Assembly (NCBI GenBank): GCA_018266075.1 | Contig: JAFEBB010000029.1 | Location: 1 to 64,000, forward strand | From: Deltaproteobacteria bacterium | Lineage (GTDB): Bacteria > Myxococcota > Myxococcia > Myxococcales > SZAS-1 | DNA length: 64,000 bases | Direction: 5' to 3' | Part shown: piece after piece, positions 1 to 64,000 of the stretch | Position numbering within the stretch: position 1 is the stretch's first letter | Layout of the letters: the number at the start of each line of letters is the position of its first letter | Translations under genes and position numbers: made by a program | Notes under the pieces: generated by a model | Told to the model about the DNA's origin: nothing | The model's database searches: none | What the model saw: the letters and a program-made list of their open reading frames with translations, nothing else

Positions 1-708
1 GCGGATGGGGAGCATGAACTTCTCGCTCTCGTACGCGATCTGGATGGGCCGCAGGTAGGTAACGCCGGTGTTCTTCTGCTCGTCGAGGTTCACCTTGGCC
101 ACGAAGAACTTCATGTTCTGCTTGATGTATGGCTCGAGCGCCGCCGCGGCCTTGGCGGGAATTTGATAGCCCTGCTCTTTCAAGTACGTCTCGAGGCCGT
201 CGCTCTGCTTGGCGCTGAGGATGGCGATGTCGTACTCGCCCACGCTGTACTCGGCCTCGATCTTCACGCCCAGCGCCTTGGCGCGCTCGTCGCGGTCGGC
301 GGCGAGGTCGTCCTTCTCCATGCGCGCCATGCCTGCGCCGGCGGCCATGGGCGCCATGCTTCGATAGTTGTAAACCTGGCAAGGATTCGGATCCGAGTAC
401 TCGACAAGCCGCGGCGCCGAGTAGCTGTCGATGCGGTCGATGTACTTCTTGTCGCCGACGTGGATCTGGTCCTTCTCCAGCACCGTGGGCACCGGCACCA
501 CGAGCGCGAAGTCCTTCATGTTGCCTTCGAAGTCGTTGCTCATGGTGAGCACGGTGCGATTTCCGTCGCGTACCAGGACGACCTTCGAGGCGTGGTTGTA
601 GAGCTCGGCGCCGGCCTTGCCCACGTAGAAGCCACAGAAGGCGTGGGCGGGGCGCGGCGCAAAGAGCGCGACGGCGAGCGTCGCGGCAAGGAGAGTCAGA
701 CGTTTCAT
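1..708 (-). CDS. DUF2330 domain secreted protein (3' end outside window)
   Basis: The reading frame stays open for 236 codons from the ATG at 708 to the window edge, so the C-terminus is missing. Residues 1-23 form a signal peptide (MKR, then a hydrophobic stretch ending in Ala-His-Ala), and the mature protein starts Phe-Cys-Gly-Phe-Tyr-Val. The body (KVVLVRDGNRTVLTM, then a DFALVVPVP segment) matches the DUF2330 family of exported proteins of unknown function. The start overlaps the stop of the upstream RnfD-like gene by 4 bp (ATGA), so the two are probably translated together. This suggests a joint envelope role, but no enzymatic activity can be assigned. Confidence 0.85.
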   Translation of the reverse strand, partial: MKRLTLLAATLAVALFAPRPAHAFCGFYVGKAGAELYNHASKVVLVRDGNRTVLTMSNDFEGNMKDFALVVPVPTVLEKDQIHVGDKKYIDRIDSYSAPRLVEYSDPNPCQVYNYRSMAPMAAGAGMARMEKDDLAADRDERAKALGVKIEAEYSVGEYDIAILSAKQSDGLETYLKEQGYQIPAKAAAALEPYIKQNMKFFVAKVNLDEQKNTGVTYLRPIQIAYESEKFMLPIR

Positions 709-1538
709 CGGGCACCTGCGGTGGAGAGCTGCGGGTTGAGCTGCGGCGCTCCCAGGCTCGGCCACTGGTAGCGAACGCCCTTGATGAGCCGGTCGATCAC
801 CGGCACCAGGGGCGAGAGGAAGAAGAGCGCCCAGACCGGCGAGTTCATCACCCAGAAGCGGTGCTGGAGGACGAACGCGAGCACGGCCACGACCCCGGCG
901 TAGAGGATGCGGCCGGCGCGGGAGTCGGGGGTGGTCTTGGGGTCGCTGATCATGAAGAACGTGAAGACGATGAGGCTGCCGAACGCGAGCTGGTGCTCGA
1001 GCACCGCGAGGCGCTGGCCCAGGTACAGGACGCGGCCCGCCTTGAGCGCGATCCAGAAGCCCAGGAACGCGAAGCTGATGTCGGTGCGCAGCGCGCGGAC
1101 GACCACCGTCAGCCCCAGCGCCAGGAACCAGAAGAGCAGCACGGTGTCCTCGCCCCACTGGCTCGGCGAGGCCCAGATGTGCGTGGTGGCCAGCATGCCG
1201 CCCGCGAGCCCCAGGTTGGCGGGGTTGAACACGTGCTTGCCGTTGATGCGGATCCAGAACTTGGACGCGATGGCCACGGCGGCGCACGCCGGCGGCAGCC
1301 AGACCAGATCGCTGCGCACCAGGAGCGCCACGCCCAGGCCGGTGATCACCGGCGAGAGGTAGCCCTGGCTGGGCACGCGCCGGAGCTTGGTGTTGAGCCA
1401 CTGCGACGCCGCGGCGGCGGCCACCGTGAGCACCGGCTGCACCAGGGGAACCACGCCCTCCCACATGCCCGCGGCCGCAAACGAGGCCAGGAAGGCGATC
1501 TGGAACCAGCGGGGGTCTTTGGCGAGCGGGAGGCGCAT
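705..1538 (-). CDS. RnfD/NqrB-like integral membrane protein
   Basis: A 277-residue polytopic protein resembling the D subunit of Rnf electron-transport complexes and NqrB. The signs are a family-like HVFNPANLG segment near residue 105 and a MISDPKTTP segment near residue 205 that matches the conserved MI(T/S)DP(V/K)T(S/T)P region. At least seven hydrophobic helices are visible. It is shorter than standard RnfD (about 350 residues), and I find no S/T-G-A-T motif for covalent FMN attachment. No other rnf gene is adjacent. It is therefore an orphan family member, possibly not a redox pump subunit. The start ATG at 1538 was chosen because the longer frame upstream is antisense to other genes. 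It is coupled to the DUF2330 gene downstream. Confidence 0.75.
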   Translation of the reverse strand: MRLPLAKDPRWFQIAFLASFAAAGMWEGVVPLVQPVLTVAAAAASQWLNTKLRRVPSQGYLSPVITGLGVALLVRSDLVWLPPACAAVAIASKFWIRINGKHVFNPANLGLAGGMLATTHIWASPSQWGEDTVLLFWFLALGLTVVVRALRTDISFAFLGFWIALKAGRVLYLGQRLAVLEHQLAFGSLIVFTFFMISDPKTTPDSRAGRILYAGVVAVLAFVLQHRFWVMNSPVWALFFLSPLVPVIDRLIKGVRYQWPSLGAPQLNPQLSTAGAR

Positions 1539-1706
1539 GCCCCATTGAACGCAGGCCGCGTCGCCAGGATCTATGGCCTTGGTTGGGGCGGACACCGGGG
1601 AGACCTGGAGGAACGGCGACCGGTGGAGCGGTGGGGCCACCGAGAATGTCGGGAGAAGAGGCGAGCGGTGGAGCGCTGGCGGTGGCCCGTTTAGACTTGC
1701 CTTCCG

Positions 1707-2510
1707 ATGCCTTCGTCGTTGCCCCGCGAGTACCTGGTGCAAGCGCGTGCGCTGATCGCGCGCGTCTGCGTGTACGAGCCTGTGGACCTGCAGGCCGTGG
1801 CGGCCGCGCGGGAGCTGGCGCTTCTGGAGCCCGACCGGGCCGCGTTCATCGTGGGCGCGCTGCTGGAGCTCTCGCGCACCGGCGGCCGCAAGGAGATCAT
1901 CACCATCGACGCAGTGGGGCGGGCCATCCTCTCGGCGCCGCCGGAGCAGCTCTCGCACCTGCACCGCTCGCGCATCCTCGACGCCGCCCACGACAACGGC
2001 CTGGCCGCCGTCTCCGCGCTCTTCATCGCCCCGGATCCGGTGCTCGCGCTGGGCGAGAACGTCCGCCAGCGGCAGGACCCGGTGATCGCCCACATGACCC
2101 TGGGCCACAAGAAGATGCTGGCGCGCAAGGCGGATCCGGATCTGCTCTCGCGGCTGGCGGCCGAGGCCGACCCGCGCGTGGTCCGTAACATTCTGGTTAA
2201 TCCGCGGCTGACCGAGCCGGTGGTGGTGCGCATCTGCGCGCGGCGGCCCATCCGCGGCGAGGTGCTCCGGTTGGTGCACGAGAGCCGCAGGTGGAGCTCG
2301 CTGGAGAAGGTCCGCGAGGCCATCGTGCAGAACCCGTACTGCGAGCCGGAGCTGGCCCTGAAGCTCTTGCCCACGCTCTCGCAGGCGATGCTGCGGCTCA
2401 TCGCGCGCAACCAGACCCTGCACACCAGCATTCGGGGCGCGGCGGCGCGGCTGGTCGATGGCGACTTCGCGCCCGTCGAAGTCGCCGACGACGAGTCCGA
2501 GCTGAACTAG
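1707..2510 (+). CDS. HEAT-like repeat protein of unknown function
   Basis: A 267-residue protein without signal peptide or membrane segment. The C-terminal half has repeats of the pattern ADPRVVRNILVNPRLTEPVVVRI, typical of HEAT-like or leucine-rich-variant alpha-helical repeats (DUF2336-like), which usually serve as protein-binding scaffolds. The N-terminal half is also helical, with no catalytic motif. It is transcribed alone, and its stop overlaps the stop of the convergent plsC gene by 4 bp. Function is not recognisable; a cytoplasmic scaffold or regulator is the best guess. Confidence 0.7.
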   Translation: MPSSLPREYLVQARALIARVCVYEPVDLQAVAAARELALLEPDRAAFIVGALLELSRTGGRKEIITIDAVGRAILSAPPEQLSHLHRSRILDAAHDNGLAAVSALFIAPDPVLALGENVRQRQDPVIAHMTLGHKKMLARKADPDLLSRLAAEADPRVVRNILVNPRLTEPVVVRICARRPIRGEVLRLVHESRRWSSLEKVREAIVQNPYCEPELALKLLPTLSQAMLRLIARNQTLHTSIRGAAARLVDGDFAPVEVADDESELN

Positions 2511-3271
2511 GCCGCGCGCGTCTCGACCGGCAGGGGAATTCCGCGCTCCCGATCGAGCTCGTTCTTCGCCGCGATGATCCGCGCCCGGGTCTCGTCGCGA
2601 AGCGCGTCCACCGAACGGCCGTGGTCGCTCGGCTTCAGCGGCTCGAGCACCTTCACCCGACAGTTCGAGCGCAGCGACACCTTGAAGCCGTGCTTGGGCA
2701 GCGTGTCCGCGGTGCCCGTGAGCGCCATGGGGATCACCGGCACGTCGCACTCGCACGCGAGCCGGAACGCGCCGTCCTTGAACGCTTTGACCTCACCGTC
2801 CGGCGAGCGCGTTCCCTCGGGGAAGAGGAGCACCGGCACGCCCTTCTCCAGCCAGGCCTTGCACTCGGCCATCATCTTCGCGATCGAGTCCTTGTCGCCG
2901 CGGACGAGGCCGACATAACCATTCAGTTTCATATTCCAGCCGAGGAACGGCACCTTGAACACGCTGGCCTTGCTCACCCACTTGTACGGACGGAAGAGCC
3001 CGAAGAGCACCAGGATGTCACCGAGCGACTGGTGGTTCGCCACGATCACGGCCGGCCCGTGCCAGGGCAGCTTGTCGCGGCCCTCGATGCGCAGCCGCCA
3101 GAGCGGGTTTACCCAGAAGTAGGTCTGCGCCCAGAGGCACGAGTAGAGGTGCAGCACGCGGCGGTTGCGATCGAACGGCCAGGTCACCAGCCAGACCACC
3201 AGCGCGCCCGCGAAATAGATCACGCAGGTCGAGCAGAGGAAGATCCAGTAGATGACCGAGTAGACCGCCAT
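2507..3271 (-). CDS. plsC: 1-acyl-sn-glycerol-3-phosphate acyltransferase
   Basis: A 254-residue enzyme that transfers an acyl group to lysophosphatidic acid to make phosphatidic acid at the inner membrane. The acyltransferase signatures are clear: an HX4D box (NHQSLGD) at residues 79-85, a GLVRGD-type substrate-binding block near 121-126, and FPEGTRS at 150-156. One or two hydrophobic helices at residues 5-32 anchor it. Length fits the family. ATG at 3271. It runs in the same direction as the PAP2-type phosphatase gene upstream, which could act on related lipid phosphates. Confidence 0.93.
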   Translation of the reverse strand: MAVYSVIYWIFLCSTCVIYFAGALVVWLVTWPFDRNRRVLHLYSCLWAQTYFWVNPLWRLRIEGRDKLPWHGPAVIVANHQSLGDILVLFGLFRPYKWVSKASVFKVPFLGWNMKLNGYVGLVRGDKDSIAKMMAECKAWLEKGVPVLLFPEGTRSPDGEVKAFKDGAFRLACECDVPVIPMALTGTADTLPKHGFKVSLRSNCRVKVLEPLKPSDHGRSVDALRDETRARIIAAKNELDRERGIPLPVETRAA

Positions 3272-3328
3272 CGCGTCACTTCAACACGCATCGGTCACGC
3301 GTTCATCACGGCCTGTTCGTTTGCCTGC

Positions 3329-4189
3329 TCAGAACTGGCCGGAGATGCCGAGCCCCGGGCCAGCAGGCGACGGCCCGAGCGACAGCGAGAGCCCCTGCGC
3401 CGTCTTGCTCGGCTGCGTCTCGACCTGGTGAAAGATCCGCGGCACGCCGATGCCGAAGGCCGTGCCCACGATCGCGCCGGTGATGACGTCGGTCGCGTAG
3501 TGCTTGTCCGCGCCGATGCGCAGGAGCGCCGTGCCGGTGGCCACGGTGAGCCCGCCCGCCCAGACCCACGGCGCGTACTTGTAGCCGTGCATGCTGCACA
3601 CCGTGCCCGCCGCGGTGGCCATGGAGAACGCCCAGGTGGTGTGCCCGGAGAAGAAGCTGAGGTTGTTGTCGTCGGGCATCGCGGTCTGCGACTTCTGGTC
3701 TTCGGGCAGCCGGTGCACGAACGGCCGCTCGCGGCCGACGGCGAACTTAACAATCTGGTTCGCATCCTGCGCGAGGATGGTGGCCTCGCCGACGACGAGC
3801 AGATCCTTGCCGATGTTGGCGTTGGCGCCCGCATGGTGCGCGGCGAGCGCGGTGCCGCCCAGCGTGACAGCAGGCAAGAGCGCGAAGGCGCTCACGTTGG
3901 AGAGCACGTCGGCGGTGTGGGGGTTGTGCCAGACCAGATCGTCGCGGATGTTGCGATCGAACGCGTTCAGCGTGTCGTTCCCGGCGGCGTCGCGGTCGCA
4001 CCAGCGGCAGGTGGCGGGCGCGAGCTGGTGCTTGAAGAGGAGCTCGCTGGAGAGCCAGGCCGCGGCGCCCACACCGGTGATGGTGAGATCCAGCGGGACG
4101 TTGACCTTGAGTGGCGGCGGCGCATCGGTGGCCTGTGCGTGGGCCACGCTGGCCGAACCGAGCAACGCCAAGATCACGACCGCGCGCAT
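3329..4189 (-). CDS. PAP2-superfamily membrane-associated phosphatase
   Basis: A 286-residue exported protein. Residues 1-18 form a signal peptide (ending VAHA). The three PAP2 motifs are present: K148 with RERP at 153-156, SGH at 181-183 with the catalytic His, and R224 followed by HYATD at 230-234 with the second catalytic His. Enzymes of this superfamily remove phosphate from lipid phosphates, pyrophosphates (for example undecaprenyl pyrophosphate) or act in vanadate-type chemistry. The periplasmic location and the neighbouring plsC favour a lipid phosphatase. The exact substrate cannot be read from sequence. Confidence 0.88.
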   Translation of the reverse strand: MRAVVILALLGSASVAHAQATDAPPPLKVNVPLDLTITGVGAAAWLSSELLFKHQLAPATCRWCDRDAAGNDTLNAFDRNIRDDLVWHNPHTADVLSNVSAFALLPAVTLGGTALAAHHAGANANIGKDLLVVGEATILAQDANQIVKFAVGRERPFVHRLPEDQKSQTAMPDDNNLSFFSGHTTWAFSMATAAGTVCSMHGYKYAPWVWAGGLTVATGTALLRIGADKHYATDVITGAIVGTAFGIGVPRIFHQVETQPSKTAQGLSLSLGPSPAGPGLGISGQF

Positions 4190-4246
4190 GAGGCCTCCTC
4201 GCGCGGATTGTCGCCGGATCCGATCGACGACGCGAAAAACTGGCCG

Positions 4247-5248
4247 TCAGAACAATCGGGCCATCGCGAGGCCGTCGGTGTACGCGCCCTCGCGCCACGA
4301 CTCCAGCCGCTTTCGTCCCTCGTGCACGAAGCCGCACTTCTCGTAGAGCGCGATGGCGCGGGTGTTGTCCGCGTAGACGTCGAGCTCCACGCGGGCGATG
4401 CCCTGCTCTTGGGCGATGCGCATCAGGTCGTCCATCAGCGCGCGGCCGAGTCCGCGCCCCTGCCACGCGGTGGCGATGCCCATGCCCAACATCCACACGT
4501 GCTGGCGACGCGGGCTGGGCGAGCCGTGCAGACCAAACGTCGCGACCACCTCGCCGTCGACGAGCGCCGCGCGGCTGTGGTTGCGCGCGGGATCGTTGCT
4601 GGCGATGCGCTTGATCCAGATCGAGGCCGGCGTCAGCGGCGCTTGCAGCGTCGCCCAGAGCACGCCCGGATCCGAGAGCACGGCCACGTAGCCCGCAGCG
4701 TCCTCGACGCGCACCTCGCGAAGCTCGAGCGACGCCGGCAGCGGACCCTTCGGCGGACGAACGTGCTCGCGCGCCACGTTCGCCGCGGTCAGCCCGGTGC
4801 GGAGCAGCGCGTACTGGAAGCTGTCGACGATCGACTTGCCGTCGAACCAGTCGCGCTTCCGAGAGAGCTCGCGCTCCATCAAGCCCTGCAGCGATGCATG
4901 GTGCGGCGACGTCGCGGGCAGCGCGAGCTCGAGCCGATCCAGGTGCCACCAATCGAAGGCCACATCTCGCAGCGCCTCGAGGAGCGGCCGCACCTGCGCG
5001 CTGTTCGCAGCCGTCGCGGCGACCCAGAGCTTGCCCGCATGCCGCAGCCGCGGCCGATCGAGCGCGGTCATTCCCGCGGCGGCGAGCAGCGCCTCACCGT
5101 CGAACATGCCGACGGCCTTGTTCACCCCCGGTGCGAGCTGCAGCTGCGACTCCACCTGCGCGGGCTCGAACTCCAGCTCGCCGGCAACCTGCCCGCACAG
5201 CGCCTGCAGCGCGGGGACATCCGAGACTTCAATCGGTCGAAGCTTCAT
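4247..5248 (-). CDS. GNAT-family N-acetyltransferase
   Basis: A 333-residue protein with a C-terminal GNAT domain. Motif A is visible as GMGIATAWQGRGLGRALM, the pyrophosphate-binding loop being Q-x-x-G-x-G/A, followed by VYADNTRAIALYEKCGF, which is the usual motif B end. The N-terminal half (PIEVSDVPALQALCGQVAGEL) looks like a second, degenerate GNAT fold, so this may be a tandem-GNAT protein. Acceptor unknown. I chose ATG 5248 because it gives the family-like MKLRPI start and a 4-bp ATGA overlap with the upstream metallohydrolase gene. Confidence 0.85.
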   Translation of the reverse strand: MKLRPIEVSDVPALQALCGQVAGELEFEPAQVESQLQLAPGVNKAVGMFDGEALLAAAGMTALDRPRLRHAGKLWVAATAANSAQVRPLLEALRDVAFDWWHLDRLELALPATSPHHASLQGLMERELSRKRDWFDGKSIVDSFQYALLRTGLTAANVAREHVRPPKGPLPASLELREVRVEDAAGYVAVLSDPGVLWATLQAPLTPASIWIKRIASNDPARNHSRAALVDGEVVATFGLHGSPSPRRQHVWMLGMGIATAWQGRGLGRALMDDLMRIAQEQGIARVELDVYADNTRAIALYEKCGFVHEGRKRLESWREGAYTDGLAMARLF

Positions 5249-6873
5249 CGCACCCTTCCGCGCCGACGCGCGCTCCACAAGCCCATGCCCACGAAGAGCG
5301 CGAGGATCACCGCGCTGTCGGCGTTGGTGCTGCTGCAGCCGCCCGTGTCCACGAAGCCGCCTGCGTCGGGCGGGCTGCTGCTGCCGGTGGTGGTGTCCGA
5401 GCTGCCGGCGTCATCGGCTCCCGCGTCCGGCGGCGTCGCCAGCGCCTGCGCCACCCAGATGTGGTTGGTGAGCGTGCGCGGGTCGCCGTTCACGAGCACC
5501 TCCGCGCGCCAGCGATCTTCGCTGCCGCCGGTGGGCGCGCTGACGTCCTGCTCGTAGACGAACGGATCCGAGGTGATCGAAACGGGATCGCCGTTCACGC
5601 CGTTGTGCACCCAGCGGACCTGGTCGCCGTTGCCGCCGGTGATCGTGGCCGCGAGGTGCACGCTGTCGGCGTGGACGGTGTCGCCCACGCGCGCGTCGCC
5701 GGCCACGAGATCGATCATGGGGTCGCTCGGGCTCTCTAGCTTCACCACCGTGCGCCCGTGGCGGACGGCGTCCAAGATCCCCGGCACGCTCAGCTCGCTC
5801 GCGTAGACCATCGTCGTCGGGTGCGCGATGGGGCTGCCGAAGGTGCCCTCGCTCACGCCGGCGCTGTGGTCGTCGCTGCCGCCGAGCGGGGTCACGTGCG
5901 CGCCCTGGTCGAGGTACGACTCCCAGATCTGGAAGGTGTGCGTGGCGAACGCGTGGCCGTACTCGTTCCAGCCGCCGTTCTCCACCTCGAGCGCGTCGAC
6001 CTGCGAGGCGAGCACGTCGTCGTTGTGCCAGCCACAGCCGATGCAGAGCGAGCCCAGATCCAGCGCCGGGTGGTTCACGGAGAAGAGCGCGCCCTGGGCA
6101 TGGAACTCGTCGGCGGCCTGGCTCGCGGTGCGGCCGTTCAAGCCCAGGCGGTGGTCGACGTAGTGCAGCGCGCCGATGCCGTTGGCGTGGCCGGAGTAGG
6201 TGGTGAACTCGTCGCCGGGCACGAGCAGGAGGTCGCTGTGCTGCGCCTGCACTTGCGGGATGAGATCCACCTGGGTGTCGGTGTTGTGGTCGGAGCACTC
6301 GATGAAGTCGAGCCCCTGGGCGCGCGCGAAGGTGGCGTTCTCGTCCAGGCTGGGTCGCGCGTCGCCGCTCTCGCGCGAGTGCACGTGGAAGTCTCCCGCG
6401 TACCAACCCGGATTCGGATTCAGCGCCGGCACATCGGTGTACGGCGTGCGATCCGTTTCGGCCGGAAGCGTGGGCTGCGAGCGCAGGGTGACGACAACCG
6501 TCCAGTGCGCCGCGCTCGCCACCAGCGCTTTGCCAATCACCACGTTCCAGGTGCCCGCCGTCATCGGCCCGGGGTGGTAGCTGCGCGAGGCCGCCAGTTC
6601 GCCCACCACGATGTCCTCGGTGTTGCCGCCGCCCCAGCCGCGGAAGCCGTTCGGATCCCAGAGGCCGAAGTCGAGGATGTCGGTGCCGTTGCTGTCCTGG
6701 TTCAACACGTGCGAGACCTGCACCTCGGCCGTGCCTGCGGGGACCTCGAAGGGCACCAGCGCGTAGGTCGGATCCGTCGCGAGCATGGTGCCGGTGAAGT
6801 AGAGCGTGTGGTCGGCGGCGGCGATGCGCGCGGGGAGCAGCAGCGCCAGCGCCCAGACAAACGACCAACGCAT
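5245..6873 (-). CDS. CehA/McbA-type (PHP-like) metallohydrolase with MYXO-CTERM tail
   Basis: A 542-residue exported protein. A signal peptide (residues 1-19) precedes a putative beta-sandwich region, then a PHP-like metal-binding domain with DFHVHS, ECSDHNTDT, GDEFTTYSGHANG and VNHPA motifs that would supply the His/Asp ligands of a CehA/McbA-family hydrolase. The last 50 residues are a Ser/Asp-Ala-Gly-Gly linker, a Gly-Gly-Cys, a hydrophobic helix and Arg-Arg-Arg-Gly-Arg-Val-Arg. That is the layout of the MYXO-CTERM sorting signal, so the product is probably surface-anchored. Substrate unknown. The start at 6873 gives the signal peptide directly. The next gene downstream overlaps by 4 bp. 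Confidence 0.85.
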   Translation of the reverse strand: MRWSFVWALALLLPARIAAADHTLYFTGTMLATDPTYALVPFEVPAGTAEVQVSHVLNQDSNGTDILDFGLWDPNGFRGWGGGNTEDIVVGELAASRSYHPGPMTAGTWNVVIGKALVASAAHWTVVVTLRSQPTLPAETDRTPYTDVPALNPNPGWYAGDFHVHSRESGDARPSLDENATFARAQGLDFIECSDHNTDTQVDLIPQVQAQHSDLLLVPGDEFTTYSGHANGIGALHYVDHRLGLNGRTASQAADEFHAQGALFSVNHPALDLGSLCIGCGWHNDDVLASQVDALEVENGGWNEYGHAFATHTFQIWESYLDQGAHVTPLGGSDDHSAGVSEGTFGSPIAHPTTMVYASELSVPGILDAVRHGRTVVKLESPSDPMIDLVAGDARVGDTVHADSVHLAATITGGNGDQVRWVHNGVNGDPVSITSDPFVYEQDVSAPTGGSEDRWRAEVLVNGDPRTLTNHIWVAQALATPPDAGADDAGSSDTTTGSSSPPDAGGFVDTGGCSSTNADSAVILALFVGMGLWSARRRGRVR

Positions 6874-7001
6874 GAAGGCCTCGAGAGCGGGGCGCTCAGG
6901 ATAGCCCAGGGTCGACGCTGCCGCGGCCGAACGCCTGACGCCCGAGCGCGCGGCCACTCCGCCGACCAGCGGGCCAGGACTCTGGGTTACACTTCCGCGC
7001 C

Positions 7002-8426
<1,425 letters not shown>

Positions 8427-8431
8427 CGCCG

Positions 8432-10153
8432 CTACTGCAGCACGTAGCTCTCCAGCCGGTTGTCCGCAGCGATGTAGAGCCGGCCCTTGGCCACGATGGG
8501 CGCCTGGAAGCGGTGCACGGTGTCGGTGAGCGAGCCGGTGCCGTCGAAGAGCGGCGTGCCCGTCTCGGCGTCCCAGGCGCGGAGCTTGTTGTCGCCGCCA
8601 GCGCCAACGCCCCAGACCACGAAGCTGCCCTGGCCGTCGGGTGAGGTGACGATGGGCGAGCCACCGCCGGGCAGGTTCTCCACCTCGTCGCCGCACCAGA
8701 CCGGGGTGATCGTCGGCGGTGAGCCCGGCGCGATGCGCACCGCGCCCAGGTCGCCCGAGCCGGTGGGGCAGGTGATGGGGTTGCTCACGTAGAACACCAT
8801 CTGCCCCTGCGCGTCGGCGACGGTGGCCGCGGCGTTGATGATCTCGTTGCTCGAGGCCTGGAGCGTCACCAGCGCATTGGAGATGCCGCCCAGCGCGTCG
8901 CGGTCGAGCAGGTAGAGCTTGCCGTCCTTGCCCATGGCCAGCACCGCGTGCAGCGTGCCGAGGTCGAAGATCAGCGGGCCGGTGCCGCTCATGTCGATGT
9001 CGCTGTCGTCGAGCGCCTTCCAGTTGGTGGGCGCCCAGTAGTTGCCGGTGGCGTAGTCGAAGCTGGCGTCGGGGCCCAGGTCGAAGACGGCCTCGCCGTC
9101 GCTCCAGTTGATGCCGCCCACGAAGGTGTTGCCCGTGCTCACGAAGAGGCCCTGCCCTTCGACGGCGATTCCGCTCGGCGCCCAGATGCCGCCGCCGGTG
9201 GCGCGCGTGGCCCAGGCGCCGGTGATGCTCGCGTTGGTCGGATCAATGGCGATCACCCAGCCGTGGTACGGGCCGCAGTCGCCGTAGAAGCCGCCGAAGG
9301 GCACGTAGAGCTTGCCGCCCATGAGCGCGAGCGCGGCCCGCTCCTGCTGCACCACCAGCGGGTTGCCCGAGCCCGGATCGATGTCGAAGGTGGCGCCGTT
9401 GCTCTGCGCGTTGCCGTCGAGGGTCACGGGCCAGCCGCTCTTCACGTGGCCGGTGTCGACATCGAGAGCGAAGACCTGGTGCCCCACGTTGTGCACCAGC
9501 GCGTCCACGTAGAACGTGCGCGTGGCCGAATCGATCACGCCGGTGCCGGTGATGCCGTTGGTGCTGATGTTGCCGCAGGAGAGCTCGTTGAGCGGCCAGG
9601 GATCGCCCAGGTTCTGCGTCCACACCTGCGCGCCGGTGGCGGCGTTGAAGGCGATGACGTCGTTCTCCTCGGTCCCGACGATCACCAGGTCCGTGGCGCC
9701 ATTCGCGCCGCTCACGAAGAGCGGCTGCGCGTAGGGCTCGCCCGTGAAGGTGCCGTCGAACGCGGTGTCCGGGTGGATGTTGGGCACTGCCGACGCCGTG
9801 AACGCCGCGTCGACGTAGAGCCCGGTGCGGTGCGGATCCTTGTGCTCCATGAGCACGTCCGCCGGGTCCGTGCCGCCGGTGGAGCTGCCGCCGGTGGAGC
9901 TGCTTCCGGTGGAGCTGCTTCCGGTGGAGCTGGTGCTGCTCGAAGCGGTGCTGCTGGAGCTGGTCGTCGTCCCCGTGCTCGAGCCGCTGGCGGTCGTCGC
10001 GCCGCTCGAGCCGCCGCTCGTGGTGCTGCCATGCGAGCCCGAGGTTCCGGTCGCCGTCGCGCCGGCGCTGCTGCCGCTCGACGAACCCGAGTCGTTCTTT
10101 CCGCAGCCCACCGCCCCAAGAACGGCCGCGAGCACCACCCAGCGCATGCGCAT
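8432..10153 (-). CDS. Beta-propeller (PQQ-like) surface lipoprotein
   Basis: A 573-residue lipoprotein. The N-terminus MRMRWVVLAAVLGAVGC has a lipobox at Cys17. Residues 20-97 are a Ser/Thr/Gly-only linker encoded partly by a 15-bp tandem repeat. The rest has PQQ-like beta-propeller blades (for example VIAFNAATGAQVW, LDVDTGHVKSGWPV, RAWDAETGTPLFDGTG). Such domains can be quinoprotein-like or just structural. I see no quinone ligands that would prove an enzyme. ATG at 10153 or the second in-frame ATG at 10147 would both work. It ends 5 bp from the convergent NtrC-type regulator. Confidence 0.8.
   Translation of the reverse strand: MRMRWVVLAAVLGAVGCGKNDSGSSSGSSAGATATGTSGSHGSTTSGGSSGATTASGSSTGTTTSSSSTASSSTSSTGSSSTGSSSTGGSSTGGTDPADVLMEHKDPHRTGLYVDAAFTASAVPNIHPDTAFDGTFTGEPYAQPLFVSGANGATDLVIVGTEENDVIAFNAATGAQVWTQNLGDPWPLNELSCGNISTNGITGTGVIDSATRTFYVDALVHNVGHQVFALDVDTGHVKSGWPVTLDGNAQSNGATFDIDPGSGNPLVVQQERAALALMGGKLYVPFGGFYGDCGPYHGWVIAIDPTNASITGAWATRATGGGIWAPSGIAVEGQGLFVSTGNTFVGGINWSDGEAVFDLGPDASFDYATGNYWAPTNWKALDDSDIDMSGTGPLIFDLGTLHAVLAMGKDGKLYLLDRDALGGISNALVTLQASSNEIINAAATVADAQGQMVFYVSNPITCPTGSGDLGAVRIAPGSPPTITPVWCGDEVENLPGGGSPIVTSPDGQGSFVVWGVGAGGDNKLRAWDAETGTPLFDGTGSLTDTVHRFQAPIVAKGRLYIAADNRLESYVLQ
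9876..9935. repeat. 15-bp tandem repeat, four units
   Basis: Four units of CCGGTGGAGCTGCTT with one or two changes per unit, in frame in the lipoprotein linker, where on the minus strand they encode Ser-Ser-Thr-Gly-Gly/Ser. The repeat number could vary between strains by slippage and would lengthen or shorten the linker without a frameshift. Confidence 0.85.
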
Positions 10154-10255
10154 GAGCGCCTCCCAGGCGCGCAGCCTACGTCAGCTTTTGTCCGGAGGGC
10201 GATGAATGCCTGTCGAGCGAACGGGGTGCCTAAGTTTCTTCGCGAGGGGGCGCAC

Positions 10256-11362
10256 ATGAGACCGTGGGTGCTGCATGTCTGCGGGGCGCGGCCGAACTTC
10301 ATGAAGGTCGCGCCGGTGTGGCGGGCGATCGCTTCGCGCGCGGAGCTGGGCCAGAAGCTGCTGCACACCGGCCAGCACTACGACGAGAAGATGAGCGACG
10401 TCTTCTTCGCCGAGCTGGGCTTGCCCGTTCCGGACGTGGCGCTCGGCGTCGGATCCGGATCCCACGCGGAGCAGACGGCGAAGCTGATGGTGGAGCTGGA
10501 GAAGGTCGTGGCGCGCGAGAGGCCGCAGCTCATCTCCGTGGTCGGCGATGTGAACAGCACCCTGGCCGCCGCGCTGGTGGCTGCCAAGGCCTGCATTCCG
10601 CTCGCGCACGTGGAGGCCGGCCTGCGCAGCTTCGACCGCGGCATGCCCGAGGAAGTGAACCGGGTGGTCGTGGATCGGCTCGCGGATCTGCTGCTCACGC
10701 CCTCCGCCGACGGCGACGCCAACCTGCGCAACGAAGGCGTGGATCCCAAGCGCATCGTGCGCGTGGGAAACGTGATGATCGACTCGCTGCGCGCGCAGCT
10801 CCAGACCGCCCAGCTCCGCGACGCCCTGGCGAAGCTGAAATTGAAACCGAAAAGTTATGCGGTGCTCACGCTGCATCGGCCCGCGAACGTGGACGACCCG
10901 CAGGTGCTCGCGCGGATCCTGGATGGCGTGCGCTGGGTGCAGTCGCAGCTGCCGGTGGTCTTTCCGGTGCACCCGCGCACGCGGGCCACCCTCGGCGCGC
11001 TCGCCGACAAGCTCGGCGGCATGCCCAACCTGATCCGCGTGGATCCGCAGGGCTACCTGGACTTCCTCTGCCTCACCAGCCAGGCGCGCCTGGTGCTCAC
11101 CGACTCCGGCGGGCTGCAGGAAGAGACCACCGCGCTCGGCGTGCCTTGTCTGACGCTGCGCCAGAACACCGAGCGGCCCATCACCGTCTCCGAGGGCACC
11201 AACCAGCTGGTGGGCACGGACCCCAAGCGAATCCGCGCGGCGGCCGAGGAGATCCTCGCCGGCAAGGGCAAGCCGGGCCGCATTCCCGAGGGCTGGGACG
11301 GGCGAGCGGGCGAGCGTGTCGCGCGGACGTACGAGCGCTTTCTCGGCCGCGCGCTAAGCTGA
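10256..11362 (+). CDS. wecB: UDP-N-acetylglucosamine 2-epimerase (non-hydrolysing)
   Basis: A 368-residue enzyme that converts UDP-GlcNAc to UDP-ManNAc for surface polysaccharide. The N-terminus VLHVCGARPNFMKVAP is the family start (G-x-R-P-x-x-x-K). HVEAGLRSF near residue 120, the RPANVDDP region and LTDSGGLQEE near residue 285 supply nucleotide-binding and catalytic residues. Length is normal. The ATG at 10256 follows a purine-rich GCGAGGGGG site; an upstream in-frame ATG would add 18 unlikely residues. No other polysaccharide genes are adjacent except a small secreted-protein gene 5 bp downstream. Confidence 0.95.
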   Translation: MRPWVLHVCGARPNFMKVAPVWRAIASRAELGQKLLHTGQHYDEKMSDVFFAELGLPVPDVALGVGSGSHAEQTAKLMVELEKVVARERPQLISVVGDVNSTLAAALVAAKACIPLAHVEAGLRSFDRGMPEEVNRVVVDRLADLLLTPSADGDANLRNEGVDPKRIVRVGNVMIDSLRAQLQTAQLRDALAKLKLKPKSYAVLTLHRPANVDDPQVLARILDGVRWVQSQLPVVFPVHPRTRATLGALADKLGGMPNLIRVDPQGYLDFLCLTSQARLVLTDSGGLQEETTALGVPCLTLRQNTERPITVSEGTNQLVGTDPKRIRAAAEEILAGKGKPGRIPEGWDGRAGERVARTYERFLGRALS

Positions 11363-11367
11363 AGGGC

Positions 11368-11856
11368 ATGCTCCCGCTCGCGCTCGCCGCCACGATCCTC
11401 GCCGCCTCGCCGACCCGCCTCGCCCAGTGCGACAGCGGCAAGACCGGCCACGTTCAGCTCTTCATCGCCGCGGACGGCAAGGGCGGCTACATCCTCAGCT
11501 CCAAGGACGACGCGGATGGCGCGAGCGCGCGCGTCTTCTCCGGCACGGTGCGCTCGGCCACGCACCACAAGCTCGACAAGAAGCACCACGCGTATCGCTT
11601 CGTCGTCGAGGGCGGGCAGCTCCAGCAAGCGGCCGGCCTCGACGACGCACACTGCAAGGCCGAGGGCGAGAGCGCCCGCTGCGCCTTCGACGTCATCGAG
11701 ATCAAGCTCATGAAGGGCGGCCCCAAGGAGCCCGGCGACGACGGGCTCACCCCGCTCCTGGGCGACGCGGCCATCGGCATGGACAACGGCAGCCCGCAGA
11801 ACTGCACCGTGTTCGCGTCCAAGGCTCTGTCCACCCTCTTGAAAGCGCGCAAGTAG
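11368..11856 (+). CDS. Small secreted protein of unknown function
   Basis: A 162-residue protein with a signal peptide (MLPLALAATILAASPTRLAQ). The mature part has four Cys residues (near residues 22, 97, 107 and 150) that could form disulphides, and is otherwise rich in Lys, His and Asp. I recognise no family. It lies only 5 bp after wecB and so is probably in the same transcript. Confidence 0.6.
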   Translation: MLPLALAATILAASPTRLAQCDSGKTGHVQLFIAADGKGGYILSSKDDADGASARVFSGTVRSATHHKLDKKHHAYRFVVEGGQLQQAAGLDDAHCKAEGESARCAFDVIEIKLMKGGPKEPGDDGLTPLLGDAAIGMDNGSPQNCTVFASKALSTLLKARK

Positions 11857-11902
11857 CTTCCTGGCTGGCCACGACCCTGCGTGCTATCCATGGCCCAGCG
11901 CC

Positions 11903-12868
11903 ATGCCTCCGTCCGTCACGGTCTTCCAGCTGATGCAGGACCAGAGCTTCGACCTGCGCCTGCAGCTGATGGCAGGCAAGGGCGGGCTCTCGCGCAAGAT
12001 CTCCAGCGACCGCATCCAGAAGCCCGGCCTCGCCCTCACCGGCTTCACCGACCACATCCACCCCGAGCGCGTGCAGGTCTTCGGCAACACGGAGATGAGC
12101 TACCTCACCACGCTGCCCAACGAGCGGCAGCGCGAGATGATCGCCCAGCTCTTCAAGGCGCCGCTCGCCTGCCTGGTGGTGACCAAGGACCTCGAGGTGC
12201 CCCCCGTCCTGGTGGAGACCGCCGAGCGCGCCGAGGTGCCGCTGCTGCACACGCCGCACCTCTCGTCGACGTTCATCACCCAGGCCCAGGCCTTCCTCGA
12301 GGACGCGCTGACGGTCTCGACGAGCAGCCACGGCGTGCTCATCGACGTCTTCGGCGTGGGCATTCTGATTCTGGGCAAGAGCGGCATCGGCAAGAGCGAG
12401 TGCGCGCTCGACCTGGTGATGAAGGGCCATCGCCTCGTCGCCGACGACATCGTGGACATCAAGCGTCGCAAGGGCGCGGCCTACGGCGCGGGCTCCAGCA
12501 TCATCAAGCACCACATGGAGGTCCGCGGCCTCGGCATCATCAACATCAAGGACCTCTTCGGCATCGCCAGCGTGCGCGACTCGAAGAAGATCGAGCTGGT
12601 GATCGAGCTGGTGGAGTGGAATCCGCACGAGGAGTACGACCGCCTCGGCCTCGACGAGCAGAAGTTCAACATCGTCGACGTGGGCGTGCCCAAGCTGGTG
12701 ATCCCCGTCCGCCCGGGCCGCAACATGACCACCATCATCGAGGTGGCTGCGCGCAACCACCTGCTCAAGCTGCAGGGCCACCACTCCGCGCTCGACTTCC
12801 AGGACAAGCTCAACCGCGCCATTGCCGAGGGCACCGGCGTGAAGGCCCTGGGCGAGGAGCCCGAATGA
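11903..12868 (+). CDS. hprK: HPr kinase/phosphorylase
   Basis: A 321-residue bifunctional enzyme that phosphorylates and dephosphorylates a serine of HPr (here probably Ser50 of the HPr at 17206). It has the N-terminal MurF-like domain and the C-terminal kinase domain with Walker A GKSGIGKS at residues 158-165. The family signature EWNPHEEYDRLGLDE follows near residues 237-251. Length is that of the full Gram-positive-type enzyme. The last codon overlaps the start of rapZ (ATGA). It begins a cluster of PTS genes, which fits a role as sensor of carbon state. Confidence 0.97.
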   Translation: MPPSVTVFQLMQDQSFDLRLQLMAGKGGLSRKISSDRIQKPGLALTGFTDHIHPERVQVFGNTEMSYLTTLPNERQREMIAQLFKAPLACLVVTKDLEVPPVLVETAERAEVPLLHTPHLSSTFITQAQAFLEDALTVSTSSHGVLIDVFGVGILILGKSGIGKSECALDLVMKGHRLVADDIVDIKRRKGAAYGAGSSIIKHHMEVRGLGIINIKDLFGIASVRDSKKIELVIELVEWNPHEEYDRLGLDEQKFNIVDVGVPKLVIPVRPGRNMTTIIEVAARNHLLKLQGHHSALDFQDKLNRAIAEGTGVKALGEEPE

Positions 12869-13743
12869 GCGGCCCGGCCCCCAGCGGCGTCAGAATCGTG
12901 GTCATCACCGGGCTCGCGGGCGCCGGCAAGAGCACCGGCTTCCGCGCGCTCGAGGACGCGGGCTTCTTCTGCATCGACAACCTGCCCGCAGTGCTCCTCC
13001 CGAAGATGACCGAGCTCGCTGCCCACGCCGGCAGCGGGATTCCGAACCTGGCCGTGGTCATCGACGCGCGCGACGCGAACTTCCTCTCGCAAGCTCCGCG
13101 GATGATCGACGAGGCCCGGCGCGCGGGGCACGCGGTGGAGGTGGTGTTCCTCGACTGCAAGGACGAGGTGCTCATCCGCCGCTTCTCGGAGACGCGCCGC
13201 CGCCACCCGCTCGCGCCCGACGGCACCGTCATCGACGGCATCGCCCGCGAGCGCGAGCGCCTGCAGGAGCTCAAGCGCAGCGCCGACTCGGTGATCGACA
13301 CGTCGACGCTCACCGTGCACGAGCTCCGTTCGCTGCTCTCCAGCCGCTACGCGACCCAGGGGCGCAACGAGCTTTCCGTGACCGTGCTCAGCTTCGGCTA
13401 CCGCTACGGCATGCCGCCCCAGGCCGACCTGGTCTTCGACGTGCGCTTCCTGCCCAACCCGTTCTTCATCGAGGAGCTGCGGCCGTTCTCGGGCACCGAC
13501 CCGCGGGTGGCGAGCTACGTGCTCGAGCGCGAGGAGAGCCAGGATTTCCTCAATCGCATCCAGAGCCTGTGCGAGTTCCTGCTCCCCCGCTACCAGCGCG
13601 AGGGGAAGAGCTACGTGACCGTCGCCCTCGGCTGCACGGGCGGCCGGCACCGCTCGGTAGCCATGGCGGAAGCGCTCGGCAAGCGGCTCGGAACCCTTGG
13701 AACCCACGCAGGAATCTGGCACCGCGACAAGGACAAGGAGTAG
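12865..13743 (+). CDS. rapZ: RapZ/YvcJ-family nucleotide-binding protein
   Basis: A 292-residue protein with an N-terminal P-loop (GLAGAGKST, residues 16-24), the FFCIDNLP block near residue 35 and the C-terminal CTGGRHRSVAMAE signature. In Enterobacteria RapZ directs RNase E to the small RNA GlmZ to control GlmS. In other bacteria the function is less clear, but the gene often lies beside hprK and PTS genes, as here. Its ATG overlaps the hprK stop by 4 bp, indicating coupling. No GlmZ-like RNA can be recognised in the window. Confidence 0.95.
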   Translation: MSGPAPSGVRIVVITGLAGAGKSTGFRALEDAGFFCIDNLPAVLLPKMTELAAHAGSGIPNLAVVIDARDANFLSQAPRMIDEARRAGHAVEVVFLDCKDEVLIRRFSETRRRHPLAPDGTVIDGIARERERLQELKRSADSVIDTSTLTVHELRSLLSSRYATQGRNELSVTVLSFGYRYGMPPQADLVFDVRFLPNPFFIEELRPFSGTDPRVASYVLEREESQDFLNRIQSLCEFLLPRYQREGKSYVTVALGCTGGRHRSVAMAEALGKRLGTLGTHAGIWHRDKDKE

Positions 13744-13899
13744 GCCGCCCGGCCAGTCGACAGCGGGCCGATGTAGGACTTGACGCCGCGGCCCCTCTGC
13801 AACAGAAGAACCTGCAGCAATCGTTTGCGTTCAAAGCAGTATGGGTGGACGCTGGACAGGTGGGTCGGAAGCCCCAGATTTCGTAGTACGAGGCGCGTC
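13744..13899. other. Gap between rapZ and the EIIA gene
   Basis: 156 bp without a gene. I see no convincing sigma-70 or sigma-54 promoter, hairpin terminator or repeat in it. It may hold a promoter for the EIIA-EIIB-EIIC run. Confidence 0.4.
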
Positions 13900-14346
13900 A
13901 TGGTTGGGGTGGTCATTGCATCGCACGGGCGCCTGGCCGAGGAGCTGCTCAACGCAGCCGTGGCCATGGTGGGCCCCTTGCCTCAAGTGCGGACCGTCTC
14001 GCTCAACCGCGTCACCTGCAAGCCCGCCGAGGAGCTCTCCACCGCCATCGACGCGATGGACGAGGGAGAGGGCGTGCTCGTCCTCGCCGACCTCTTCGGC
14101 GGCTCGCCCTCGCAGGCGGCGTGCGGGCTGTTGCACGACAAGCGCGTGGAAGTGGTCTCGGGCGTCAACCTGCCGATGGTGCTCAAGCTCGCCACCATCC
14201 GCGACGGCAAGTCGCTTGGCGACCTCGCCCGGCTGCTTACGCTGTACGGGCAGAAGAACGTGGTCCACGCGAGCGAGCTGGTGCGTCAGGTGGAAGCGCA
14301 GCCTGCGCCCAGCGCGACGTCGGCCAGCGCGCCTGCCAAGCCCTGA
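13900..14346 (+). CDS. PTS EIIA component, mannose family
   Basis: A 148-residue cytoplasmic phosphocarrier. IASHGRLAEELL at residues 6-17 places the phospho-accepting His at position 9, and VLVLADLFGGSPSQAA near residue 60 is the second conserved block of mannose-type EIIA. Phosphate would pass from HPr to His9 and on to EIIB. The C-terminal 18 residues (Ala/Pro/Ser) are a tail. The start ATG 13900 was chosen because upstream in-frame codons give no family similarity. It is followed 51 bp later by EIIB. Confidence 0.93.
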   Translation: MVGVVIASHGRLAEELLNAAVAMVGPLPQVRTVSLNRVTCKPAEELSTAIDAMDEGEGVLVLADLFGGSPSQAACGLLHDKRVEVVSGVNLPMVLKLATIRDGKSLGDLARLLTLYGQKNVVHASELVRQVEAQPAPSATSASAPAKP

Positions 14347-14397
14347 AGCCGCGGAGCCACTTGCCCCGCGGACGGAGCCGGGGCAAAGAGGAGCCCG

Positions 14398-14889
14398 ATG
14401 ATCAGCTTCGTGCGCATCGACAATCGGCTCCTGCACGGTCAGGTCGTCGAAGGCTGGCTGCCGCACCTCAAGGTGCGCCGGGTGGTGGTGCTCGACCGCG
14501 AGGCCGCCCAGAGCCCGCTCTTGCGCGCCAGCATGGGCCTGGCGGTGCCGGAGACGGTGGCGCTGCAGGTCTCGCAGAACGAGGCCGAGCTCACGGCCGC
14601 CGCCGCCGATGGCGTTCCCACGCTGGTGCTCTTCCGCGACGTGGCGGGCGCGTTCTCGGCGGTGCAGCACGGGCTCAAGGTCGCGCAGGTGAACCTGGGC
14701 AACATCCACTTCAAGGACGGCCGGCTGGCGATCACCGCGTCGGTCTTCCTCGACGGCGAGGAGATCCGCGAGCTCGAGGAGCTGGCCAAGGCCGGCGTGG
14801 AGGTCGAGGCGCGCGCGCTGCCCGGAGAGAAGAAGGTCGGGCTGGCGGAGATCGAGGCCCGCTTCAAGGCCGCAGGACCGACCGCGTGA
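14398..14889 (+). CDS. PTS EIIB component, mannose/sorbose family
   Basis: A 163-residue phosphocarrier. The N-terminus FVRIDNRLLHGQV gives the phospho-acceptor His13 in the standard R-x-D-x-R-x-x-H-G-Q motif, and VNLGNIHF near residue 100 is also conserved. It would receive phosphate from EIIA His9 and phosphorylate the sugar bound in EIIC-EIID. A GAGGAGCCCG ribosome site precedes the ATG. The stop overlaps the GTG start of EIIC. Confidence 0.95.
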   Translation: MISFVRIDNRLLHGQVVEGWLPHLKVRRVVVLDREAAQSPLLRASMGLAVPETVALQVSQNEAELTAAAADGVPTLVLFRDVAGAFSAVQHGLKVAQVNLGNIHFKDGRLAITASVFLDGEEIRELEELAKAGVEVEARALPGEKKVGLAEIEARFKAAGPTA

Positions 14890-15572
14890 CGCGGCTGGTG
14901 CTCGCGGCGGCGGTGGGCGGGCTGCTCACCGTCGAGCGACGGGCGTTCTTGCAGGCTGGCCTCTCGCGGCCGCTGGTGGCGAGCGCGCTGCTCGGCGCGT
15001 GCCTGGGACAGCTGCCCGCGGGCTTGCTGGTGGGCGCGCCGCTGGAGCTGCTCTTCCTCGGCTCGGCGAGCCTGGGCGCGGTGCTGCCCGAGCACGAGAC
15101 GCTGGCCGCGTGCGCCGTCTCGGCGGCGAGCGCGCAGGCCGCAGCGACGCTGGGCGCGCTCTCGATTCCCGCGTCGTGCCTGGCGCTGCTCGCGCTGTTG
15201 CCGCTGGCGGTCGTGGGTCGCAAGGTCGATGCGCTCGAGAACCGGGTGCAGCAGCGCTACGCGGATCGGGCGATGCAGTTCGTGGAGCAGCGGCAGTATC
15301 GAAAAGCGCTGCGCATGAACTGGCGCGGGCTGGGGTTCCCATTTGGCGGCGGCGCGCTGACGACCGCGATCGGGCTCGGCGTCGGTTACGGGTTGGCGGT
15401 GCTGGTGCCGAAGCTGCCCGTGCGCGCGGGGCCGGCGCTGACGACGTCGTTCGTGTTCGCGGCGGCGATCTGCGCGGCTGCGGGCGTACGCGGGACGCGA
15501 CATCCGAGGGGGATCGCGCTGGCCCTGGTGTCGGCGGTGGTGACGTTGGGCGCGGTCCTTTGGGGAGGGTAG
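14886..15572 (+). CDS. PTS EIIC component, mannose family (GTG start)
   Basis: A 228-residue membrane protein of about six or seven hydrophobic segments. The N-terminal region (VERRAFLQAGLSRPLVASALLG then GQLPAGLLVGAPLELLFLGS) lines up with the D-R-x-x-x-x-x-x-x-x-S-R-P-L-V and L-E-L motifs of ManY-type EIIC. It is about 40 residues shorter than E. coli ManY. I chose the GTG at 14886 because it gives the overlap GTGA with EIIB and starts right at the first helix. Unusually, the next plus-strand gene, EIID, is separated by an opposite-strand gene. Confidence 0.9.
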   Translation: MTRLVLAAAVGGLLTVERRAFLQAGLSRPLVASALLGACLGQLPAGLLVGAPLELLFLGSASLGAVLPEHETLAACAVSAASAQAAATLGALSIPASCLALLALLPLAVVGRKVDALENRVQQRYADRAMQFVEQRQYRKALRMNWRGLGFPFGGGALTTAIGLGVGYGLAVLVPKLPVRAGPALTTSFVFAAAICAAAGVRGTRHPRGIALALVSAVVTLGAVLWGG

Positions 15573-15576
15573 CCGC

Positions 15577-16254
15577 TCACCAAACGCCAGGCACCAGCCG
15601 CCACTTCACGCGCCGTTGATACTCGGGATAGCCCTCGAGCTCGCGGGCAAGCAGCCGCTCTTCATCCAGCAACCGCGAAACGATCACCGCGAGCATCGGC
15701 AGCAGCGCGATCTCGGCCCACCACGAGCCCAGCGCAATCGGCATCGCAGCCAGCATCAAGAGCGCGCCCGCGTACATCGGATGGCGCACCATTCCATATG
15801 GACCGGCCGAGATCACCTTCTGCCCCGCGCCGACCTCGACCGTCGCCGAGGTGAACGTGTTCGAGCGAAAGACAAAATAGATAATCAACAGTCCCACGGC
15901 GACCCAAACATCTCCCACGACGCTCATGAATATCGGCACGCTCGACCACCCCCAGCGTCGATCGAGCCCGGGCACGACGAGGAACGCCAGAAACGCCAGC
16001 GACGCGAAGGCCTGGATCACTTTCTGCAGTGTCCGCTGCTCGGCCACCGGACCCGCCTGGACGCGCCGCGCGAGCAGCGCGGGATCCTTCTTCATCAAGT
16101 AGACCGTGATCGCCGTGACCGCGACGAAGAACACCGCCAGGAAGGTCCAGGCCTGGGGATAGTGAATCGTCCCCGCGGAGAGGAAGAGCGCGAGCCCCAT
16201 GATCGCCACGAGGTTGAGCAATCCGGCGAAGGCCTTGAGGTCGAGCGCGGTCAT
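15577..16254 (-). CDS. Isoprenylcysteine methyltransferase (ICMT/PEMT)-like membrane protein
   Basis: A 225-residue protein with five or so hydrophobic helices. The signature GPYGMVRHPMYAGALL near residue 160 and the later DEERLLARELEGYPEYQRRVKWRLVPG end are typical of the isoprenylcysteine carboxyl methyltransferase / phospholipid methyltransferase superfamily, which uses S-adenosylmethionine. In bacteria the substrates are mostly unknown. It sits on the opposite strand between the EIIC and EIID genes, ending 5 bp from EIIC, and its promoter region holds a heptamer tandem repeat. Confidence 0.88.
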   Translation of the reverse strand: MTALDLKAFAGLLNLVAIMGLALFLSAGTIHYPQAWTFLAVFFVAVTAITVYLMKKDPALLARRVQAGPVAEQRTLQKVIQAFASLAFLAFLVVPGLDRRWGWSSVPIFMSVVGDVWVAVGLLIIYFVFRSNTFTSATVEVGAGQKVISAGPYGMVRHPMYAGALLMLAAMPIALGSWWAEIALLPMLAVIVSRLLDEERLLARELEGYPEYQRRVKWRLVPGVW

Positions 16255-16297
16255 CGCGGGTGAGAGGCTACTCGGACGGCCACCCAGGCGTCTCCGA

Positions 16298-16325
16298 ACC
16301 AGCCACCAGCCACCAGCCACGAGCC
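16298..16325. repeat. Heptamer tandem repeat (ACCAGCC x3 + ACGAGCC)
   Basis: Four tandem 7-bp units in the gap between the methyltransferase and the EIID gene, preceded by TCCGAAC. The minus-strand unit is GGCTGGT. A near-identical array, also preceded by TCCGAAC, lies at 35411-35438. Related heptamer arrays with other sequences lie at 43001 and 54374. Confidence 0.85.
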
Positions 16326-16395
16326 ATCGACCCGTGCGAAGTGCCTCCGGATGATTTTCCCGCGAGCGAACGTCCAAGCGCTTACCATTCGCGCC

Positions 16396-17154
16396 ATGTC
16401 CGCGCCCGAGCGCATCTCGCGCATGGCCATGCTCCGCGTGTTCTGGCGCTCGCTGCAGCTCCAGGCGGCGTGGAACCCCAAGGGCATGCAGAACCTGGGC
16501 TTCGCCTACGCGCTCTGGCCGGCGTTCCTCGAGCTCTACGGCGGCGACCGCGAGAAGGCCGAGGCCGCCGTGCGCCGCCACCTGGGCACCTTCAACACCC
16601 ACCCGTACCTGGCGAGCGCGATCATCGGCGGGGTGATCCACCACGAGCGCAAGGTCGTCGCCGGCGAGGAGGGCCCCGAGGCCGGCCTCGCGTTCAAGCA
16701 GGCGCTCATGGGCCCGCTCGCCGCCCTCGGCGACGGCTTCTTCTGGCTCAGCTTCCGCCCGGCCGTGGGTGCGCTCGCGGCGCTCCTCGCCATCTGGACC
16801 GGCGCCTGGGCCGCGCTCTTCTTCGCCGTGACCTACAACGTCGTGCACCTCGGCCTGCGCGCCCGCTACCTCGCCCTCGGCTACCGGCTGGGCGATGGCG
16901 TCCTCGAGCCCGTGGGGCGCGACCACCTCGCCCGACGCGGCCAGGAGCTGCGCGCCCTCGCGGCCTGCGCGGCCGGCGCCTTCTTCCCCGCCCTCGCCCA
17001 CGACGCGCTGCGCCTCGGCGTGGCCCCCTCCGCGGCCTGGGCCGCAGGCGGCGCCGGCCTGCTCGCCATGCTCCTGCTCGGCCGACGGGTTTCCGTGTAC
17101 GCTCTGCTCTACGGCGCGGCAGCGCTGGGCTTTCTTTGGGGTTGGTATGTTTGA
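16396..17154 (+). CDS. PTS EIID component, mannose family
   Basis: A 252-residue membrane protein. The N-terminal cytoplasmic half (RVFWRSLQLQAAWNPKGMQNLGFAYALWP, then RRHLGTFNTHPYLASAIIGG) matches the ManZ-type EIID family, including the F-N-T-H/N-P motif, and ALMGPLAALGDGFFW is the conserved G-P-L-A-x-x-G-D signature. Four or five helices follow. With EIIC it would form the sugar channel. ATG 16396 was chosen over upstream codons because the family similarity starts there. HPr follows 51 bp downstream. Confidence 0.93.
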   Translation: MSAPERISRMAMLRVFWRSLQLQAAWNPKGMQNLGFAYALWPAFLELYGGDREKAEAAVRRHLGTFNTHPYLASAIIGGVIHHERKVVAGEEGPEAGLAFKQALMGPLAALGDGFFWLSFRPAVGALAALLAIWTGAWAALFFAVTYNVVHLGLRARYLALGYRLGDGVLEPVGRDHLARRGQELRALAACAAGAFFPALAHDALRLGVAPSAAWAAGGAGLLAMLLLGRRVSVYALLYGAAALGFLWGWYV

Positions 17155-17205
17155 CGCTGGGAGCCGGTCGGGGTTTCCCCTGGCCCAGATGGGACGAGCG
17201 CGCCG

Positions 17206-17493
17206 ATGAACCCGATGCTGCAAGAGAAGGAATTCCTGGTCGTCAATGCCCTCGGTCTGCACGCCCGCGCCGCCGCCCAGCTGGTGAAGACGGCCAACAA
17301 GTTCGCCTGCGACGTCACCGTCTCCAAGGACGGCCAGAACGTGAACGGCAAGTCCATCATGGGCGTGCTCATGCTCGCCGCCACCTGTGGCAGCACCATT
17401 ATCGTCAAGACCGATGGCGACGACGCCGGTCCCGCCATGGAAGCCATCGGCAAGCTCGTGGAGGACGGCTTCGGCGAGGGCAAGGCGCCCTGA
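17206..17493 (+). CDS. ptsH: Phosphocarrier protein HPr
   Basis: A 95-residue protein. The active-site His19 lies in ALGLHARAAA, and Ser50 in GKSIMGVLML is the regulatory serine recognised by HPr kinase. The protein carries phosphate from Enzyme I to EIIA. Both the His and the Ser sites are intact, which together with the hprK gene at 11903 implies serine regulation of this HPr. The first codons NPMLQEKE extend slightly beyond the usual start, and an internal ATG at codon 4 could be the true start. Confidence 0.96.
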   Translation: MNPMLQEKEFLVVNALGLHARAAAQLVKTANKFACDVTVSKDGQNVNGKSIMGVLMLAATCGSTIIVKTDGDDAGPAMEAIGKLVEDGFGEGKAP

Positions 17494-17545
17494 TCCCGCG
17501 CGAGCGGAGCAGGCTGCGGCACGCCCTCCCGGGCCCATACGGACG

Positions 17546-19378
17546 ATGAACTCGAAGGCGCCCCAGCACCGCAAGCCGGAGACCTTGCACGGCATCGGCG
17601 CCTCGCCCGGCGTCGCGCTGGGGCGGGCGTTCCTGCTCAGCCGGGTGAAGGTCAAGACGCCGCGCTACCGCCTGGCCGACGCCGACGTCGAGCCGGAGCT
17701 GATGCGCTTCAAGACCGCGGTGGAACTCTCCGACCACCAGTTGGTGGAGGTGAAGGCCAGGCTGGAGGCCGGCGACGGCAAGGAGCACGCGCTCATCGTC
17801 GAGGCGCACCGGATGATGCTCATGGATCCGATGCTGCTCGATCAGGTGCGCCAGGTGATCCGCGACGAGAAGACCAACGCGGAGTGGGCCACACGCCGCG
17901 CGGTTCGAAAGATCAAGGCCCAGTTCGGCCAGATCGAGGACGAGTACTTCCGCGAGCGCCGCAGCGACGTGGACTTCGTGGGCGACCGGCTCATCCGCAA
18001 TCTCATGGGCCAGGTGGTGGACGTGCTCGACGGCCCCGAGGTGCCCGAGGACGCGATCGTCGTCGCGCACGAGCTCTCCCCCAGCGACGCCGCGCTCCTC
18101 TTGCAGCAGGGCCGGGTGCTCGGCTTCGTGACCGACCTCGGCGGCCACACCTCGCACACCGCGATCGTGGCCCGCGCGCGTGAGATCCCCGGCGTGGTGG
18201 GCGCCGAGGTCGCCAGCGAGATGATCGCCACCGGCGATCTGATCGCCGTCGACGGCGCGCGGGGCATGGTGGTCATCCACCCCACCGACGAGCAGGTGCG
18301 GCTCTTCCGCGAGGCCATTCGCCGCGAGGCCGAGAGCGAGGCCGCGCTGGGCCGGCTGCGCGACCTGCCCGCCACGCAGCTCGACGGCCGGCGCATCCAC
18401 CTGCTCGCCAACATCGAGTTCAAGGACGAGGTGCCGCACGCCCTGGACCACGGCGCCGAGGGCGTGGGCCTGTTCCGCACCGAGTTCCTGTACCTGGGCA
18501 AGGACCGCGCGCCGACCGAAGAGGAGCACTACCAGGCCTACCGCGCGGTGCTCGAGCAGATGGGCGATCGCGCGGTGATCATCCGCACGCTGGATCTCGG
18601 CGGCGACAAGATCGCCCAGCTCGACGCCTCGCTGCGCCAGGACAAAGAGGCCAACCCCGCGCTGGGCCTGCGCGCGCTGCGCTTCTGCCTCAAGCACCGC
18701 GACGTGTTCCGGGTGCAGCTGCGGGCGCTCTTGCGCGCGAGCGTGCACGGCAAGCTGCGCATCATGTTCCCGATGGTGTCGAACGTGCAGGAGCTGCGCG
18801 AGGCCAAGGCGCTGCTCGCCGCCACGCGCGTGGATCTGGGGCGCGAGGGCGTGCAGGTGGCCGACGAGATCCCGGTTGGGATCATGGTGGAGACGCCCTC
18901 TGCCGCGCTCACCGCCGACCGCCTGGCGAAGGAGTGCGACTTCTTCTCCATCGGCACCAACGACCTGATCCAGTACTCGGTGGCCATCGACCGCCAGAAC
19001 CGCGACGTGGCCTACCTGTACCACCCGCTGCAGCTCGCGATTCTGCGCGTGCTCAAGACCATCGTCGATGCAGCGCACGCGGCGCGCATCCCGGTGGGCA
19101 TGTGCGGCGAGATGGCCGGCGATCCCATGCACGCGCTGGTGCTCGCGGGGCTCGGGCTGGACTCACTCTCCATGAGCTCGGGCCAGATCCCGGTGGTGAA
19201 GCGCATCCTGCGCGCGAGCCGCAGCGACGAGGCCACGGCGCTGCTCGATCAGTGCCTCGCGCTCGACACCGCCGAGGAGATCGAGCGCCTGGTGCGCAGC
19301 GTGATGGAGCACCGCTTCGGCACCGCGCCCACGGAGATGGACCAGCCCGCCGAAGCGACGACCGAGACCGAGAGCTAG
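17546..19378 (+). CDS. ptsI: PTS Enzyme I (PEP-protein phosphotransferase)
   Basis: A 610-residue enzyme that autophosphorylates from phosphoenolpyruvate and passes phosphate to HPr. Motifs in order: GIGASPGVALGRA at the N-terminus, the phospho-His loop GGHTSHTAIVAR with His204, the PEP-binding LFRTEFLYL, and the C-terminal MVETPSA, FSIGTNDL and MCGEMAGDP blocks with the catalytic Cys. About 50 bp after HPr, so co-transcribed. It is about 35 residues longer than E. coli EI, the extra being at both ends, with no extra GAF domain. Its stop overlaps that of the convergent lipoprotein gene. Confidence 0.97.
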   Translation: MNSKAPQHRKPETLHGIGASPGVALGRAFLLSRVKVKTPRYRLADADVEPELMRFKTAVELSDHQLVEVKARLEAGDGKEHALIVEAHRMMLMDPMLLDQVRQVIRDEKTNAEWATRRAVRKIKAQFGQIEDEYFRERRSDVDFVGDRLIRNLMGQVVDVLDGPEVPEDAIVVAHELSPSDAALLLQQGRVLGFVTDLGGHTSHTAIVARAREIPGVVGAEVASEMIATGDLIAVDGARGMVVIHPTDEQVRLFREAIRREAESEAALGRLRDLPATQLDGRRIHLLANIEFKDEVPHALDHGAEGVGLFRTEFLYLGKDRAPTEEEHYQAYRAVLEQMGDRAVIIRTLDLGGDKIAQLDASLRQDKEANPALGLRALRFCLKHRDVFRVQLRALLRASVHGKLRIMFPMVSNVQELREAKALLAATRVDLGREGVQVADEIPVGIMVETPSAALTADRLAKECDFFSIGTNDLIQYSVAIDRQNRDVAYLYHPLQLAILRVLKTIVDAAHAARIPVGMCGEMAGDPMHALVLAGLGLDSLSMSSGQIPVVKRILRASRSDEATALLDQCLALDTAEEIERLVRSVMEHRFGTAPTEMDQPAEATTETES

Positions 19379-19836
19379 GGACCGGCGTCGAGCGGCAGGT
19401 CGCAGAAGCCTTCGGGAATCGTGGTGAGGTTCAGGCAGCTCGAGCCCGAGCTGGCCTGCGGGCAGGTGGTGCCGCCGTCGGTGGGCTGCAGCGAGAGATC
19501 GCAGAACGGGAAGCAGTGCTTGCCGGCCACGAAGCCCGAGAACTCCAGGTCCACGCAGGCCGTGCCGGCCTTGCAGTTGGAGTCGTCGTTGCAGGCCGTG
19601 TAGACATCGCCCGTGCCGGCGGCGCCGCAGATGGTGTTGCCCGCGGGCTGGATGGTGCACTTCAGGCCGGTGGGGCAGTTCGTCTGGGCGTAGGGATCGC
19701 AGGGGCCGGCGTCGACGGGGCCCGCATCGAGCGGTCCGGCGTCGAAGGTGAAGTTCTTGGTTCCGCCGCACGCCAACGAGCCCAAGATCGCCAGGGCGGA
19801 GAGCGGCAGGCAGAGCAGCGCAAGGCGGCGGACCAT
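19375..19836 (-). CDS. Cys-rich lipoprotein with Asp-Ala-Gly-Pro repeats
   Basis: A 153-residue putative lipoprotein: signal peptide with lipobox Leu-Ala-Cys at Cys23, then three Asp-Ala-Gly-Pro units, then a domain with about ten Cys residues in CDPYAQTNCPTGLKC, ACNDDSNCKAGTAC and related spacings. Such short Cys-rich surface lipoproteins are common in Myxococcota and are of unknown function. It is transcribed alone. Confidence 0.75.
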   Translation of the reverse strand: MVRRLALLCLPLSALAILGSLACGGTKNFTFDAGPLDAGPVDAGPCDPYAQTNCPTGLKCTIQPAGNTICGAAGTGDVYTACNDDSNCKAGTACVDLEFSGFVAGKHCFPFCDLSLQPTDGGTTCPQASSGSSCLNLTTIPEGFCDLPLDAGP

Positions 19837-19973
19837 GTATCCCTCGGGTCGTCGGACCAGTTCTAGGACAGTTTCGCCGGAACGCGCGCAATTTTCGAGT
19901 TCTCACCCCGACATTGACGCACTCCACGGAATGGTTACGGTTCGCCCGGAAATCGCTTTCCGAGGTCAGTGGC

Positions 19974-20195
19974 ATGCCCCTCTACGAGTACGAATGCGCG
20001 AAGTGCGGCACCTTCGAGGCCAACCAGCGGATCACCGAGCCCGCGCTCACCAAGTGCCCGCAGTGCAGCGGCAAGAAGGTGAACCGGCTCATCTCCACCA
20101 GCTCCTTCAGCCTCAAGGGTGACGGCTGGTACCGCGACCTCTACGGCAAGGGCGGCTCCAACTCGTCGAGCGGCGGTGGAAAGCCCGCGGCGTGA
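19974..20195 (+). CDS. FmdB-family zinc-ribbon protein
   Basis: A 73-residue protein starting MPLYEYECAKCGTFE, the family start, with two CxxC pairs (C8/C11 and C29/C32) forming a zinc ribbon; the rest is a Gly/Ser-rich tail. FmdB-type proteins are small putative regulators of unknown target. ATG 19974 was chosen because it begins the conserved sequence. Its stop overlaps the GTG start of the pseudouridine synthase gene. Confidence 0.9.
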   Translation: MPLYEYECAKCGTFEANQRITEPALTKCPQCSGKKVNRLISTSSFSLKGDGWYRDLYGKGGSNSSSGGGKPAA

Positions 20196-21121
20196 AGAAG
20201 CTGGAGTTGCAGGTCGCCGAGTCCGACGCGCGTGAGCGGCTCGACCGCTTCGTGGCCCGGGCCGGCGGCATCGCGCGCGGGCTGGCGCGGCGGACCATCG
20301 AAGCCGGCGGCGTGTACGTCGACGGCAAGCGCACCAAGGTCGCGTCGCGCGGGGTGCACCCCGGGCAGACGGTGTCCGTCGTCCTCGAAGAAGCGGGCCG
20401 CGCGGCGCCGCAGCCCAAGCTCGAATCGCCGCTGCACGTGATCTTCGAGGACGCGCACCTGCTCGCGGTGGACAAGCCTGCGGGCATCGCCGCGCAGGCG
20501 ACGCTCGCCACGGATCGCGGCGCGCTGACGTCGATGGTGGCGGCGCACCTCGGGCTCCCTTCGGATCGCGACGTGGGCCTGGTGCACCGGCTCGACCGCG
20601 AGACGAGCGGCGTGACCGTGTTCGGCAAGAGCAAGCGGGCCGTCGCGAACCTGGCGGAGGCGTTTCGCGAGGGCACGGTGCAGAAGCGCTACCTCGCCAT
20701 CGCCGGAGGGCCCATCGACGCCGCGCACGAGGTCGATGCGTGGCTGGCGAAAGATCCGTCGAAGCCGGGGCTCTTCAAGCCGGTGCCTGCGGGCACGGGC
20801 GTGCCTGCGCAGACGCGCGTGGAGCCGCTGTCGAAGCCCGGCCCCGCGACGCTCGTTGCGTGCCTTCCCGCAACCGGACGCACGCACCAGATCCGCGTGC
20901 ACCTCGTCTCGCTGGCCGCGCCCATCGTGGGCGACAAGCGCTACGGCGGGCCAGTGAAGGTGCAGCTGCCGAACGGCGAGCTCGTGGGCGAGCGCGTGCT
21001 CTTGCACGCTGAGCGGCTCGAGCTGCGGCATCCGATCTCCGGTGAAGCGATGGTGTTTCGTGCGCCGGCGCCTGCGGACCTCGTCGCGGCGGCGGCGTTG
21101 CTGGGCGTGGCGCTCGACTGA
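20192..21121 (+). CDS. RluA-family 23S rRNA pseudouridine synthase (GTG start)
   Basis: A 309-residue enzyme that isomerises uridine to pseudouridine in RNA. Residues 1-65 are an S4 RNA-binding domain. The catalytic motif VHRLDRETSG at 131-140 carries the nucleophile Asp135. The ATGRTHQIRVHL block near residue 228 completes the RluA signature. It may be RluD- or RluC-like; the exact target cannot be told. GTG 20192 gives a GTGA overlap with the FmdB-family gene. Confidence 0.93.
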   Translation: MKKLELQVAESDARERLDRFVARAGGIARGLARRTIEAGGVYVDGKRTKVASRGVHPGQTVSVVLEEAGRAAPQPKLESPLHVIFEDAHLLAVDKPAGIAAQATLATDRGALTSMVAAHLGLPSDRDVGLVHRLDRETSGVTVFGKSKRAVANLAEAFREGTVQKRYLAIAGGPIDAAHEVDAWLAKDPSKPGLFKPVPAGTGVPAQTRVEPLSKPGPATLVACLPATGRTHQIRVHLVSLAAPIVGDKRYGGPVKVQLPNGELVGERVLLHAERLELRHPISGEAMVFRAPAPADLVAAAALLGVALD

Positions 21122-21176
21122 AGTCACTTGATCTTTGCGAGCTGATCCGGATCGCGATCCGCGAGCCTGGAATCGG

Positions 21177-21205
21177 TTGCCAGCCCCGCACCGGCGCGCT
21201 AATCA
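21177..21205 (+). promoter_or_regulatory. Likely sigma-70 promoter of the histone-fold gene
   Basis: A -35 box TTGCCA at 21177-21182, a 17-bp spacer and a -10 box TAATCA at 21200-21205, ahead of the ATG at 21268. A 14-bp palindrome CGGATCGCGATCCG (21148-21161) lies just upstream and could be a regulator site. Confidence 0.45.
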
Positions 21206-21267
21206 AACGCCGCTTTTTTCCCACACGAGGCGTCGAACGGGCTTCGTCCCAAATCCACGGAGTGATC

Positions 21268-21468
21268 ATGGCCGGCGGCAAGAAGGACCTGGAGATGTTG
21301 ATCGTGCAGAGCAAGATCCGCGAGACGGTGCGCGAGCTGGACAAGAACATGCGCATCTCCGACGAGTTCCTGATGGCGCTCAACGAGCACGTCCACGGCG
21401 CCCTGAAGACGTTCATCAGCCGCGCCGACAAGAACGGCCGCAAGACCCTGCGCGAGTACGACGTCTGA
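21268..21468 (+). CDS. Histone-fold DNA-binding protein candidate
   Basis: A 66-residue basic protein that fits a single histone fold. Helix 1 covers about residues 10-24, a Ser31 cap begins the long helix 2 (32-55), and the sequence after the second loop, GRKTLREYDV, matches the RKT(I/V/L)xxxD ending of archaeal histones, where the Arg-Thr pair contacts DNA and the Asp forms an intramolecular clamp. Similar short histones are known in Bdellovibrio and some other bacteria. It should form a dimer that binds DNA. ATG 21268 has GGAG 5 bp upstream; a GTG six bases earlier is possible. It has its own promoter and terminator. Confidence 0.65.
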   Translation: MAGGKKDLEMLIVQSKIRETVRELDKNMRISDEFLMALNEHVHGALKTFISRADKNGRKTLREYDV

Positions 21469-21493
21469 TCCGAGTCGGATCCACGTTGAACCC

Positions 21494-21524
21494 AAGGCTC
21501 TGCTTCGGCGGGGCCTTTGTTTTT
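21494..21524 (+). terminator. Rho-independent terminator after the histone-fold gene
   Basis: Stem AAGGCTC / GGGCCTT (7 pairs, one G-U) with a 10-base loop, followed by TTGTTTTT. It ends at the stop codon of the convergent MFS gene. Confidence 0.75.
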
Positions 21525-22894
21525 CAGTCGAGCGCCGGGAGCACTTCCGCGGTCGCTGCATCGCGCGCAGGCCCGGGCGCGAGCGCGAGCAGGGTGGCCG
21601 CACCGACCGCAGCCACCGGCGCGATGAGCGCCACCTGCCACGCGGGATGCGCCCGGGCGAGATCGAGCAGCGCCACCGCCACCGCGCCGCCGAGCATGCG
21701 CGCCGCGTAGATCACGCTCGTCACCGCGCCGCGCGCCTGCCAGGGAACCACGCTCTGCGGCCCGATCGTCGAGGTGCTCGCGGCCGGCCCCAACCCGAAC
21801 CCGAAGATGCCCAGCGCCACCAGCACCGCCACCAGCGGCGGCTCGCTCAGCGCACAGCCCGCGAGCAGCGCCGCCCCCATCGCGCAGACCGCGAGCGCCG
21901 CGCCGACGCTCAAGCGCATCCCCCCGCGAAGCAGCAGCACCACGCCCGCCGACGAGCCCACCGCCCAGCAGGCCAGCATCGGCACCAGCGCGAAGCCAGC
22001 GGTGAGCGCGCCATGGCCGCGGCCCGTCATCCACAACGGCACGTACGCCGACGTCGAGTAGAGCAACGCGCCCGCGAACGCACCGCCCACGAGCCCCGCT
22101 TGCACGTTGCGATCGCGCAGGTGCTGGAACGGAACCACCTTCACCGGCGCGCGCTGCTGCTGCTTCCAGAACGCCGTGCCCAACGCGAGCGCTCCGACGA
22201 GCAGCGCCAACCGCACCACCAGCGACGTCTCGCGCTCGAGCGCCAGCAGGGCGAGCGCCGTCGCCAGGCCGCCGAGCACCGGGCCGACGATGTCCGCGCG
22301 CTCGGCCACGCGCGCCGGATCCCGGTAGCTCTTCGCGAGCAGCAGCGCCGCGAGCGCGCCCACCGGCAGGTTCACCAGGAACACCCAGCGCCAGCTCATG
22401 TGGCCCACGATCAATCCGCCCAGCACGGGCCCGAGCACGTTCGCGAGTCCCCAGAACGCGGTGATCACCGCCTGCATCTTCGCGCGCTCTTCCAGCGTGT
22501 AGAGGTCGGCGGTGATGGTCATCGTGGTCGGCTGGATCACGCCGGCGCCGAGGCCTTGCAGCGCCCGGAAGGCGATGAGCGCGGTCATGCCGTTCGCGAT
22601 TCCGCAAAGCGCGGAGCCCGCGAGGAAGAGCGCCACGCCGCCGAGGAACACCGGCTTGCGGCCGAGCTGGTCGGCGAGCTTGCCCGCGAGCATCACGCCC
22701 AGCGTGCTCGCCAGCAGGAACGCGGTGAAGACCCACGCATAGTGCGCGCGGCCGCCGAGCGCCTCTGTAATCGTGGGCATCGCGGTGGTGACCACCGTGC
22801 CCTCGAGCGCGCTGACCACCAGGGCGAGGATCACCGCCGTGGTCGCCACCTGCCGGGCCCGTCCCGGCGCCATCGCTCCGCCGCTCCGATTCAT
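21524..22894 (-). CDS. MFS drug/proton antiporter (DHA2-like)
   Basis: A 456-residue transporter with 12-14 predicted helices. Motif A GKLADQLGRKP near residue 65 and the motif-C-like region GLANVLGPVLGGLIVGHMSWRWVFLVNLP place it in the EmrB/QacA (DHA2) group of multidrug exporters. ATG 22894 was chosen over a GTG seven codons upstream because it gives a short cytoplasmic N-terminus. It is divergent from a LysR-type regulator 70 bp away, with twin palindromes between them, so that regulator very likely controls it. Confidence 0.92.
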   Translation of the reverse strand: MNRSGGAMAPGRARQVATTAVILALVVSALEGTVVTTAMPTITEALGGRAHYAWVFTAFLLASTLGVMLAGKLADQLGRKPVFLGGVALFLAGSALCGIANGMTALIAFRALQGLGAGVIQPTTMTITADLYTLEERAKMQAVITAFWGLANVLGPVLGGLIVGHMSWRWVFLVNLPVGALAALLLAKSYRDPARVAERADIVGPVLGGLATALALLALERETSLVVRLALLVGALALGTAFWKQQQRAPVKVVPFQHLRDRNVQAGLVGGAFAGALLYSTSAYVPLWMTGRGHGALTAGFALVPMLACWAVGSSAGVVLLLRGGMRLSVGAALAVCAMGAALLAGCALSEPPLVAVLVALGIFGFGLGPAASTSTIGPQSVVPWQARGAVTSVIYAARMLGGAVAVALLDLARAHPAWQVALIAPVAAVGAATLLALAPGPARDAATAEVLPALD

Positions 22895-22920
22895 GCGTCC
22901 AAGGATAAGCGCCACGAGGA

Positions 22921-22935
22921 ATGCGTAAACCGCAT
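22921..22935. promoter_or_regulatory. LysR-type operator 1 (ATGCG-N5-CGCAT)
   Basis: Perfect inverted repeat ATGCGTAAACCGCAT, which satisfies the T-N11-A rule of LysR-type binding sites. It lies in the 70-bp gap between the divergent MFS and LysR genes. Confidence 0.7.
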
Positions 22936-22951
22936 CTCACGAATATGATTC

Positions 22952-22966
22952 ATGCGAAATCCGCAT
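22952..22966. promoter_or_regulatory. LysR-type operator 2 (ATGCG-N5-CGCAT)
   Basis: Second perfect copy of the same arms, ATGCGAAATCCGCAT, 31 bp (about three helical turns) after the first. It overlaps the ATG of the LysR gene, which suggests autorepression. Confidence 0.7.
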
Positions 22967-23852
22967 GGATACGAACCAGCTCCAGGCCTTCCTCGCCGTC
23001 GCCGGGCGCCGGCAGCTCACCAGCGCCGCCCGCCAGCTCGGCGTCTCGCAGCCCACGCTCTCGCGCCAGGTGCAGGCGCTCGAGAAGGAGCTGGGCGTTC
23101 GCCTGCTCGTGCGCACGCCGCGCGGCGTGGTGCTCACCGACGCAGGCGAGCGCTTCCTGGCCCACGCCCGGGAGGGCCTCGAGGCCCTGCGCGCCGGCGC
23201 CACCGAGCTGCACGAGCTCGCCAACCAGCCGCGCGGTCCCGTGGCGCTGGGCACGCTGCCCACCGTGGGCGCGTACCTGATGCCGGCGCTGCTGCAGGCG
23301 TTCCTGAAGCGCTACCCCGACGTGCACCTGCGCCTCGAGGAAGGCCTCGCCGACGAGCTCGAAGAAAAGGTGGCCGACGGCGATCTCGACCTGGCCATCG
23401 TGAACCTGCCCTTTCGGCGCGCGGACCTCGTGGTGCAGAAGCTCTGGGAGGAGAAGTTCGCGCTGGTGGCGCCGCGCGGACACAAGCTCACGCAGAGCAA
23501 GCGGCCGGTGAGCCTCGCGGCCGTCGCGCGTGAGCCGCTGGTCGTCGTCACGGGAACCGTGGCCACGCTCGCGCTGCGCGCTGCGGCGGAGGCGCAAGGC
23601 ATCGCGCCGCGCATCGCGATGGAGGTGGATCACCCCGAGAGCTTGCGGCGCATGGTCGAGCGCGGGCTGGGCGTGGCGCTTCTGCCGGAGCTGATGTCGC
23701 GCGATCGCCAGGGCGCGAACTTCGACGTGGCCGAGGTCCGCGATGCGCCGCGGCGCACGGTCGCGCTGGTCCATCGCGGCGAGCGCTCGCTGACGTCGGC
23801 CGCGCGCGCGTTGAAGCGCGTCATCGCCGAGCGGCTGCAGCGGCGCCCGTGA
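22965..23852 (+). CDS. LysR-family transcriptional regulator
   Basis: A 295-residue regulator. Residues 1-60 are the winged helix-turn-helix (LQAFLAVAGRRQLTSAARQLGVSQPTLSRQV pattern, then RTPRGVVLTDAGERF). Residues 90-290 are the periplasmic-binding-protein-like effector domain. The divergent MFS exporter gene and the two operator palindromes between the genes make it the likely sensor of an exported compound. The effector is unknown. The start codon itself lies in the second palindrome. Confidence 0.95.
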   Translation: MDTNQLQAFLAVAGRRQLTSAARQLGVSQPTLSRQVQALEKELGVRLLVRTPRGVVLTDAGERFLAHAREGLEALRAGATELHELANQPRGPVALGTLPTVGAYLMPALLQAFLKRYPDVHLRLEEGLADELEEKVADGDLDLAIVNLPFRRADLVVQKLWEEKFALVAPRGHKLTQSKRPVSLAAVAREPLVVVTGTVATLALRAAAEAQGIAPRIAMEVDHPESLRRMVERGLGVALLPELMSRDRQGANFDVAEVRDAPRRTVALVHRGERSLTSAARALKRVIAERLQRRP

Positions 23853-24848
23853 TCAGGCCACGCAGGTGAAGTCGCGGGTCTCCAGCCAGCCGCGCGGCTC
23901 GAGGAACTCGCGCACCTGTTGGCGGCCGCCCTTCGCGCCCACGGCCACGAGCAGGTGCACGCCATCCGGCGCGCCGAGCGATTCGTAGCCCACGACCTCC
24001 ACGCCTTCGATGCGCTGGCCGATCTTGCGCGGGTGCACTTCCACGTAGCCGCGAATCGCCACGCCGCGCGCGCGCAGCAACCGCGCGAGCCGCAACCCGG
24101 TTGGACCCGCCCCCGCGAGCCGCACGCCGCCCTTCACGAACGGCTCGCGCGCGAGGTGCTCGGCCTTGAGTGCCGCGTGGGCCTCGAGGCGATAGCGCGC
24201 GTCGGTGCGGGTGAGCCGATGCCCGGAGTCGCGCCAGCGCAGCACCCGCTCGGTCACACTCCCGAGCCGAAGGCCGCGCTCCAGGAGCGCCAGCCAGAGC
24301 GCGTAGTCCTCGGGAAAATCGCCCTCGCGCCAGCCGCCCACGGCCTCCAGCGCGCTCTTTCGGATCAGCGTCGCCGGATGCACCAGCGGGCTCTCCACGT
24401 AGCGATCGCGATATATCTCGTCCGACGCATGCAGGCCATCGAGCCAGGCCTGGTAGTGGCGCATGCCGTCGCGCAGCTCGCCTGCACCGAAGATCTCCAC
24501 GCGCCCGCCCACCGCCGCGAGCCCGACCTCACGCATCGCCTTGTTCTGCGCGGCCCAGCGACCCGTGAGCCAGACGTCGTCGGCGTCCATGCGCGCGACG
24601 AGCGGCGCCCGGCACTGGCTGAGCCCGGCATTGAGCGCGGCCGAGATCCCGCGCCCCGGGCCTTCGACGACCTTCACCCGCGCATCGCGCCGAGCCCATT
24701 CCTGGAGCTTCTCTGAAGTGCCATCGCGACACCGGTCGTCGACGACGATGAGCTCGGCCTCATGCGGCAGATCGGCGAGCGTGGACGCTACCGCCTCGTC
24801 GACGGTGTCCCGGGCGTCCTTCACCGGCATCAAGGCGCTCACTTCCAC
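23853..24848 (-). CDS. Family 2 glycosyltransferase with C-terminal nucleotide-binding-like domain
   Basis: A 331-residue protein. The N-terminal 220 residues are a GT-A fold: ALMPVKDA first strand, LIVVDDRCRDGT, ISAALNAGLSQ and the metal-binding MDADD. The C-terminal 95 residues have a Rossmann-like start (LAGAGPTGLRLARLLRARG) and a CVA end, a tail also seen on some other bacterial GT2 enzymes. Sugar and acceptor are unknown. The start is a GTG at 24848, chosen because the first beta strand needs VEVSALMPV; GTG 24842 and ATG 24830 are alternatives. Divergent from the TPR protein gene. Confidence 0.85.
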   Translation of the reverse strand: MEVSALMPVKDARDTVDEAVASTLADLPHEAELIVVDDRCRDGTSEKLQEWARRDARVKVVEGPGRGISAALNAGLSQCRAPLVARMDADDVWLTGRWAAQNKAMREVGLAAVGGRVEIFGAGELRDGMRHYQAWLDGLHASDEIYRDRYVESPLVHPATLIRKSALEAVGGWREGDFPEDYALWLALLERGLRLGSVTERVLRWRDSGHRLTRTDARYRLEAHAALKAEHLAREPFVKGGVRLAGAGPTGLRLARLLRARGVAIRGYVEVHPRKIGQRIEGVEVVGYESLGAPDGVHLLVAVGAKGGRQQVREFLEPRGWLETRDFTCVA

Positions 24849-24905
24849 GCTGCGGGTATACACTGGCTGTCCCGGTCGCCCACCAGCCACGACTTCCTCG
24901 ATTCG

Positions 24906-27902
24906 ATGAGCGAGCCCCGCACGCACCGTCCGCCTCGCCCACCGGCCGATCCGGAGAAGACCATCATCGACCGCGATCCGACCGGGACCGCGGCCGCTGC
25001 CTTCCTCGCTTCCGCGCGCGATCTCGTCCGAAGCGGCCAGCACGCGCGCGCGTTTCCCGAGCTGCTCAAGGCCCTGCGCGCTGGCAAGCCCGACGCCGCG
25101 CTCTGCGCCGAGGTCCTGCGCGTGGCGCGCAAGGCGGGCCTCGAGGTCGCCGCTTCGGCCGCGCTCGAGGACGCGTGGCAAGAGACCGCGCCGAACGATC
25201 GCATCGCCTTTCATCGCGCGCTCGCGCGGCTCTGGCGCCGGCAAGGTCGGCTCGATCAGGCGCGGCTGCACCTCTATCAGCTGCTCGCAGAGCGGCCCGA
25301 AGACGGTCGCGCGCAGGCGGCGCTGGCGCACGGGCTCACGCGCGAAGGCCGCTACCAGGAGCTCTGTCAGGCGCTCGCGCGCGCGGGTGCCCAGGCCGAT
25401 ACGGCGAAGCGGTTCTCGCGCGCGCACGCGGCGCACCTCACCCGCGGTCGGCTCTGGAGCACGCCGCTCGGTGATCCGGAGCGTTCGGCGGAGGCGTTCG
25501 CCGATGCCGCGACCAGCGCCGCGCGCGCCAAGGACCCCGAGGCCGCCTACGACGCCCGGCTGCTCGCGCTGAACGCGCAGATCCGCGCCGGCACCAGCGA
25601 AGATGCCCGGCACCTCGCCGCCGAGCGGCTTCGCGAATCGGCGCCGGGTGCGTCGAGTCCCGAGGAAGCGGAGCGCGCGGCGCAGGTGCTCGCGGCCGGT
25701 GGTCCCGACGCCGCGCGGCTGCTCATCGAGCGCGCGGTCCTCGCCGAGGCGCGGAAGGCGCAGGCCGAAGCGGTCGCGCTCTGGGAGGCGGCGCTCGAGG
25801 CCAATCCCGCCGCGGCCGATGCCGCCGAGCGACTGGCTCGACTGCTCACCGCGCGCAAGGCCTGGAGCGAGCTCGCCGAGTTCTGCGGACGTCAAGCCGA
25901 GCGCGCCACCAGCCCCGATGCGCGCGTGGCCGCGTTGCGTCAGCGCGCAGAGGTTCTGGAGCGGCACCTCAAGGATCCAGGCGGATCCGCGCAGGCCTGG
26001 GCCGAGGTCTTCAAGGTCACCGGTGAGGCAGGCGCGCTGGCCGCTCAGCTCGAGCGGCTGGAGCGCGCGGGCGGAACCGCTGCCGCCGACGCCGCGCTCG
26101 ATCGCGCTGTGGCCCAAGCGCCAGACCTGCCTCGCAAGGCCGCGGCGCTGAAGGCGCGTGCCGATCGTCACCTGGCGCAACGTCGCTTCGCCCTGGCCGC
26201 CGCGGATCTGCAGCGGCTCTCGCAGCTCCAGCCGCTCTCGCCCGTCGAGCATCGCCGGCTCTGCGAGTGTCGAGCCGAAGAAGGTGATCCCGGTGCGATC
26301 AAGGAGCTCTGGGAGCTCTCGAACTCGGTTCGGCCCAACGAGCCGGGACGCGCCGAGCTCTTCCGTCGACTGGCGCGGCTCTCCGCGTGGCCGCTGGGCG
26401 ATGCCGAGAAGAGCCGGCAAGCGTGGTCGGAGGTGCTCGCGGAGCAGCCCGGCGACCCGGAAGCCGAAGAGCGCCTGCTGCAGCTCGCCCGCGCGCGCAA
26501 TCGCCCCGACGAGCTCGTGCCCATCTTGCGCGCGCGCGCCGCGCGGCTTGGACGTGGGCCGGAAGCGCGCCAGGCGCGGCACGATCTGGCGCGGCTGCTC
26601 GAGCGCCTGGGCAAGATGGAGGACGGCCTCCAGGCCTGGCGCGCGGCCGCTCAAGCCGAGCCCGGCGACGCCGAGGCGCAGCGGGCGTTGGGTGAGCGAC
26701 TGGAGAAGCGCGGCGAGCTCGCCGAGGCGGCGCAGGCCTTCGAAGGCGCAGCGCACGCGCTCGACGATCCGCGCGCTCAGGGCGAAGCATGGGCACGCGT
26801 GGCGCAGCTCGCGCGACGGCTCGGACACGACGCCCGGCTGGCGCAGGCCGAAGGTCGCGCGCGCGCGCTGGGCGTGGACATCCCCGAGCCGCCGGTGCTG
26901 GCCAAGCTGCCCGTTCCCAAGCCGCCCGCGGAGCGCAAGCCGGCCAAGAGCAAGGCGAGCAAGCGCACCAAGACGGATCCGGCGCGGATCCCGCTGGCGC
27001 GCTCGGCGCCCAACGAGCTCCTGCAGAAGCTCGACGCCGCGCCGCTCGAGACCAAAGTCCACCGCGCGCTCTCGGATCACTTCGACCGCAAGGGCGACGT
27101 GCTCCGCGCCAGCTTGTTCACCGAGGTCGCGCACGCGCTCGAGGGCGATCCCGACGCCGAGCCGCTCGCGCCCAAGGGCACGCTCTCGGCCACGTCGCTG
27201 CTCGCGCTGCGGCACCCGGATCTGAAGGGCGTCTGGGTGGAGGCGCTGCACCTCGCGGGCGAGGCGCTGGTGGCCGAGGCCGCGCGCGAGCGCAAGATGG
27301 CGCCGTTCTCCATGGACGCTGGCAAGGGCGCGCCCGCGGCCGCCCAGGCGCTGCTGGATGCCGTCCGCATTTTGGGCCAGCGCGCGCCCGACGTGGTGCT
27401 CTCGCCCGAGGAAGGCCCGCCGTTCGCGCTGGAGCACACGGATCCGGTGAGGCTGAGCGTGGGCCGCGCCGCGGTGAAGAAGGAGTGGAGCCCGGGCGAG
27501 CTGCGCTTCTTCGCGGCCCGCGCGCTCTACTCGCTGGCGCCGGAGCTGCTCGCGCTGCGGCTGCTCGACGTCAACCAGCTCGGGCTGGGGATGAAGCGCG
27601 TGCTCGAGAACGTGCAGCTCCCGCGGAACCGCATGCGCGGGCCCGCCACCCAGATCAACCCCAAGGCCCGCGAGCGGCTCTTGGATCTCTTCGACGACCT
27701 GAAGGGCAACCGGCCGCAGTGGGAGTCGCTGATGCTCGCGGCGCGGCACGCGGCGAATCGCGCGGGCTTCGTGGCCGCGGGTGGCGTGGCGCCGGCGCTG
27801 CGCGCGCTCCAGGCCAAGCGCGCGGACGTGGAAGAGCTGGGCGCCCTGGTGAGGTTCGCGGTGTCGGATCGCATGGTCCGGATCCGCGGCGCGCGGCGCT
27901 GA
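24906..27902 (+). CDS. Large TPR-repeat protein
   Basis: A 998-residue soluble protein. After a Pro-rich N-terminus (residues 1-25), residues 30-690 are helical repeats of TPR type (for example ALWEAALEANPAAADAAERLARLL, SEVLAEQPGDPEAEERLLQLARA). A Lys/Pro linker near 665-690 leads to a C-terminal domain of about 300 residues with no family I can name; a similar C-terminal region seems frequent in myxobacterial TPR proteins. A scaffold role is likely. The start ATG 24906 lies 57 bp from the divergent glycosyltransferase start. Codon use is as GC-rich as its neighbours. Confidence 0.8.
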   Translation: MSEPRTHRPPRPPADPEKTIIDRDPTGTAAAAFLASARDLVRSGQHARAFPELLKALRAGKPDAALCAEVLRVARKAGLEVAASAALEDAWQETAPNDRIAFHRALARLWRRQGRLDQARLHLYQLLAERPEDGRAQAALAHGLTREGRYQELCQALARAGAQADTAKRFSRAHAAHLTRGRLWSTPLGDPERSAEAFADAATSAARAKDPEAAYDARLLALNAQIRAGTSEDARHLAAERLRESAPGASSPEEAERAAQVLAAGGPDAARLLIERAVLAEARKAQAEAVALWEAALEANPAAADAAERLARLLTARKAWSELAEFCGRQAERATSPDARVAALRQRAEVLERHLKDPGGSAQAWAEVFKVTGEAGALAAQLERLERAGGTAAADAALDRAVAQAPDLPRKAAALKARADRHLAQRRFALAAADLQRLSQLQPLSPVEHRRLCECRAEEGDPGAIKELWELSNSVRPNEPGRAELFRRLARLSAWPLGDAEKSRQAWSEVLAEQPGDPEAEERLLQLARARNRPDELVPILRARAARLGRGPEARQARHDLARLLERLGKMEDGLQAWRAAAQAEPGDAEAQRALGERLEKRGELAEAAQAFEGAAHALDDPRAQGEAWARVAQLARRLGHDARLAQAEGRARALGVDIPEPPVLAKLPVPKPPAERKPAKSKASKRTKTDPARIPLARSAPNELLQKLDAAPLETKVHRALSDHFDRKGDVLRASLFTEVAHALEGDPDAEPLAPKGTLSATSLLALRHPDLKGVWVEALHLAGEALVAEAARERKMAPFSMDAGKGAPAAAQALLDAVRILGQRAPDVVLSPEEGPPFALEHTDPVRLSVGRAAVKKEWSPGELRFFAARALYSLAPELLALRLLDVNQLGLGMKRVLENVQLPRNRMRGPATQINPKARERLLDLFDDLKGNRPQWESLMLAARHAANRAGFVAAGGVAPALRALQAKRADVEELGALVRFAVSDRMVRIRGARR

Positions 27903-28757
27903 CTAAAGCGGGATGCTGATGCCCAGGATCGCCAGCCGCGCCGGATCCGAGCCGGCCAGCTCGTGCCGATAGCCGCCTTCGATGTTGAAGCCCGCAATGC
28001 TCACCGCCAGCCCGCCCGTCACAGCGCGCTGGTTGAGCACGCGATCCTCCACGTAGCCCGCGCGCGCCGTGAACATGCCGTTGATGGCCCACTCCAGGCC
28101 CGCTTCGATCTTGAACTTGAGCGTGGTCTGGGTGGTGTCGTCGAGCACCACGTCGGCCTCGGGCCGCAGGTTGTAGGGCAGCGTCACGCCCACGCCAGCG
28201 CCGTACTGCCGCGGCGCCAGCGGGCTGTTGATGCTCACCAGGTTGTACGCCGCCACGCCAATCTCGATGGGATCCGCGTGGAGCAGGATGCCCACGTCGG
28301 GCGTGACGCCGTTGTGGATGGAGCCGTCGGGATCGTGGCTGTGGATGAGCTTTCCCGAGGCGCCCAGCGAGACCATGGGCGAGAGCTGGAAGGCCAGCGC
28401 CAGGTTGAACATGTTCGCGGTGGTGCGCGCGTCGGAAGGCCCGAGCCAGAGGCGGTCGTACGCGAGCCCGGCTGCCACGGGACCCGCCGTCGAGTCCGCG
28501 ATCGACGCGCCGAAGCTCGATTGGTCGCCCTGGAAGTCGTAGAGCCCCTGCGCGGCGAGCGTGTAGCGCTCGGCCGCAAAGAGGCCCGCCGGGTTGAGGA
28601 AGATGGTGTCGTTCGACGTCCCGGACGCCCGCAGCGCGCCCGCGAGCGCAAAGCCGCGCGGCCCGAGCAGGTCGGTCGCCGGCGGGGCAATGGGCGCGCC
28701 CTCCGCGCGGGCGAGCGCCGGCGCGAGCAGCAGCAAGACCCCCAGCACCCGACCCAT
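27903..28757 (-). CDS. Outer-membrane beta-barrel protein (PorV/UPF0164-like)
   Basis: A 284-residue exported protein with a signal peptide (residues 1-18, ending ALARA). The sequence [32 protein letters not shown] near residue 30 is the typical start of PorV/UPF0164 and FadL-like barrels, and alternating hydrophobic strands run to the C-terminal LGISIPL. It could be a lipid or hydrophobic-compound channel, or a secretion-linked barrel. It ends next to the convergent TPR gene. Confidence in barrel topology is good, in function low. Confidence 0.7.
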
Positions 28758-28883
28758 GGACACCCTCCGGGCAGCCTGGCGCCCGTCCGGCGCCCTGCCC
28801 GATTCAGCCAGCTTCCGGAAACGCGGAGGGTGGCCGTGAGCGTTATAGTCTCGATTCGGTCGCCCCGCGCGACGGAAAGCCCC

Positions 28884-30344
28884 ATGTTCGACAAGTTCAA
28901 CGACGAGTGCGGCGTCTTTGGCGTCTACGGCCACCCCGAGGCCGCGCACCTCACGTACCTGGGGCTCCACGCCCTGCAGCACCGCGGCCAGGAGTCGGCG
29001 GGCATTGTCTCCACCGATGCCGGGCGCGTGCACGTGCACCGCGGCCTGGGCCTGGTGGCCGACGTCTTCAGCGCCAACGAGCTCGACAAGCTGCCGGGCC
29101 AGCGCGCCATCGGCCACGTGCGCTACTCGACCGCGGGCGGCGGCGGCATCAAGAACGCCCAGCCGTTCCTCGTGGAATACGTCTCCGGGCCGCTCGCGGT
29201 GGCCCACAACGGAAACCTGGTGAACGCCGACGCGCTCAAGCTCGAGCTGCAGCACCAGGGCGCCATCTTCCAGAGCACCAGCGACACCGAGACCTTCGTC
29301 CACCTCATCGCTCGCGCCAAGGGGCCCACGCTGGTGGACCGCATCACCGAGGCGCTGCACCGCGCCCAGGGCGCCTACGCGCTGCTCTTCCAGAGCCCGG
29401 AGGCGATGATCGGCGTGCGCGATCCCATGGGCTTCCGGCCGCTGGTGCTGGGCCGGCTGCGCGGCGCCTACGTGCTCTCCAGCGAGACCTGCGCCCTGGA
29501 CCTCATCGAGGCCGAGTACCTGCGCGAGATCGAGCCCGGGGAGATGGTGGTCATCGACGAGCGCGGGCTGCACTCGCTGCGCCCCTTCGACGCCGCGCCG
29601 CACCTGGCCAAGTGCATCTTCGAGTTCATCTACTTCGCGCGGCCCAACTCGCTGCTCTTCGGCAACAGCGTGTACGGCGTGCGCAAGGCGCTCGGTCGCC
29701 AGCTGGCGCAGGAGAACCCGGTCGAGGCCGACCTGGTCATCCCCGTTCCCGACTCGGGCACGCCGGCTGCCGTGGGCTACGCCGAGGCCTCGAAGATTCC
29801 GTTTGGCTTTGGCCTGGTGCGCAGCCACTACGTGGGCCGCACGTTCATCGAGCCGCAGCAGTCGATTCGCCACTTCGGCGTGAAGCTCAAGCTCTCCGCC
29901 GTGGCCGAGGAGATCCGCGGCAAGCGGGTGGTGGTGGTCGACGACTCGCTGGTGCGCGGCACCACCAGCCGCAAGATCGTGAAGATGCTCCGGGGCGCCG
30001 GCGCGCGCGAGGTGCACCTGCGCATCTCCAGCCCGCCCACCCGCTGGCCCTGCTTCTACGGCATCGACACGCCCACCCGGCAGGAGCTCATCGCCTCCAA
30101 CCACGCCATCGACGAGATCGCCAAGTACGTCACCGCGGACTCGCTGGGCTACCTCTCGCTGGCCGGGCTGCGCCAGGCGGCGGGCGCCGGCGGCGGCTTC
30201 TGCGACGCGTGCTTCTCGGGCGACTACCCGGTGCCGCTGGCCAAGTCGCAGAGCGATCTGGTGCAGGCGCCCGCGGAGGTGGTGAAGCTCAACGCCCGCG
30301 CCGATGACGACGAGAACCGCCGCGTGCCCCGGGTGCGCGCATGA
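28884..30344 (+). CDS. purF: Amidophosphoribosyltransferase
   Basis: A 486-residue enzyme for the first committed step of purine synthesis: PRPP plus glutamine to phosphoribosylamine. The sequence begins with eight residues that are probably removed to free the catalytic Cys9 ([10 protein letters not shown]). HRGQESAGI follows as the glutaminase block. The PRPP-binding [16 protein letters not shown] is near residue 350. Cysteines in the C-terminal third could hold an Fe-S cluster as in the Bacillus-type enzyme. Its stop overlaps the next ATG by 4 bp. Confidence 0.97.
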
Positions 30345-31159
30345 ACGCCCCGCGCGTGCCTCGAGTGGCCGAGTACATGCTCAAGGCCAAGGTCATCGAC
30401 GAGTTCCAGATGAAGTCGGCCCTGGCGCACCAGGCGCAGTGGGGCCAGCGGCTCACCAAGGTCTTCAACGAGCTGCGGCTCGCGCCCGAGAACAAGGTGG
30501 TGGCCGCGCTGGCGCACGCGCTCAAGCTGCAGCCGGTGGATCTCTCCGCCATCCCGCCGGACCTCGCGGCGCTCAAGAAGCTCGACGCCGCCTACTGCGC
30601 CGAGAAGGGCGTCTTCCCCTGCGCGCTCAAGGACCAGGGCAAGACCCTCTTCCTGGCGATGTGCGACCCGACCGACTTCTCCCTCACCGACGAGGTGGAG
30701 AAGAAGACCCGCTGCCGCCTCAAGCTCCTGGTCGCCGGTGAGACGGCGCTGGCCGCAGCGGTGCAGCGCTGCTACCGCGACAGCAAGGGCAGCAAGGCGG
30801 CTCCACCACCGCCGCCGATGGCGTCGCAGGGCATGGCGGGGATCGAGCTCGAGACCGCCTCGACCGGCGAGTTCATGGATCACAAGGGCGAGGTCGTGGG
30901 CTCCATGCGCCACGTCTCGAACCCGCGCCAGGCCGCGCTCCCCCCTCCAGTGGCCGCGCCCATCAACACCCCGGTGGCCGACGAGCTCCAGTCGCTCTTC
31001 GACTTCACCCCCGACGCGCTCACCCCCGAGGAGAAGCAGCGCCTCGAGGCCATCAAGCAGAACCAGGAGCGCGGCAACCTCATCCTTCGGGTGGTGCTGG
31101 AGCTGTGCGTGGAGAAGGGCCTGCTCTCCTCCGACGACGTGAACCGGCTGCAGCTCTGA
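30341..31159 (+). CDS. MshEN (T2SSE_N)-like domain protein
   Basis: A 272-residue cytoplasmic protein. Residues 5-140 resemble the N-terminal domain of type II secretion and type IV pilus ATPases ([13 protein letters not shown]..., [12 protein letters not shown]..., [26 protein letters not shown]), of which one version, MshEN, binds cyclic di-GMP. The ATPase domain is absent. Some of the residues of the c-di-GMP motif are not obvious, so ligand binding is unproven. A Pro/Ala linker and a C-terminal helical part follow. The ATG overlaps the purF stop, so it is translated with purF. Confidence 0.65.
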
Positions 31160-31246
31160 GCCATCGCTCGCGCAGCCCCACGGCGACATCTTCGATCTGT
31201 GATCCGCGTCCTGGCGCGGCGCCCGGCAAAGCTTCATGCTCAGGGC

Positions 31247-33037
31247 ATGCATACCCGTCGCTTCGCGCTCCTGGCGCTCTTCGCGGCCGGCTGCAGCCGC
31301 AGCTTCCCCTCCCCGCCGCAGCCCACGACCGTGCAGCTCGAGCACACCGGCAACGCGTGCGCCGACGCCGGCGAGTGCGAGAGCGGCTTCTGCAAAGACG
31401 GCGTGTGCTGCAGCGCCGACTGCCCCGCGAGCCAGCGCTGCGATCTCCCGGGCAGCGTGGGCCACTGCGAGTTCCGTCCCTTCGGCGAGGCCTGCGACGG
31501 AGGCCAGATGTGCCCCGGCGGCAACTGCGTGGACGGCGTGTGCTGCACCGAGCCCTGCGACAGCCGCTGCCAGACCTGCAACGGCAGCCAGCCCGGCACC
31601 TGCGAGCTCGCCGCCGACGACACCGACCCGCGCCACGAGTGCGCGGGCACCCCCTGCAGCGCCTGCTTCAGCGGCGCCTGCGCGCCCGTCACGCCCGGCT
31701 CGGATCCCGACTCGAGCTGCCCGTCGGACAAGACCTGCGGCATCGACCAGCAGTGCGGCGGCTTTGACGGCGGCGAGTGCAGCAGCAGCGCCCAGTGCGC
31801 GGTGGGCAGCTGCATCGCCGGCGCCTGCCTGCACCTCGACGACGAGGTGGTGGCCGCCTCCACCATGAACCCCACCGCCGACGCGCGCGACGTGGTGGGC
31901 GCGGCGCTCTCGGAGAAGGGCGACCAGGCCATCCTCTTCACCGAGTCGAAGAACGACTTCAGCCTGGGCGGCGACGGCGGCCTGGTGGTGAGCCCCGACG
32001 AGAACGAGGTGTTCCTCGCGCTCCATCCGGTCGGCGGCGCCTGGAGCGCGGTCCCGCTCTTCGCCCACGGCAAGCTCGCCTCCAGCGATCTGCTCCCCGC
32101 GCTGGGACGCGTGGTCTTCCTCGGGCGCCAGGCGCTGGCCGTCACCCAGCGCGAGCCGGATGACGGCGTGACCTGCGCCACCACCCAGCACCCCTGCGGC
32201 ATGGTGGCCGTGGCCGCGGCCTTCACGGGCGAGGTGGGCCACCTCGAGGAGTTCGATCGCAGCGCGGTTCAGGTGACGTCGGTGAGCGCCATCGTCGACA
32301 CCCAGGGCCACGTGGCCGTGATCTACGCCGACGCGCGCGGCTTCCACGTGCGCCTGCGCACCGCGCCCGCAACGTGGATCACCGTGGCCGACCTCGCCAC
32401 GATCCCCGGCCTCGCCGCAGGCAGCGTGCCCTCGCTTCAGGCCGTGGGCACCGATCTCTACCTCGTGTACAGCACGCCCGCGCCAGCCGTCGCGGTCTCG
32501 TTCGCCGATGGCGGCAGCGCGCTCTCCCTCGCGGTCGGCGACGGAATCGACTGCGGAAGCCACGTGGGCCAGTTCGCCGCCCGCGCCGCCGAGGGCCCCG
32601 CGCTCGCCGATCGCCTGGCCATCACCGCGCTCTGCGACGCGGATGTCTCCTCGGGCACGCCGGGTCGCGTCCTCTTGGTCACCTTCAGTCCCAACACCTC
32701 GCCGCCGTGGGATTCGGAAACGATCGTCGACGGACTGGGCGTGGCGCTGGCGAGCTCGGATGGAAAGTGGATCGCGTTCTCGCAAAGCCAGGGAACGACC
32801 GCGATCTCCACCAACGTCGGCCTGGGCTGGGAAAAGGACGACGGCACCTGGGTGGAGCGCACCCTCCGCACCGCGCCGTCCAATGTGCCGCAGCCCAGCC
32901 TGGCCATGGGCGGCGACGGCGCGTTCCCGTTCGCGGCGTACGGCCTCGACGCCTACGACCCCACGCACACCGACCAGCTCACGGCCGCGCCCGTGCAGGC
33001 GGGCTCGGAGCTGCACGCGATCGTGATTCGTCGGTGA
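31247..33037 (+). CDS. Cys-rich surface lipoprotein
   Basis: A 596-residue lipoprotein with lipobox Ala-Ala-Gly-Cys at Cys16. Residues 38-205 contain about 30 Cys in repeats like CESGFCKDGVCCSADCP and GGNCVDGVCCTEPC, the dickkopf-like Cys-rich modules common in myxobacterial surface proteins. The remaining 390 residues look beta-rich, with propeller-like strands (VSAIVDTQGHVAVIYAD). I chose ATG 31247 because it begins the signal peptide; an earlier in-frame start would add 16 unlikely residues. Function unknown. Confidence 0.75.
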   Translation: MHTRRFALLALFAAGCSRSFPSPPQPTTVQLEHTGNACADAGECESGFCKDGVCCSADCPASQRCDLPGSVGHCEFRPFGEACDGGQMCPGGNCVDGVCCTEPCDSRCQTCNGSQPGTCELAADDTDPRHECAGTPCSACFSGACAPVTPGSDPDSSCPSDKTCGIDQQCGGFDGGECSSSAQCAVGSCIAGACLHLDDEVVAASTMNPTADARDVVGAALSEKGDQAILFTESKNDFSLGGDGGLVVSPDENEVFLALHPVGGAWSAVPLFAHGKLASSDLLPALGRVVFLGRQALAVTQREPDDGVTCATTQHPCGMVAVAAAFTGEVGHLEEFDRSAVQVTSVSAIVDTQGHVAVIYADARGFHVRLRTAPATWITVADLATIPGLAAGSVPSLQAVGTDLYLVYSTPAPAVAVSFADGGSALSLAVGDGIDCGSHVGQFAARAAEGPALADRLAITALCDADVSSGTPGRVLLVTFSPNTSPPWDSETIVDGLGVALASSDGKWIAFSQSQGTTAISTNVGLGWEKDDGTWVERTLRTAPSNVPQPSLAMGGDGAFPFAAYGLDAYDPTHTDQLTAAPVQAGSELHAIVIRR

Positions 33038-33047
33038 CGGCGGACCG

Positions 33048-33992
33048 TTAGACGGCCTGCACGTAGTGCTTCTTGAGCAGCATCACCAGGCCCTGACTGA
33101 CCTCGAGGTCGCTCAAGGGGCTCTTGTCGAGCACGCCCTGCATGGTGCCGTGGTTGAGCACCAGCTGGATCAAGTCGAGCTGCTCGGCGGACAGGTCGCG
33201 GAGCGGCGGCTCCAGCGGCAGCGCGATCTGCAGCGCCGACGTCGAGGCGGGCAGCTCGCCGTGCAGGCGGCGCATCTCATCGAGCTGGCGCAGGCCCTCC
33301 ATCAGCAGGGCCTCGGTGCTCTCCTCCAGCTCCACCATGAACTCGTTCTGGTCGGCGGCCACCAGCTCGAAGTCGCCCTGCTCCCAGGTGATGATCCGGA
33401 AGAAGCTCTTCTGCGGGCCAAGGTCGTGGTTCTGGTCGATGACCGCGTAGAAGACCTTGCCCTGCCGCATGTAGATGCGGCCCTCGTGCTCGTTGCGCAC
33501 CACGAGCATTCCGTTCTTCTTGCTGGTCTGGAACAGCTGCAAGAGGTCGGGGAGGGGAACCTCCTCGATCTTGCCCGTCATCGACGAGTTCTTGCTCTGG
33601 CGGCTCGCGGCCGCCGCGGCGGCCTGCTCGAGCTGGGCTTTGATCTGCGCGTCGGTCGTCTCGGCGGTGTTGGTGGAGACCACCAGCTTCAAGATCGACG
33701 TGCCGATGAGGATGCGGTCGCCTTCCTTCAGGCGCGCCTGCTTCACCTTCTCACCGTTGACGAAGGTGCCGTTGGTGGAGCCCAGGTCCTCGATGGTGAC
33801 CTTGCCGCCGGAGACGACGATCTTCGCGTGCTTGCGCGAGACCATGTCCTCCACGAGCACCATGTCGAGCTCGCTCGAGCGCCCGACGATGATCTGCTTG
33901 TCGGACTTCAGCGGGAACTCGCCGCCCTGGTACTTCCCCGAGATGAATTTGAGGGCGTACGCCTTGCCGGCGGCCGCGGTCGGGCTGACCAT
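33048..33992 (-). CDS. FHA-DUF4388 signalling protein
   Basis: A 314-residue protein. Residues 20-105 form an FHA phosphothreonine-binding domain with VGRSSELDMVL, SRKHAKI and STNGTFVNGE, so the key Arg, Ser, His and Asn are in place. Residues 135-235 are a DUF4388/PATAN domain (GKIEEVPLPDLLQLFQTSKKNGMLVV), typical of Myxococcota signalling. It may read phosphorylation by a Ser/Thr kinase such as the one at 46234. The C-terminal 70 residues are helical. The TPR gene lies upstream on the same strand. Confidence 0.93.
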   Translation of the reverse strand: MVSPTAAAGKAYALKFISGKYQGGEFPLKSDKQIIVGRSSELDMVLVEDMVSRKHAKIVVSGGKVTIEDLGSTNGTFVNGEKVKQARLKEGDRILIGTSILKLVVSTNTAETTDAQIKAQLEQAAAAAASRQSKNSSMTGKIEEVPLPDLLQLFQTSKKNGMLVVRNEHEGRIYMRQGKVFYAVIDQNHDLGPQKSFFRIITWEQGDFELVAADQNEFMVELEESTEALLMEGLRQLDEMRRLHGELPASTSALQIALPLEPPLRDLSAEQLDLIQLVLNHGTMQGVLDKSPLSDLEVSQGLVMLLKKHYVQAV

Positions 33993-34082
33993 GGTTTCGA
34001 GCTACCTCACTGTGGACGACCGCGTCGCGAACCGAGCCTACGTCCCTCGCCTACCCTTGCCAACTTTCTCGCACACCGGTTC

Positions 34083-34817
34083 TCAGGCCTTCTGTGCCTT
34101 CTCCGCCTTCTCCGCTTCCGCGCCGCGCACCAGCGCGAGGTACATCTCCGCGCTCTTGTGGCCGGGCGCCATCTGCAGCACCGCCTCCCACGCGCCCACC
34201 GCCTCTTTCTGGCGGCCCATGGCGTAGTAGCCCACGCCCAGCGCGATGCGGCCGGGCAGGTAGTGCGGCTGCAGGGCGACGATCTCCTCGTACACCTGCA
34301 GCGCGCCCGCGGGATCGCCCTTGTCGCGGAAGGCGTGGCCGAGCTTGAGCTTGATGTCGACGAAGCTCGGGCCGAGCTTGAGCGCGCGGCGGTACTCCTC
34401 GATGGCCTCGTCCCACAAGCCGCTCGAGGCGTAGGCGTCGCCGATGTCGGCGTACATGTTTGCGATCTTGCCGCGGACGACCGGATCCAGCTCGCCGGGC
34501 GCGTTCTGGTGGCGCTCGAGGGCCTGCGAGTACACCTCGCGGGCCTCCTTGTACTTGCCGAGGTCATTGTAGATGACGGCCAGATTCAAGGCCGCTTCGG
34601 TGTAGCCGGGGTTGATGCGCAGCGCGGCCTCGAAGGCCCGCTGGCTCCGGGCGAACTGACCCTGGTCGTGGTAGATGACGCCGAGCATGTTGTAGACGTC
34701 GGCGAAGCTCTGGTTTCGCTCGACCAGCCGCGAGAGGTAGCGCTCCGCCTTCGCGAACTGCTTCTGCTCGAAGTAGCCGCGGCCAAGCGTGAGCCACTGT
34801 CGCAGTTCTTCGTCCAT
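34083..34817 (-). CDS. TPR-repeat protein
   Basis: A 244-residue protein made of about six tetratricopeptide repeats (for example KAERYLSRLVERNQSFADVYNMLGV, RAFEAALRINPGYTEAALNLAVIY). There is no signal peptide. It should bind other proteins. It lies between the FHA-DUF4388 gene (90 bp) and a lipoprotein gene on the same strand, so it may belong to a small signalling operon. Confidence 0.85.
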   Translation of the reverse strand: MDEELRQWLTLGRGYFEQKQFAKAERYLSRLVERNQSFADVYNMLGVIYHDQGQFARSQRAFEAALRINPGYTEAALNLAVIYNDLGKYKEAREVYSQALERHQNAPGELDPVVRGKIANMYADIGDAYASSGLWDEAIEEYRRALKLGPSFVDIKLKLGHAFRDKGDPAGALQVYEEIVALQPHYLPGRIALGVGYYAMGRQKEAVGAWEAVLQMAPGHKSAEMYLALVRGAEAEKAEKAQKA

Positions 34818-34895
34818 GCTGCGTCCTCGGAGATGAAGGGACTCGGGTCCGCGAGTGTACCCCGGGTTGATGCGGGGATCACCAAACCCGACCGT

Positions 34896-35426
34896 TCACG
34901 GAGCGACCTCGTAGCCGCCGTCGGCCTGGCGAAGCAGCGTCACCGATTTTCGGTCCGCGCCGTTCACCACCGCGGCCTCCGCCTTGTCGAGATCGACACG
35001 CAGGTACCACTTCCAAGCCGGGTTCGACCGCGCCAGCACCGGAAGCACCGTCGCCAGGCGCGGGAAGTGCTCGCCCTGCGGAACCCAACCGTCAGCGCGC
35101 TGAACCATGGGGACCTTCTCGACGCCCAGCGCGCTCACCGCGATCGACAGATCCGACGTCAGCGAGAGCTGCAGGCTCCCCTCGAGGTCGTAGCTGAACG
35201 CCACCTGGGGCGGCTCCAGCTCCGGCTCGGGCGTGATGCGGGTGATCTGCAGCTTTTGGATGTGGAGGATCCGACCGTCCACGAGCATCTGCTCGTGGAG
35301 CTTCTCGAACCCCTTCGCCGCCTCGCGCAGCTGCTCATCCGAACCGGCCAGTTGGGCGCAGGTGCAGCTCGAGAGCGCACCCAGTATCAGATATATCCAG
35401 ACATATCCGAACGAGCCACCAGCCAC
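34896..35426 (-). CDS. Putative lipoprotein of unknown function (start uncertain)
   Basis: About 176 residues from the GTG at 35426. The N-terminus YLILGALSSC looks like a signal peptide with a lipobox. The mature part is a mixed alpha/beta chain with EPPQVAFSYDLEGSLQLSLTSDL, so probably a periplasmic or outer-membrane lipoprotein. The frame stays open upstream to 35489, through a heptamer tandem repeat (read as Gly-Trp-Trp-Leu-Val-Ala-Gly-Gly) and into bamD. Because the same repeat family is intergenic elsewhere, I take the start inside or after it. No recognised family. Confidence 0.55.
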   Translation of the reverse strand: MAGGSFGYVWIYLILGALSSCTCAQLAGSDEQLREAAKGFEKLHEQMLVDGRILHIQKLQITRITPEPELEPPQVAFSYDLEGSLQLSLTSDLSIAVSALGVEKVPMVQRADGWVPQGEHFPRLATVLPVLARSNPAWKWYLRVDLDKAEAAVVNGADRKSVTLLRQADGGYEVAP

Positions 35427-35438
35427 CAGCCACCAGCC
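35411..35438. repeat. Heptamer tandem repeat (ACGAGCC + ACCAGCC x3)
   Basis: Four 7-bp units between bamD and the lipoprotein gene, overlapping that gene's proposed start and preceded by TCCGA. This is the same unit as at 16298, in the same plus-strand orientation. Confidence 0.85.
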
Positions 35439-35445
35439 ACGGCTT

Positions 35446-36225
35446 TTAGCTACCGAGGAGCTGCTTGGCCTTCGGCACCATCGGATCATCAGGGTGCTCC
35501 TTGACCAGCTTCTCCAGCGCGGCCTTGCCTTTGTCCTTCTCGTCGAGCTTCACGTAGACGCCATAGAGCGCGATCGCCGCGTCGCCGTCGAAGCCTGCGC
35601 CAGCATAATCCTTGAGCACCGTCTCGTAGCGCCCCGCAGCCGCGCGCGGCCGGTCGTGCTGCGCGTAGAACGCCGCGATGCGCATCTCGTGGTCCGCCAG
35701 GCGGTGACGCAGCTCCGCCACCTTCTCCTGTGCCTTGGGCCGCAGATCGTTGGTCGGGTACTGGATCAGGAACTCGTTGAACGAGCTCAGCGCATTGCGC
35801 GCGTCGGTCTGATCCTTCTCGGCCGAGTTGGGCAGGATGAAGAAGTCGCTCGGCATCTCCTCGTAGTAGCTCATCGCCACCTGGAACGCGGCGTAGCCAT
35901 CTTTGGGATGCGTGGGGTGGAGCTTGATGAAGCTGCGGTACTTGTCGATGGCCTCGACGTACTTCTCCTGCTGGTACTCCAGATCCGCCGAGGCCAGATC
36001 CGCCAGCGCCGAGTAGCTCGAGTACGGAAACTTGGCCGAGACGAACTCGAAGAACCGCTGGGCCTCGAGGTAGTTCTTGCCGTCGAGCTCCTTCATGCCC
36101 AGCTCGTAGTTCTCCTTGGCGTCGGCGCCGAAGGCCGCGTGCCCGCCGCCGTTGGCGGACGTGGACACCGTGGAGCAGCCGGCGAGCAAGCAAGCTGCGA
36201 GGACGAGGGGACGGGCGTGGGCCAT
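35446..36225 (-). CDS. bamD: Outer membrane assembly lipoprotein BamD
   Basis: A 259-residue lipoprotein of the BAM complex that folds beta-barrel proteins into the outer membrane. Lipobox Leu-Ala-Gly-Cys at Cys17. Tetratricopeptide-like repeats follow: ENYELGMKELDGKNYLEAQRFFEFVSAKFPYSSYS is the typical first repeat, and SSFNEFLIQYPTNDLRPKAQEK matches the family. It is divergent from the tamA-like gene, so two outer-membrane assembly functions lie together. Confidence 0.93.
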   Translation of the reverse strand: MAHARPLVLAACLLAGCSTVSTSANGGGHAAFGADAKENYELGMKELDGKNYLEAQRFFEFVSAKFPYSSYSALADLASADLEYQQEKYVEAIDKYRSFIKLHPTHPKDGYAAFQVAMSYYEEMPSDFFILPNSAEKDQTDARNALSSFNEFLIQYPTNDLRPKAQEKVAELRHRLADHEMRIAAFYAQHDRPRAAAGRYETVLKDYAGAGFDGDAAIALYGVYVKLDEKDKGKAALEKLVKEHPDDPMVPKAKQLLGS

Positions 36226-36381
36226 TCGGGCGGACCCTATAACCGGCCCGCCGCGCTTTCAACGCCCGACGCTCGATCCTGACAGCGCCCGGTCGCTCGC
36301 GCCCTGCCCTTGCCGCCAGGCGAACGCGTGCCCACCTTTCACGGGCGCAGCCGCACCCGAAAGCGCGCTCGCCGGACGCCC
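36226..36381. other. Divergent bamD/tamA intergenic region
   Basis: 156 bp containing the two promoters by inference. I see no clear promoter boxes, repeats or hairpins. A TTG-initiated in-frame extension of tamA would reach 36310, but the ATG at 36382 is preferred. Confidence 0.4.
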
Positions 36382-38457
36382 ATGCGCGCGCACGGCCGCA
36401 CCCTGCTTTGCTTGGCGGCCCTCTTGCTCGACGCTTGCTCGCACGCCACGCCGCCGCCCGGCCAGCCCGAGCTCAAGCACCTCGACTTCACCGGCAACCT
36501 CGCGCTCTCCAACAGTGCGATCGCCGGGCGCGTCGCCACCCAGGCCGACTCGTGGGTGCCGTTCTCCGACGCGCGCTACCTCGACCGCAGTGTCCTGCAG
36601 ACGGATCTGCGGCGGATCGAGCGCCTCTACCAGGCCCACGGCTTCTTCGACGCCAAGGTCACCGGCTTCGACGAAGTGCCTGTCGAGGATCAGCCGGATC
36701 AGGTGTCGGTCACCATCCACATCGACGAAGGACAGCCCTCGAAGATCACCCAGCTCCAGCTCGAGGGCACCGAGTCGCTGCCCGCGGACATGACCCAGCG
36801 GCTCGAGGGCGCGGTGAAAGAGCTCGCCATCGGCAAGGTGTTCAACGAGGCCGCGTACGAGGCGGCGAAGGCGGAGCTCGCCACGCGCCTGCACAACCAC
36901 GGCTACGCCGAAGCGAGCGTCGAAGGAAAAGTGGAGGTGGATCCGGCGGCGCACACCGCGGTGATCACCTTCAACGTCGCGCCGGGCAAGACGTACGTGT
37001 TCGGGAAAGTCCTCGTGGCCGGCACGCAGCAGGTGCCGCGCGACAAGGTGGCGCGCGAAGTGGAGTCGGCTGCGCCGCCGGGCACGCTGTACTCGGAGAA
37101 GAAGCTCCACGACGCGCAGACCAACGTCTTCGACCTGGGCGTGTTCTCGCTCGCCAAGGTCACGCGCGGCGCGCCGGATCCGTCGAATGGAACGGTGCCG
37201 CTCGCGGCCGACGTGACCGAGGCGCCCTTCCAGACCCTGCGCGCCGGCGCGGGCTTCGGCATCGAGCGCTACCGCGACGAGGTGCACCTCCTCGGCCGCT
37301 ACACCAACCGCAACTTCCTCGGCGGGCTGCGCAAGCTCGACTTCGACAACAAGCTCGCCTACGTCATCACCAGCGACGTCACCACCCTGATCCAGGGCCA
37401 GTCGGCCACGGGCATCGGCGGCTACTCGTCGCTCACGTTCACCCAGCCCGACGTCTTCCTGCCGCACCTGGATCTCGAGCTTACCGGCGAGATCCAGCGC
37501 GACATTCAAGTCGGCTACGTCTACGACTCGGCGCTGGCTTCGGCTGCGCTGCACAAGCGCATCGGCCGGATGTGGGACTTCTCGTTCGGCGCGAACCTCC
37601 AGCTCATCAAGCTCGATACGATCCTGGATCCGCGGCAGCTCGCGGACAGCCACGCGCCCCAGCTCGCCACCAGCTGCACGGAGCCGAGCTGCTTCTTGTT
37701 GCTCGAGTACCTGGAGCAGCGGATCCGCTTGGATCTGCGCGACAACCCGCTCCGCACGCGGCGCGGGTTCCTCGCGGAGCTCAACCTGCAAGAGGGCGGT
37801 GGGCCGGGCGCGTCGTTCCAGTACCTGCGCGTGGAGCCGGAGATCCGCTTCTACATCCCGCTCGCGTCGAACCTGGTGCTCGCGCAGCGCCTTCAGTGGG
37901 GCTGGATGGCGGAGCTCAACAAGGACGCCAACGGCAACACCATGCCCACCCCGCTGGTGCAGCGCTTCTTCGCCGGTGGCGCGGAGAGCGTGCGTGCGTA
38001 TGGCGCGCGCTTGATGTCGCCGGTGGCGGTGGTCTGTCGCGACACGAATCCGAACGTGCTCGCGCGACATTGCTCGCAGCCCGGAGATTTCGAAGCGGTG
38101 CCCGTGGGCGGCGACGGGCTCTACACCGCGTCGACGGAGCTCCGGCTCGAGGTGACGCGAACCGTCGGCGTGGTCGGCTTCGTGGACACCGGCGTGGTGC
38201 CCATCTCGCCCTTTCAAATCGAGGCCGCGGACATCGCCGTCGCGCCGGGTCTGGGCTTTCGCTACTTCACGCCCTTCGGGCCGCTGCGGCTCGACTTCGC
38301 GTACCGGCTGCCGAGCTTTCCCCCGCCCGGTGTGGCGCTGCGGCTCGCGCCGTCGCAGGTGGTCATCAACTACCCGCCCGGCGTGGGCGTGCCGTTCGTG
38401 TCGCCCGGCCCGACGCCGCGCTTCAACTTCCAGTTCTCGCTCGAGGAGGCGTTCTAG
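36382..38457 (+). CDS. tamA: TamA-like outer membrane protein (Omp85 family)
   Basis: A 691-residue protein with a lipoprotein-like N-terminus (LLLDACSH) and three POTRA-like domains (about residues 30-265; for example KITQLQLEGTESLPADM, GKTYVFGKVLVAGTQQVP). A C-terminal 16-strand barrel follows with QRFFAGGAESVRAYGAR, the conserved (R/F)FxGGxxSxRGY loop. The number of POTRA domains and the following tamB gene favour TamA over BamA. It would act with TamB in lipid or protein transport to the outer membrane. The lipobox has Asp at -2, so lipidation is doubtful. The stop is immediately followed by the tamB ATG. Confidence 0.88.
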   Translation: MRAHGRTLLCLAALLLDACSHATPPPGQPELKHLDFTGNLALSNSAIAGRVATQADSWVPFSDARYLDRSVLQTDLRRIERLYQAHGFFDAKVTGFDEVPVEDQPDQVSVTIHIDEGQPSKITQLQLEGTESLPADMTQRLEGAVKELAIGKVFNEAAYEAAKAELATRLHNHGYAEASVEGKVEVDPAAHTAVITFNVAPGKTYVFGKVLVAGTQQVPRDKVAREVESAAPPGTLYSEKKLHDAQTNVFDLGVFSLAKVTRGAPDPSNGTVPLAADVTEAPFQTLRAGAGFGIERYRDEVHLLGRYTNRNFLGGLRKLDFDNKLAYVITSDVTTLIQGQSATGIGGYSSLTFTQPDVFLPHLDLELTGEIQRDIQVGYVYDSALASAALHKRIGRMWDFSFGANLQLIKLDTILDPRQLADSHAPQLATSCTEPSCFLLLEYLEQRIRLDLRDNPLRTRRGFLAELNLQEGGGPGASFQYLRVEPEIRFYIPLASNLVLAQRLQWGWMAELNKDANGNTMPTPLVQRFFAGGAESVRAYGARLMSPVAVVCRDTNPNVLARHCSQPGDFEAVPVGGDGLYTASTELRLEVTRTVGVVGFVDTGVVPISPFQIEAADIAVAPGLGFRYFTPFGPLRLDFAYRLPSFPPPGVALRLAPSQVVINYPPGVGVPFVSPGPTPRFNFQFSLEEAF

Positions 38458-41400
38458 ATGCGCCGCGTCCTCGTGCGAATCGCGAAGGCCGTGCTCGTGC
38501 TGTGCTTGGTCGTCCTCGTCGCAGTCCTCGCGGCCGTGGGTTTGCTCTTCTCGCCGCCGGGTGAGCGCTGGGTGAAGCACAAGGTGCTCGACTCCGCGAA
38601 TGCGTCGCTCGCGGGCACCGTGGAGCTCGACGCGCTCGAGCTCGCGCCCGGCGGACGGATCCGACTCACGGGCGTGCGCCTTTTGGATCCACACGGCGAG
38701 CTCGTGGCGTCGATCGCTCGCGTGGACGCGCGCGTGCAACTCCTGGCCCTGCTGCAGCGACGCGCGCACGTTCTCTCGCTGGAGCTGAGCGAGCCCACGC
38801 TGCGGATCCGCGAGGATCCGGATGGTCGAACCAACTTCGCGACGGCTCTCTCGACGCGCGCGCCCGCGTCGAGCGCCCAGCCACCGACCCCGATGAGGTG
38901 GACCGTTCTTCTGGACGACGTCGTGCTCGAGCGCGGCCTGGTGGCGCTGCACCTCGCGAACGCGCCGCCGATGCGCGTGCAGGAGCTCGCCCTCTCCGGC
39001 TCCGCCAAGTTCGGCCCGGACGTCCTCGTCACAGCCCTGACCGTCACCGGGGCAATCGAGGAACCCGAGCGCGCGCCGCTCAGTCTTCGCGTCTCCGCCC
39101 ACGGCTCCGGCCTCACCCCCGACGGCGAGCTCGTCCTGGACGAGGTCCGGCTCCGCGCGGGCAGCTCCACGCTCGAGGCGCACGGCCAGCTCGCGCGCGG
39201 CGAAGGCCAGCTCGCCGTCGAAGCGACAATCTCACGAAAGCTCGCAGCGGCGCTGGGCGTCCCGCTCGGATCCGATCTCTCGGCGCAGCTGCACGGCGAT
39301 TGGAAGAAGGGCCAGCCCGCGAACGTGACCGCCGCGGTTCCCCTCGAGCCCGGTGGCGCTTGGCTCGACGCTCAGCTCTGGCCCGCGGCGCATCCCCTTC
39401 GCTACACCGGGCGGATCCGTTTGGATCGATTGGATCCGTCGAAGCTGATCCAGGACGCGCCCCACGGCGATCTCACCGGCGAGCTGGAGCTCGGCGGACA
39501 CGGCACCTCGCTCGCGGAGCTTTCACTCCAAGTGAAGACGAAGCTGCAACCCTCTCGGCTGCAGGGCATCGCGATCAACGGCCTCACGCTGCGTGGCGAA
39601 GCCCACGACGAAGTGTTCACGCTCGAGGCTCTCCACCTCGACGCGCCGGGCGGGACCTTTTCGGGTCGCGGCCGTGCATCGATGAAGGAGCTGGCCCTCG
39701 ACGTGGACGCGCACCTCACCGACCTGCGCGCGTTCACCTCGAACCTGGGCGCCTCGGAGCCGTATGCGGGCTCGGCCACGGGCGCGCTGCACCTCGGCGG
39801 CACGCCTCACACCCCCTCGCTGCAGCTCGAGCTCCACGCGCCGCGCGTCGCCAACTCGCGCATGGAGCTTGATGTGCACCAGCTCGTGGTCCAGGGGATG
39901 GTCGCGGATCTGCGTCGGCCGCGGCAGCTGCGCGCGCACCTTCGCGCCGAGCGCGGGCACTTTCAAGGCGAGGAGCTCGTCGGCTTCTCGGGTAATGCGG
40001 AGCTCGATGGCGCGCGCTACCACGTCGATCTCACCAGCGCGGGCCCGAGCGGCCTCACCGCGCATGCCATCGGCCAGCTCCCCGATGCGCGCGAGGTGAT
40101 GTCGCTCACCAGCTTCGAGCTGAGCCACGGCGCCTGGCGTTGGATCCTTCAGGATCCGGCGACGGTGGATCTCTCGCACGGCGCGGTGGCGAGCCGCATG
40201 GTGCTGCGCTCGGGCGACCAGGAGCTCGTGCTCGAGGGCGGGCTCGCGAGGCGCCGCTTCGACGTTCGCGCGGCGATCACTGCGCTCGATCTCGCGCAGC
40301 TCCCGGCGCTCGTGGTGCCGACGAGCGTGGGCCTGCGCGGGCGCGTCACGGGGACCGTTTCGGTTCGCGGCCCCATCAACGCCGTGACGGTCGAAGCGCA
40401 CGCCAACGCTTCGGGCGTGACCGTGGAGCGCCTCGCGCAGCGGCCGGGCGCGGTGCTCGCGGGCACCGTCGATGCGGTGCTCGCACGAAAGCGCTCGCAG
40501 CTCCACGCGCACCTCGCGGCGGGGCTCACCCAGCTGCAGCTCGACCTCGACACGCCGTTCTCCTCGGATGCCCGCCCCGACGCACCGCTCACCGGTCGTG
40601 CGCAGCTGCAGAACCTGGATCTGGGCGATGTCGCCGCGCTGCTTGGGCTCGCCTCGGATCAGCACCTCGCTGGCATGGTGGGCGGAGCCGCGACGCTCAC
40701 CGGCACCTGGGAACAACCCGCGCTCGACGCACGGCTCGCGCTGAACGCGGTCAGCCTGCGGGGAACGCCGCCGATCTCGGGCACCGCGCGGCTCGAGACC
40801 AGCTCGCGCGCCGCGCTGATGCTCGACCTCCGCAGCGGTGTCACGCGCTTGCACGGGACGACAGAGGCGAGCCTCCCGCCGGAGATTCTGCGTCGGAAGC
40901 GTCCGCTCTCCGAGCTGGCGACGCTGAACGTGCAGACCGATCTCGCGCTCGACGCACTCGACCTCAACCGCTGGCGCACGCCGCTGCGGCTTCCCCGTGA
41001 GGCGCATGGCCTGGCTCAGGCGAAGCTCTCCACGCGAGGCACGCTCTCGGATCCGCGCGGATCAGCCGAGCTCGTGATCCAGAACCTGTCGCTCGGCGGG
41101 CTGGGACACGCGCAGCTCGAGCTCCGCGCCACCGCCGACAGCCAGCTCACGCTGCACGGCGAGCTGGTGCAGGCGCAGCAGAAGCTCGCCCACCTCGACG
41201 GCATGCTCGCCACCTCGCTCTCGACGCTGCGCGCGCGGCCGGATTCGGTCGGGAGCGTGGCGGCCCAGGCCAAGCTGGTGGTCGACGCACCGGAGCTGGC
41301 GAACGTGGGCGCGCTCTCGCACCTGGCCGCGCGTGGATCCGCGGAGCTGAACGCGGAGCTCCACGGCACGCTCGATGCGCCGGTGATCCACGTGGATCTG

Positions 41401-42990
41401 CAAGGCCGCCAGGTGATGCTCTCGGGCGCGAGGGTCGGCGACGTGGACGCGGGGCTCGACTACGCGGGCTCGGTCTCGCGCGCGCATGCCAAGCTCGCGC
41501 ACCTCGAGCTCTCGGGCGAGCTGCGGCACGACCTCGGGCTCGGCGCCCTGCGCGAGGGGGCTCGACTCGGCGAAGCGCAGATCTCCGCGCGGCTGAACGC
41601 GGATCACTTCGATCTCGCCGCCCTCTCCGGTCTCGACCCGGCGGCGAGCACGCTCGCAGGCACGCTCACGGCACAGGTGCAGCTCGACGGTCCGCTCGGC
41701 GCGCCCACGGTGCGCGGCCACGCCGATGTCGACAACGGCCGGCTCGTGCTCTCGGGGCTCGGCGACTTCCACCCCATCACGCTGCGCTTCCAGGCCGACG
41801 ATCACCGACTGGCGATCTCCCAGCTCGAGGTCCACGCCGACGCCGGCTGGGCCAAGCTCACGGCCGAGGCGCTGCGCTCGGGAAACACGGGGCCGTTCAC
41901 GCTCCGCGGCGAGCTGCACGCCCAGGGGTTCCCCGTGCGCTACCAGGATCAGGTGATGGGCAAGGTGGATCTCGATGGATCCATCGACGGCTCGCTCACG
42001 CCGAAGTCGCCGCTGATCCAGCTCCACATCGCCAAGGCGCAAGCCCAGGTGCCGCAGCTCACCCATCGCGACGTGCAATCGCTGGATCCGAACCCGGACA
42101 TCGTGATCCTCGGGCGGCGCTCGAGGCGAACGCGCGTGGCCCGAGCCGCGCCCGGATCGAGCGAGAGCGGCGCCATGCACGTGCAGCTCCCTCCGCCGCC
42201 CGGGCCGCAGATCCGCCTCGGCATCTACGCGCCGCACGAGGTGGCCATCAAGGGCAGCGACATCGACCTCTCGGTGCAGGGCCAGCTCGGCGTGCTCCTC
42301 GAACCGTTGGGCGAGAAGTTCGTGCAGATCATCGCACCGCCGGGCGGGAGCGGCGGCTCGTACATCCAGGCCACGCACGGCTGGGTCTCGGTGATTGGCC
42401 GCAAGTTCGAGGTGCGCAACGACAAGATCGCGCGCGTGGATTTTCTCGGCGGCCCGCCCACCAACGCCATGCTCGACGTGGCCATGGTCTTCAACGACCG
42501 CGCCGACGACATCGTGGTCACCGTGGAGCTCACCGGGCCGCTCACCAAGCCCAATCCGCCGGCGCTCTCCTCGCAGCCGCAGATGGATCAGTCGCAGCTC
42601 GCGCTGCTCATCGCCACCGGACACCTGCAGCCGCGGCGCGGCGCTGGCGCGGTCACGGCAGCGAACCAGGCGGGCTCGGTGCTCGGCTCACTGCTCGCGG
42701 GCGCGTTGCAGCGCTCGGTGGCGCGGAGCCTGCCCATCGACACGGTGAGCGTCCAGACCAGCGCGCAGGGCCAGATTCGCGCCGAGGTGGGCAAGTACGT
42801 CACCGACCGCATCTACATCGGCTACACCCACAACTTCACCGCCGACATCCTGCCGGGCTCGCTCGAGAACCAGGACCTCAACATCAACGAGCTCTCGCTG
42901 CAGTACCAGCTCAGTCGGCGCTGGCAGCTCGAGGCCGTGGGCGGCGAGAGCATGGGCGCGTTTAACGCCATCTGGCAGAAGGACTTCTGA
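38458..42990 (+). CDS. tamB: TamB (translocation and assembly module, AsmA-like)
   Basis: A 1510-residue protein. A single N-terminal helix (residues 8-32) anchors it in the inner membrane. The long body is a beta-helical groove (repeats such as GELELGGHGTSLAELSLQVKTKL) thought to carry phospholipids across the periplasm. The C-terminal DUF490 domain (near 1200-1510, for example KFVQIIAPPGGSGGSYIQATHGWVSV) contacts TamA. Length is close to the family norm of about 1250-1500. Its ATG follows the tamA stop directly, so the two form an operon. Confidence 0.93.
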   Translation: MRRVLVRIAKAVLVLCLVVLVAVLAAVGLLFSPPGERWVKHKVLDSANASLAGTVELDALELAPGGRIRLTGVRLLDPHGELVASIARVDARVQLLALLQRRAHVLSLELSEPTLRIREDPDGRTNFATALSTRAPASSAQPPTPMRWTVLLDDVVLERGLVALHLANAPPMRVQELALSGSAKFGPDVLVTALTVTGAIEEPERAPLSLRVSAHGSGLTPDGELVLDEVRLRAGSSTLEAHGQLARGEGQLAVEATISRKLAAALGVPLGSDLSAQLHGDWKKGQPANVTAAVPLEPGGAWLDAQLWPAAHPLRYTGRIRLDRLDPSKLIQDAPHGDLTGELELGGHGTSLAELSLQVKTKLQPSRLQGIAINGLTLRGEAHDEVFTLEALHLDAPGGTFSGRGRASMKELALDVDAHLTDLRAFTSNLGASEPYAGSATGALHLGGTPHTPSLQLELHAPRVANSRMELDVHQLVVQGMVADLRRPRQLRAHLRAERGHFQGEELVGFSGNAELDGARYHVDLTSAGPSGLTAHAIGQLPDAREVMSLTSFELSHGAWRWILQDPATVDLSHGAVASRMVLRSGDQELVLEGGLARRRFDVRAAITALDLAQLPALVVPTSVGLRGRVTGTVSVRGPINAVTVEAHANASGVTVERLAQRPGAVLAGTVDAVLARKRSQLHAHLAAGLTQLQLDLDTPFSSDARPDAPLTGRAQLQNLDLGDVAALLGLASDQHLAGMVGGAATLTGTWEQPALDARLALNAVSLRGTPPISGTARLETSSRAALMLDLRSGVTRLHGTTEASLPPEILRRKRPLSELATLNVQTDLALDALDLNRWRTPLRLPREAHGLAQAKLSTRGTLSDPRGSAELVIQNLSLGGLGHAQLELRATADSQLTLHGELVQAQQKLAHLDGMLATSLSTLRARPDSVGSVAAQAKLVVDAPELANVGALSHLAARGSAELNAELHGTLDAPVIHVDLQGRQVMLSGARVGDVDAGLDYAGSVSRAHAKLAHLELSGELRHDLGLGALREGARLGEAQISARLNADHFDLAALSGLDPAASTLAGTLTAQVQLDGPLGAPTVRGHADVDNGRLVLSGLGDFHPITLRFQADDHRLAISQLEVHADAGWAKLTAEALRSGNTGPFTLRGELHAQGFPVRYQDQVMGKVDLDGSIDGSLTPKSPLIQLHIAKAQAQVPQLTHRDVQSLDPNPDIVILGRRSRRTRVARAAPGSSESGAMHVQLPPPPGPQIRLGIYAPHEVAIKGSDIDLSVQGQLGVLLEPLGEKFVQIIAPPGGSGGSYIQATHGWVSVIGRKFEVRNDKIARVDFLGGPPTNAMLDVAMVFNDRADDIVVTVELTGPLTKPNPPALSSQPQMDQSQLALLIATGHLQPRRGAGAVTAANQAGSVLGSLLAGALQRSVARSLPIDTVSVQTSAQGQIRAEVGKYVTDRIYIGYTHNFTADILPGSLENQDLNINELSLQYQLSRRWQLEAVGGESMGAFNAIWQKDF

Positions 42991-42991
42991 T

Positions 42992-43312
42992 TCAGTTGCT
43001 GGTTCCTGGTTCCTGGTTCCTGGTTGGATCCGGATCCGGATCTGCGAAGCGAATCGGAGCGACCACGCGCGCGCGCATCGCCGTCTGCGCCGCGATGTAG
43101 CCAGCGAGGATCCCGTCCTCGTACTCGAACGTGGGGTGTGCCTTGAGCGCCGGGAAGTCGTGCGGGTTGAGCACGTCGTCGGGCGTGATGTCGGGCACCG
43201 CCTCGCGCGCGAGCTTGAGCACCTTGGTGCGCTGGTGCGCGATGAGCTCGTCGAAGAGCGCGTCCGCCTTCGCCAGCGCCTCGAGCATCGCGTCCTGCTG
43301 GGTCGGATCCAT
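42992..43312 (-). CDS. Small hypothetical protein
   Basis: A 106-residue soluble protein (MDPTQQDAMLEALAKADALFDELI...). It is mostly helical with an acidic tail read from a heptamer repeat and GGATCC repeats at its 3' end (Asp-Pro-Asp-Pro-Asp-Pro-Thr-Arg-Asn-Gln-Glu-Pro). The in-frame repeat may mean that the true C-terminus was extended when the repeat arose. A GTG two codons earlier (43318) is an alternative start. Same strand as the TrpC-like gene, 9 bp downstream. No family recognised. Confidence 0.6.
   Translation of the reverse strand: MDPTQQDAMLEALAKADALFDELIAHQRTKVLKLAREAVPDITPDDVLNPHDFPALKAHPTFEYEDGILAGYIAAQTAMRARVVAPIRFADPDPDPTRNQEPGTSN
43001..43028. repeat. Heptamer tandem repeat (GGTTCCT x3 + GGTTGGA)
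   Basis: Four 7-bp units near the convergent ends of tamB and the small hypothetical gene, running directly into a GGATCC hexamer tandem. Cyclic form TGGTTCC, hence the TGGTnnn class. Confidence 0.85.
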
Positions 43313-43321
43313 GCCCACGTT

Positions 43322-44104
43322 CTAGTCGCCCCGAAGCTCCGCCACCAGCGGCTCGAGGTAACCGAACGTATCGCGCGGCATGCACGCGGGGCCGCAGATC
43401 CACATCGCCTGCACTTCGCCTCGCAGTGGCCGCAGCGCGAACTCACCCGACACCGGACCGCGCACCACGCGCAGCACCTCGCGCGGCACCTCGCGCAGCA
43501 GCTCCAGCGGCGCGTCCTCGTTGAGGGCGCCCATCTCGTCGAAGCCGCTCACGCAGAGCAGCTCCGCGCCCGCGTCCATGGCCCGGGCGAGCTCTTCCTG
43601 CGAACGACCTTCGACGAGCGCGTCCATGCCGAGAGACCGCGCGTGCTCCACACACGCGCGGAGGACCGCGTCGTCGAGGACGCCTGCGTGCAGCCACACC
43701 GCGTCGGCGCCCAGGCCCCGCGCGTGCTCCACCTGCTCGGGCGCGACCAGGAGATCGTGCAGCAGCACTGGGAGCCGCAGCTCGTCCTGCACCAGCCACG
43801 CCCACTCCGACGAGGACACGCCGAAGCGCGGATCCGCCGGGAAGGCGAGCGCGGCCACGCCCGCGCGCACGCTCGCGCACGCGAACTCGCCGAGATCCAG
43901 ATCCGCGCGGAGCAGGCCCTCCTCAGGCGAGCGACGCGCTGGCTCGGCGATGACGGTGAGCTTGCCGCCGGTGGAGAGCGCGGACTTCAAGCTGCGTCGC
44001 GAGGCGGCGATGGGTCGACGGGGAACGGCACCTCCGCTCGCGCGCTCGCGCGATTTGGCCTGCGCCCAGGCCCGGAGCTCCAGGTTCTCGCCCACGCCGT
44101 CCAC
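43322..44104 (-). CDS. TrpC paralogue lacking catalytic residues
   Basis: A 260-residue protein with the (beta-alpha)8 fold of indole-3-glycerol phosphate synthase. The motif VIAEPARRSP stands for the usual ECKKASPSKG: the Glu is kept but the following catalytic Lys is Ala. PVLLHDLL stands for PILCKDFI with the catalytic Lys replaced by His, and CVSGFDEM replaces GINNRDL, losing the Asn. The Glu of ALVEGRS is kept. It is therefore unlikely to make indole-3-glycerol phosphate. No other trp gene is adjacent. The GTG start at 44104 was chosen to give a TrpC-like N-terminus; a longer frame to 44185 exists. Confidence 0.75.
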   Translation of the reverse strand: MDGVGENLELRAWAQAKSRERASGGAVPRRPIAASRRSLKSALSTGGKLTVIAEPARRSPEEGLLRADLDLGEFACASVRAGVAALAFPADPRFGVSSSEWAWLVQDELRLPVLLHDLLVAPEQVEHARGLGADAVWLHAGVLDDAVLRACVEHARSLGMDALVEGRSQEELARAMDAGAELLCVSGFDEMGALNEDAPLELLREVPREVLRVVRGPVSGEFALRPLRGEVQAMWICGPACMPRDTFGYLEPLVAELRGD

Positions 44105-44229
44105 GACCGAAATCTGGATCCGGATCCGACGCGGCGCCTGCTTGCACGCGAGGAGCCTCGGCGCTCGTTGCCCTTCGCTCGGCACGGACCCATCTCAGGC
44201 TCGTGGTTTGGCGAATCTCGAGGTGACAC

Positions 44230-44544
44230 ATGTCGCGAGGCTTCGGCGAGCCGCCGCAGTGGAGTGTGGCGGCGGCATTGGAAGGCGTGGACTACCCGGT
44301 GACGCGTGAGGAGCTGGTGGAGAGCGCGGCGAGCGACGACGCGCCGGTCGGGGTGATCAACTTCCTGAAGAGCCTGCCCTCGGCGGCCTACGCGACGTTC
44401 GAGGACGTGGAGCGCGACTTCGCCGAGGCCGCGCGACGCTTCGGCATGGGCGCCGACCGGCCGGCCTGGCTGGAGACCGATCGCTCGAACATCGGCCGGG
44501 ATGCGGTTGAAGGCGCGACCGGTACGAAGACGCGACACCCGTAG
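44230..44544 (+). CDS. DUF2795 domain protein
   Basis: A 104-residue protein. Residues 12-75 (ALEGVDYPVTREELVESAASDDAPVGVINFLKSLPSAAYATFEDVERDF) match the DUF2795 family, small helical proteins of unknown function found widely in actinobacteria and myxobacteria. ATG 44230 follows GAGGTG. It stands alone between the TrpC-like gene and a convergent PLP enzyme. Confidence 0.85.
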   Translation: MSRGFGEPPQWSVAAALEGVDYPVTREELVESAASDDAPVGVINFLKSLPSAAYATFEDVERDFAEAARRFGMGADRPAWLETDRSNIGRDAVEGATGTKTRHP

Positions 44545-44572
44545 CCCGATCGTGGCACGTGGCTCGTTCGGA

Positions 44573-45712
44573 TCAGCTTCTGAGCTTGGCGATCTCGGCC
44601 ATGATGCCGCGCACTTCTTCTTCCGAGTTGTAGAAGTGCGGCGAGATCCGGATCCCGCAGTTCGGACGCCAGTCGATGATGTAGCCGCGCTCGATGATCT
44701 TGTGGTGCGCGGCCTCGCTGCCCGCGAAGTCCACGCACACCGTGCCGCCGCGCTCGCTCGCCTTGCGCGGGCTGTTCACGGTGAGCTTCTGCTCGTCGGC
44801 CAAACCGATGAGCAACTCGGTCATGCGCAGGCTCTTCTCGCGGATCGCCGCGATGCCCACCTGGTTCACGATCTCGTAGCCCGCGCGCGCCGCGTACAGC
44901 GCAGGCACGCTCGGTGAGCCGGCCATGAAGCGGTGGATGTCCTCGGCGTAGTCGATGGGGCCCACCTCGAAGCCGAACGGACGCTTGTGGCTCCACCAGC
45001 CGTTGTTGCGCGGCTCGAGGATCTTTTGCAGCGCCGGCTTCACGTAGAGGTAGCCCGCGCCCGCGCCGCCGCAGAGCCACTTCACCGAGCCGCCCATGAG
45101 GAAGTCGGCGTCGAGCGCGGTGACGTCGATGGGGATCACGCCCGTGGCCTGGTAGCAGTCGAGCACCACCTTGGCGCCGACCTGGTGCGCCTTCTCGATG
45201 ACCGGCTTCACGTCCACGATGCCGGCGCTGCGGAAGAGCACCAGATCCAGCGAGACCAACGCCGTGCGCTCGTCGATGAGCGCGAGGATCCGCTCCACCG
45301 GCACGTTCGAGCCCTCGCCCTTGGCGAGCACCGTCTCCGCGCCCTGCACCGCGAACAGGTTATAGAGCACCGAAGGAAAGTTCAGGTCGGTTGCAACGAT
45401 TTTGTTACGTTTCCCGTCGCGCCAGTCGAAGCAGGAGAGGATCATCTGCGTGGCCTGGGCCACGTTGGTCAGCATCATCACGCTCTTGGGCGGCGCGCCG
45501 ATGAGCGGGGCGATGAGGTCGCCGGTGGCCGTCACCATGGGCACCCAGTCGTGCCAGGCGAGGACGCCGTCCGTGGCCCACGCGTCGGCGTAGGCCTTCA
45601 AGTTCTCGTACGTCTTGCGCGGCATGGCGCCGAGCGAGTTGTTGATGAGGTAGCCGCGCTTCTTCTCGAGGATCGGGAACTCGCTGCGCCACTTCAAGAG
45701 CGGATCCGACAT
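44573..45712 (-). CDS. Class V aminotransferase / kynureninase-like PLP enzyme
   Basis: A 379-residue fold-type I PLP enzyme. GGSVKWLCGG at 208-217 puts the Schiff-base Lys at position 211. VVLDCYQATGV near 183-191 carries the pyridine-binding Asp185. The overall pattern (MLTNVAQATQMILSCF, IDWRPNCGIRISPHFYNSEEEV) resembles kynureninase and class V aminotransferases, but the substrate cannot be decided. ATG 45712 starts the family-like sequence. It is divergent from a small membrane protein gene. Confidence 0.85.
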   Translation of the reverse strand: MSDPLLKWRSEFPILEKKRGYLINNSLGAMPRKTYENLKAYADAWATDGVLAWHDWVPMVTATGDLIAPLIGAPPKSVMMLTNVAQATQMILSCFDWRDGKRNKIVATDLNFPSVLYNLFAVQGAETVLAKGEGSNVPVERILALIDERTALVSLDLVLFRSAGIVDVKPVIEKAHQVGAKVVLDCYQATGVIPIDVTALDADFLMGGSVKWLCGGAGAGYLYVKPALQKILEPRNNGWWSHKRPFGFEVGPIDYAEDIHRFMAGSPSVPALYAARAGYEIVNQVGIAAIREKSLRMTELLIGLADEQKLTVNSPRKASERGGTVCVDFAGSEAAHHKIIERGYIIDWRPNCGIRISPHFYNSEEEVRGIMAEIAKLRS

Positions 45713-45834
45713 GGCATCTCCGTGCGAATCGCGAGCGGTGCGTCGCGGCGCGCGGAACCTAGCACCGGGCATGCGAGCGTCCAAGATGGCGTCCCTGGCG
45801 GCGCTGCGTGCTTTCTGCTACCCACTCGCGCGCC

Positions 45835-46218
45835 ATGGTCGAGCCCTCGCCGCAGCCCTCCCCGCCGGTCGACGTCGGTCCCAAGCCGGGAGAGCGCACG
45901 CCCGGCCTGATGCTGGTGGGCCTGGTGAACGGGCTCTTCGCGGCGGGCCTCTTCGCCCAGGCGGCCTCGACGCCGCCGGAGAGCGTGGGCCCCATCCCCG
46001 TCTGGTTCCGGCCGGTGATCGTGGCGGTGGGCGCCGCGCTGGGCACCTCGGCAGTCGGCCTCTTGCTGCTGCGCCGCTGGGGCTTCTACTTGATGGTGCT
46101 GGGCTACTTCTCGGCGCTCATCGCGCTGGTGGCCATGCGCCAGTCGTTTGGCTGCCAGGCGGCGATGATCTTTCCGCTGCTGGCGGTGGCCGGTCGCAAC
46201 TGGCGCGCGCTCCGCTGA
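45835..46218 (+). CDS. Small integral membrane protein
   Basis: A 127-residue protein with a Pro-rich N-terminus and about three hydrophobic helices (LMLVGLVNGLFAAGLFAQ, VIVAVGAALGTSAVGLLLL, WGFYLMVLGYFSALIAL). No recognised family. It ends 15 bp before the Ser/Thr kinase gene, so it is probably co-transcribed with it. Confidence 0.65.
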   Translation: MVEPSPQPSPPVDVGPKPGERTPGLMLVGLVNGLFAAGLFAQAASTPPESVGPIPVWFRPVIVAVGAALGTSAVGLLLLRRWGFYLMVLGYFSALIALVAMRQSFGCQAAMIFPLLAVAGRNWRALR

Positions 46219-46233
46219 TATCGTGGGCCCGCG

Positions 46234-47756
<1,523 letters not shown>

Positions 47757-47760
<4 letters not shown>

Positions 47761-49046
47761 CCGACGACCTTGAGATCCGGCGGCGGCCGCTGCTGCTGCG
47801 CCTTCCTGCGGCCCACCAGCCACGCGCCGAGCACGCCCAGCTCGTAGCAGACGATCATCGGCACGGCCATCAGCGCCAGGTTCACCGCGTCGCCCGAGGG
47901 CGTGATCACCGCCGCGAGCACCACGCAGAGCAGGATGGCGTGCCGCTGGTACTTGGCCAGCATCTTCGCGTTCACCAGGCCCAGGAACGCCAGCAGGCTC
48001 ATGATCAGCGGCAGCTCGAAGATGATCCCGAACGCGACCTCCAGCAGCAGCACCAGCGAGAGCTGCTCGCTCATGGTGAGCATGGGCCGCGTCCACTCGA
48101 TGCTGGCCTCGCGGCGGACCGCCATACCCAGGTGCCGGTCGAGCCGCCAGAGCTCCTTGTAGGCGTCGCCGTAGCCCTTGCCGAGCGCGGCTTCGTACAC
48201 GTTCGCGAGCTGATCCGCGGATCCGTCGAGCGCCTTGGCCGCCGCGGAGGCATCGCGCGTGTTGAGCTTCTGGGCGCCTTCCTGACGCTGGTTGATGGCC
48301 GACACCAACGCCGCCTGCGCGGGCGCGCCCGAGCGCTGCGCGAGCGCCAGCGCCTCCTCGAGCTGCGCGGACAGGAGCTGGTCGCGGGTCTTCACTTCCT
48401 CGACCGACGGCGGATGCAGCAGCGAGTCGTCCGGCTCTTCCACGCGACCGTCGCCCTTCGACAAGAGCCGCTCGCGCGCCTGGCCGATGAGCGCGAGCGC
48501 AGGCTCCTTGGCGCCGAGGGCGAGCAGGCGGGCGGCGTCGGCGTCCTGGGCGCGGGCGAGCACCGAGCGCTGGTGCACCTCGTGCTCGTCGGCCTCCGTG
48601 AGGAGGAACTGGAACATGGTGGGCAGCACCGCGAGGTAGCAGAACACCGCGCCGCCCACGAAGAAGAGCGTGCCCATGGACACGAACGGCAGCACCAACT
48701 TCCGCTCGTGCTGGTAGAGCCCCGGCGCCACGAAGCGCCAGAGCTGGAAGAGGATCACCGGCGCGCTGAGGAACACGCCCGCGTACATGCCCACCTTGAG
48801 GAGGACGTTGATCTCCTCGATGCCCGACGTGTACACGAGCGCGCGCGCGTCCTCGGGGAGCGCGGCGAGCACCGGGCGCATCAAGAGGCCGAAGAGGTCG
48901 CGCGCGAACCAGAGGCTCAGGCCACCGGTCACGCACACGCTCACCACGCACCACCACAAGCGGCGGCGCAGCTCGGAGAGGTGCTCCAGCAGCGTCATCC
49001 GCCCTTCGCCGGCGGCGGGCGGGTTGGGCTCGGTGTCCACGCTCAC
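47757..49046 (-). CDS. tatC: Sec-independent translocase TatC with a large inserted domain
   Basis: A 429-residue TatC; the family is normally about 250. The start (MTLLEHLSELRRRL) and the cytoplasmic loop APGLYQHERKLVLP with the essential Glu114 are conserved. The C-terminal MSEQLSLVLLLEVAFGIIFELPL is also conserved. Between helix 3 (ending FLL149) and the next conserved block (near 323) lies an inserted segment of about 170 residues. It is helical, charged and without a recognised fold (DAARLLALGAKEPAL..., DQLANVYEAALGKGYGDAYKELW), predicted in the periplasm. The ATG overlaps the tatA stop. Confidence 0.93.
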
Positions 49047-49384
49047 GAGGACGACTTCTCCCCGGCCGGATCGGCAGGCGCGGCCGGCGCGTCATTCGAT
49101 GGCGACGGCGTTGCGGCCGGCTCGTTCGCGGCCACGGCGCCCACGGGCGGCTTGAGCTCCAGCACGTTCTGCGCTGCCGCGGCGGGCTTCGGCTTTTCCG
49201 GCTCGATCTCCGCCAGCTTGTTGAACTCGGACTCCACCGTGCTGCGGATGTCGTTGGTGGCCTTGTTGAACTCGCGCATGCCCTTGCCGAGCATCTTGGC
49301 GATCTCCGGCAGCCGGTTGGGCCCGAAGAGCAAGAGGGCGAGCACCAGGATGATGATCATCTCGGTGCCAGACATGCCGAACAT
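49043..49384 (-). CDS. tatA: Twin-arginine translocase TatA/TatB
   Basis: A 113-residue protein with the Tat pore-subunit layout: MSGTEMIIILVLALLLFGPNRLPEIAK gives one helix, the FGP hinge and an amphipathic helix (KMLGKGMREFN). The Ala/Pro-rich C-terminal tail is longer than in TatA of Enterobacteria. Only one such gene lies next to tatC here, so it may serve both TatA and TatB roles. It overlaps tatC by 4 bp. Confidence 0.93.
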   Translation of the reverse strand: MFGMSGTEMIIILVLALLLFGPNRLPEIAKMLGKGMREFNKATNDIRSTVESEFNKLAEIEPEKPKPAAAAQNVLELKPPVGAVAANEPAATPSPSNDAPAAPADPAGEKSSS

Positions 49385-49516
49385 GGGAACAGGCCTCAGG
49401 GCGGGCCGGACTCAGCCTCGCCTGGCCCCCTTCATGTCCGATCCGCCGGGGATGCGCAACCCGCTGGCGAGCGGGAGGGCGCTCGGCCGGTTCGGGTGCC
49501 TTTTTACAAGCAGCTT
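49385..49516. other. Gap upstream of tatA
   Basis: 132 bp. It holds a hairpin GGCGCTC-N10-GGGTGCC followed by TTTTT on the plus strand, but no plus-strand gene ends here, so it is not counted as a terminator. Confidence 0.35.
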
Positions 49517-51661
49517 CTAGACGCGGAAGCGCCGCAGCTCGGAGCGCAGGGTCTCGCTCTGCTGCGCGAGCTGCTCGATGGCCAGCTCCAGCTCGCGCAT
49601 GGTGCCGTGCTGGCTGTCGGCGACGCGCTTGATGTTCTCCATGGCCGCGAGCACGGCCTCGCTCCCGCGCGTCTGCTCCTTCTGGGCGCGGTTGAGCTGG
49701 TTCACCATCTCGCTGATGTTCTCGATGCTCTTGGTGATCTGCTTGCTGCCGCGGCTCTGCTCCTGGCTGGAGCGCTCCACGTGCTTGGTGATCACCTTCA
49801 TCTTCTCCGCGCTCTTCATGATCTGCTCGGAGCCGCGGGCCTGCTCGTTGGTGGCCTTGGCGATCTGCTGGACCGTCTCGGCGATGCGGTTGATGGCGTT
49901 GGTGACCTGCTTGGAGCCGCGGCTCTGCTCCACGGTCGCGCGGGCGATGGCCTTCACCATCTGGCTGGCCTTGCTGGAGCTCTCGAGGATCTTCTTGAGC
50001 GCGCCCTCGGCCTCGGTGCCGAGCTTCACGCCCTCCTCGACGCTCTTCACGCCGCGCTCCATGGCGCCCACGGCGTTGCGGCTCTCGTCCTGGACGCTCT
50101 TCACCAGCTCGGCGATTTCTTTCGTGCTCGCGCCGGTGCGCTCGGCGAGATCTTTGATTTCGTCGGCGACGACCGCGAAGCCCTTGCCGTGCTCGCCGGC
50201 CTGGGCGGCGATGATGGCGGCGTTGAGCGCGAGCAGGTTGGTCTGCTCGGCCACGTCGTCGATCACGTTGAGGATGTTGCCGATGGTGAGGATCTTGCGG
50301 CCCAGCGAGTCGATGACCTCGGCCGCGGTGCGGCTGGAGTCTTTGATCTTCTCGATGCCGGTGAGCGTCTTCTGAATCGCGCCCGCGCCGGTGGCAGCGT
50401 CGGCGGAGACGAGCTCGGCGAGCTTGCTGGTCTCGTTGGCGTTCATCTCCACCTGGCCGATGGAGACGTCCATCTCGTTCATGCTGCTCGAGGTCTCTTC
50501 GGTGCTCGCGGAGAGGTCCTCGATGTTCTTGGCGACCTCCTTGATGCTGAAGGTCATCTGCTCGATGGCGCTGGTGGTCTCTTCGACGCTCGCGGCCAGA
50601 CCGCCGATGTTCTCGGCGACCTCATCGTTCGTCGCCGCCATCTCCAGGATGCTCGATGACGATTCTTCCGCGCTCTGGGCGAGCACTTCGACGTTGGAGG
50701 CGATGCCCTTCAAGCTGGCGATCATCTCCTCCATCGACGAGCTGGTGGAGTTCACGCTCTCCTGGCTCTGCGCGGCGCCGCGGGTGACGACGTCGGAGCT
50801 GCGGGAGATGTGCTGCATCACGCCCGCAATGCCCTCGGAGACGCTCTTCACCTTGCCCAGCGTGATGTTCAGGCTCTCGGAGATCTTGTTGAGCGCGAGC
50901 GAGGTCTGGCCGAGCTCGTCGTCGCTGAGCTCTTGTAACCGGGCGGTCAAGTCGCCCTCGCCCAGGCGCGTGGCGTGGGCGCGCATCTTGTCGAGCGGAC
51001 GGAGCACCAGCAGCCGGGTGATCACGAAGACGACGACCAGATACGCCAAGCCGAAGACCAGGAAGCCGTAGAGCAGATCGGTGCGGAACGTGGAGACGCG
51101 CGCGTCCACGAAGTCGGGCTTGAGCTCCACCACCGCGTAGCCCAGGACGCGCAGCTCGTTCACGGTGCCCTGCATCAGGCCCATCTCCACCTTGGCGATG
51201 ACCAAGGTGTCGCGGCCCACCGCGCGCTCGACGGGGTGTCCGTCGGCGAGCTCGGTGAGCTCGGACTCGCTCAGCCCGCGCACGGCGTCGAGCACCTCCG
51301 GGGGAAGCGTGGTTCCCGGCGTGGCCGCGAAGACGTGCTCCACATCCGGATGCCGCGAGTCGTTCGCCTTGGGGAGCACGATGCCCGCGGCCACCAGCGC
51401 GTTTGCCGGGAGGGTGTCGGCCTCGGTGTGCTCCAGCATCGTCTTCACCGCGTCGCGGCGGCCGTCCTTCACCGGGCTGGCGGCGTGCGAGGCCACGCTG
51501 GCCACGTAGCTTCGGCCGCGCGCGGCGAGCTCGGCGGTGAGCGTGTCTTCGACCTCGTTGGGGACGAGGAACAGCGCCAGCGCGCCGGCCACCACGAGCA
51601 GTACGAAGAACGAGCCCAGGAGCAGGGTCTGCAATCCCAGGTGCTGAAAGCGCTTGAGCAT
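49517..51661 (-). CDS. Methyl-accepting chemotaxis protein
   Basis: A 714-residue receptor. Helix 1 (residues 13-33), a periplasmic domain of about 160 residues (34-193), helix 2 (195-220), a HAMP domain (218-270), then a long signalling coiled coil (about 290-714). The hairpin tip [29 protein letters not shown] (about 472-500) contacts CheA/CheW and is mostly standard, but Ile replaces the usual Glu of NAAIEAARAGE. The coiled coil is long and Ser/Glu/Gln-rich. No che gene is adjacent. Ligand unknown. ATG at 51661. Confidence 0.93.
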
Positions 51662-51744
51662 GAAGGGCGAGCGGAAGGTCCGATGCTAGGGACCGCGTCG
51701 TCCGCGGGTCAAGGAAGACACCGCTGCGCTCGCCTGCCCGCTCG

Positions 51745-52026
51745 CTACTTCGCGACGGCCTGGCAGTGCCCGCTGGCGCAGACGGCCTGGCGCGGGCCCT
51801 GGAGGCAGCTGTCGGGCTTGGTGCTCGGGCAGCTCACGCTCTTGGCGATGGTGTCGCAGGTGGCGCCGACCACGTCCGCGAAGGCGTACGGCTGCGGGCA
51901 GCCGCAGACGGTGCAGAGCTCGCAGTCGGAGTCCTGGCTGCAGGGGCCGTTGGTGTCGTAGCTGCCGCTGCACGCCGCGGCCGAGAGGCCCAGCGCGAGC
52001 AAGATCGCGAAGCGAAGGGTTCGCAT
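51745..52026 (-). CDS. Small Cys-rich lipoprotein
   Basis: A 93-residue lipoprotein with lipobox Ser-Ala-Ala-Ala-Cys at Cys19, and nine further Cys in the short mature part (CSQDSDCELCTVCGCP). No family assigned. It runs in the same direction as atpA, 45 bp downstream of the atpA stop. Confidence 0.65.
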   Translation of the reverse strand: MRTLRFAILLALGLSAAACSGSYDTNGPCSQDSDCELCTVCGCPQPYAFADVVGATCDTIAKSVSCPSTKPDSCLQGPRQAVCASGHCQAVAK

Positions 52027-52071
52027 GAGAGACCTCGGTGAGTCGCAGTGAACCCGCGCCGGGGGCGGCGG

Positions 52072-53610
<1,539 letters not shown>

Positions 53611-53640
53611 GATGAACCCTGGATCTGTGTAACGGTTTGG

Positions 53641-54180
53641 TTAAGAGAGGAGCTGGCGCTTGAGGCCGTCGAGCTGGGTCTGCAGCGAGCCGTCGTAGGT
53701 GAGCGAGCCCACCTGGGCGACCACGCCGCCGAGGATCTTGGGATCCACGACCGAGTCCACGGAGACCTGCTTGTTGGTGATCACCGCGAGCTGGCTGCGG
53801 ATCTTCTCCACCGCGGCGACGTCCAGGGCCACGGCGCTGGTGAGCTTGGCGCGAACCCGGCCCAGGCGCTGGTCGAGCATGGCCTTGTAGGCGCGGGCAA
53901 GCGACTCGATGTAGAGGCTGCGGCCGCGGTCGATGAGGAGCTTGAGGGTGTTGGCCGCGAGCGGCGCCGCGTTCACGGCGGCGAGCAGCTTGCCCATCAC
54001 CGCGTGGCGGACGGCCGACGAGAACGCGGGATTGGCCATCACATCGCGGAGCTCGGGGCTGGCGTCGAGCGCCTTGGCAATGGCGTCGAGGGTGGCGCCC
54101 ACCGGCTCCAGCTGGTTCTGCTCGGCGGCCAGCTCGAGGAGCGCCTTGGCGTAGCGCCGGGCGATCGAGACCGTGATCAC
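53641..54180 (-). CDS. atpH: ATP synthase F1 subunit delta (GTG start)
   Basis: A 179-residue stalk subunit joining F1 to the b subunits. The start VSIARRYAKALLELA is the family N-terminus, and KILGGVVAQVGSLTYDGSLQTQLDGLKRQL is the conserved C-terminal helix. The start is GTG at 54180. No atpF or atpB upstream; a 352-bp gap and then the divergent hsp20 gene follow. Confidence 0.93.
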   Translation of the reverse strand: MITVSIARRYAKALLELAAEQNQLEPVGATLDAIAKALDASPELRDVMANPAFSSAVRHAVMGKLLAAVNAAPLAANTLKLLIDRGRSLYIESLARAYKAMLDQRLGRVRAKLTSAVALDVAAVEKIRSQLAVITNKQVSVDSVVDPKILGGVVAQVGSLTYDGSLQTQLDGLKRQLLS

Positions 54181-54373
54181 GGACGTACTCCCGGGTCGTT
54201 CGACCCACTGCGGCAGAGAGCGCGCGGTTTACCCTGCGAGCAGCGGTAGGTCAACGAAGAACCAATCCGCCTGCCCCAACGTGGTGAGCCCGATCGCGGG
54301 ACCGCGGGTCGTTCGGCCGATGCGGGCGACGACCGGTCGGGCATCCAGGCGGTCCCGAGCACGAACGACCCAT

Positions 54374-54394
54374 GGACCACGGACCACGGACCGC
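54374..54394. repeat. Heptamer tandem repeat (GGACCAC x2 + GGACCGC)
   Basis: Three 7-bp units in the atpH-hsp20 gap, immediately after an inverted GGGTCGTTCG copy. Cyclic minus-strand form TGGTCCG, again the TGGTnnn class. Confidence 0.8.
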
Positions 54395-54428
54395 GATTGA
54401 GCCCGATCCAACGAGCGACCGGCTGCGC

Positions 54429-54456
54429 TTGACAGGTCCGGGCTCGAATCTACGTT
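54429..54456 (+). promoter_or_regulatory. Likely promoter of hsp20
   Basis: TTGACA at 54429-54434 is a perfect sigma-70 -35 box, with TACGTT 16 bp downstream as a weak -10. A heat-shock sigma factor might use it differently. Confidence 0.45.
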
Positions 54457-54512
54457 GGCTCTCGTCGGAAGGACTCGCGGCCGCGAACCCCTCCAGTGCT
54501 GGTTTCCCATTC

Positions 54513-54530
54513 CAATTCTTGGAGGAATTG
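54513..54530 (+). promoter_or_regulatory. Hairpin enclosing the hsp20 ribosome site
   Basis: Inverted repeat CAATTC / GAATTG with a 6-base loop TTGGAG that contains the Shine-Dalgarno core GGAG. The ATG follows at 54533. The AU-rich 6-bp stem would melt with heat, so it is a candidate RNA thermometer. Confidence 0.45.
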
Positions 54531-54532
54531 CC

Positions 54533-54967
54533 ATGTCCGTCGTTCGCTATGACCCGTTCCGCGACCTCTTTGCCTTCTCGGATCAGTTCAACCGCCTCTT
54601 CGGCCCCGGCCGGCGCGAGGAAGGTCTCGCCTCCACCAGCTGGCCCGCCGTCGACATCTACGAGGACGCCGAGGGTCTCACCCTCACCGCCGAGCTGCCC
54701 GGGCTGGATCCCAAGGCCGTGGACGTGAAGGTGGAGGACCGCGTGCTCACCCTGGCCGGCGAGCGCAAGCTGGAGCGCGAGGAGAAGAAGGAGAACTACC
54801 ACCGCGTGGAGAGCTGGTCGGGCACGTTCAGCCGCAGCTTCACCCTGCCCGCCAACGTCGACGTGGAGAAGATCCGCGCCGAGCACAAGAACGGCCTGCT
54901 GCGCGTGTTCCTGCCCAAGCGCGAAGAGAACAAGCCGCGCAAGATCTCGGTGCAGGTCCACGGCTAA
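54533..54967 (+). CDS. Hsp20/alpha-crystallin small heat-shock protein
   Basis: A 144-residue chaperone. Residues 38-130 form the alpha-crystallin domain (WPAVDIYEDAEGLTLTAELPG start, LPANVDVEKIRAEHKNGLLRVFLPK end). The short N-terminal arm (MSVVRYDPFRDLFAFSDQFNRLF) is typical. It holds unfolding proteins during heat stress. GGAGG lies 7 bp before ATG 54533, inside a small hairpin. It is followed by a strong terminator. Confidence 0.95.
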   Translation: MSVVRYDPFRDLFAFSDQFNRLFGPGRREEGLASTSWPAVDIYEDAEGLTLTAELPGLDPKAVDVKVEDRVLTLAGERKLEREEKKENYHRVESWSGTFSRSFTLPANVDVEKIRAEHKNGLLRVFLPKREENKPRKISVQVHG

Positions 54968-54986
54968 CGGCTTCGCTGAAGCGACA

Positions 54987-55026
54987 ACGGGCGCCCCGGG
55001 ATCTCCCGGCGGCGCCCGTCTTGTTT
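54987..55026 (+). terminator. Strong terminator after hsp20
   Basis: Stem ACGGGCGCC-CCGGG / CCCGG-C-GGCGCCCGT (14 pairs, one bulge) with loop ATCT, followed by CTTGTTT. It lies between hsp20 and the convergent bactofilin gene. Confidence 0.85.
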
Positions 55027-55048
55027 CGACATATCGAGATGTATCGAG

Positions 55049-55534
55049 TTACTTGGCGCCCGGCGCGGGGCCCGCGGCCGCGGCGGCAGCGTTGATGGGC
55101 GTGACCTTGGCGCCCATCTTGGTGGTGCCCTCGAAGATGGCGCCCTTCTTCACGACGAGCGCCGGGGTCTCGATGGTGCCGAAGACGCGCGCGGTGGACT
55201 CGAGCTCCACCAGGTTCTTGGCGTGGACGTCGCCCTGGATTTCGCCGTGAACCACGATGGAGCCCACGTGGATCTGCGCCGAGACCTTGGCCGCCTGGCC
55301 AACGGTGAGGTCATCGCTGGTGCGGATCTCGCCGCTGAATTTGCCGTCGATGTGCACCGAGCCCTGGAAGGTGAGCTTGCCCTCGAACTCGCTGCCTGCG
55401 CCGAGCAACGTGGCGGTTCCGCCCGCCTGCTTGAATGCGTTCTCTTCCTCGCGCTTGAGCATGGCCATCTTGGGTGTCTCCGGAGTTGAGGCGGCCGCAG
55501 GGGTCGCCGGCTTGGATTTGTCGAACAGTCCCAT
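55049..55534 (-). CDS. Bactofilin cytoskeletal protein
   Basis: A 161-residue protein. The central domain (about residues 40-140: LGAGSEFEGKLTFQGSVHIDGKFSGEI..., VHGEIQGDVHAKNLVELESTARVFGTIET) is the beta-helical bactofilin fold that polymerises without nucleotide. Short disordered ends flank it. It follows parB on the same strand by 56 bp. In Myxococcus, bactofilins encoded beside parAB position the ParABS complex at the cell poles, so a similar role is likely. Confidence 0.93.
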   Translation of the reverse strand: MGLFDKSKPATPAAASTPETPKMAMLKREEENAFKQAGGTATLLGAGSEFEGKLTFQGSVHIDGKFSGEIRTSDDLTVGQAAKVSAQIHVGSIVVHGEIQGDVHAKNLVELESTARVFGTIETPALVVKKGAIFEGTTKMGAKVTPINAAAAAAGPAPGAK

Positions 55535-55590
55535 GGTTCCTTCTTCGCCGCGAGCCGTTCGAGATTCCCGCGCGGCCGCGGCGGCGGGTC

Positions 55591-56505
55591 CTACTTGCGA
55601 CGCTCGCCGAGCATGTGCTGGATGAGGCGATCGAGCTCTTCATAGGAGCCGAAGCTCAGCTCCACGTGCCCGCTTCCCGCGTGGTCGACGATCTTGCAGC
55701 GGGTGCCGAGGGCGCGCTGGAGCCGCTCGGTGAGGTCGCGAACCTGGGGGCTCTCCGCCTTCGGCGCCACCGGCGTCCGCGGCGTGCCCGCCTCGCCCTT
55801 GAGCTTGCGCACCAGCCCTTCCGTGGCGCGCACGGAGAGCTTGTGGTGGACCACGTCGAGCGCGGCCTCCTTCATCTTCTTCGGATCCGTGAGCCCGAGC
55901 AGCGCACGGGCGTGCCCCATGTTGAGCGAGCCGTCGATGAGCGAGTGCTTGATCTCCACCGGGAGCTGCAGGAGGCGGAGCGCGTTGGCGATGGTCGAGC
56001 GATCCTTGCCCACCCGCTGGGCGACCACTTCCTGCGTGAGGTGGTGCTCGTCGATGAGGCGCTTGTAGCCCTCCGCCTCTTCGATGGGGTTCAGGTCCTC
56101 GCGCTGGAGGTTCTCGATGAGCGCGAGCTCGAAGCTCTCCGGCTCCGAGACCTCCTTCACGATCGCGGGGATCTCCTTGAGGCCCGCAAGCTGCGCCGCG
56201 CGCCAGCGGCGTTCGCCGGCGATGATCTTGTAGCCACCGCCCTGGGCCAGCTTGCGCACCAGGATCGGCTGGATGATGCCCTTCTGCTTCACCGAGGCCG
56301 CCAGCTCGTCGAGCTTGGCGGAGTCGAAGTGGCGGCGGGGCTGGTGCTCGTCGCGGTGGACGGCCTCGATGGCCAGGTTGAAGACCTGCGCGCGTGAGGA
56401 CGCCCCGACCGGGGCGTTCACGGTCGCGACGGGCGCCGAAGCTTGAGGGATGAGCGCGGAGAGGCCGCGGCCGAGGGCAGGACGGCGGGCTTTGTCAGGC
56501 TGCAT
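55591..56505 (-). CDS. parB: Chromosome partition protein ParB
   Basis: A 304-residue CTPase clamp that binds parS sites. The start LGRGLSALIP is typical. GERRWRAAQLAG near residue 93 is the CTP-binding Box II, and a helix-turn-helix (LTQEVVAQRVGKDRSTIANALRLLQLP) with GHARALLGL follows. The C-terminal part dimerises. Two perfect parS palindromes lie 1.1 and 1.7 kb upstream, in and next to rsmG. It follows parA on the same strand by about 70 bp. Confidence 0.97.
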   Translation of the reverse strand: MQPDKARRPALGRGLSALIPQASAPVATVNAPVGASSRAQVFNLAIEAVHRDEHQPRRHFDSAKLDELAASVKQKGIIQPILVRKLAQGGGYKIIAGERRWRAAQLAGLKEIPAIVKEVSEPESFELALIENLQREDLNPIEEAEGYKRLIDEHHLTQEVVAQRVGKDRSTIANALRLLQLPVEIKHSLIDGSLNMGHARALLGLTDPKKMKEAALDVVHHKLSVRATEGLVRKLKGEAGTPRTPVAPKAESPQVRDLTERLQRALGTRCKIVDHAGSGHVELSFGSYEELDRLIQHMLGERRK

Positions 56506-56574
56506 GGTGCCTCGAGAGAATGCGGGACCCGTGCCCCGCAGAACGCGTGGGGGTTCGAATCAGCGAAAGGAAAT

Positions 56575-57357
56575 CTAGGCGACGTCGCGCTGGGGCTCGC
56601 GGCCCATGATCTCCCGCGCCAGGGAGAGGTAGGCCTCACAGCCCTTGCTCTTGATGTCGTAGAGCAGGATCGGCTTGCCGTGCGACGGGCACTCCGAGAG
56701 CCTCACGTTGCGCGGGACGATCGTCCGGAACACCTGGTTCGGGAAGTGCTTCTGCACCTCGTCGGCGACCTGGTGGGCGATCGAGACCCGGGCGTCGAAC
56801 ATGGTGAGCAGGATGCCGTCGAGCTGAAGCTCCGGGTTGATGCCCTGCTTCACCAGGCCGATGGTCTTCACTAGGTGCGAGAGGCCCTCCAGCGCGTAGT
56901 ACTCGCACTGCAGGGGGACCACCACCGCATCGCACGCGGCCAGCGAGTTCAGGGTGAGCAGGCCCAGCGACGGCGGGCAGTCGATGACGATGAAGTCGTA
57001 GCGATCGCGAACGGAATCGAGGGCCTGGCGCAGGCGCTGCTCGCGCTGCTCCATGGACACCAGCTCGATCTCCGCGCCAGTGAGATCGGGCGTCGCTGGG
57101 GCGAGCTGGAGGTAGCGCAGGTCGGTGTCGAGGATGACCTCGTCGAGGGTCTTCTCGCCCACCAGCACGTCATAGATGGTGCCGCGCTCGTAGTCGGCCG
57201 TCGTGAAGCCCAGGCCGGATCCGGCGTTGCCCTGGGGATCGATGTCCACGAGCAGGGTGCGGCGCTCGGCAGAAGCCAGGGATGCCGCGAGGTTGATGGC
57301 CGTCGTGGTCTTCCCGACGCCGCCCTTTTGGTTCGAAATGGAGAGAATCCGGCCCAT
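56575..57357 (-). CDS. parA: Chromosome partition ATPase ParA
   Basis: A 260-residue Walker-type ATPase (SISNQKGGVGKTTTAINLAAS at the N-terminus with the deviant Walker A, then LLVDIDPQGNAGSGLG, FIVIDCPPSLGLLTLNSL). It forms the DNA-bound gradient along which ParB-parS complexes move. ATG 57357 was chosen because it directly begins the conserved sequence; the frame stays open upstream without similarity. Next to parB, 211 bp from rsmG. Confidence 0.97.
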   Translation of the reverse strand: MGRILSISNQKGGVGKTTTAINLAASLASAERRTLLVDIDPQGNAGSGLGFTTADYERGTIYDVLVGEKTLDEVILDTDLRYLQLAPATPDLTGAEIELVSMEQREQRLRQALDSVRDRYDFIVIDCPPSLGLLTLNSLAACDAVVVPLQCEYYALEGLSHLVKTIGLVKQGINPELQLDGILLTMFDARVSIAHQVADEVQKHFPNQVFRTIVPRNVRLSECPSHGKPILLYDIKSKGCEAYLSLAREIMGREPQRDVA

Positions 57358-57568
57358 GGTGACGCGCCGACCCCCGGTGAAGATGTTGTTTTGCAGCGGT
57401 CTGCGGAAATAGCACGGTGCTCCGACACTCACAAACGCGATCGTCGGCCGGCCCACGTTTTCGCCCGGGGGCCTGGCAACTGCCCGCGATCTCTCGTGCG
57501 TCGCACCCCGATCGGCACCGCGATCGCGGACCCCGGTCCTGGCCCGCGATCGACGGCGAGCGGACGCC
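57358..57568. other. parA-rsmG gap
   Basis: 211 bp without a gene. It must contain the parA promoter. I see several GCGATCGC-type short palindromes (for example at the ACCGCGATCGCGGA stretch near 57520) but no DnaA box or AT-rich segment. Confidence 0.45.
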
Positions 57569-58234
57569 CTACCCCGCCGTTCCACGTGGAACGGCCCGTA
57601 GCACCCGACGCTGTCCCATTGCCAGGGGCAGCTCGGCGCTCGCCAGCTCTACCACCTCAAACCCGTGATCGGTCGAGATCTTCCGCGCTTCCGCTTCATC
57701 CTCGCGTGGGCCCAGCATGGCCACCACCGCGCCGTTCGGCCGGAGGTAGGGACGCGCAAACGGCAGCACTTCCGCGAGGCTCGTGAACGCCCTCGAGACC
57801 ACCACGTCGGCTGGATCCAACCCCTCCGCCTCCGCCTCTCCCGCCAAGTGGACGTGGACCGCTTTCCCTTGCGTCAGGCGCAGTTGAGCCAGCGCCATCT
57901 TCACGAAGTTGACCTTCTTCGCCACCGAGTCCACCAGGGTCACGCGGAGCCCTGGGCGGGCGATGAGCCAGGGGATCCCGGGCAGGCCCGCGCCGGAACC
58001 CAGGTCCAGGACGGAGCGCGTCTCCGCGGGGAGAACCCGAAGCCCAAGCAGCGAATCCAAGAGGTGTTTCACCCGAACCTCGTCGGGCGCCGTGATGCGC
58101 GTGAGGTTCAGCTTGGCGTTCCACTTGAGCATCAGGTCGGCGAAGGCCGAGAGCTGCCCCACCTGCCCCGAATGGAGCGGAATGCCCACCGCGCCAGCCT
58201 CCTCCAGGAGGCGATCACTCCACGCCTTATCCAC
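57569..58234 (-). CDS. rsmG: 16S rRNA m7G527 methyltransferase RsmG (GTG start)
   Basis: A 221-residue S-adenosylmethionine-dependent methyltransferase. The SAM-binding loop LDLGSGAGLPGIPWLIARP near residue 78 and VVSRAFTSLAEVL near residue 140 are the family signatures. The start GTG at 58234 overlaps a perfect DnaA-box sequence, and the last codons contain a parS palindrome, so both ends have replication or partition sites. The order mnmG-rsmG-parA-parB is the classical origin-proximal arrangement. Confidence 0.95.
   Translation of the reverse strand: MDKAWSDRLLEEAGAVGIPLHSGQVGQLSAFADLMLKWNAKLNLTRITAPDEVRVKHLLDSLLGLRVLPAETRSVLDLGSGAGLPGIPWLIARPGLRVTLVDSVAKKVNFVKMALAQLRLTQGKAVHVHLAGEAEAEGLDPADVVVSRAFTSLAEVLPFARPYLRPNGAVVAMLGPREDEAEARKISTDHGFEVVELASAELPLAMGQRRVLRAVPRGTAG
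57579..57592. promoter_or_regulatory. parS site 1
   Basis: Perfect 14-bp palindrome GTTCCACGTGGAAC, matching the myxobacterial variant of parS. It lies in the last codons of rsmG (Val-Pro-Arg-Gly-Thr). Confidence 0.88.
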
Positions 58235-58235
58235 A
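58227..58235. promoter_or_regulatory. DnaA box (TTATCCACA)
   Basis: A perfect consensus DnaA box overlapping the GTG start of rsmG, 6 bp from parS site 2. A second match lies 77 bp away. Confidence 0.5.
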
Positions 58236-58240
58236 GGCGG

Positions 58241-58254
58241 GTTCCACGTGGAAC
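58241..58254. promoter_or_regulatory. parS site 2
   Basis: Second perfect GTTCCACGTGGAAC palindrome, 649 bp after the first, in the mnmG-rsmG gap. Confidence 0.88.
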
Positions 58255-58311
58255 AGGGTCAGGCTGCTGAGTTCCCTGGCATTCGCCGAGAGGGTCCCGC
58301 TTCCGCACACG

Positions 58312-58320
58312 TTATGCACA
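58312..58320. promoter_or_regulatory. DnaA-box-like site (TTATGCACA)
   Basis: Matches TTWTNCACA and overlaps the stop codon of mnmG. The weaker of the two DnaA sites. Confidence 0.4.
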
Positions 58321-60195
58321 GCCCGCCTCCCCACGGCGCAGACGCGCCAGGTGCACACCCACGACGGCCAGCGCTGCCGTGGTCACGCCCGGCAACGCGC
58401 TGGCCTCGGCCAACGTCTTCGGACGCGCCCGGGTGAGCCGCTCCTGAAGCTCGGCCGACAGCCCCGCGAGGCCCAAGAACTCGAAGCCTTCCGGGATCGC
58501 CCAACCCAGCTGTCCGGCCACCCGGCTCTGCTCCCGTCCCGCCCGACGCGCATAGCCCGCGTACTTCACCTCGGCCTCGACCTCCTCCAAGTCCACCAGT
58601 TCAAGCGAAGGCGCCCCCTCGGGAATCGCGCGCCTCAGCGCCTCCCACCGGGCCTCGGGTCGCGCCAAGAGCTCGGCCAGGGGCACCGGCTTTAGAAACG
58701 GCGCCAGGCCCTCTCGCGCGAGCGCCGCGAGCGTCTCGCGGTCCGGAAGCGCCATGGTCGAACCCAAGCGAGCAACTTCGCCGTCGATTCGCGCCCGACG
58801 CGCCACCACCCGGCCCGCGTCGCGATCCCCAACCAGACCGAGCGCGCGTCCTTCGCCAGCCAGACGGAGGTCCGCGTTGCCTTCCCGAAGGTGGAGCCGA
58901 GCCTCAGACAGCGAGGTGAACATCCGCATCGGCTCCCCGGACTCTCGCGTCACCAGCTCATCGACCAGCACCGCCAGGTGCGCCCGCTCCCGCGCCAGCC
59001 CCCAGGCCGGCTCACCCGAAGCCCACCGCGCCGCGTTCACCCCCGCCCAGAAGCCCTGAACCGCAGCTTCCTCGTAGCCGCTGGTGCCGTTGATCTGGCC
59101 CGCCAAGAAGAGGCCCGAGTCACCGAGCGCCAGGCGCCGATCGAGCTGCGTGGCCGGGACGTGGTCATACTCCACCGCGTACCCCGGTTGAGCCATCTCC
59201 ACGCCCTCGAGTCCGGAAATGGTGCGCAGAAAGGCCAGCTGGGCATCGGGCGGCAGCGAGGTCGAGAGCCCGGCCGGATAGACCAGGGGCGACTCCAGGC
59301 CCTCCGGCTCCAGAAAGACCGCGTGCCGCTCACGCGCTGCAAACCGGACGACCTTGTCCTCGAGCGAGGGACAGTACCGCGGCCCTCGACCCTCGATCCG
59401 CCCCTGGTAGAGCGGCGAGCGATGCAGGCTCCCGCGGACCACCTCGTGCGTCCTGGGCGAGGTATGTGTGAGCCAGCACGGCCGCTGCCGAAGCCGAGGA
59501 AATCCAGTGGCTTCCGTCCAAAACGAGAGTGGCCGAGGCGGGTCATCCCCAGGCTGAAGCTCGGTCCGCTCGAAGTCGATCGTCGAGGCCAGGAGCCGCG
59601 GCGGCGTGCCCGTCTTGAAACGCCCCAGGCGAAGCCCAAGTGCCCGCAGATCCTCGGAGATACCCCGCGCAGGCGCCTCCCCGACTCGCCCGCCATCCGT
59701 CGTGGACTCACCCGTGTGAAGCACCGCCGACAGGAACGTCCCCGTGGTGAGCACCACCGCCCGCCCTTCGACCGCGCCCTCTCGCGCCAGCCGCACGCCC
59801 ACCACCCGCGAGCCCTCGCGAAGGAGCCCGATCGCACTGTCCTCGATCACCTCGAGGGTCGGTTGGCCCAGCACCACCCGCTGCATCTCCGCCGCGTAGC
59901 GCTCCCGATCGCAGAGCACGCGGGTGGCATGGACGGCCGGCCCGCGCGACGCGTTCAGCCGTCGGAACTGGATCCCCGTGGCATCTGCCGCGCGCGCCAT
60001 CTGACCGCCAAGGGCGTCGAGCTCGCGCACCAGCTGGCTCTTGGCGCTTCCGCCGATCGCGGGATTGCAGCTCATCCGGCCGATGCGCGACCGCTCAGGG
60101 ACAATCGCAGCCACCCGTCGGCCCAGGCGCGCAGCAGCCAGCGCGGCCTCGATGCCCGCGTGGCCCAGCCCGACGACGATCACGTCCGCCCGCAT
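58312..60195 (-). CDS. mnmG: tRNA uridine 5-carboxymethylaminomethyl modification enzyme MnmG
   Basis: A 627-residue FAD enzyme that with MnmE modifies the wobble uridine of several tRNAs. GLGHAGIEAALAAARLG is the FAD-binding start (Ile replaces the usual Cys of GGGHAGCEAA). SCNPAIGG and GTFLSAVLHTGES follow, and the C-terminal helical domain (YAGYARRAGREQSRVAG) is the MnmE/tRNA contact region. Length is normal. It follows mnmE on the same strand. Confidence 0.97.
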   Translation of the reverse strand: MRADVIVVGLGHAGIEAALAAARLGRRVAAIVPERSRIGRMSCNPAIGGSAKSQLVRELDALGGQMARAADATGIQFRRLNASRGPAVHATRVLCDRERYAAEMQRVVLGQPTLEVIEDSAIGLLREGSRVVGVRLAREGAVEGRAVVLTTGTFLSAVLHTGESTTDGGRVGEAPARGISEDLRALGLRLGRFKTGTPPRLLASTIDFERTELQPGDDPPRPLSFWTEATGFPRLRQRPCWLTHTSPRTHEVVRGSLHRSPLYQGRIEGRGPRYCPSLEDKVVRFAARERHAVFLEPEGLESPLVYPAGLSTSLPPDAQLAFLRTISGLEGVEMAQPGYAVEYDHVPATQLDRRLALGDSGLFLAGQINGTSGYEEAAVQGFWAGVNAARWASGEPAWGLARERAHLAVLVDELVTRESGEPMRMFTSLSEARLHLREGNADLRLAGEGRALGLVGDRDAGRVVARRARIDGEVARLGSTMALPDRETLAALAREGLAPFLKPVPLAELLARPEARWEALRRAIPEGAPSLELVDLEEVEAEVKYAGYARRAGREQSRVAGQLGWAIPEGFEFLGLAGLSAELQERLTRARPKTLAEASALPGVTTAALAVVGVHLARLRRGEAGCA

Positions 60196-60231
60196 GCCGC
60201 GCCAGATATCACGCGGCGGCCCGGACGCGCC

Positions 60232-61515
60232 TCACTTGCCAATGCAGAACTGCCGGAACACTCGATCCAGCGCGTCGCCCTCGAGGGCCCGCCCACGCAC
60301 CGACGCCAACCACGACCGCGCGCGCCCCAGCTCCTCCGCCACCAGCTCCAGCGCACCCTGCTCCGCCGCCCGGCGGATCGCCGCCGACGCTTCCCCAAGT
60401 CCCAACGCCTGGCGCTCCACGCCCACCACCAGCGCGTCTTCGCTCCCGGCGCCCAACCGTCGCGACACGGCCTCCCAGAGCGTGTCCAGCCCCGCGCCCG
60501 TCCGCGCGCTGATCGCGATGACCTCGTCGGAGATCTTCCGCGCGGGATCGAGATCGCGCTTGCTGGCGAGGTGCAGCCAGCCCGCATCGGGCGGCGGCTC
60601 GAGCGCATCGATGGGCGTCACCCAGAGCACCAGGTCCGCGCGCTCGGCAGCGGCCTGACCCACGGCGATTCCCCGCGCCTCCACGCCCGACGCCTCGCGC
60701 CAGCCCGCGGTGTCCACCAGCCGCAACGGGAGCCCCCCTCGCTCGCAGTCCGCCGTGACCAGATCGCGCGTCGTGCCCGGCAGCGCATCCACCAACGCGC
60801 GCTCTTCCCCCACCAGGGCATTGAGCAGGCTCGACTTCCCCGCGTTCACCGGTCCGGCGAGCACCACCTCGCTGCGCACGAAGAGCCGACGCCCCTGTGC
60901 AAACGTCGACGCCAGCGCCTCCAGCTCGCCCGCGACCATCGACATCGCCTCGACCAGCCCCGCCTCCGCCCCTTCCGCTTCGGCCGGGAAGTCGAGCAGC
61001 CCTTCCACGCGCCCCTGGAGATCGAGGACGGCGTCTTCAAGCTGGTCCAGCTTTTCCGAGAGCGACCCGCCGAGCCCACGCGCCGCAACCCGGAGCGCGC
61101 GCCCGCTCTGGGCCGCGATGAGCTGGGCGACCGACTCGGCCTGAACCAGGTCGAGCTTGCCATTCACGAACGCCCGCTGCGTGAACTCGCCCGGCTCCGC
61201 CAGCCGCGCACCGCACGCCAAGGCCGCCGCGAGCAGCTCCTGCGTCGCCCGCCCGCCGTGCCCGTGAAGCTCGAGCACGTCCTCGCCGGTGTACGACGCA
61301 GGCCCGGGAAATGGCAGCACCAGCCCTGAATCGAAGGCATCGCCCTCGCGGACGAAGCGCGCGAAGAACGCCTTCCGCGGCTCGAGCCTCTCCGGCCAGC
61401 GGGCGCAGAGCATGCGGCCGATGGAAAAGGCCTCGGATCCGGAGAGCCGGACGATGCCCACCGCCGCAGGACCGGGCGCAGTCGCCGGCGCGACGATGGT
61501 GTCGGAGGCCTTCAC
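60232..61515 (-). CDS. mnmE: tRNA modification GTPase MnmE
   Basis: A 427-residue enzyme. N-terminal tetrahydrofolate-binding domain (DTIVAPATAPGPAAVGIVRLSG, FPGPASYTGEDVLELHGHGG), a GTPase domain with G1 GPVNAGKSSLLN near residue 219, and the C-terminal FCIGK motif with the conserved Cys at the very end. It is about 20-25 residues shorter than E. coli MnmE (454), with all motifs intact. The start overlaps the stop of the small gene upstream by 4 bp. Confidence 0.97.
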   Translation of the reverse strand: MKASDTIVAPATAPGPAAVGIVRLSGSEAFSIGRMLCARWPERLEPRKAFFARFVREGDAFDSGLVLPFPGPASYTGEDVLELHGHGGRATQELLAAALACGARLAEPGEFTQRAFVNGKLDLVQAESVAQLIAAQSGRALRVAARGLGGSLSEKLDQLEDAVLDLQGRVEGLLDFPAEAEGAEAGLVEAMSMVAGELEALASTFAQGRRLFVRSEVVLAGPVNAGKSSLLNALVGEERALVDALPGTTRDLVTADCERGGLPLRLVDTAGWREASGVEARGIAVGQAAAERADLVLWVTPIDALEPPPDAGWLHLASKRDLDPARKISDEVIAISARTGAGLDTLWEAVSRRLGAGSEDALVVGVERQALGLGEASAAIRRAAEQGALELVAEELGRARSWLASVRGRALEGDALDRVFRQFCIGK

Positions 61516-61739
61516 GCCTTGTCGGGCTCGTCGCCGTCGAAGTCGCGCCCGCGCGCGGCCTGCTCCAGCTCCGCGCGGTGCTTCTCGATGTACGCGTCGA
61601 CGTCAGCTTCCTTCACGCCCGTGTCGCGCAGCACACCCTGGTACAGCGCCAGGTACTGCGGCGAGTCCCCCGAGAGCTTCAGCGACACCTTGAGGATCGC
61701 CGCCGAGCGCAACGGATCTTTGGCCTTCTTCACCGGCAT
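61512..61739 (-). CDS. Small hypothetical protein upstream of mnmE
   Basis: A 75-residue charged, helical protein (MPVKKAKDPLRSAAILKVSLKL...). No recognised family. It lies between jag and mnmE with a 4-bp overlap to mnmE and a 4-bp gap from jag, so it belongs to the same operon. Confidence 0.65.
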   Translation of the reverse strand: MPVKKAKDPLRSAAILKVSLKLSGDSPQYLALYQGVLRDTGVKEADVDAYIEKHRAELEQAARGRDFDGDEPDKA

Positions 61740-61743
61740 GGCG

Positions 61744-62277
61744 CTAGACCTCGACGGTCAACCGGCGGTGGATCCCCTCGCCCTCCGCACGCACCCGCGC
61801 GCCCGCGCCCTGGAGCGCCGCCTGCAAGCTGCGCAGCGGCGCCGGCACCGGGCCCACCCACACCGTTCCGCCCAGCTTCTTGGCCTTGGCGATGAGCTCC
61901 TCGGCCATGGCCTTCACGGCCGGATCCACGTCGCCCACCGGCATGGGCGCGCTCTCGGCCACGGGCTCGCCCGCCACCTCCACGAACACCCACTTGCGCC
62001 CCGCCTCTTCGCGGTTGATGGCCTTGTTCACCAGGTAGGTGATCGATTCCGCCACCCCGCCGCGGCGGCCCCGACCCAGCGCCTCGCCACCCTTCGTGGC
62101 CTTCACGCCCACGTGGATGCCGTCGGCGCGGTCGTCGACGGTGAGCTCCGCGGTCACGCCCATGCGCTCCAGGATGCCGCCCACCAGCTCGCGCGCGGCA
62201 GCGGCCTTCTCGGGGTTGGGCGCCGGCGAGGGCGCGGGCTCGGAAGCGGGCGGAGCATTCGGCGTGGTGGGATCCAT
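61744..62277 (-). CDS. jag: Jag/KhpB-like RNA-binding protein
   Basis: A 177-residue protein between yidC and mnmE, the classical position of jag. A Pro/Ala-rich N-terminus, a KH-like part (ELVGGILERMGVTAELTVDDRADGIHVGV) and a C-terminal R3H-like segment ending EGEGIHRRLTVEV are visible. Such proteins bind RNA and influence cell wall synthesis in Firmicutes. The R3H core motif RxxxH is not fully clear, so confidence is moderate. Confidence 0.75.
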   Translation of the reverse strand: MDPTTPNAPPASEPAPSPAPNPEKAAAARELVGGILERMGVTAELTVDDRADGIHVGVKATKGGEALGRGRRGGVAESITYLVNKAINREEAGRKWVFVEVAGEPVAESAPMPVGDVDPAVKAMAEELIAKAKKLGGTVWVGPVPAPLRSLQAALQGAGARVRAEGEGIHRRLTVEV

Positions 62278-62300
62278 GCGGTCCTCAGATCGAGATGGGA

Positions 62301-64000
62301 TCAGGCGTGGGCGAGGTCAGTCACTTTTTTCTTGCCGTCGTTCGGCGGCCGGGCGGCAGGGTAGCGCTTTCGCAGCCACAGCTGCTGGATGATGTTCAGA
62401 AGGTTGTTGAACACGTAGTAGAGCGACAGCCCCGCCGGCAGGTTCAACATGAAGACGCCGAACATCACGGGCATCACGTAGCGCATCATCTTCTGCTGCA
62501 TCGGGTCGCCCATCGCGGGCATCATCGACTGGCTCGCGAACATCGACACGATGAGCAGCACGGGCAGCACATACGTGTGGTCCTGCGCCGAGAGGTCGTT
62601 GATCCAGCCGTGGATGAACGGCTGCCGGTAGATGTCGAAGGCGAACTCGAGCAGCCGGTACAGACCCCAGAAGATCGGCAGCTGAATCAGCAGCGGGAAG
62701 CAGCCCGAGAGCGGGTTCACGCCGCTCTGCTGGTACAGCTTCATCGTCTCCAGGTTCTGCCGCTCCTTGTCGTCCTTGTACTTCTCCTTGATCGCCTCCA
62801 TCTGCGGCTGGAGCTTGCGCATCCGCTCCGCCTGGCCCATCTGCTTCATGGTCAGGGGCAGGGTGGCGACCTTCACCAGCAAGGTGAGCAGGATGATGTC
62901 CGCGCCCCAGTTCGCCACGATGGAGTGCAGGAAGCGCAGCGCGGCGAGCAGCACCACCGCGATGATCTCCACGAAGCCGTACTCCACCGCCTGGGTGAGC
63001 TGCGGCGCCGCGCCCTTGAGCTGGGGCATGCTCGCGCCCGCAGTCTCCAGCGCCTCCTTCAGCTTCGGCCCGGTGAAGATGCCGTAGGTGCGCACGCTCG
63101 ACGCGCCCGGCGCCAGCGACTCGGCCACGCTGATGTCCGCCTGGCGCACGCCGTCCTCGGCGTTGGAGAGCGTCACCGTCGCCGGCGTCGCCGACACCGG
63201 GTAGAACGCCAGCAGGAAGTACTGCTCGTCGATACCCGCGAAGTGCAGCTGGCCCGTGTAGTGGTTGGGCTGGCCGTCCTTGTTCTTGTCCTGGCGCTGG
63301 GTGTTGGTGTCGATCCGCGCGATCGGACGGCGCTGGTTGATGGGCCCGCGGCTGAGGAACCCGCCCGTCTTCTCCGAGCCCGGCTTCACGAACGTGCCCA
63401 GGTTGAAGTCCAGGTTGCCCGCGAGCGTGCCCGTGCCGCCGTTGCGCAGCTCCACCGCGAGCGCCACGTCGTAGCCGTTGGGCGCCACCGTGTAGCGCTT
63501 GACGATGGTGAGGTCGCCCACCTTGCCTGTGAAGGTCACCGCGTCGTCGGTCTTCTCCACCGAGTAGGGAAGGTCGGCGGGAATCGCCGGCAGGCCGCCG
63601 TTGCTGGTGGTGGTGAAGGGCAGGGCCTGGCCGGGCTGGGTCTGGACGAGATCCACCTGCTCGACCTGGCCATCCACCGTGCGCTTGAACTGCTCACCCT
63701 TGAGCACCGCGCTCTTGAGCACGCCGCCGTAGCTGGAGAACACCAGGTGCCGCGCGGCCGAGTCGAACTCCACCAGCTGCTCGGGCGGCTTGGGCGCACC
63801 CGGCGTCGGCGCGGGGACATTCGCGGCCAGCGTCGGCGTCCCCGGGGTGGCACCGGGCGCAGGGGCCGCAGCGCCACCGTCGACGATCTGCGCCACCTCG
63901 CCGCCGTCGGGCAAGGCGCCCGCAGGCACCTTGGGCATGAAGAACTTCTGCCAGACGAAGATCAGCGCGGTGCAGAGCACCACCGCCAGGTAGAGCCGGG
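62301..64000 (-). CDS. yidC: Membrane protein insertase YidC (N-terminus outside window)
   Basis: At least 566 residues; the frame is open to the window edge, so only the first few codons are missing. The visible start RLYLAVVLCTALIFVWQKFF is the first helix. A periplasmic domain of about 300 residues follows (VEFDSAARHLVFSSYGGVLKS...), then the five-helix insertase core (NWGADIILLTLLVKVATLPLTMKQ, LFNLPAGLSLYYVFNNLLNIIQQ-like end). It inserts membrane proteins with or without Sec. The next genes beyond the edge are probably rnpA and rpmH. Confidence 0.95.
   Translation of the reverse strand, partial: RLYLAVVLCTALIFVWQKFFMPKVPAGALPDGGEVAQIVDGGAAAPAPGATPGTPTLAANVPAPTPGAPKPPEQLVEFDSAARHLVFSSYGGVLKSAVLKGEQFKRTVDGQVEQVDLVQTQPGQALPFTTTSNGGLPAIPADLPYSVEKTDDAVTFTGKVGDLTIVKRYTVAPNGYDVALAVELRNGGTGTLAGNLDFNLGTFVKPGSEKTGGFLSRGPINQRRPIARIDTNTQRQDKNKDGQPNHYTGQLHFAGIDEQYFLLAFYPVSATPATVTLSNAEDGVRQADISVAESLAPGASSVRTYGIFTGPKLKEALETAGASMPQLKGAAPQLTQAVEYGFVEIIAVVLLAALRFLHSIVANWGADIILLTLLVKVATLPLTMKQMGQAERMRKLQPQMEAIKEKYKDDKERQNLETMKLYQQSGVNPLSGCFPLLIQLPIFWGLYRLLEFAFDIYRQPFIHGWINDLSAQDHTYVLPVLLIVSMFASQSMMPAMGDPMQQKMMRYVMPVMFGVFMLNLPAGLSLYYVFNNLLNIIQQLWLRKRYPAARPPNDGKKKVTDLAHA

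Follow-up and report, generated by a model that had tools for sequence, protein, structure and literature searches.

A 66-residue protein of a Myxococcota bacterium is very probably an alpha3 (face-to-face) histone

A reading frame encoding 66 residues is located in the window, the 64,000-nucleotide stretch of Myxococcota DNA analysed in this study (Table 1). A direct check of its coordinates placed the ATG at 21268 and the TGA at 21468, exactly the location and length claimed by the initial annotation. The pI of the product was calculated to be 9.2, and its net charge was only about +1.7. Since relatives within the order share 44–58% identity with this protein and a histone in PDB was matched with an E-value of 8e-8, the frame is not a product of chance; it encodes a real, conserved histone. 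The genome (7.84 Mb, 166 contigs) contains one copy of the gene.

Table 1 Features at the histone locus (positions are those of the window)
Feature	Position	Strand	Basis
RluD-type pseudouridine synthase gene (S4 + PseudoU_synth_2)	20192..21121	+	conserved upstream neighbour, 13/15 orthologous loci
Weak promoter-like element, TTGCCA-17-TAATCA	21177..21205	+	read as letters; missed by sigma-70 consensus scan
GGAG, ribosome-binding-like site, 5 nt before ATG	21259..21262	+	read directly
Histone gene, very probably FtF (alpha3), 66 aa	21268..21468	+	ORF list, sequence and profile searches, residues, predicted fold
Intrinsic terminator: 10-bp stem, 4-base loop, U-rich tail	21494..21524	+	hairpin scan, folding

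Downstream of the gene, a terminator-like hairpin (21494-21517) is followed by TGTTTTTC, and this terminator borders on the end of an MFS transporter gene that is convergent with the histone gene. The hairpin scan found 3 hairpins as compared to 0.5 in shuffled sequences, and the z-score of the fold was -3.0; these values bear out the claim that the gene has a terminator of its own. A promoter of its own had also been proposed. The letters of this element are present as described, but it was absent from the output of the sigma-70 consensus scan, and scores as high were reached by 31% of shuffled sequences. Six relatives (L002, L003, L004, L006, L007 and L010) have a better element, TTGAAA-17-TAGAxx, ahead of this gene, and a putative promoter in the upstream region is, thus, plausible.

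Scans of the 66-residue protein against Pfam and NCBIfam gave no model matches, and the members of its alignment showed only weak, scattered matches to Pfam. When the single protein was compared with the PDB sequences using phmmer, the match mentioned above was the best, and it corresponded to 9F2C, which is HTkC, the face-to-face (FtF) histone of Thermococcus kodakarensis (PMC11390915). The E-values were 0.11 for HLp of Leptospira perolatii (9QT0-9QT2) and about 0.3 for HBb/Bd0055 of Bdellovibrio bacteriovorus (8CMP and 8FVX), and HMfB was not matched in this search. A profile built from 14 sequences, the relatives of the protein, matched 9F2C at 9e-17, HLp at 4e-15, HBb at 6e-12 (8CMP/8FVX at about 1e-11), HMfA at 0.007 and HMfB at 0.1. 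In both searches, the homology to FtF histones ranks above that to other histone classes, with HTkC as the best match and HLp as the next. Of HMfB and Bd0055, the comparisons proposed in the initial annotation, neither is the closest histone, HTkC and HLp being closer.

The structure of a single chain was modelled from an alignment of three sequences, and the confidence of the model was modest (pLDDT 72, pTM 0.47). The model has a long alpha1 extending to about residue 28, alpha2 at residues 32-55 and a short, rudimentary alpha3. Because the last helix covers only residues 63-65 and the chain ends at residue 66, alpha3 appears in this model of moderate confidence to be truncated as in the FtF class (3-4 residues). 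Foldseek with this model gave HTkC first and HLp next with a best E-value of 0.008, and the remaining listed matches were also histone folds. The single-domain histone fold that had been claimed is, therefore, backed by the sequence searches, the predicted fold and the conserved residues described below.

The published FtF signature of D4GZE0 consists of K11, R41, N45, R47, T49 and D54 together with the carboxylate of residue 55. In the 66-residue protein, K16, R52, N56, R58, T60 and D65 are all present, the spacing from the Arg onward is identical to that in D4GZE0, and the chain ends one residue after the Asp (V66). These residues were invariant across 14 aligned sequences; they include T60 and the R58/D65 clamp, so the DNA-contacting Arg-Thr pair and the clamp Asp noticed earlier are both present and conserved. 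All 14 distinct orthologue sequences retain R52 and N56, and so do 14 other sequences of the phylum, 13 sequences from a second paralogous class and 14 haloarchaeal sequences. The corresponding positions are occupied by S/D in HBb and by L/I/V and A/S (mostly L/A) in nucleosomal histones.

These residues bear on two other assignments. A dimer histone of the HBb/Bd0055 type, reported to bend DNA as a dimer, would belong to the same alpha3 superfamily, and it shares with the 66-residue protein the alpha3 fold, the R-D clamp, the RKT motif and the alpha1 lysines, in line with the profile match to 8CMP/8FVX. However, HBb carries Ser and Asp where the protein has Arg and Asn, contacts by which the literature separates the two classes, and it thus lacks the Arg/Asn tetramer contacts; besides, it sits elsewhere in the tree, together with L048 (98/80). 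This assignment is improbable. A nucleosomal HMf-like histone polymerising into hypernucleosomes can be given hardly any weight: while the RKT...D motif, the handshake-type fold and the weak profile match to HMfA agree with it, alpha3 is short, the chain stops one residue past the Asp, the nucleosomal histones form a separate branch (100/100), and a PF00808 scan of the genome found nothing. Both the HBb-type and the HMf-type assignments were rejected on residues and tree. The protein is very probably an alpha3, or FtF, histone, for which a tetramer, DNA wrapping and an in vivo role can be proposed from HLp and HTkC.

Matches to the protein were found in 22 of the 147 genomes of the class and in 43 of the 195 genomes of the phylum. 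The relatives recovered agree with the placement of the source genome in Myxococcota. Close orthologues occur in 15 genomes of the order, including the source genome, and their distinct sequences form one clade (99/96). In 13 of these 15, the histone gene is directly downstream of the RluD-type pseudouridine synthase gene on the same strand, and the retention of this neighbour favours vertical inheritance in this order. In the tree, neither HBb nor the second paralogous class falls within the orthologue clade, and the HLp-like sequences of the phylum, which group with HLp (98/89), are separate from it too. The tree was based on 59 columns, and the deep branching order, including the donor of the clade, is beyond its resolution. 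Among named genomes, the closest sequences found outside the order are archaeal, with identities over the aligned part of 44% (Heimdallarchaeota) and 48% (Halorarius). An archaeal origin by transfer would be compatible with these sequences, but the tree does not show the transfer. A phage origin found no support, as a scan of viral contigs yielded no relatives.

Several other histone-like sequences were observed during these searches. A second, divergent FtF-like class (L014-L017 and L036-L047) is present in the same class of bacteria; its members have a C-terminal D-F plus a few residues and N at the position of R29, and in some genomes they co-occur with the first class. Two open frames of the phylum (G182:C18:525892-526263 and G183:C11:628997-629365) each contain two tandem histone-fold matches and are, thus, doublet histones. 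L048 (G145), which groups with HBb as described above, has Ser/His at the positions of R52/N56, so that the class may contain histones of the bacterial-dimer type as well. The haloarchaeon Halorarius halobius has eight FtF-like histone matches (L019 and L065-L071), and L019 is on a plasmid.

In addition to the fold, family, signature residues, orthologous clade and gene neighbourhood observed here, a mechanism can be proposed by analogy with HLp and HTkC. Two chains would form a handshake dimer, and two dimers would join at both ends to give a closed, torus-shaped tetramer. The dimer-dimer contacts would involve R52 and N56 at the C-terminal end of alpha2, together with R58 and the carboxylate that terminates the chain in the opposing dimer. 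About 60 bp of DNA would wrap around the tetramer without sequence specificity, with predicted contacts at K16, R18 and R22 in alpha1 and at R29, S31, K59 and T60 in the L1/L2 loops. HLp tetramerises via R49, N53 and R55 and wraps about 60 bp (PMC12701072). Since the protein is assigned to the FtF class with HTkC and HLp as its nearest histones, its expected quaternary state would be a closed DNA-wrapping tetramer rather than a DNA-bending dimer like HBb or a hypernucleosome like that of HMfB, and a tetramer as in HLp, wrapping about 60 bp, is the most likely by this analogy.

HTkC is the best match in both sequence and fold, falls in the same length class and has equivalents of K16, R52, R58 and T60, whereas it is archaeal, has Glu at the position of N56 and shares about 42% identity with the protein. 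HLp is bacterial, like the 66-residue protein, and shares the R49/N53/R55 tetramer contacts and the clamp Asp; however, its identity to the protein is only about 24%, and it groups with other sequences of the phylum and not with the orthologue clade. Leptospira has been reported to be without HU (PMC12701072), whereas the genome examined here has three HU/IHF-family genes. Thus, the FtF histone is not the sole nucleoid protein, and it may act as a nucleoid organiser beside the HU/IHF-type proteins, a role modelled on HLp and HTkC. The presence of these three genes, together with the patchy distribution within the class and the low net charge, would also suit a histone fold used outside bulk chromatin, for example in a regulator of low abundance or in a module for protein-protein interaction. 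This use is unlikely, given that the probable DNA-contact residues K16, R18, R29 and T60 are invariant within the orthologue clade and that the gene stands alone as a single gene and is followed by a terminator of its own.

A paper of 2024 (PMC11390915) and, again, one of 2025 (PMC12701072) list FtF histones from Myxococcota; they are, thus, already described as a category, of which the 66-residue protein is a further example. More tentatively, the protein may represent a separate FtF lineage of one Myxococcota order that is distinct from the Leptospira-like FtF histones of the phylum, was possibly acquired independently from archaea and works with HU/IHF-family proteins in a large genome (about 8 Mb). 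An FtF-class protein whose sequence is distant from that of HLp and whose nearest structure is archaeal, encoded by a genome that also carries HU/IHF-family genes, would test the generality of FtF wrapping and the coexistence of histone and HU chromatin.
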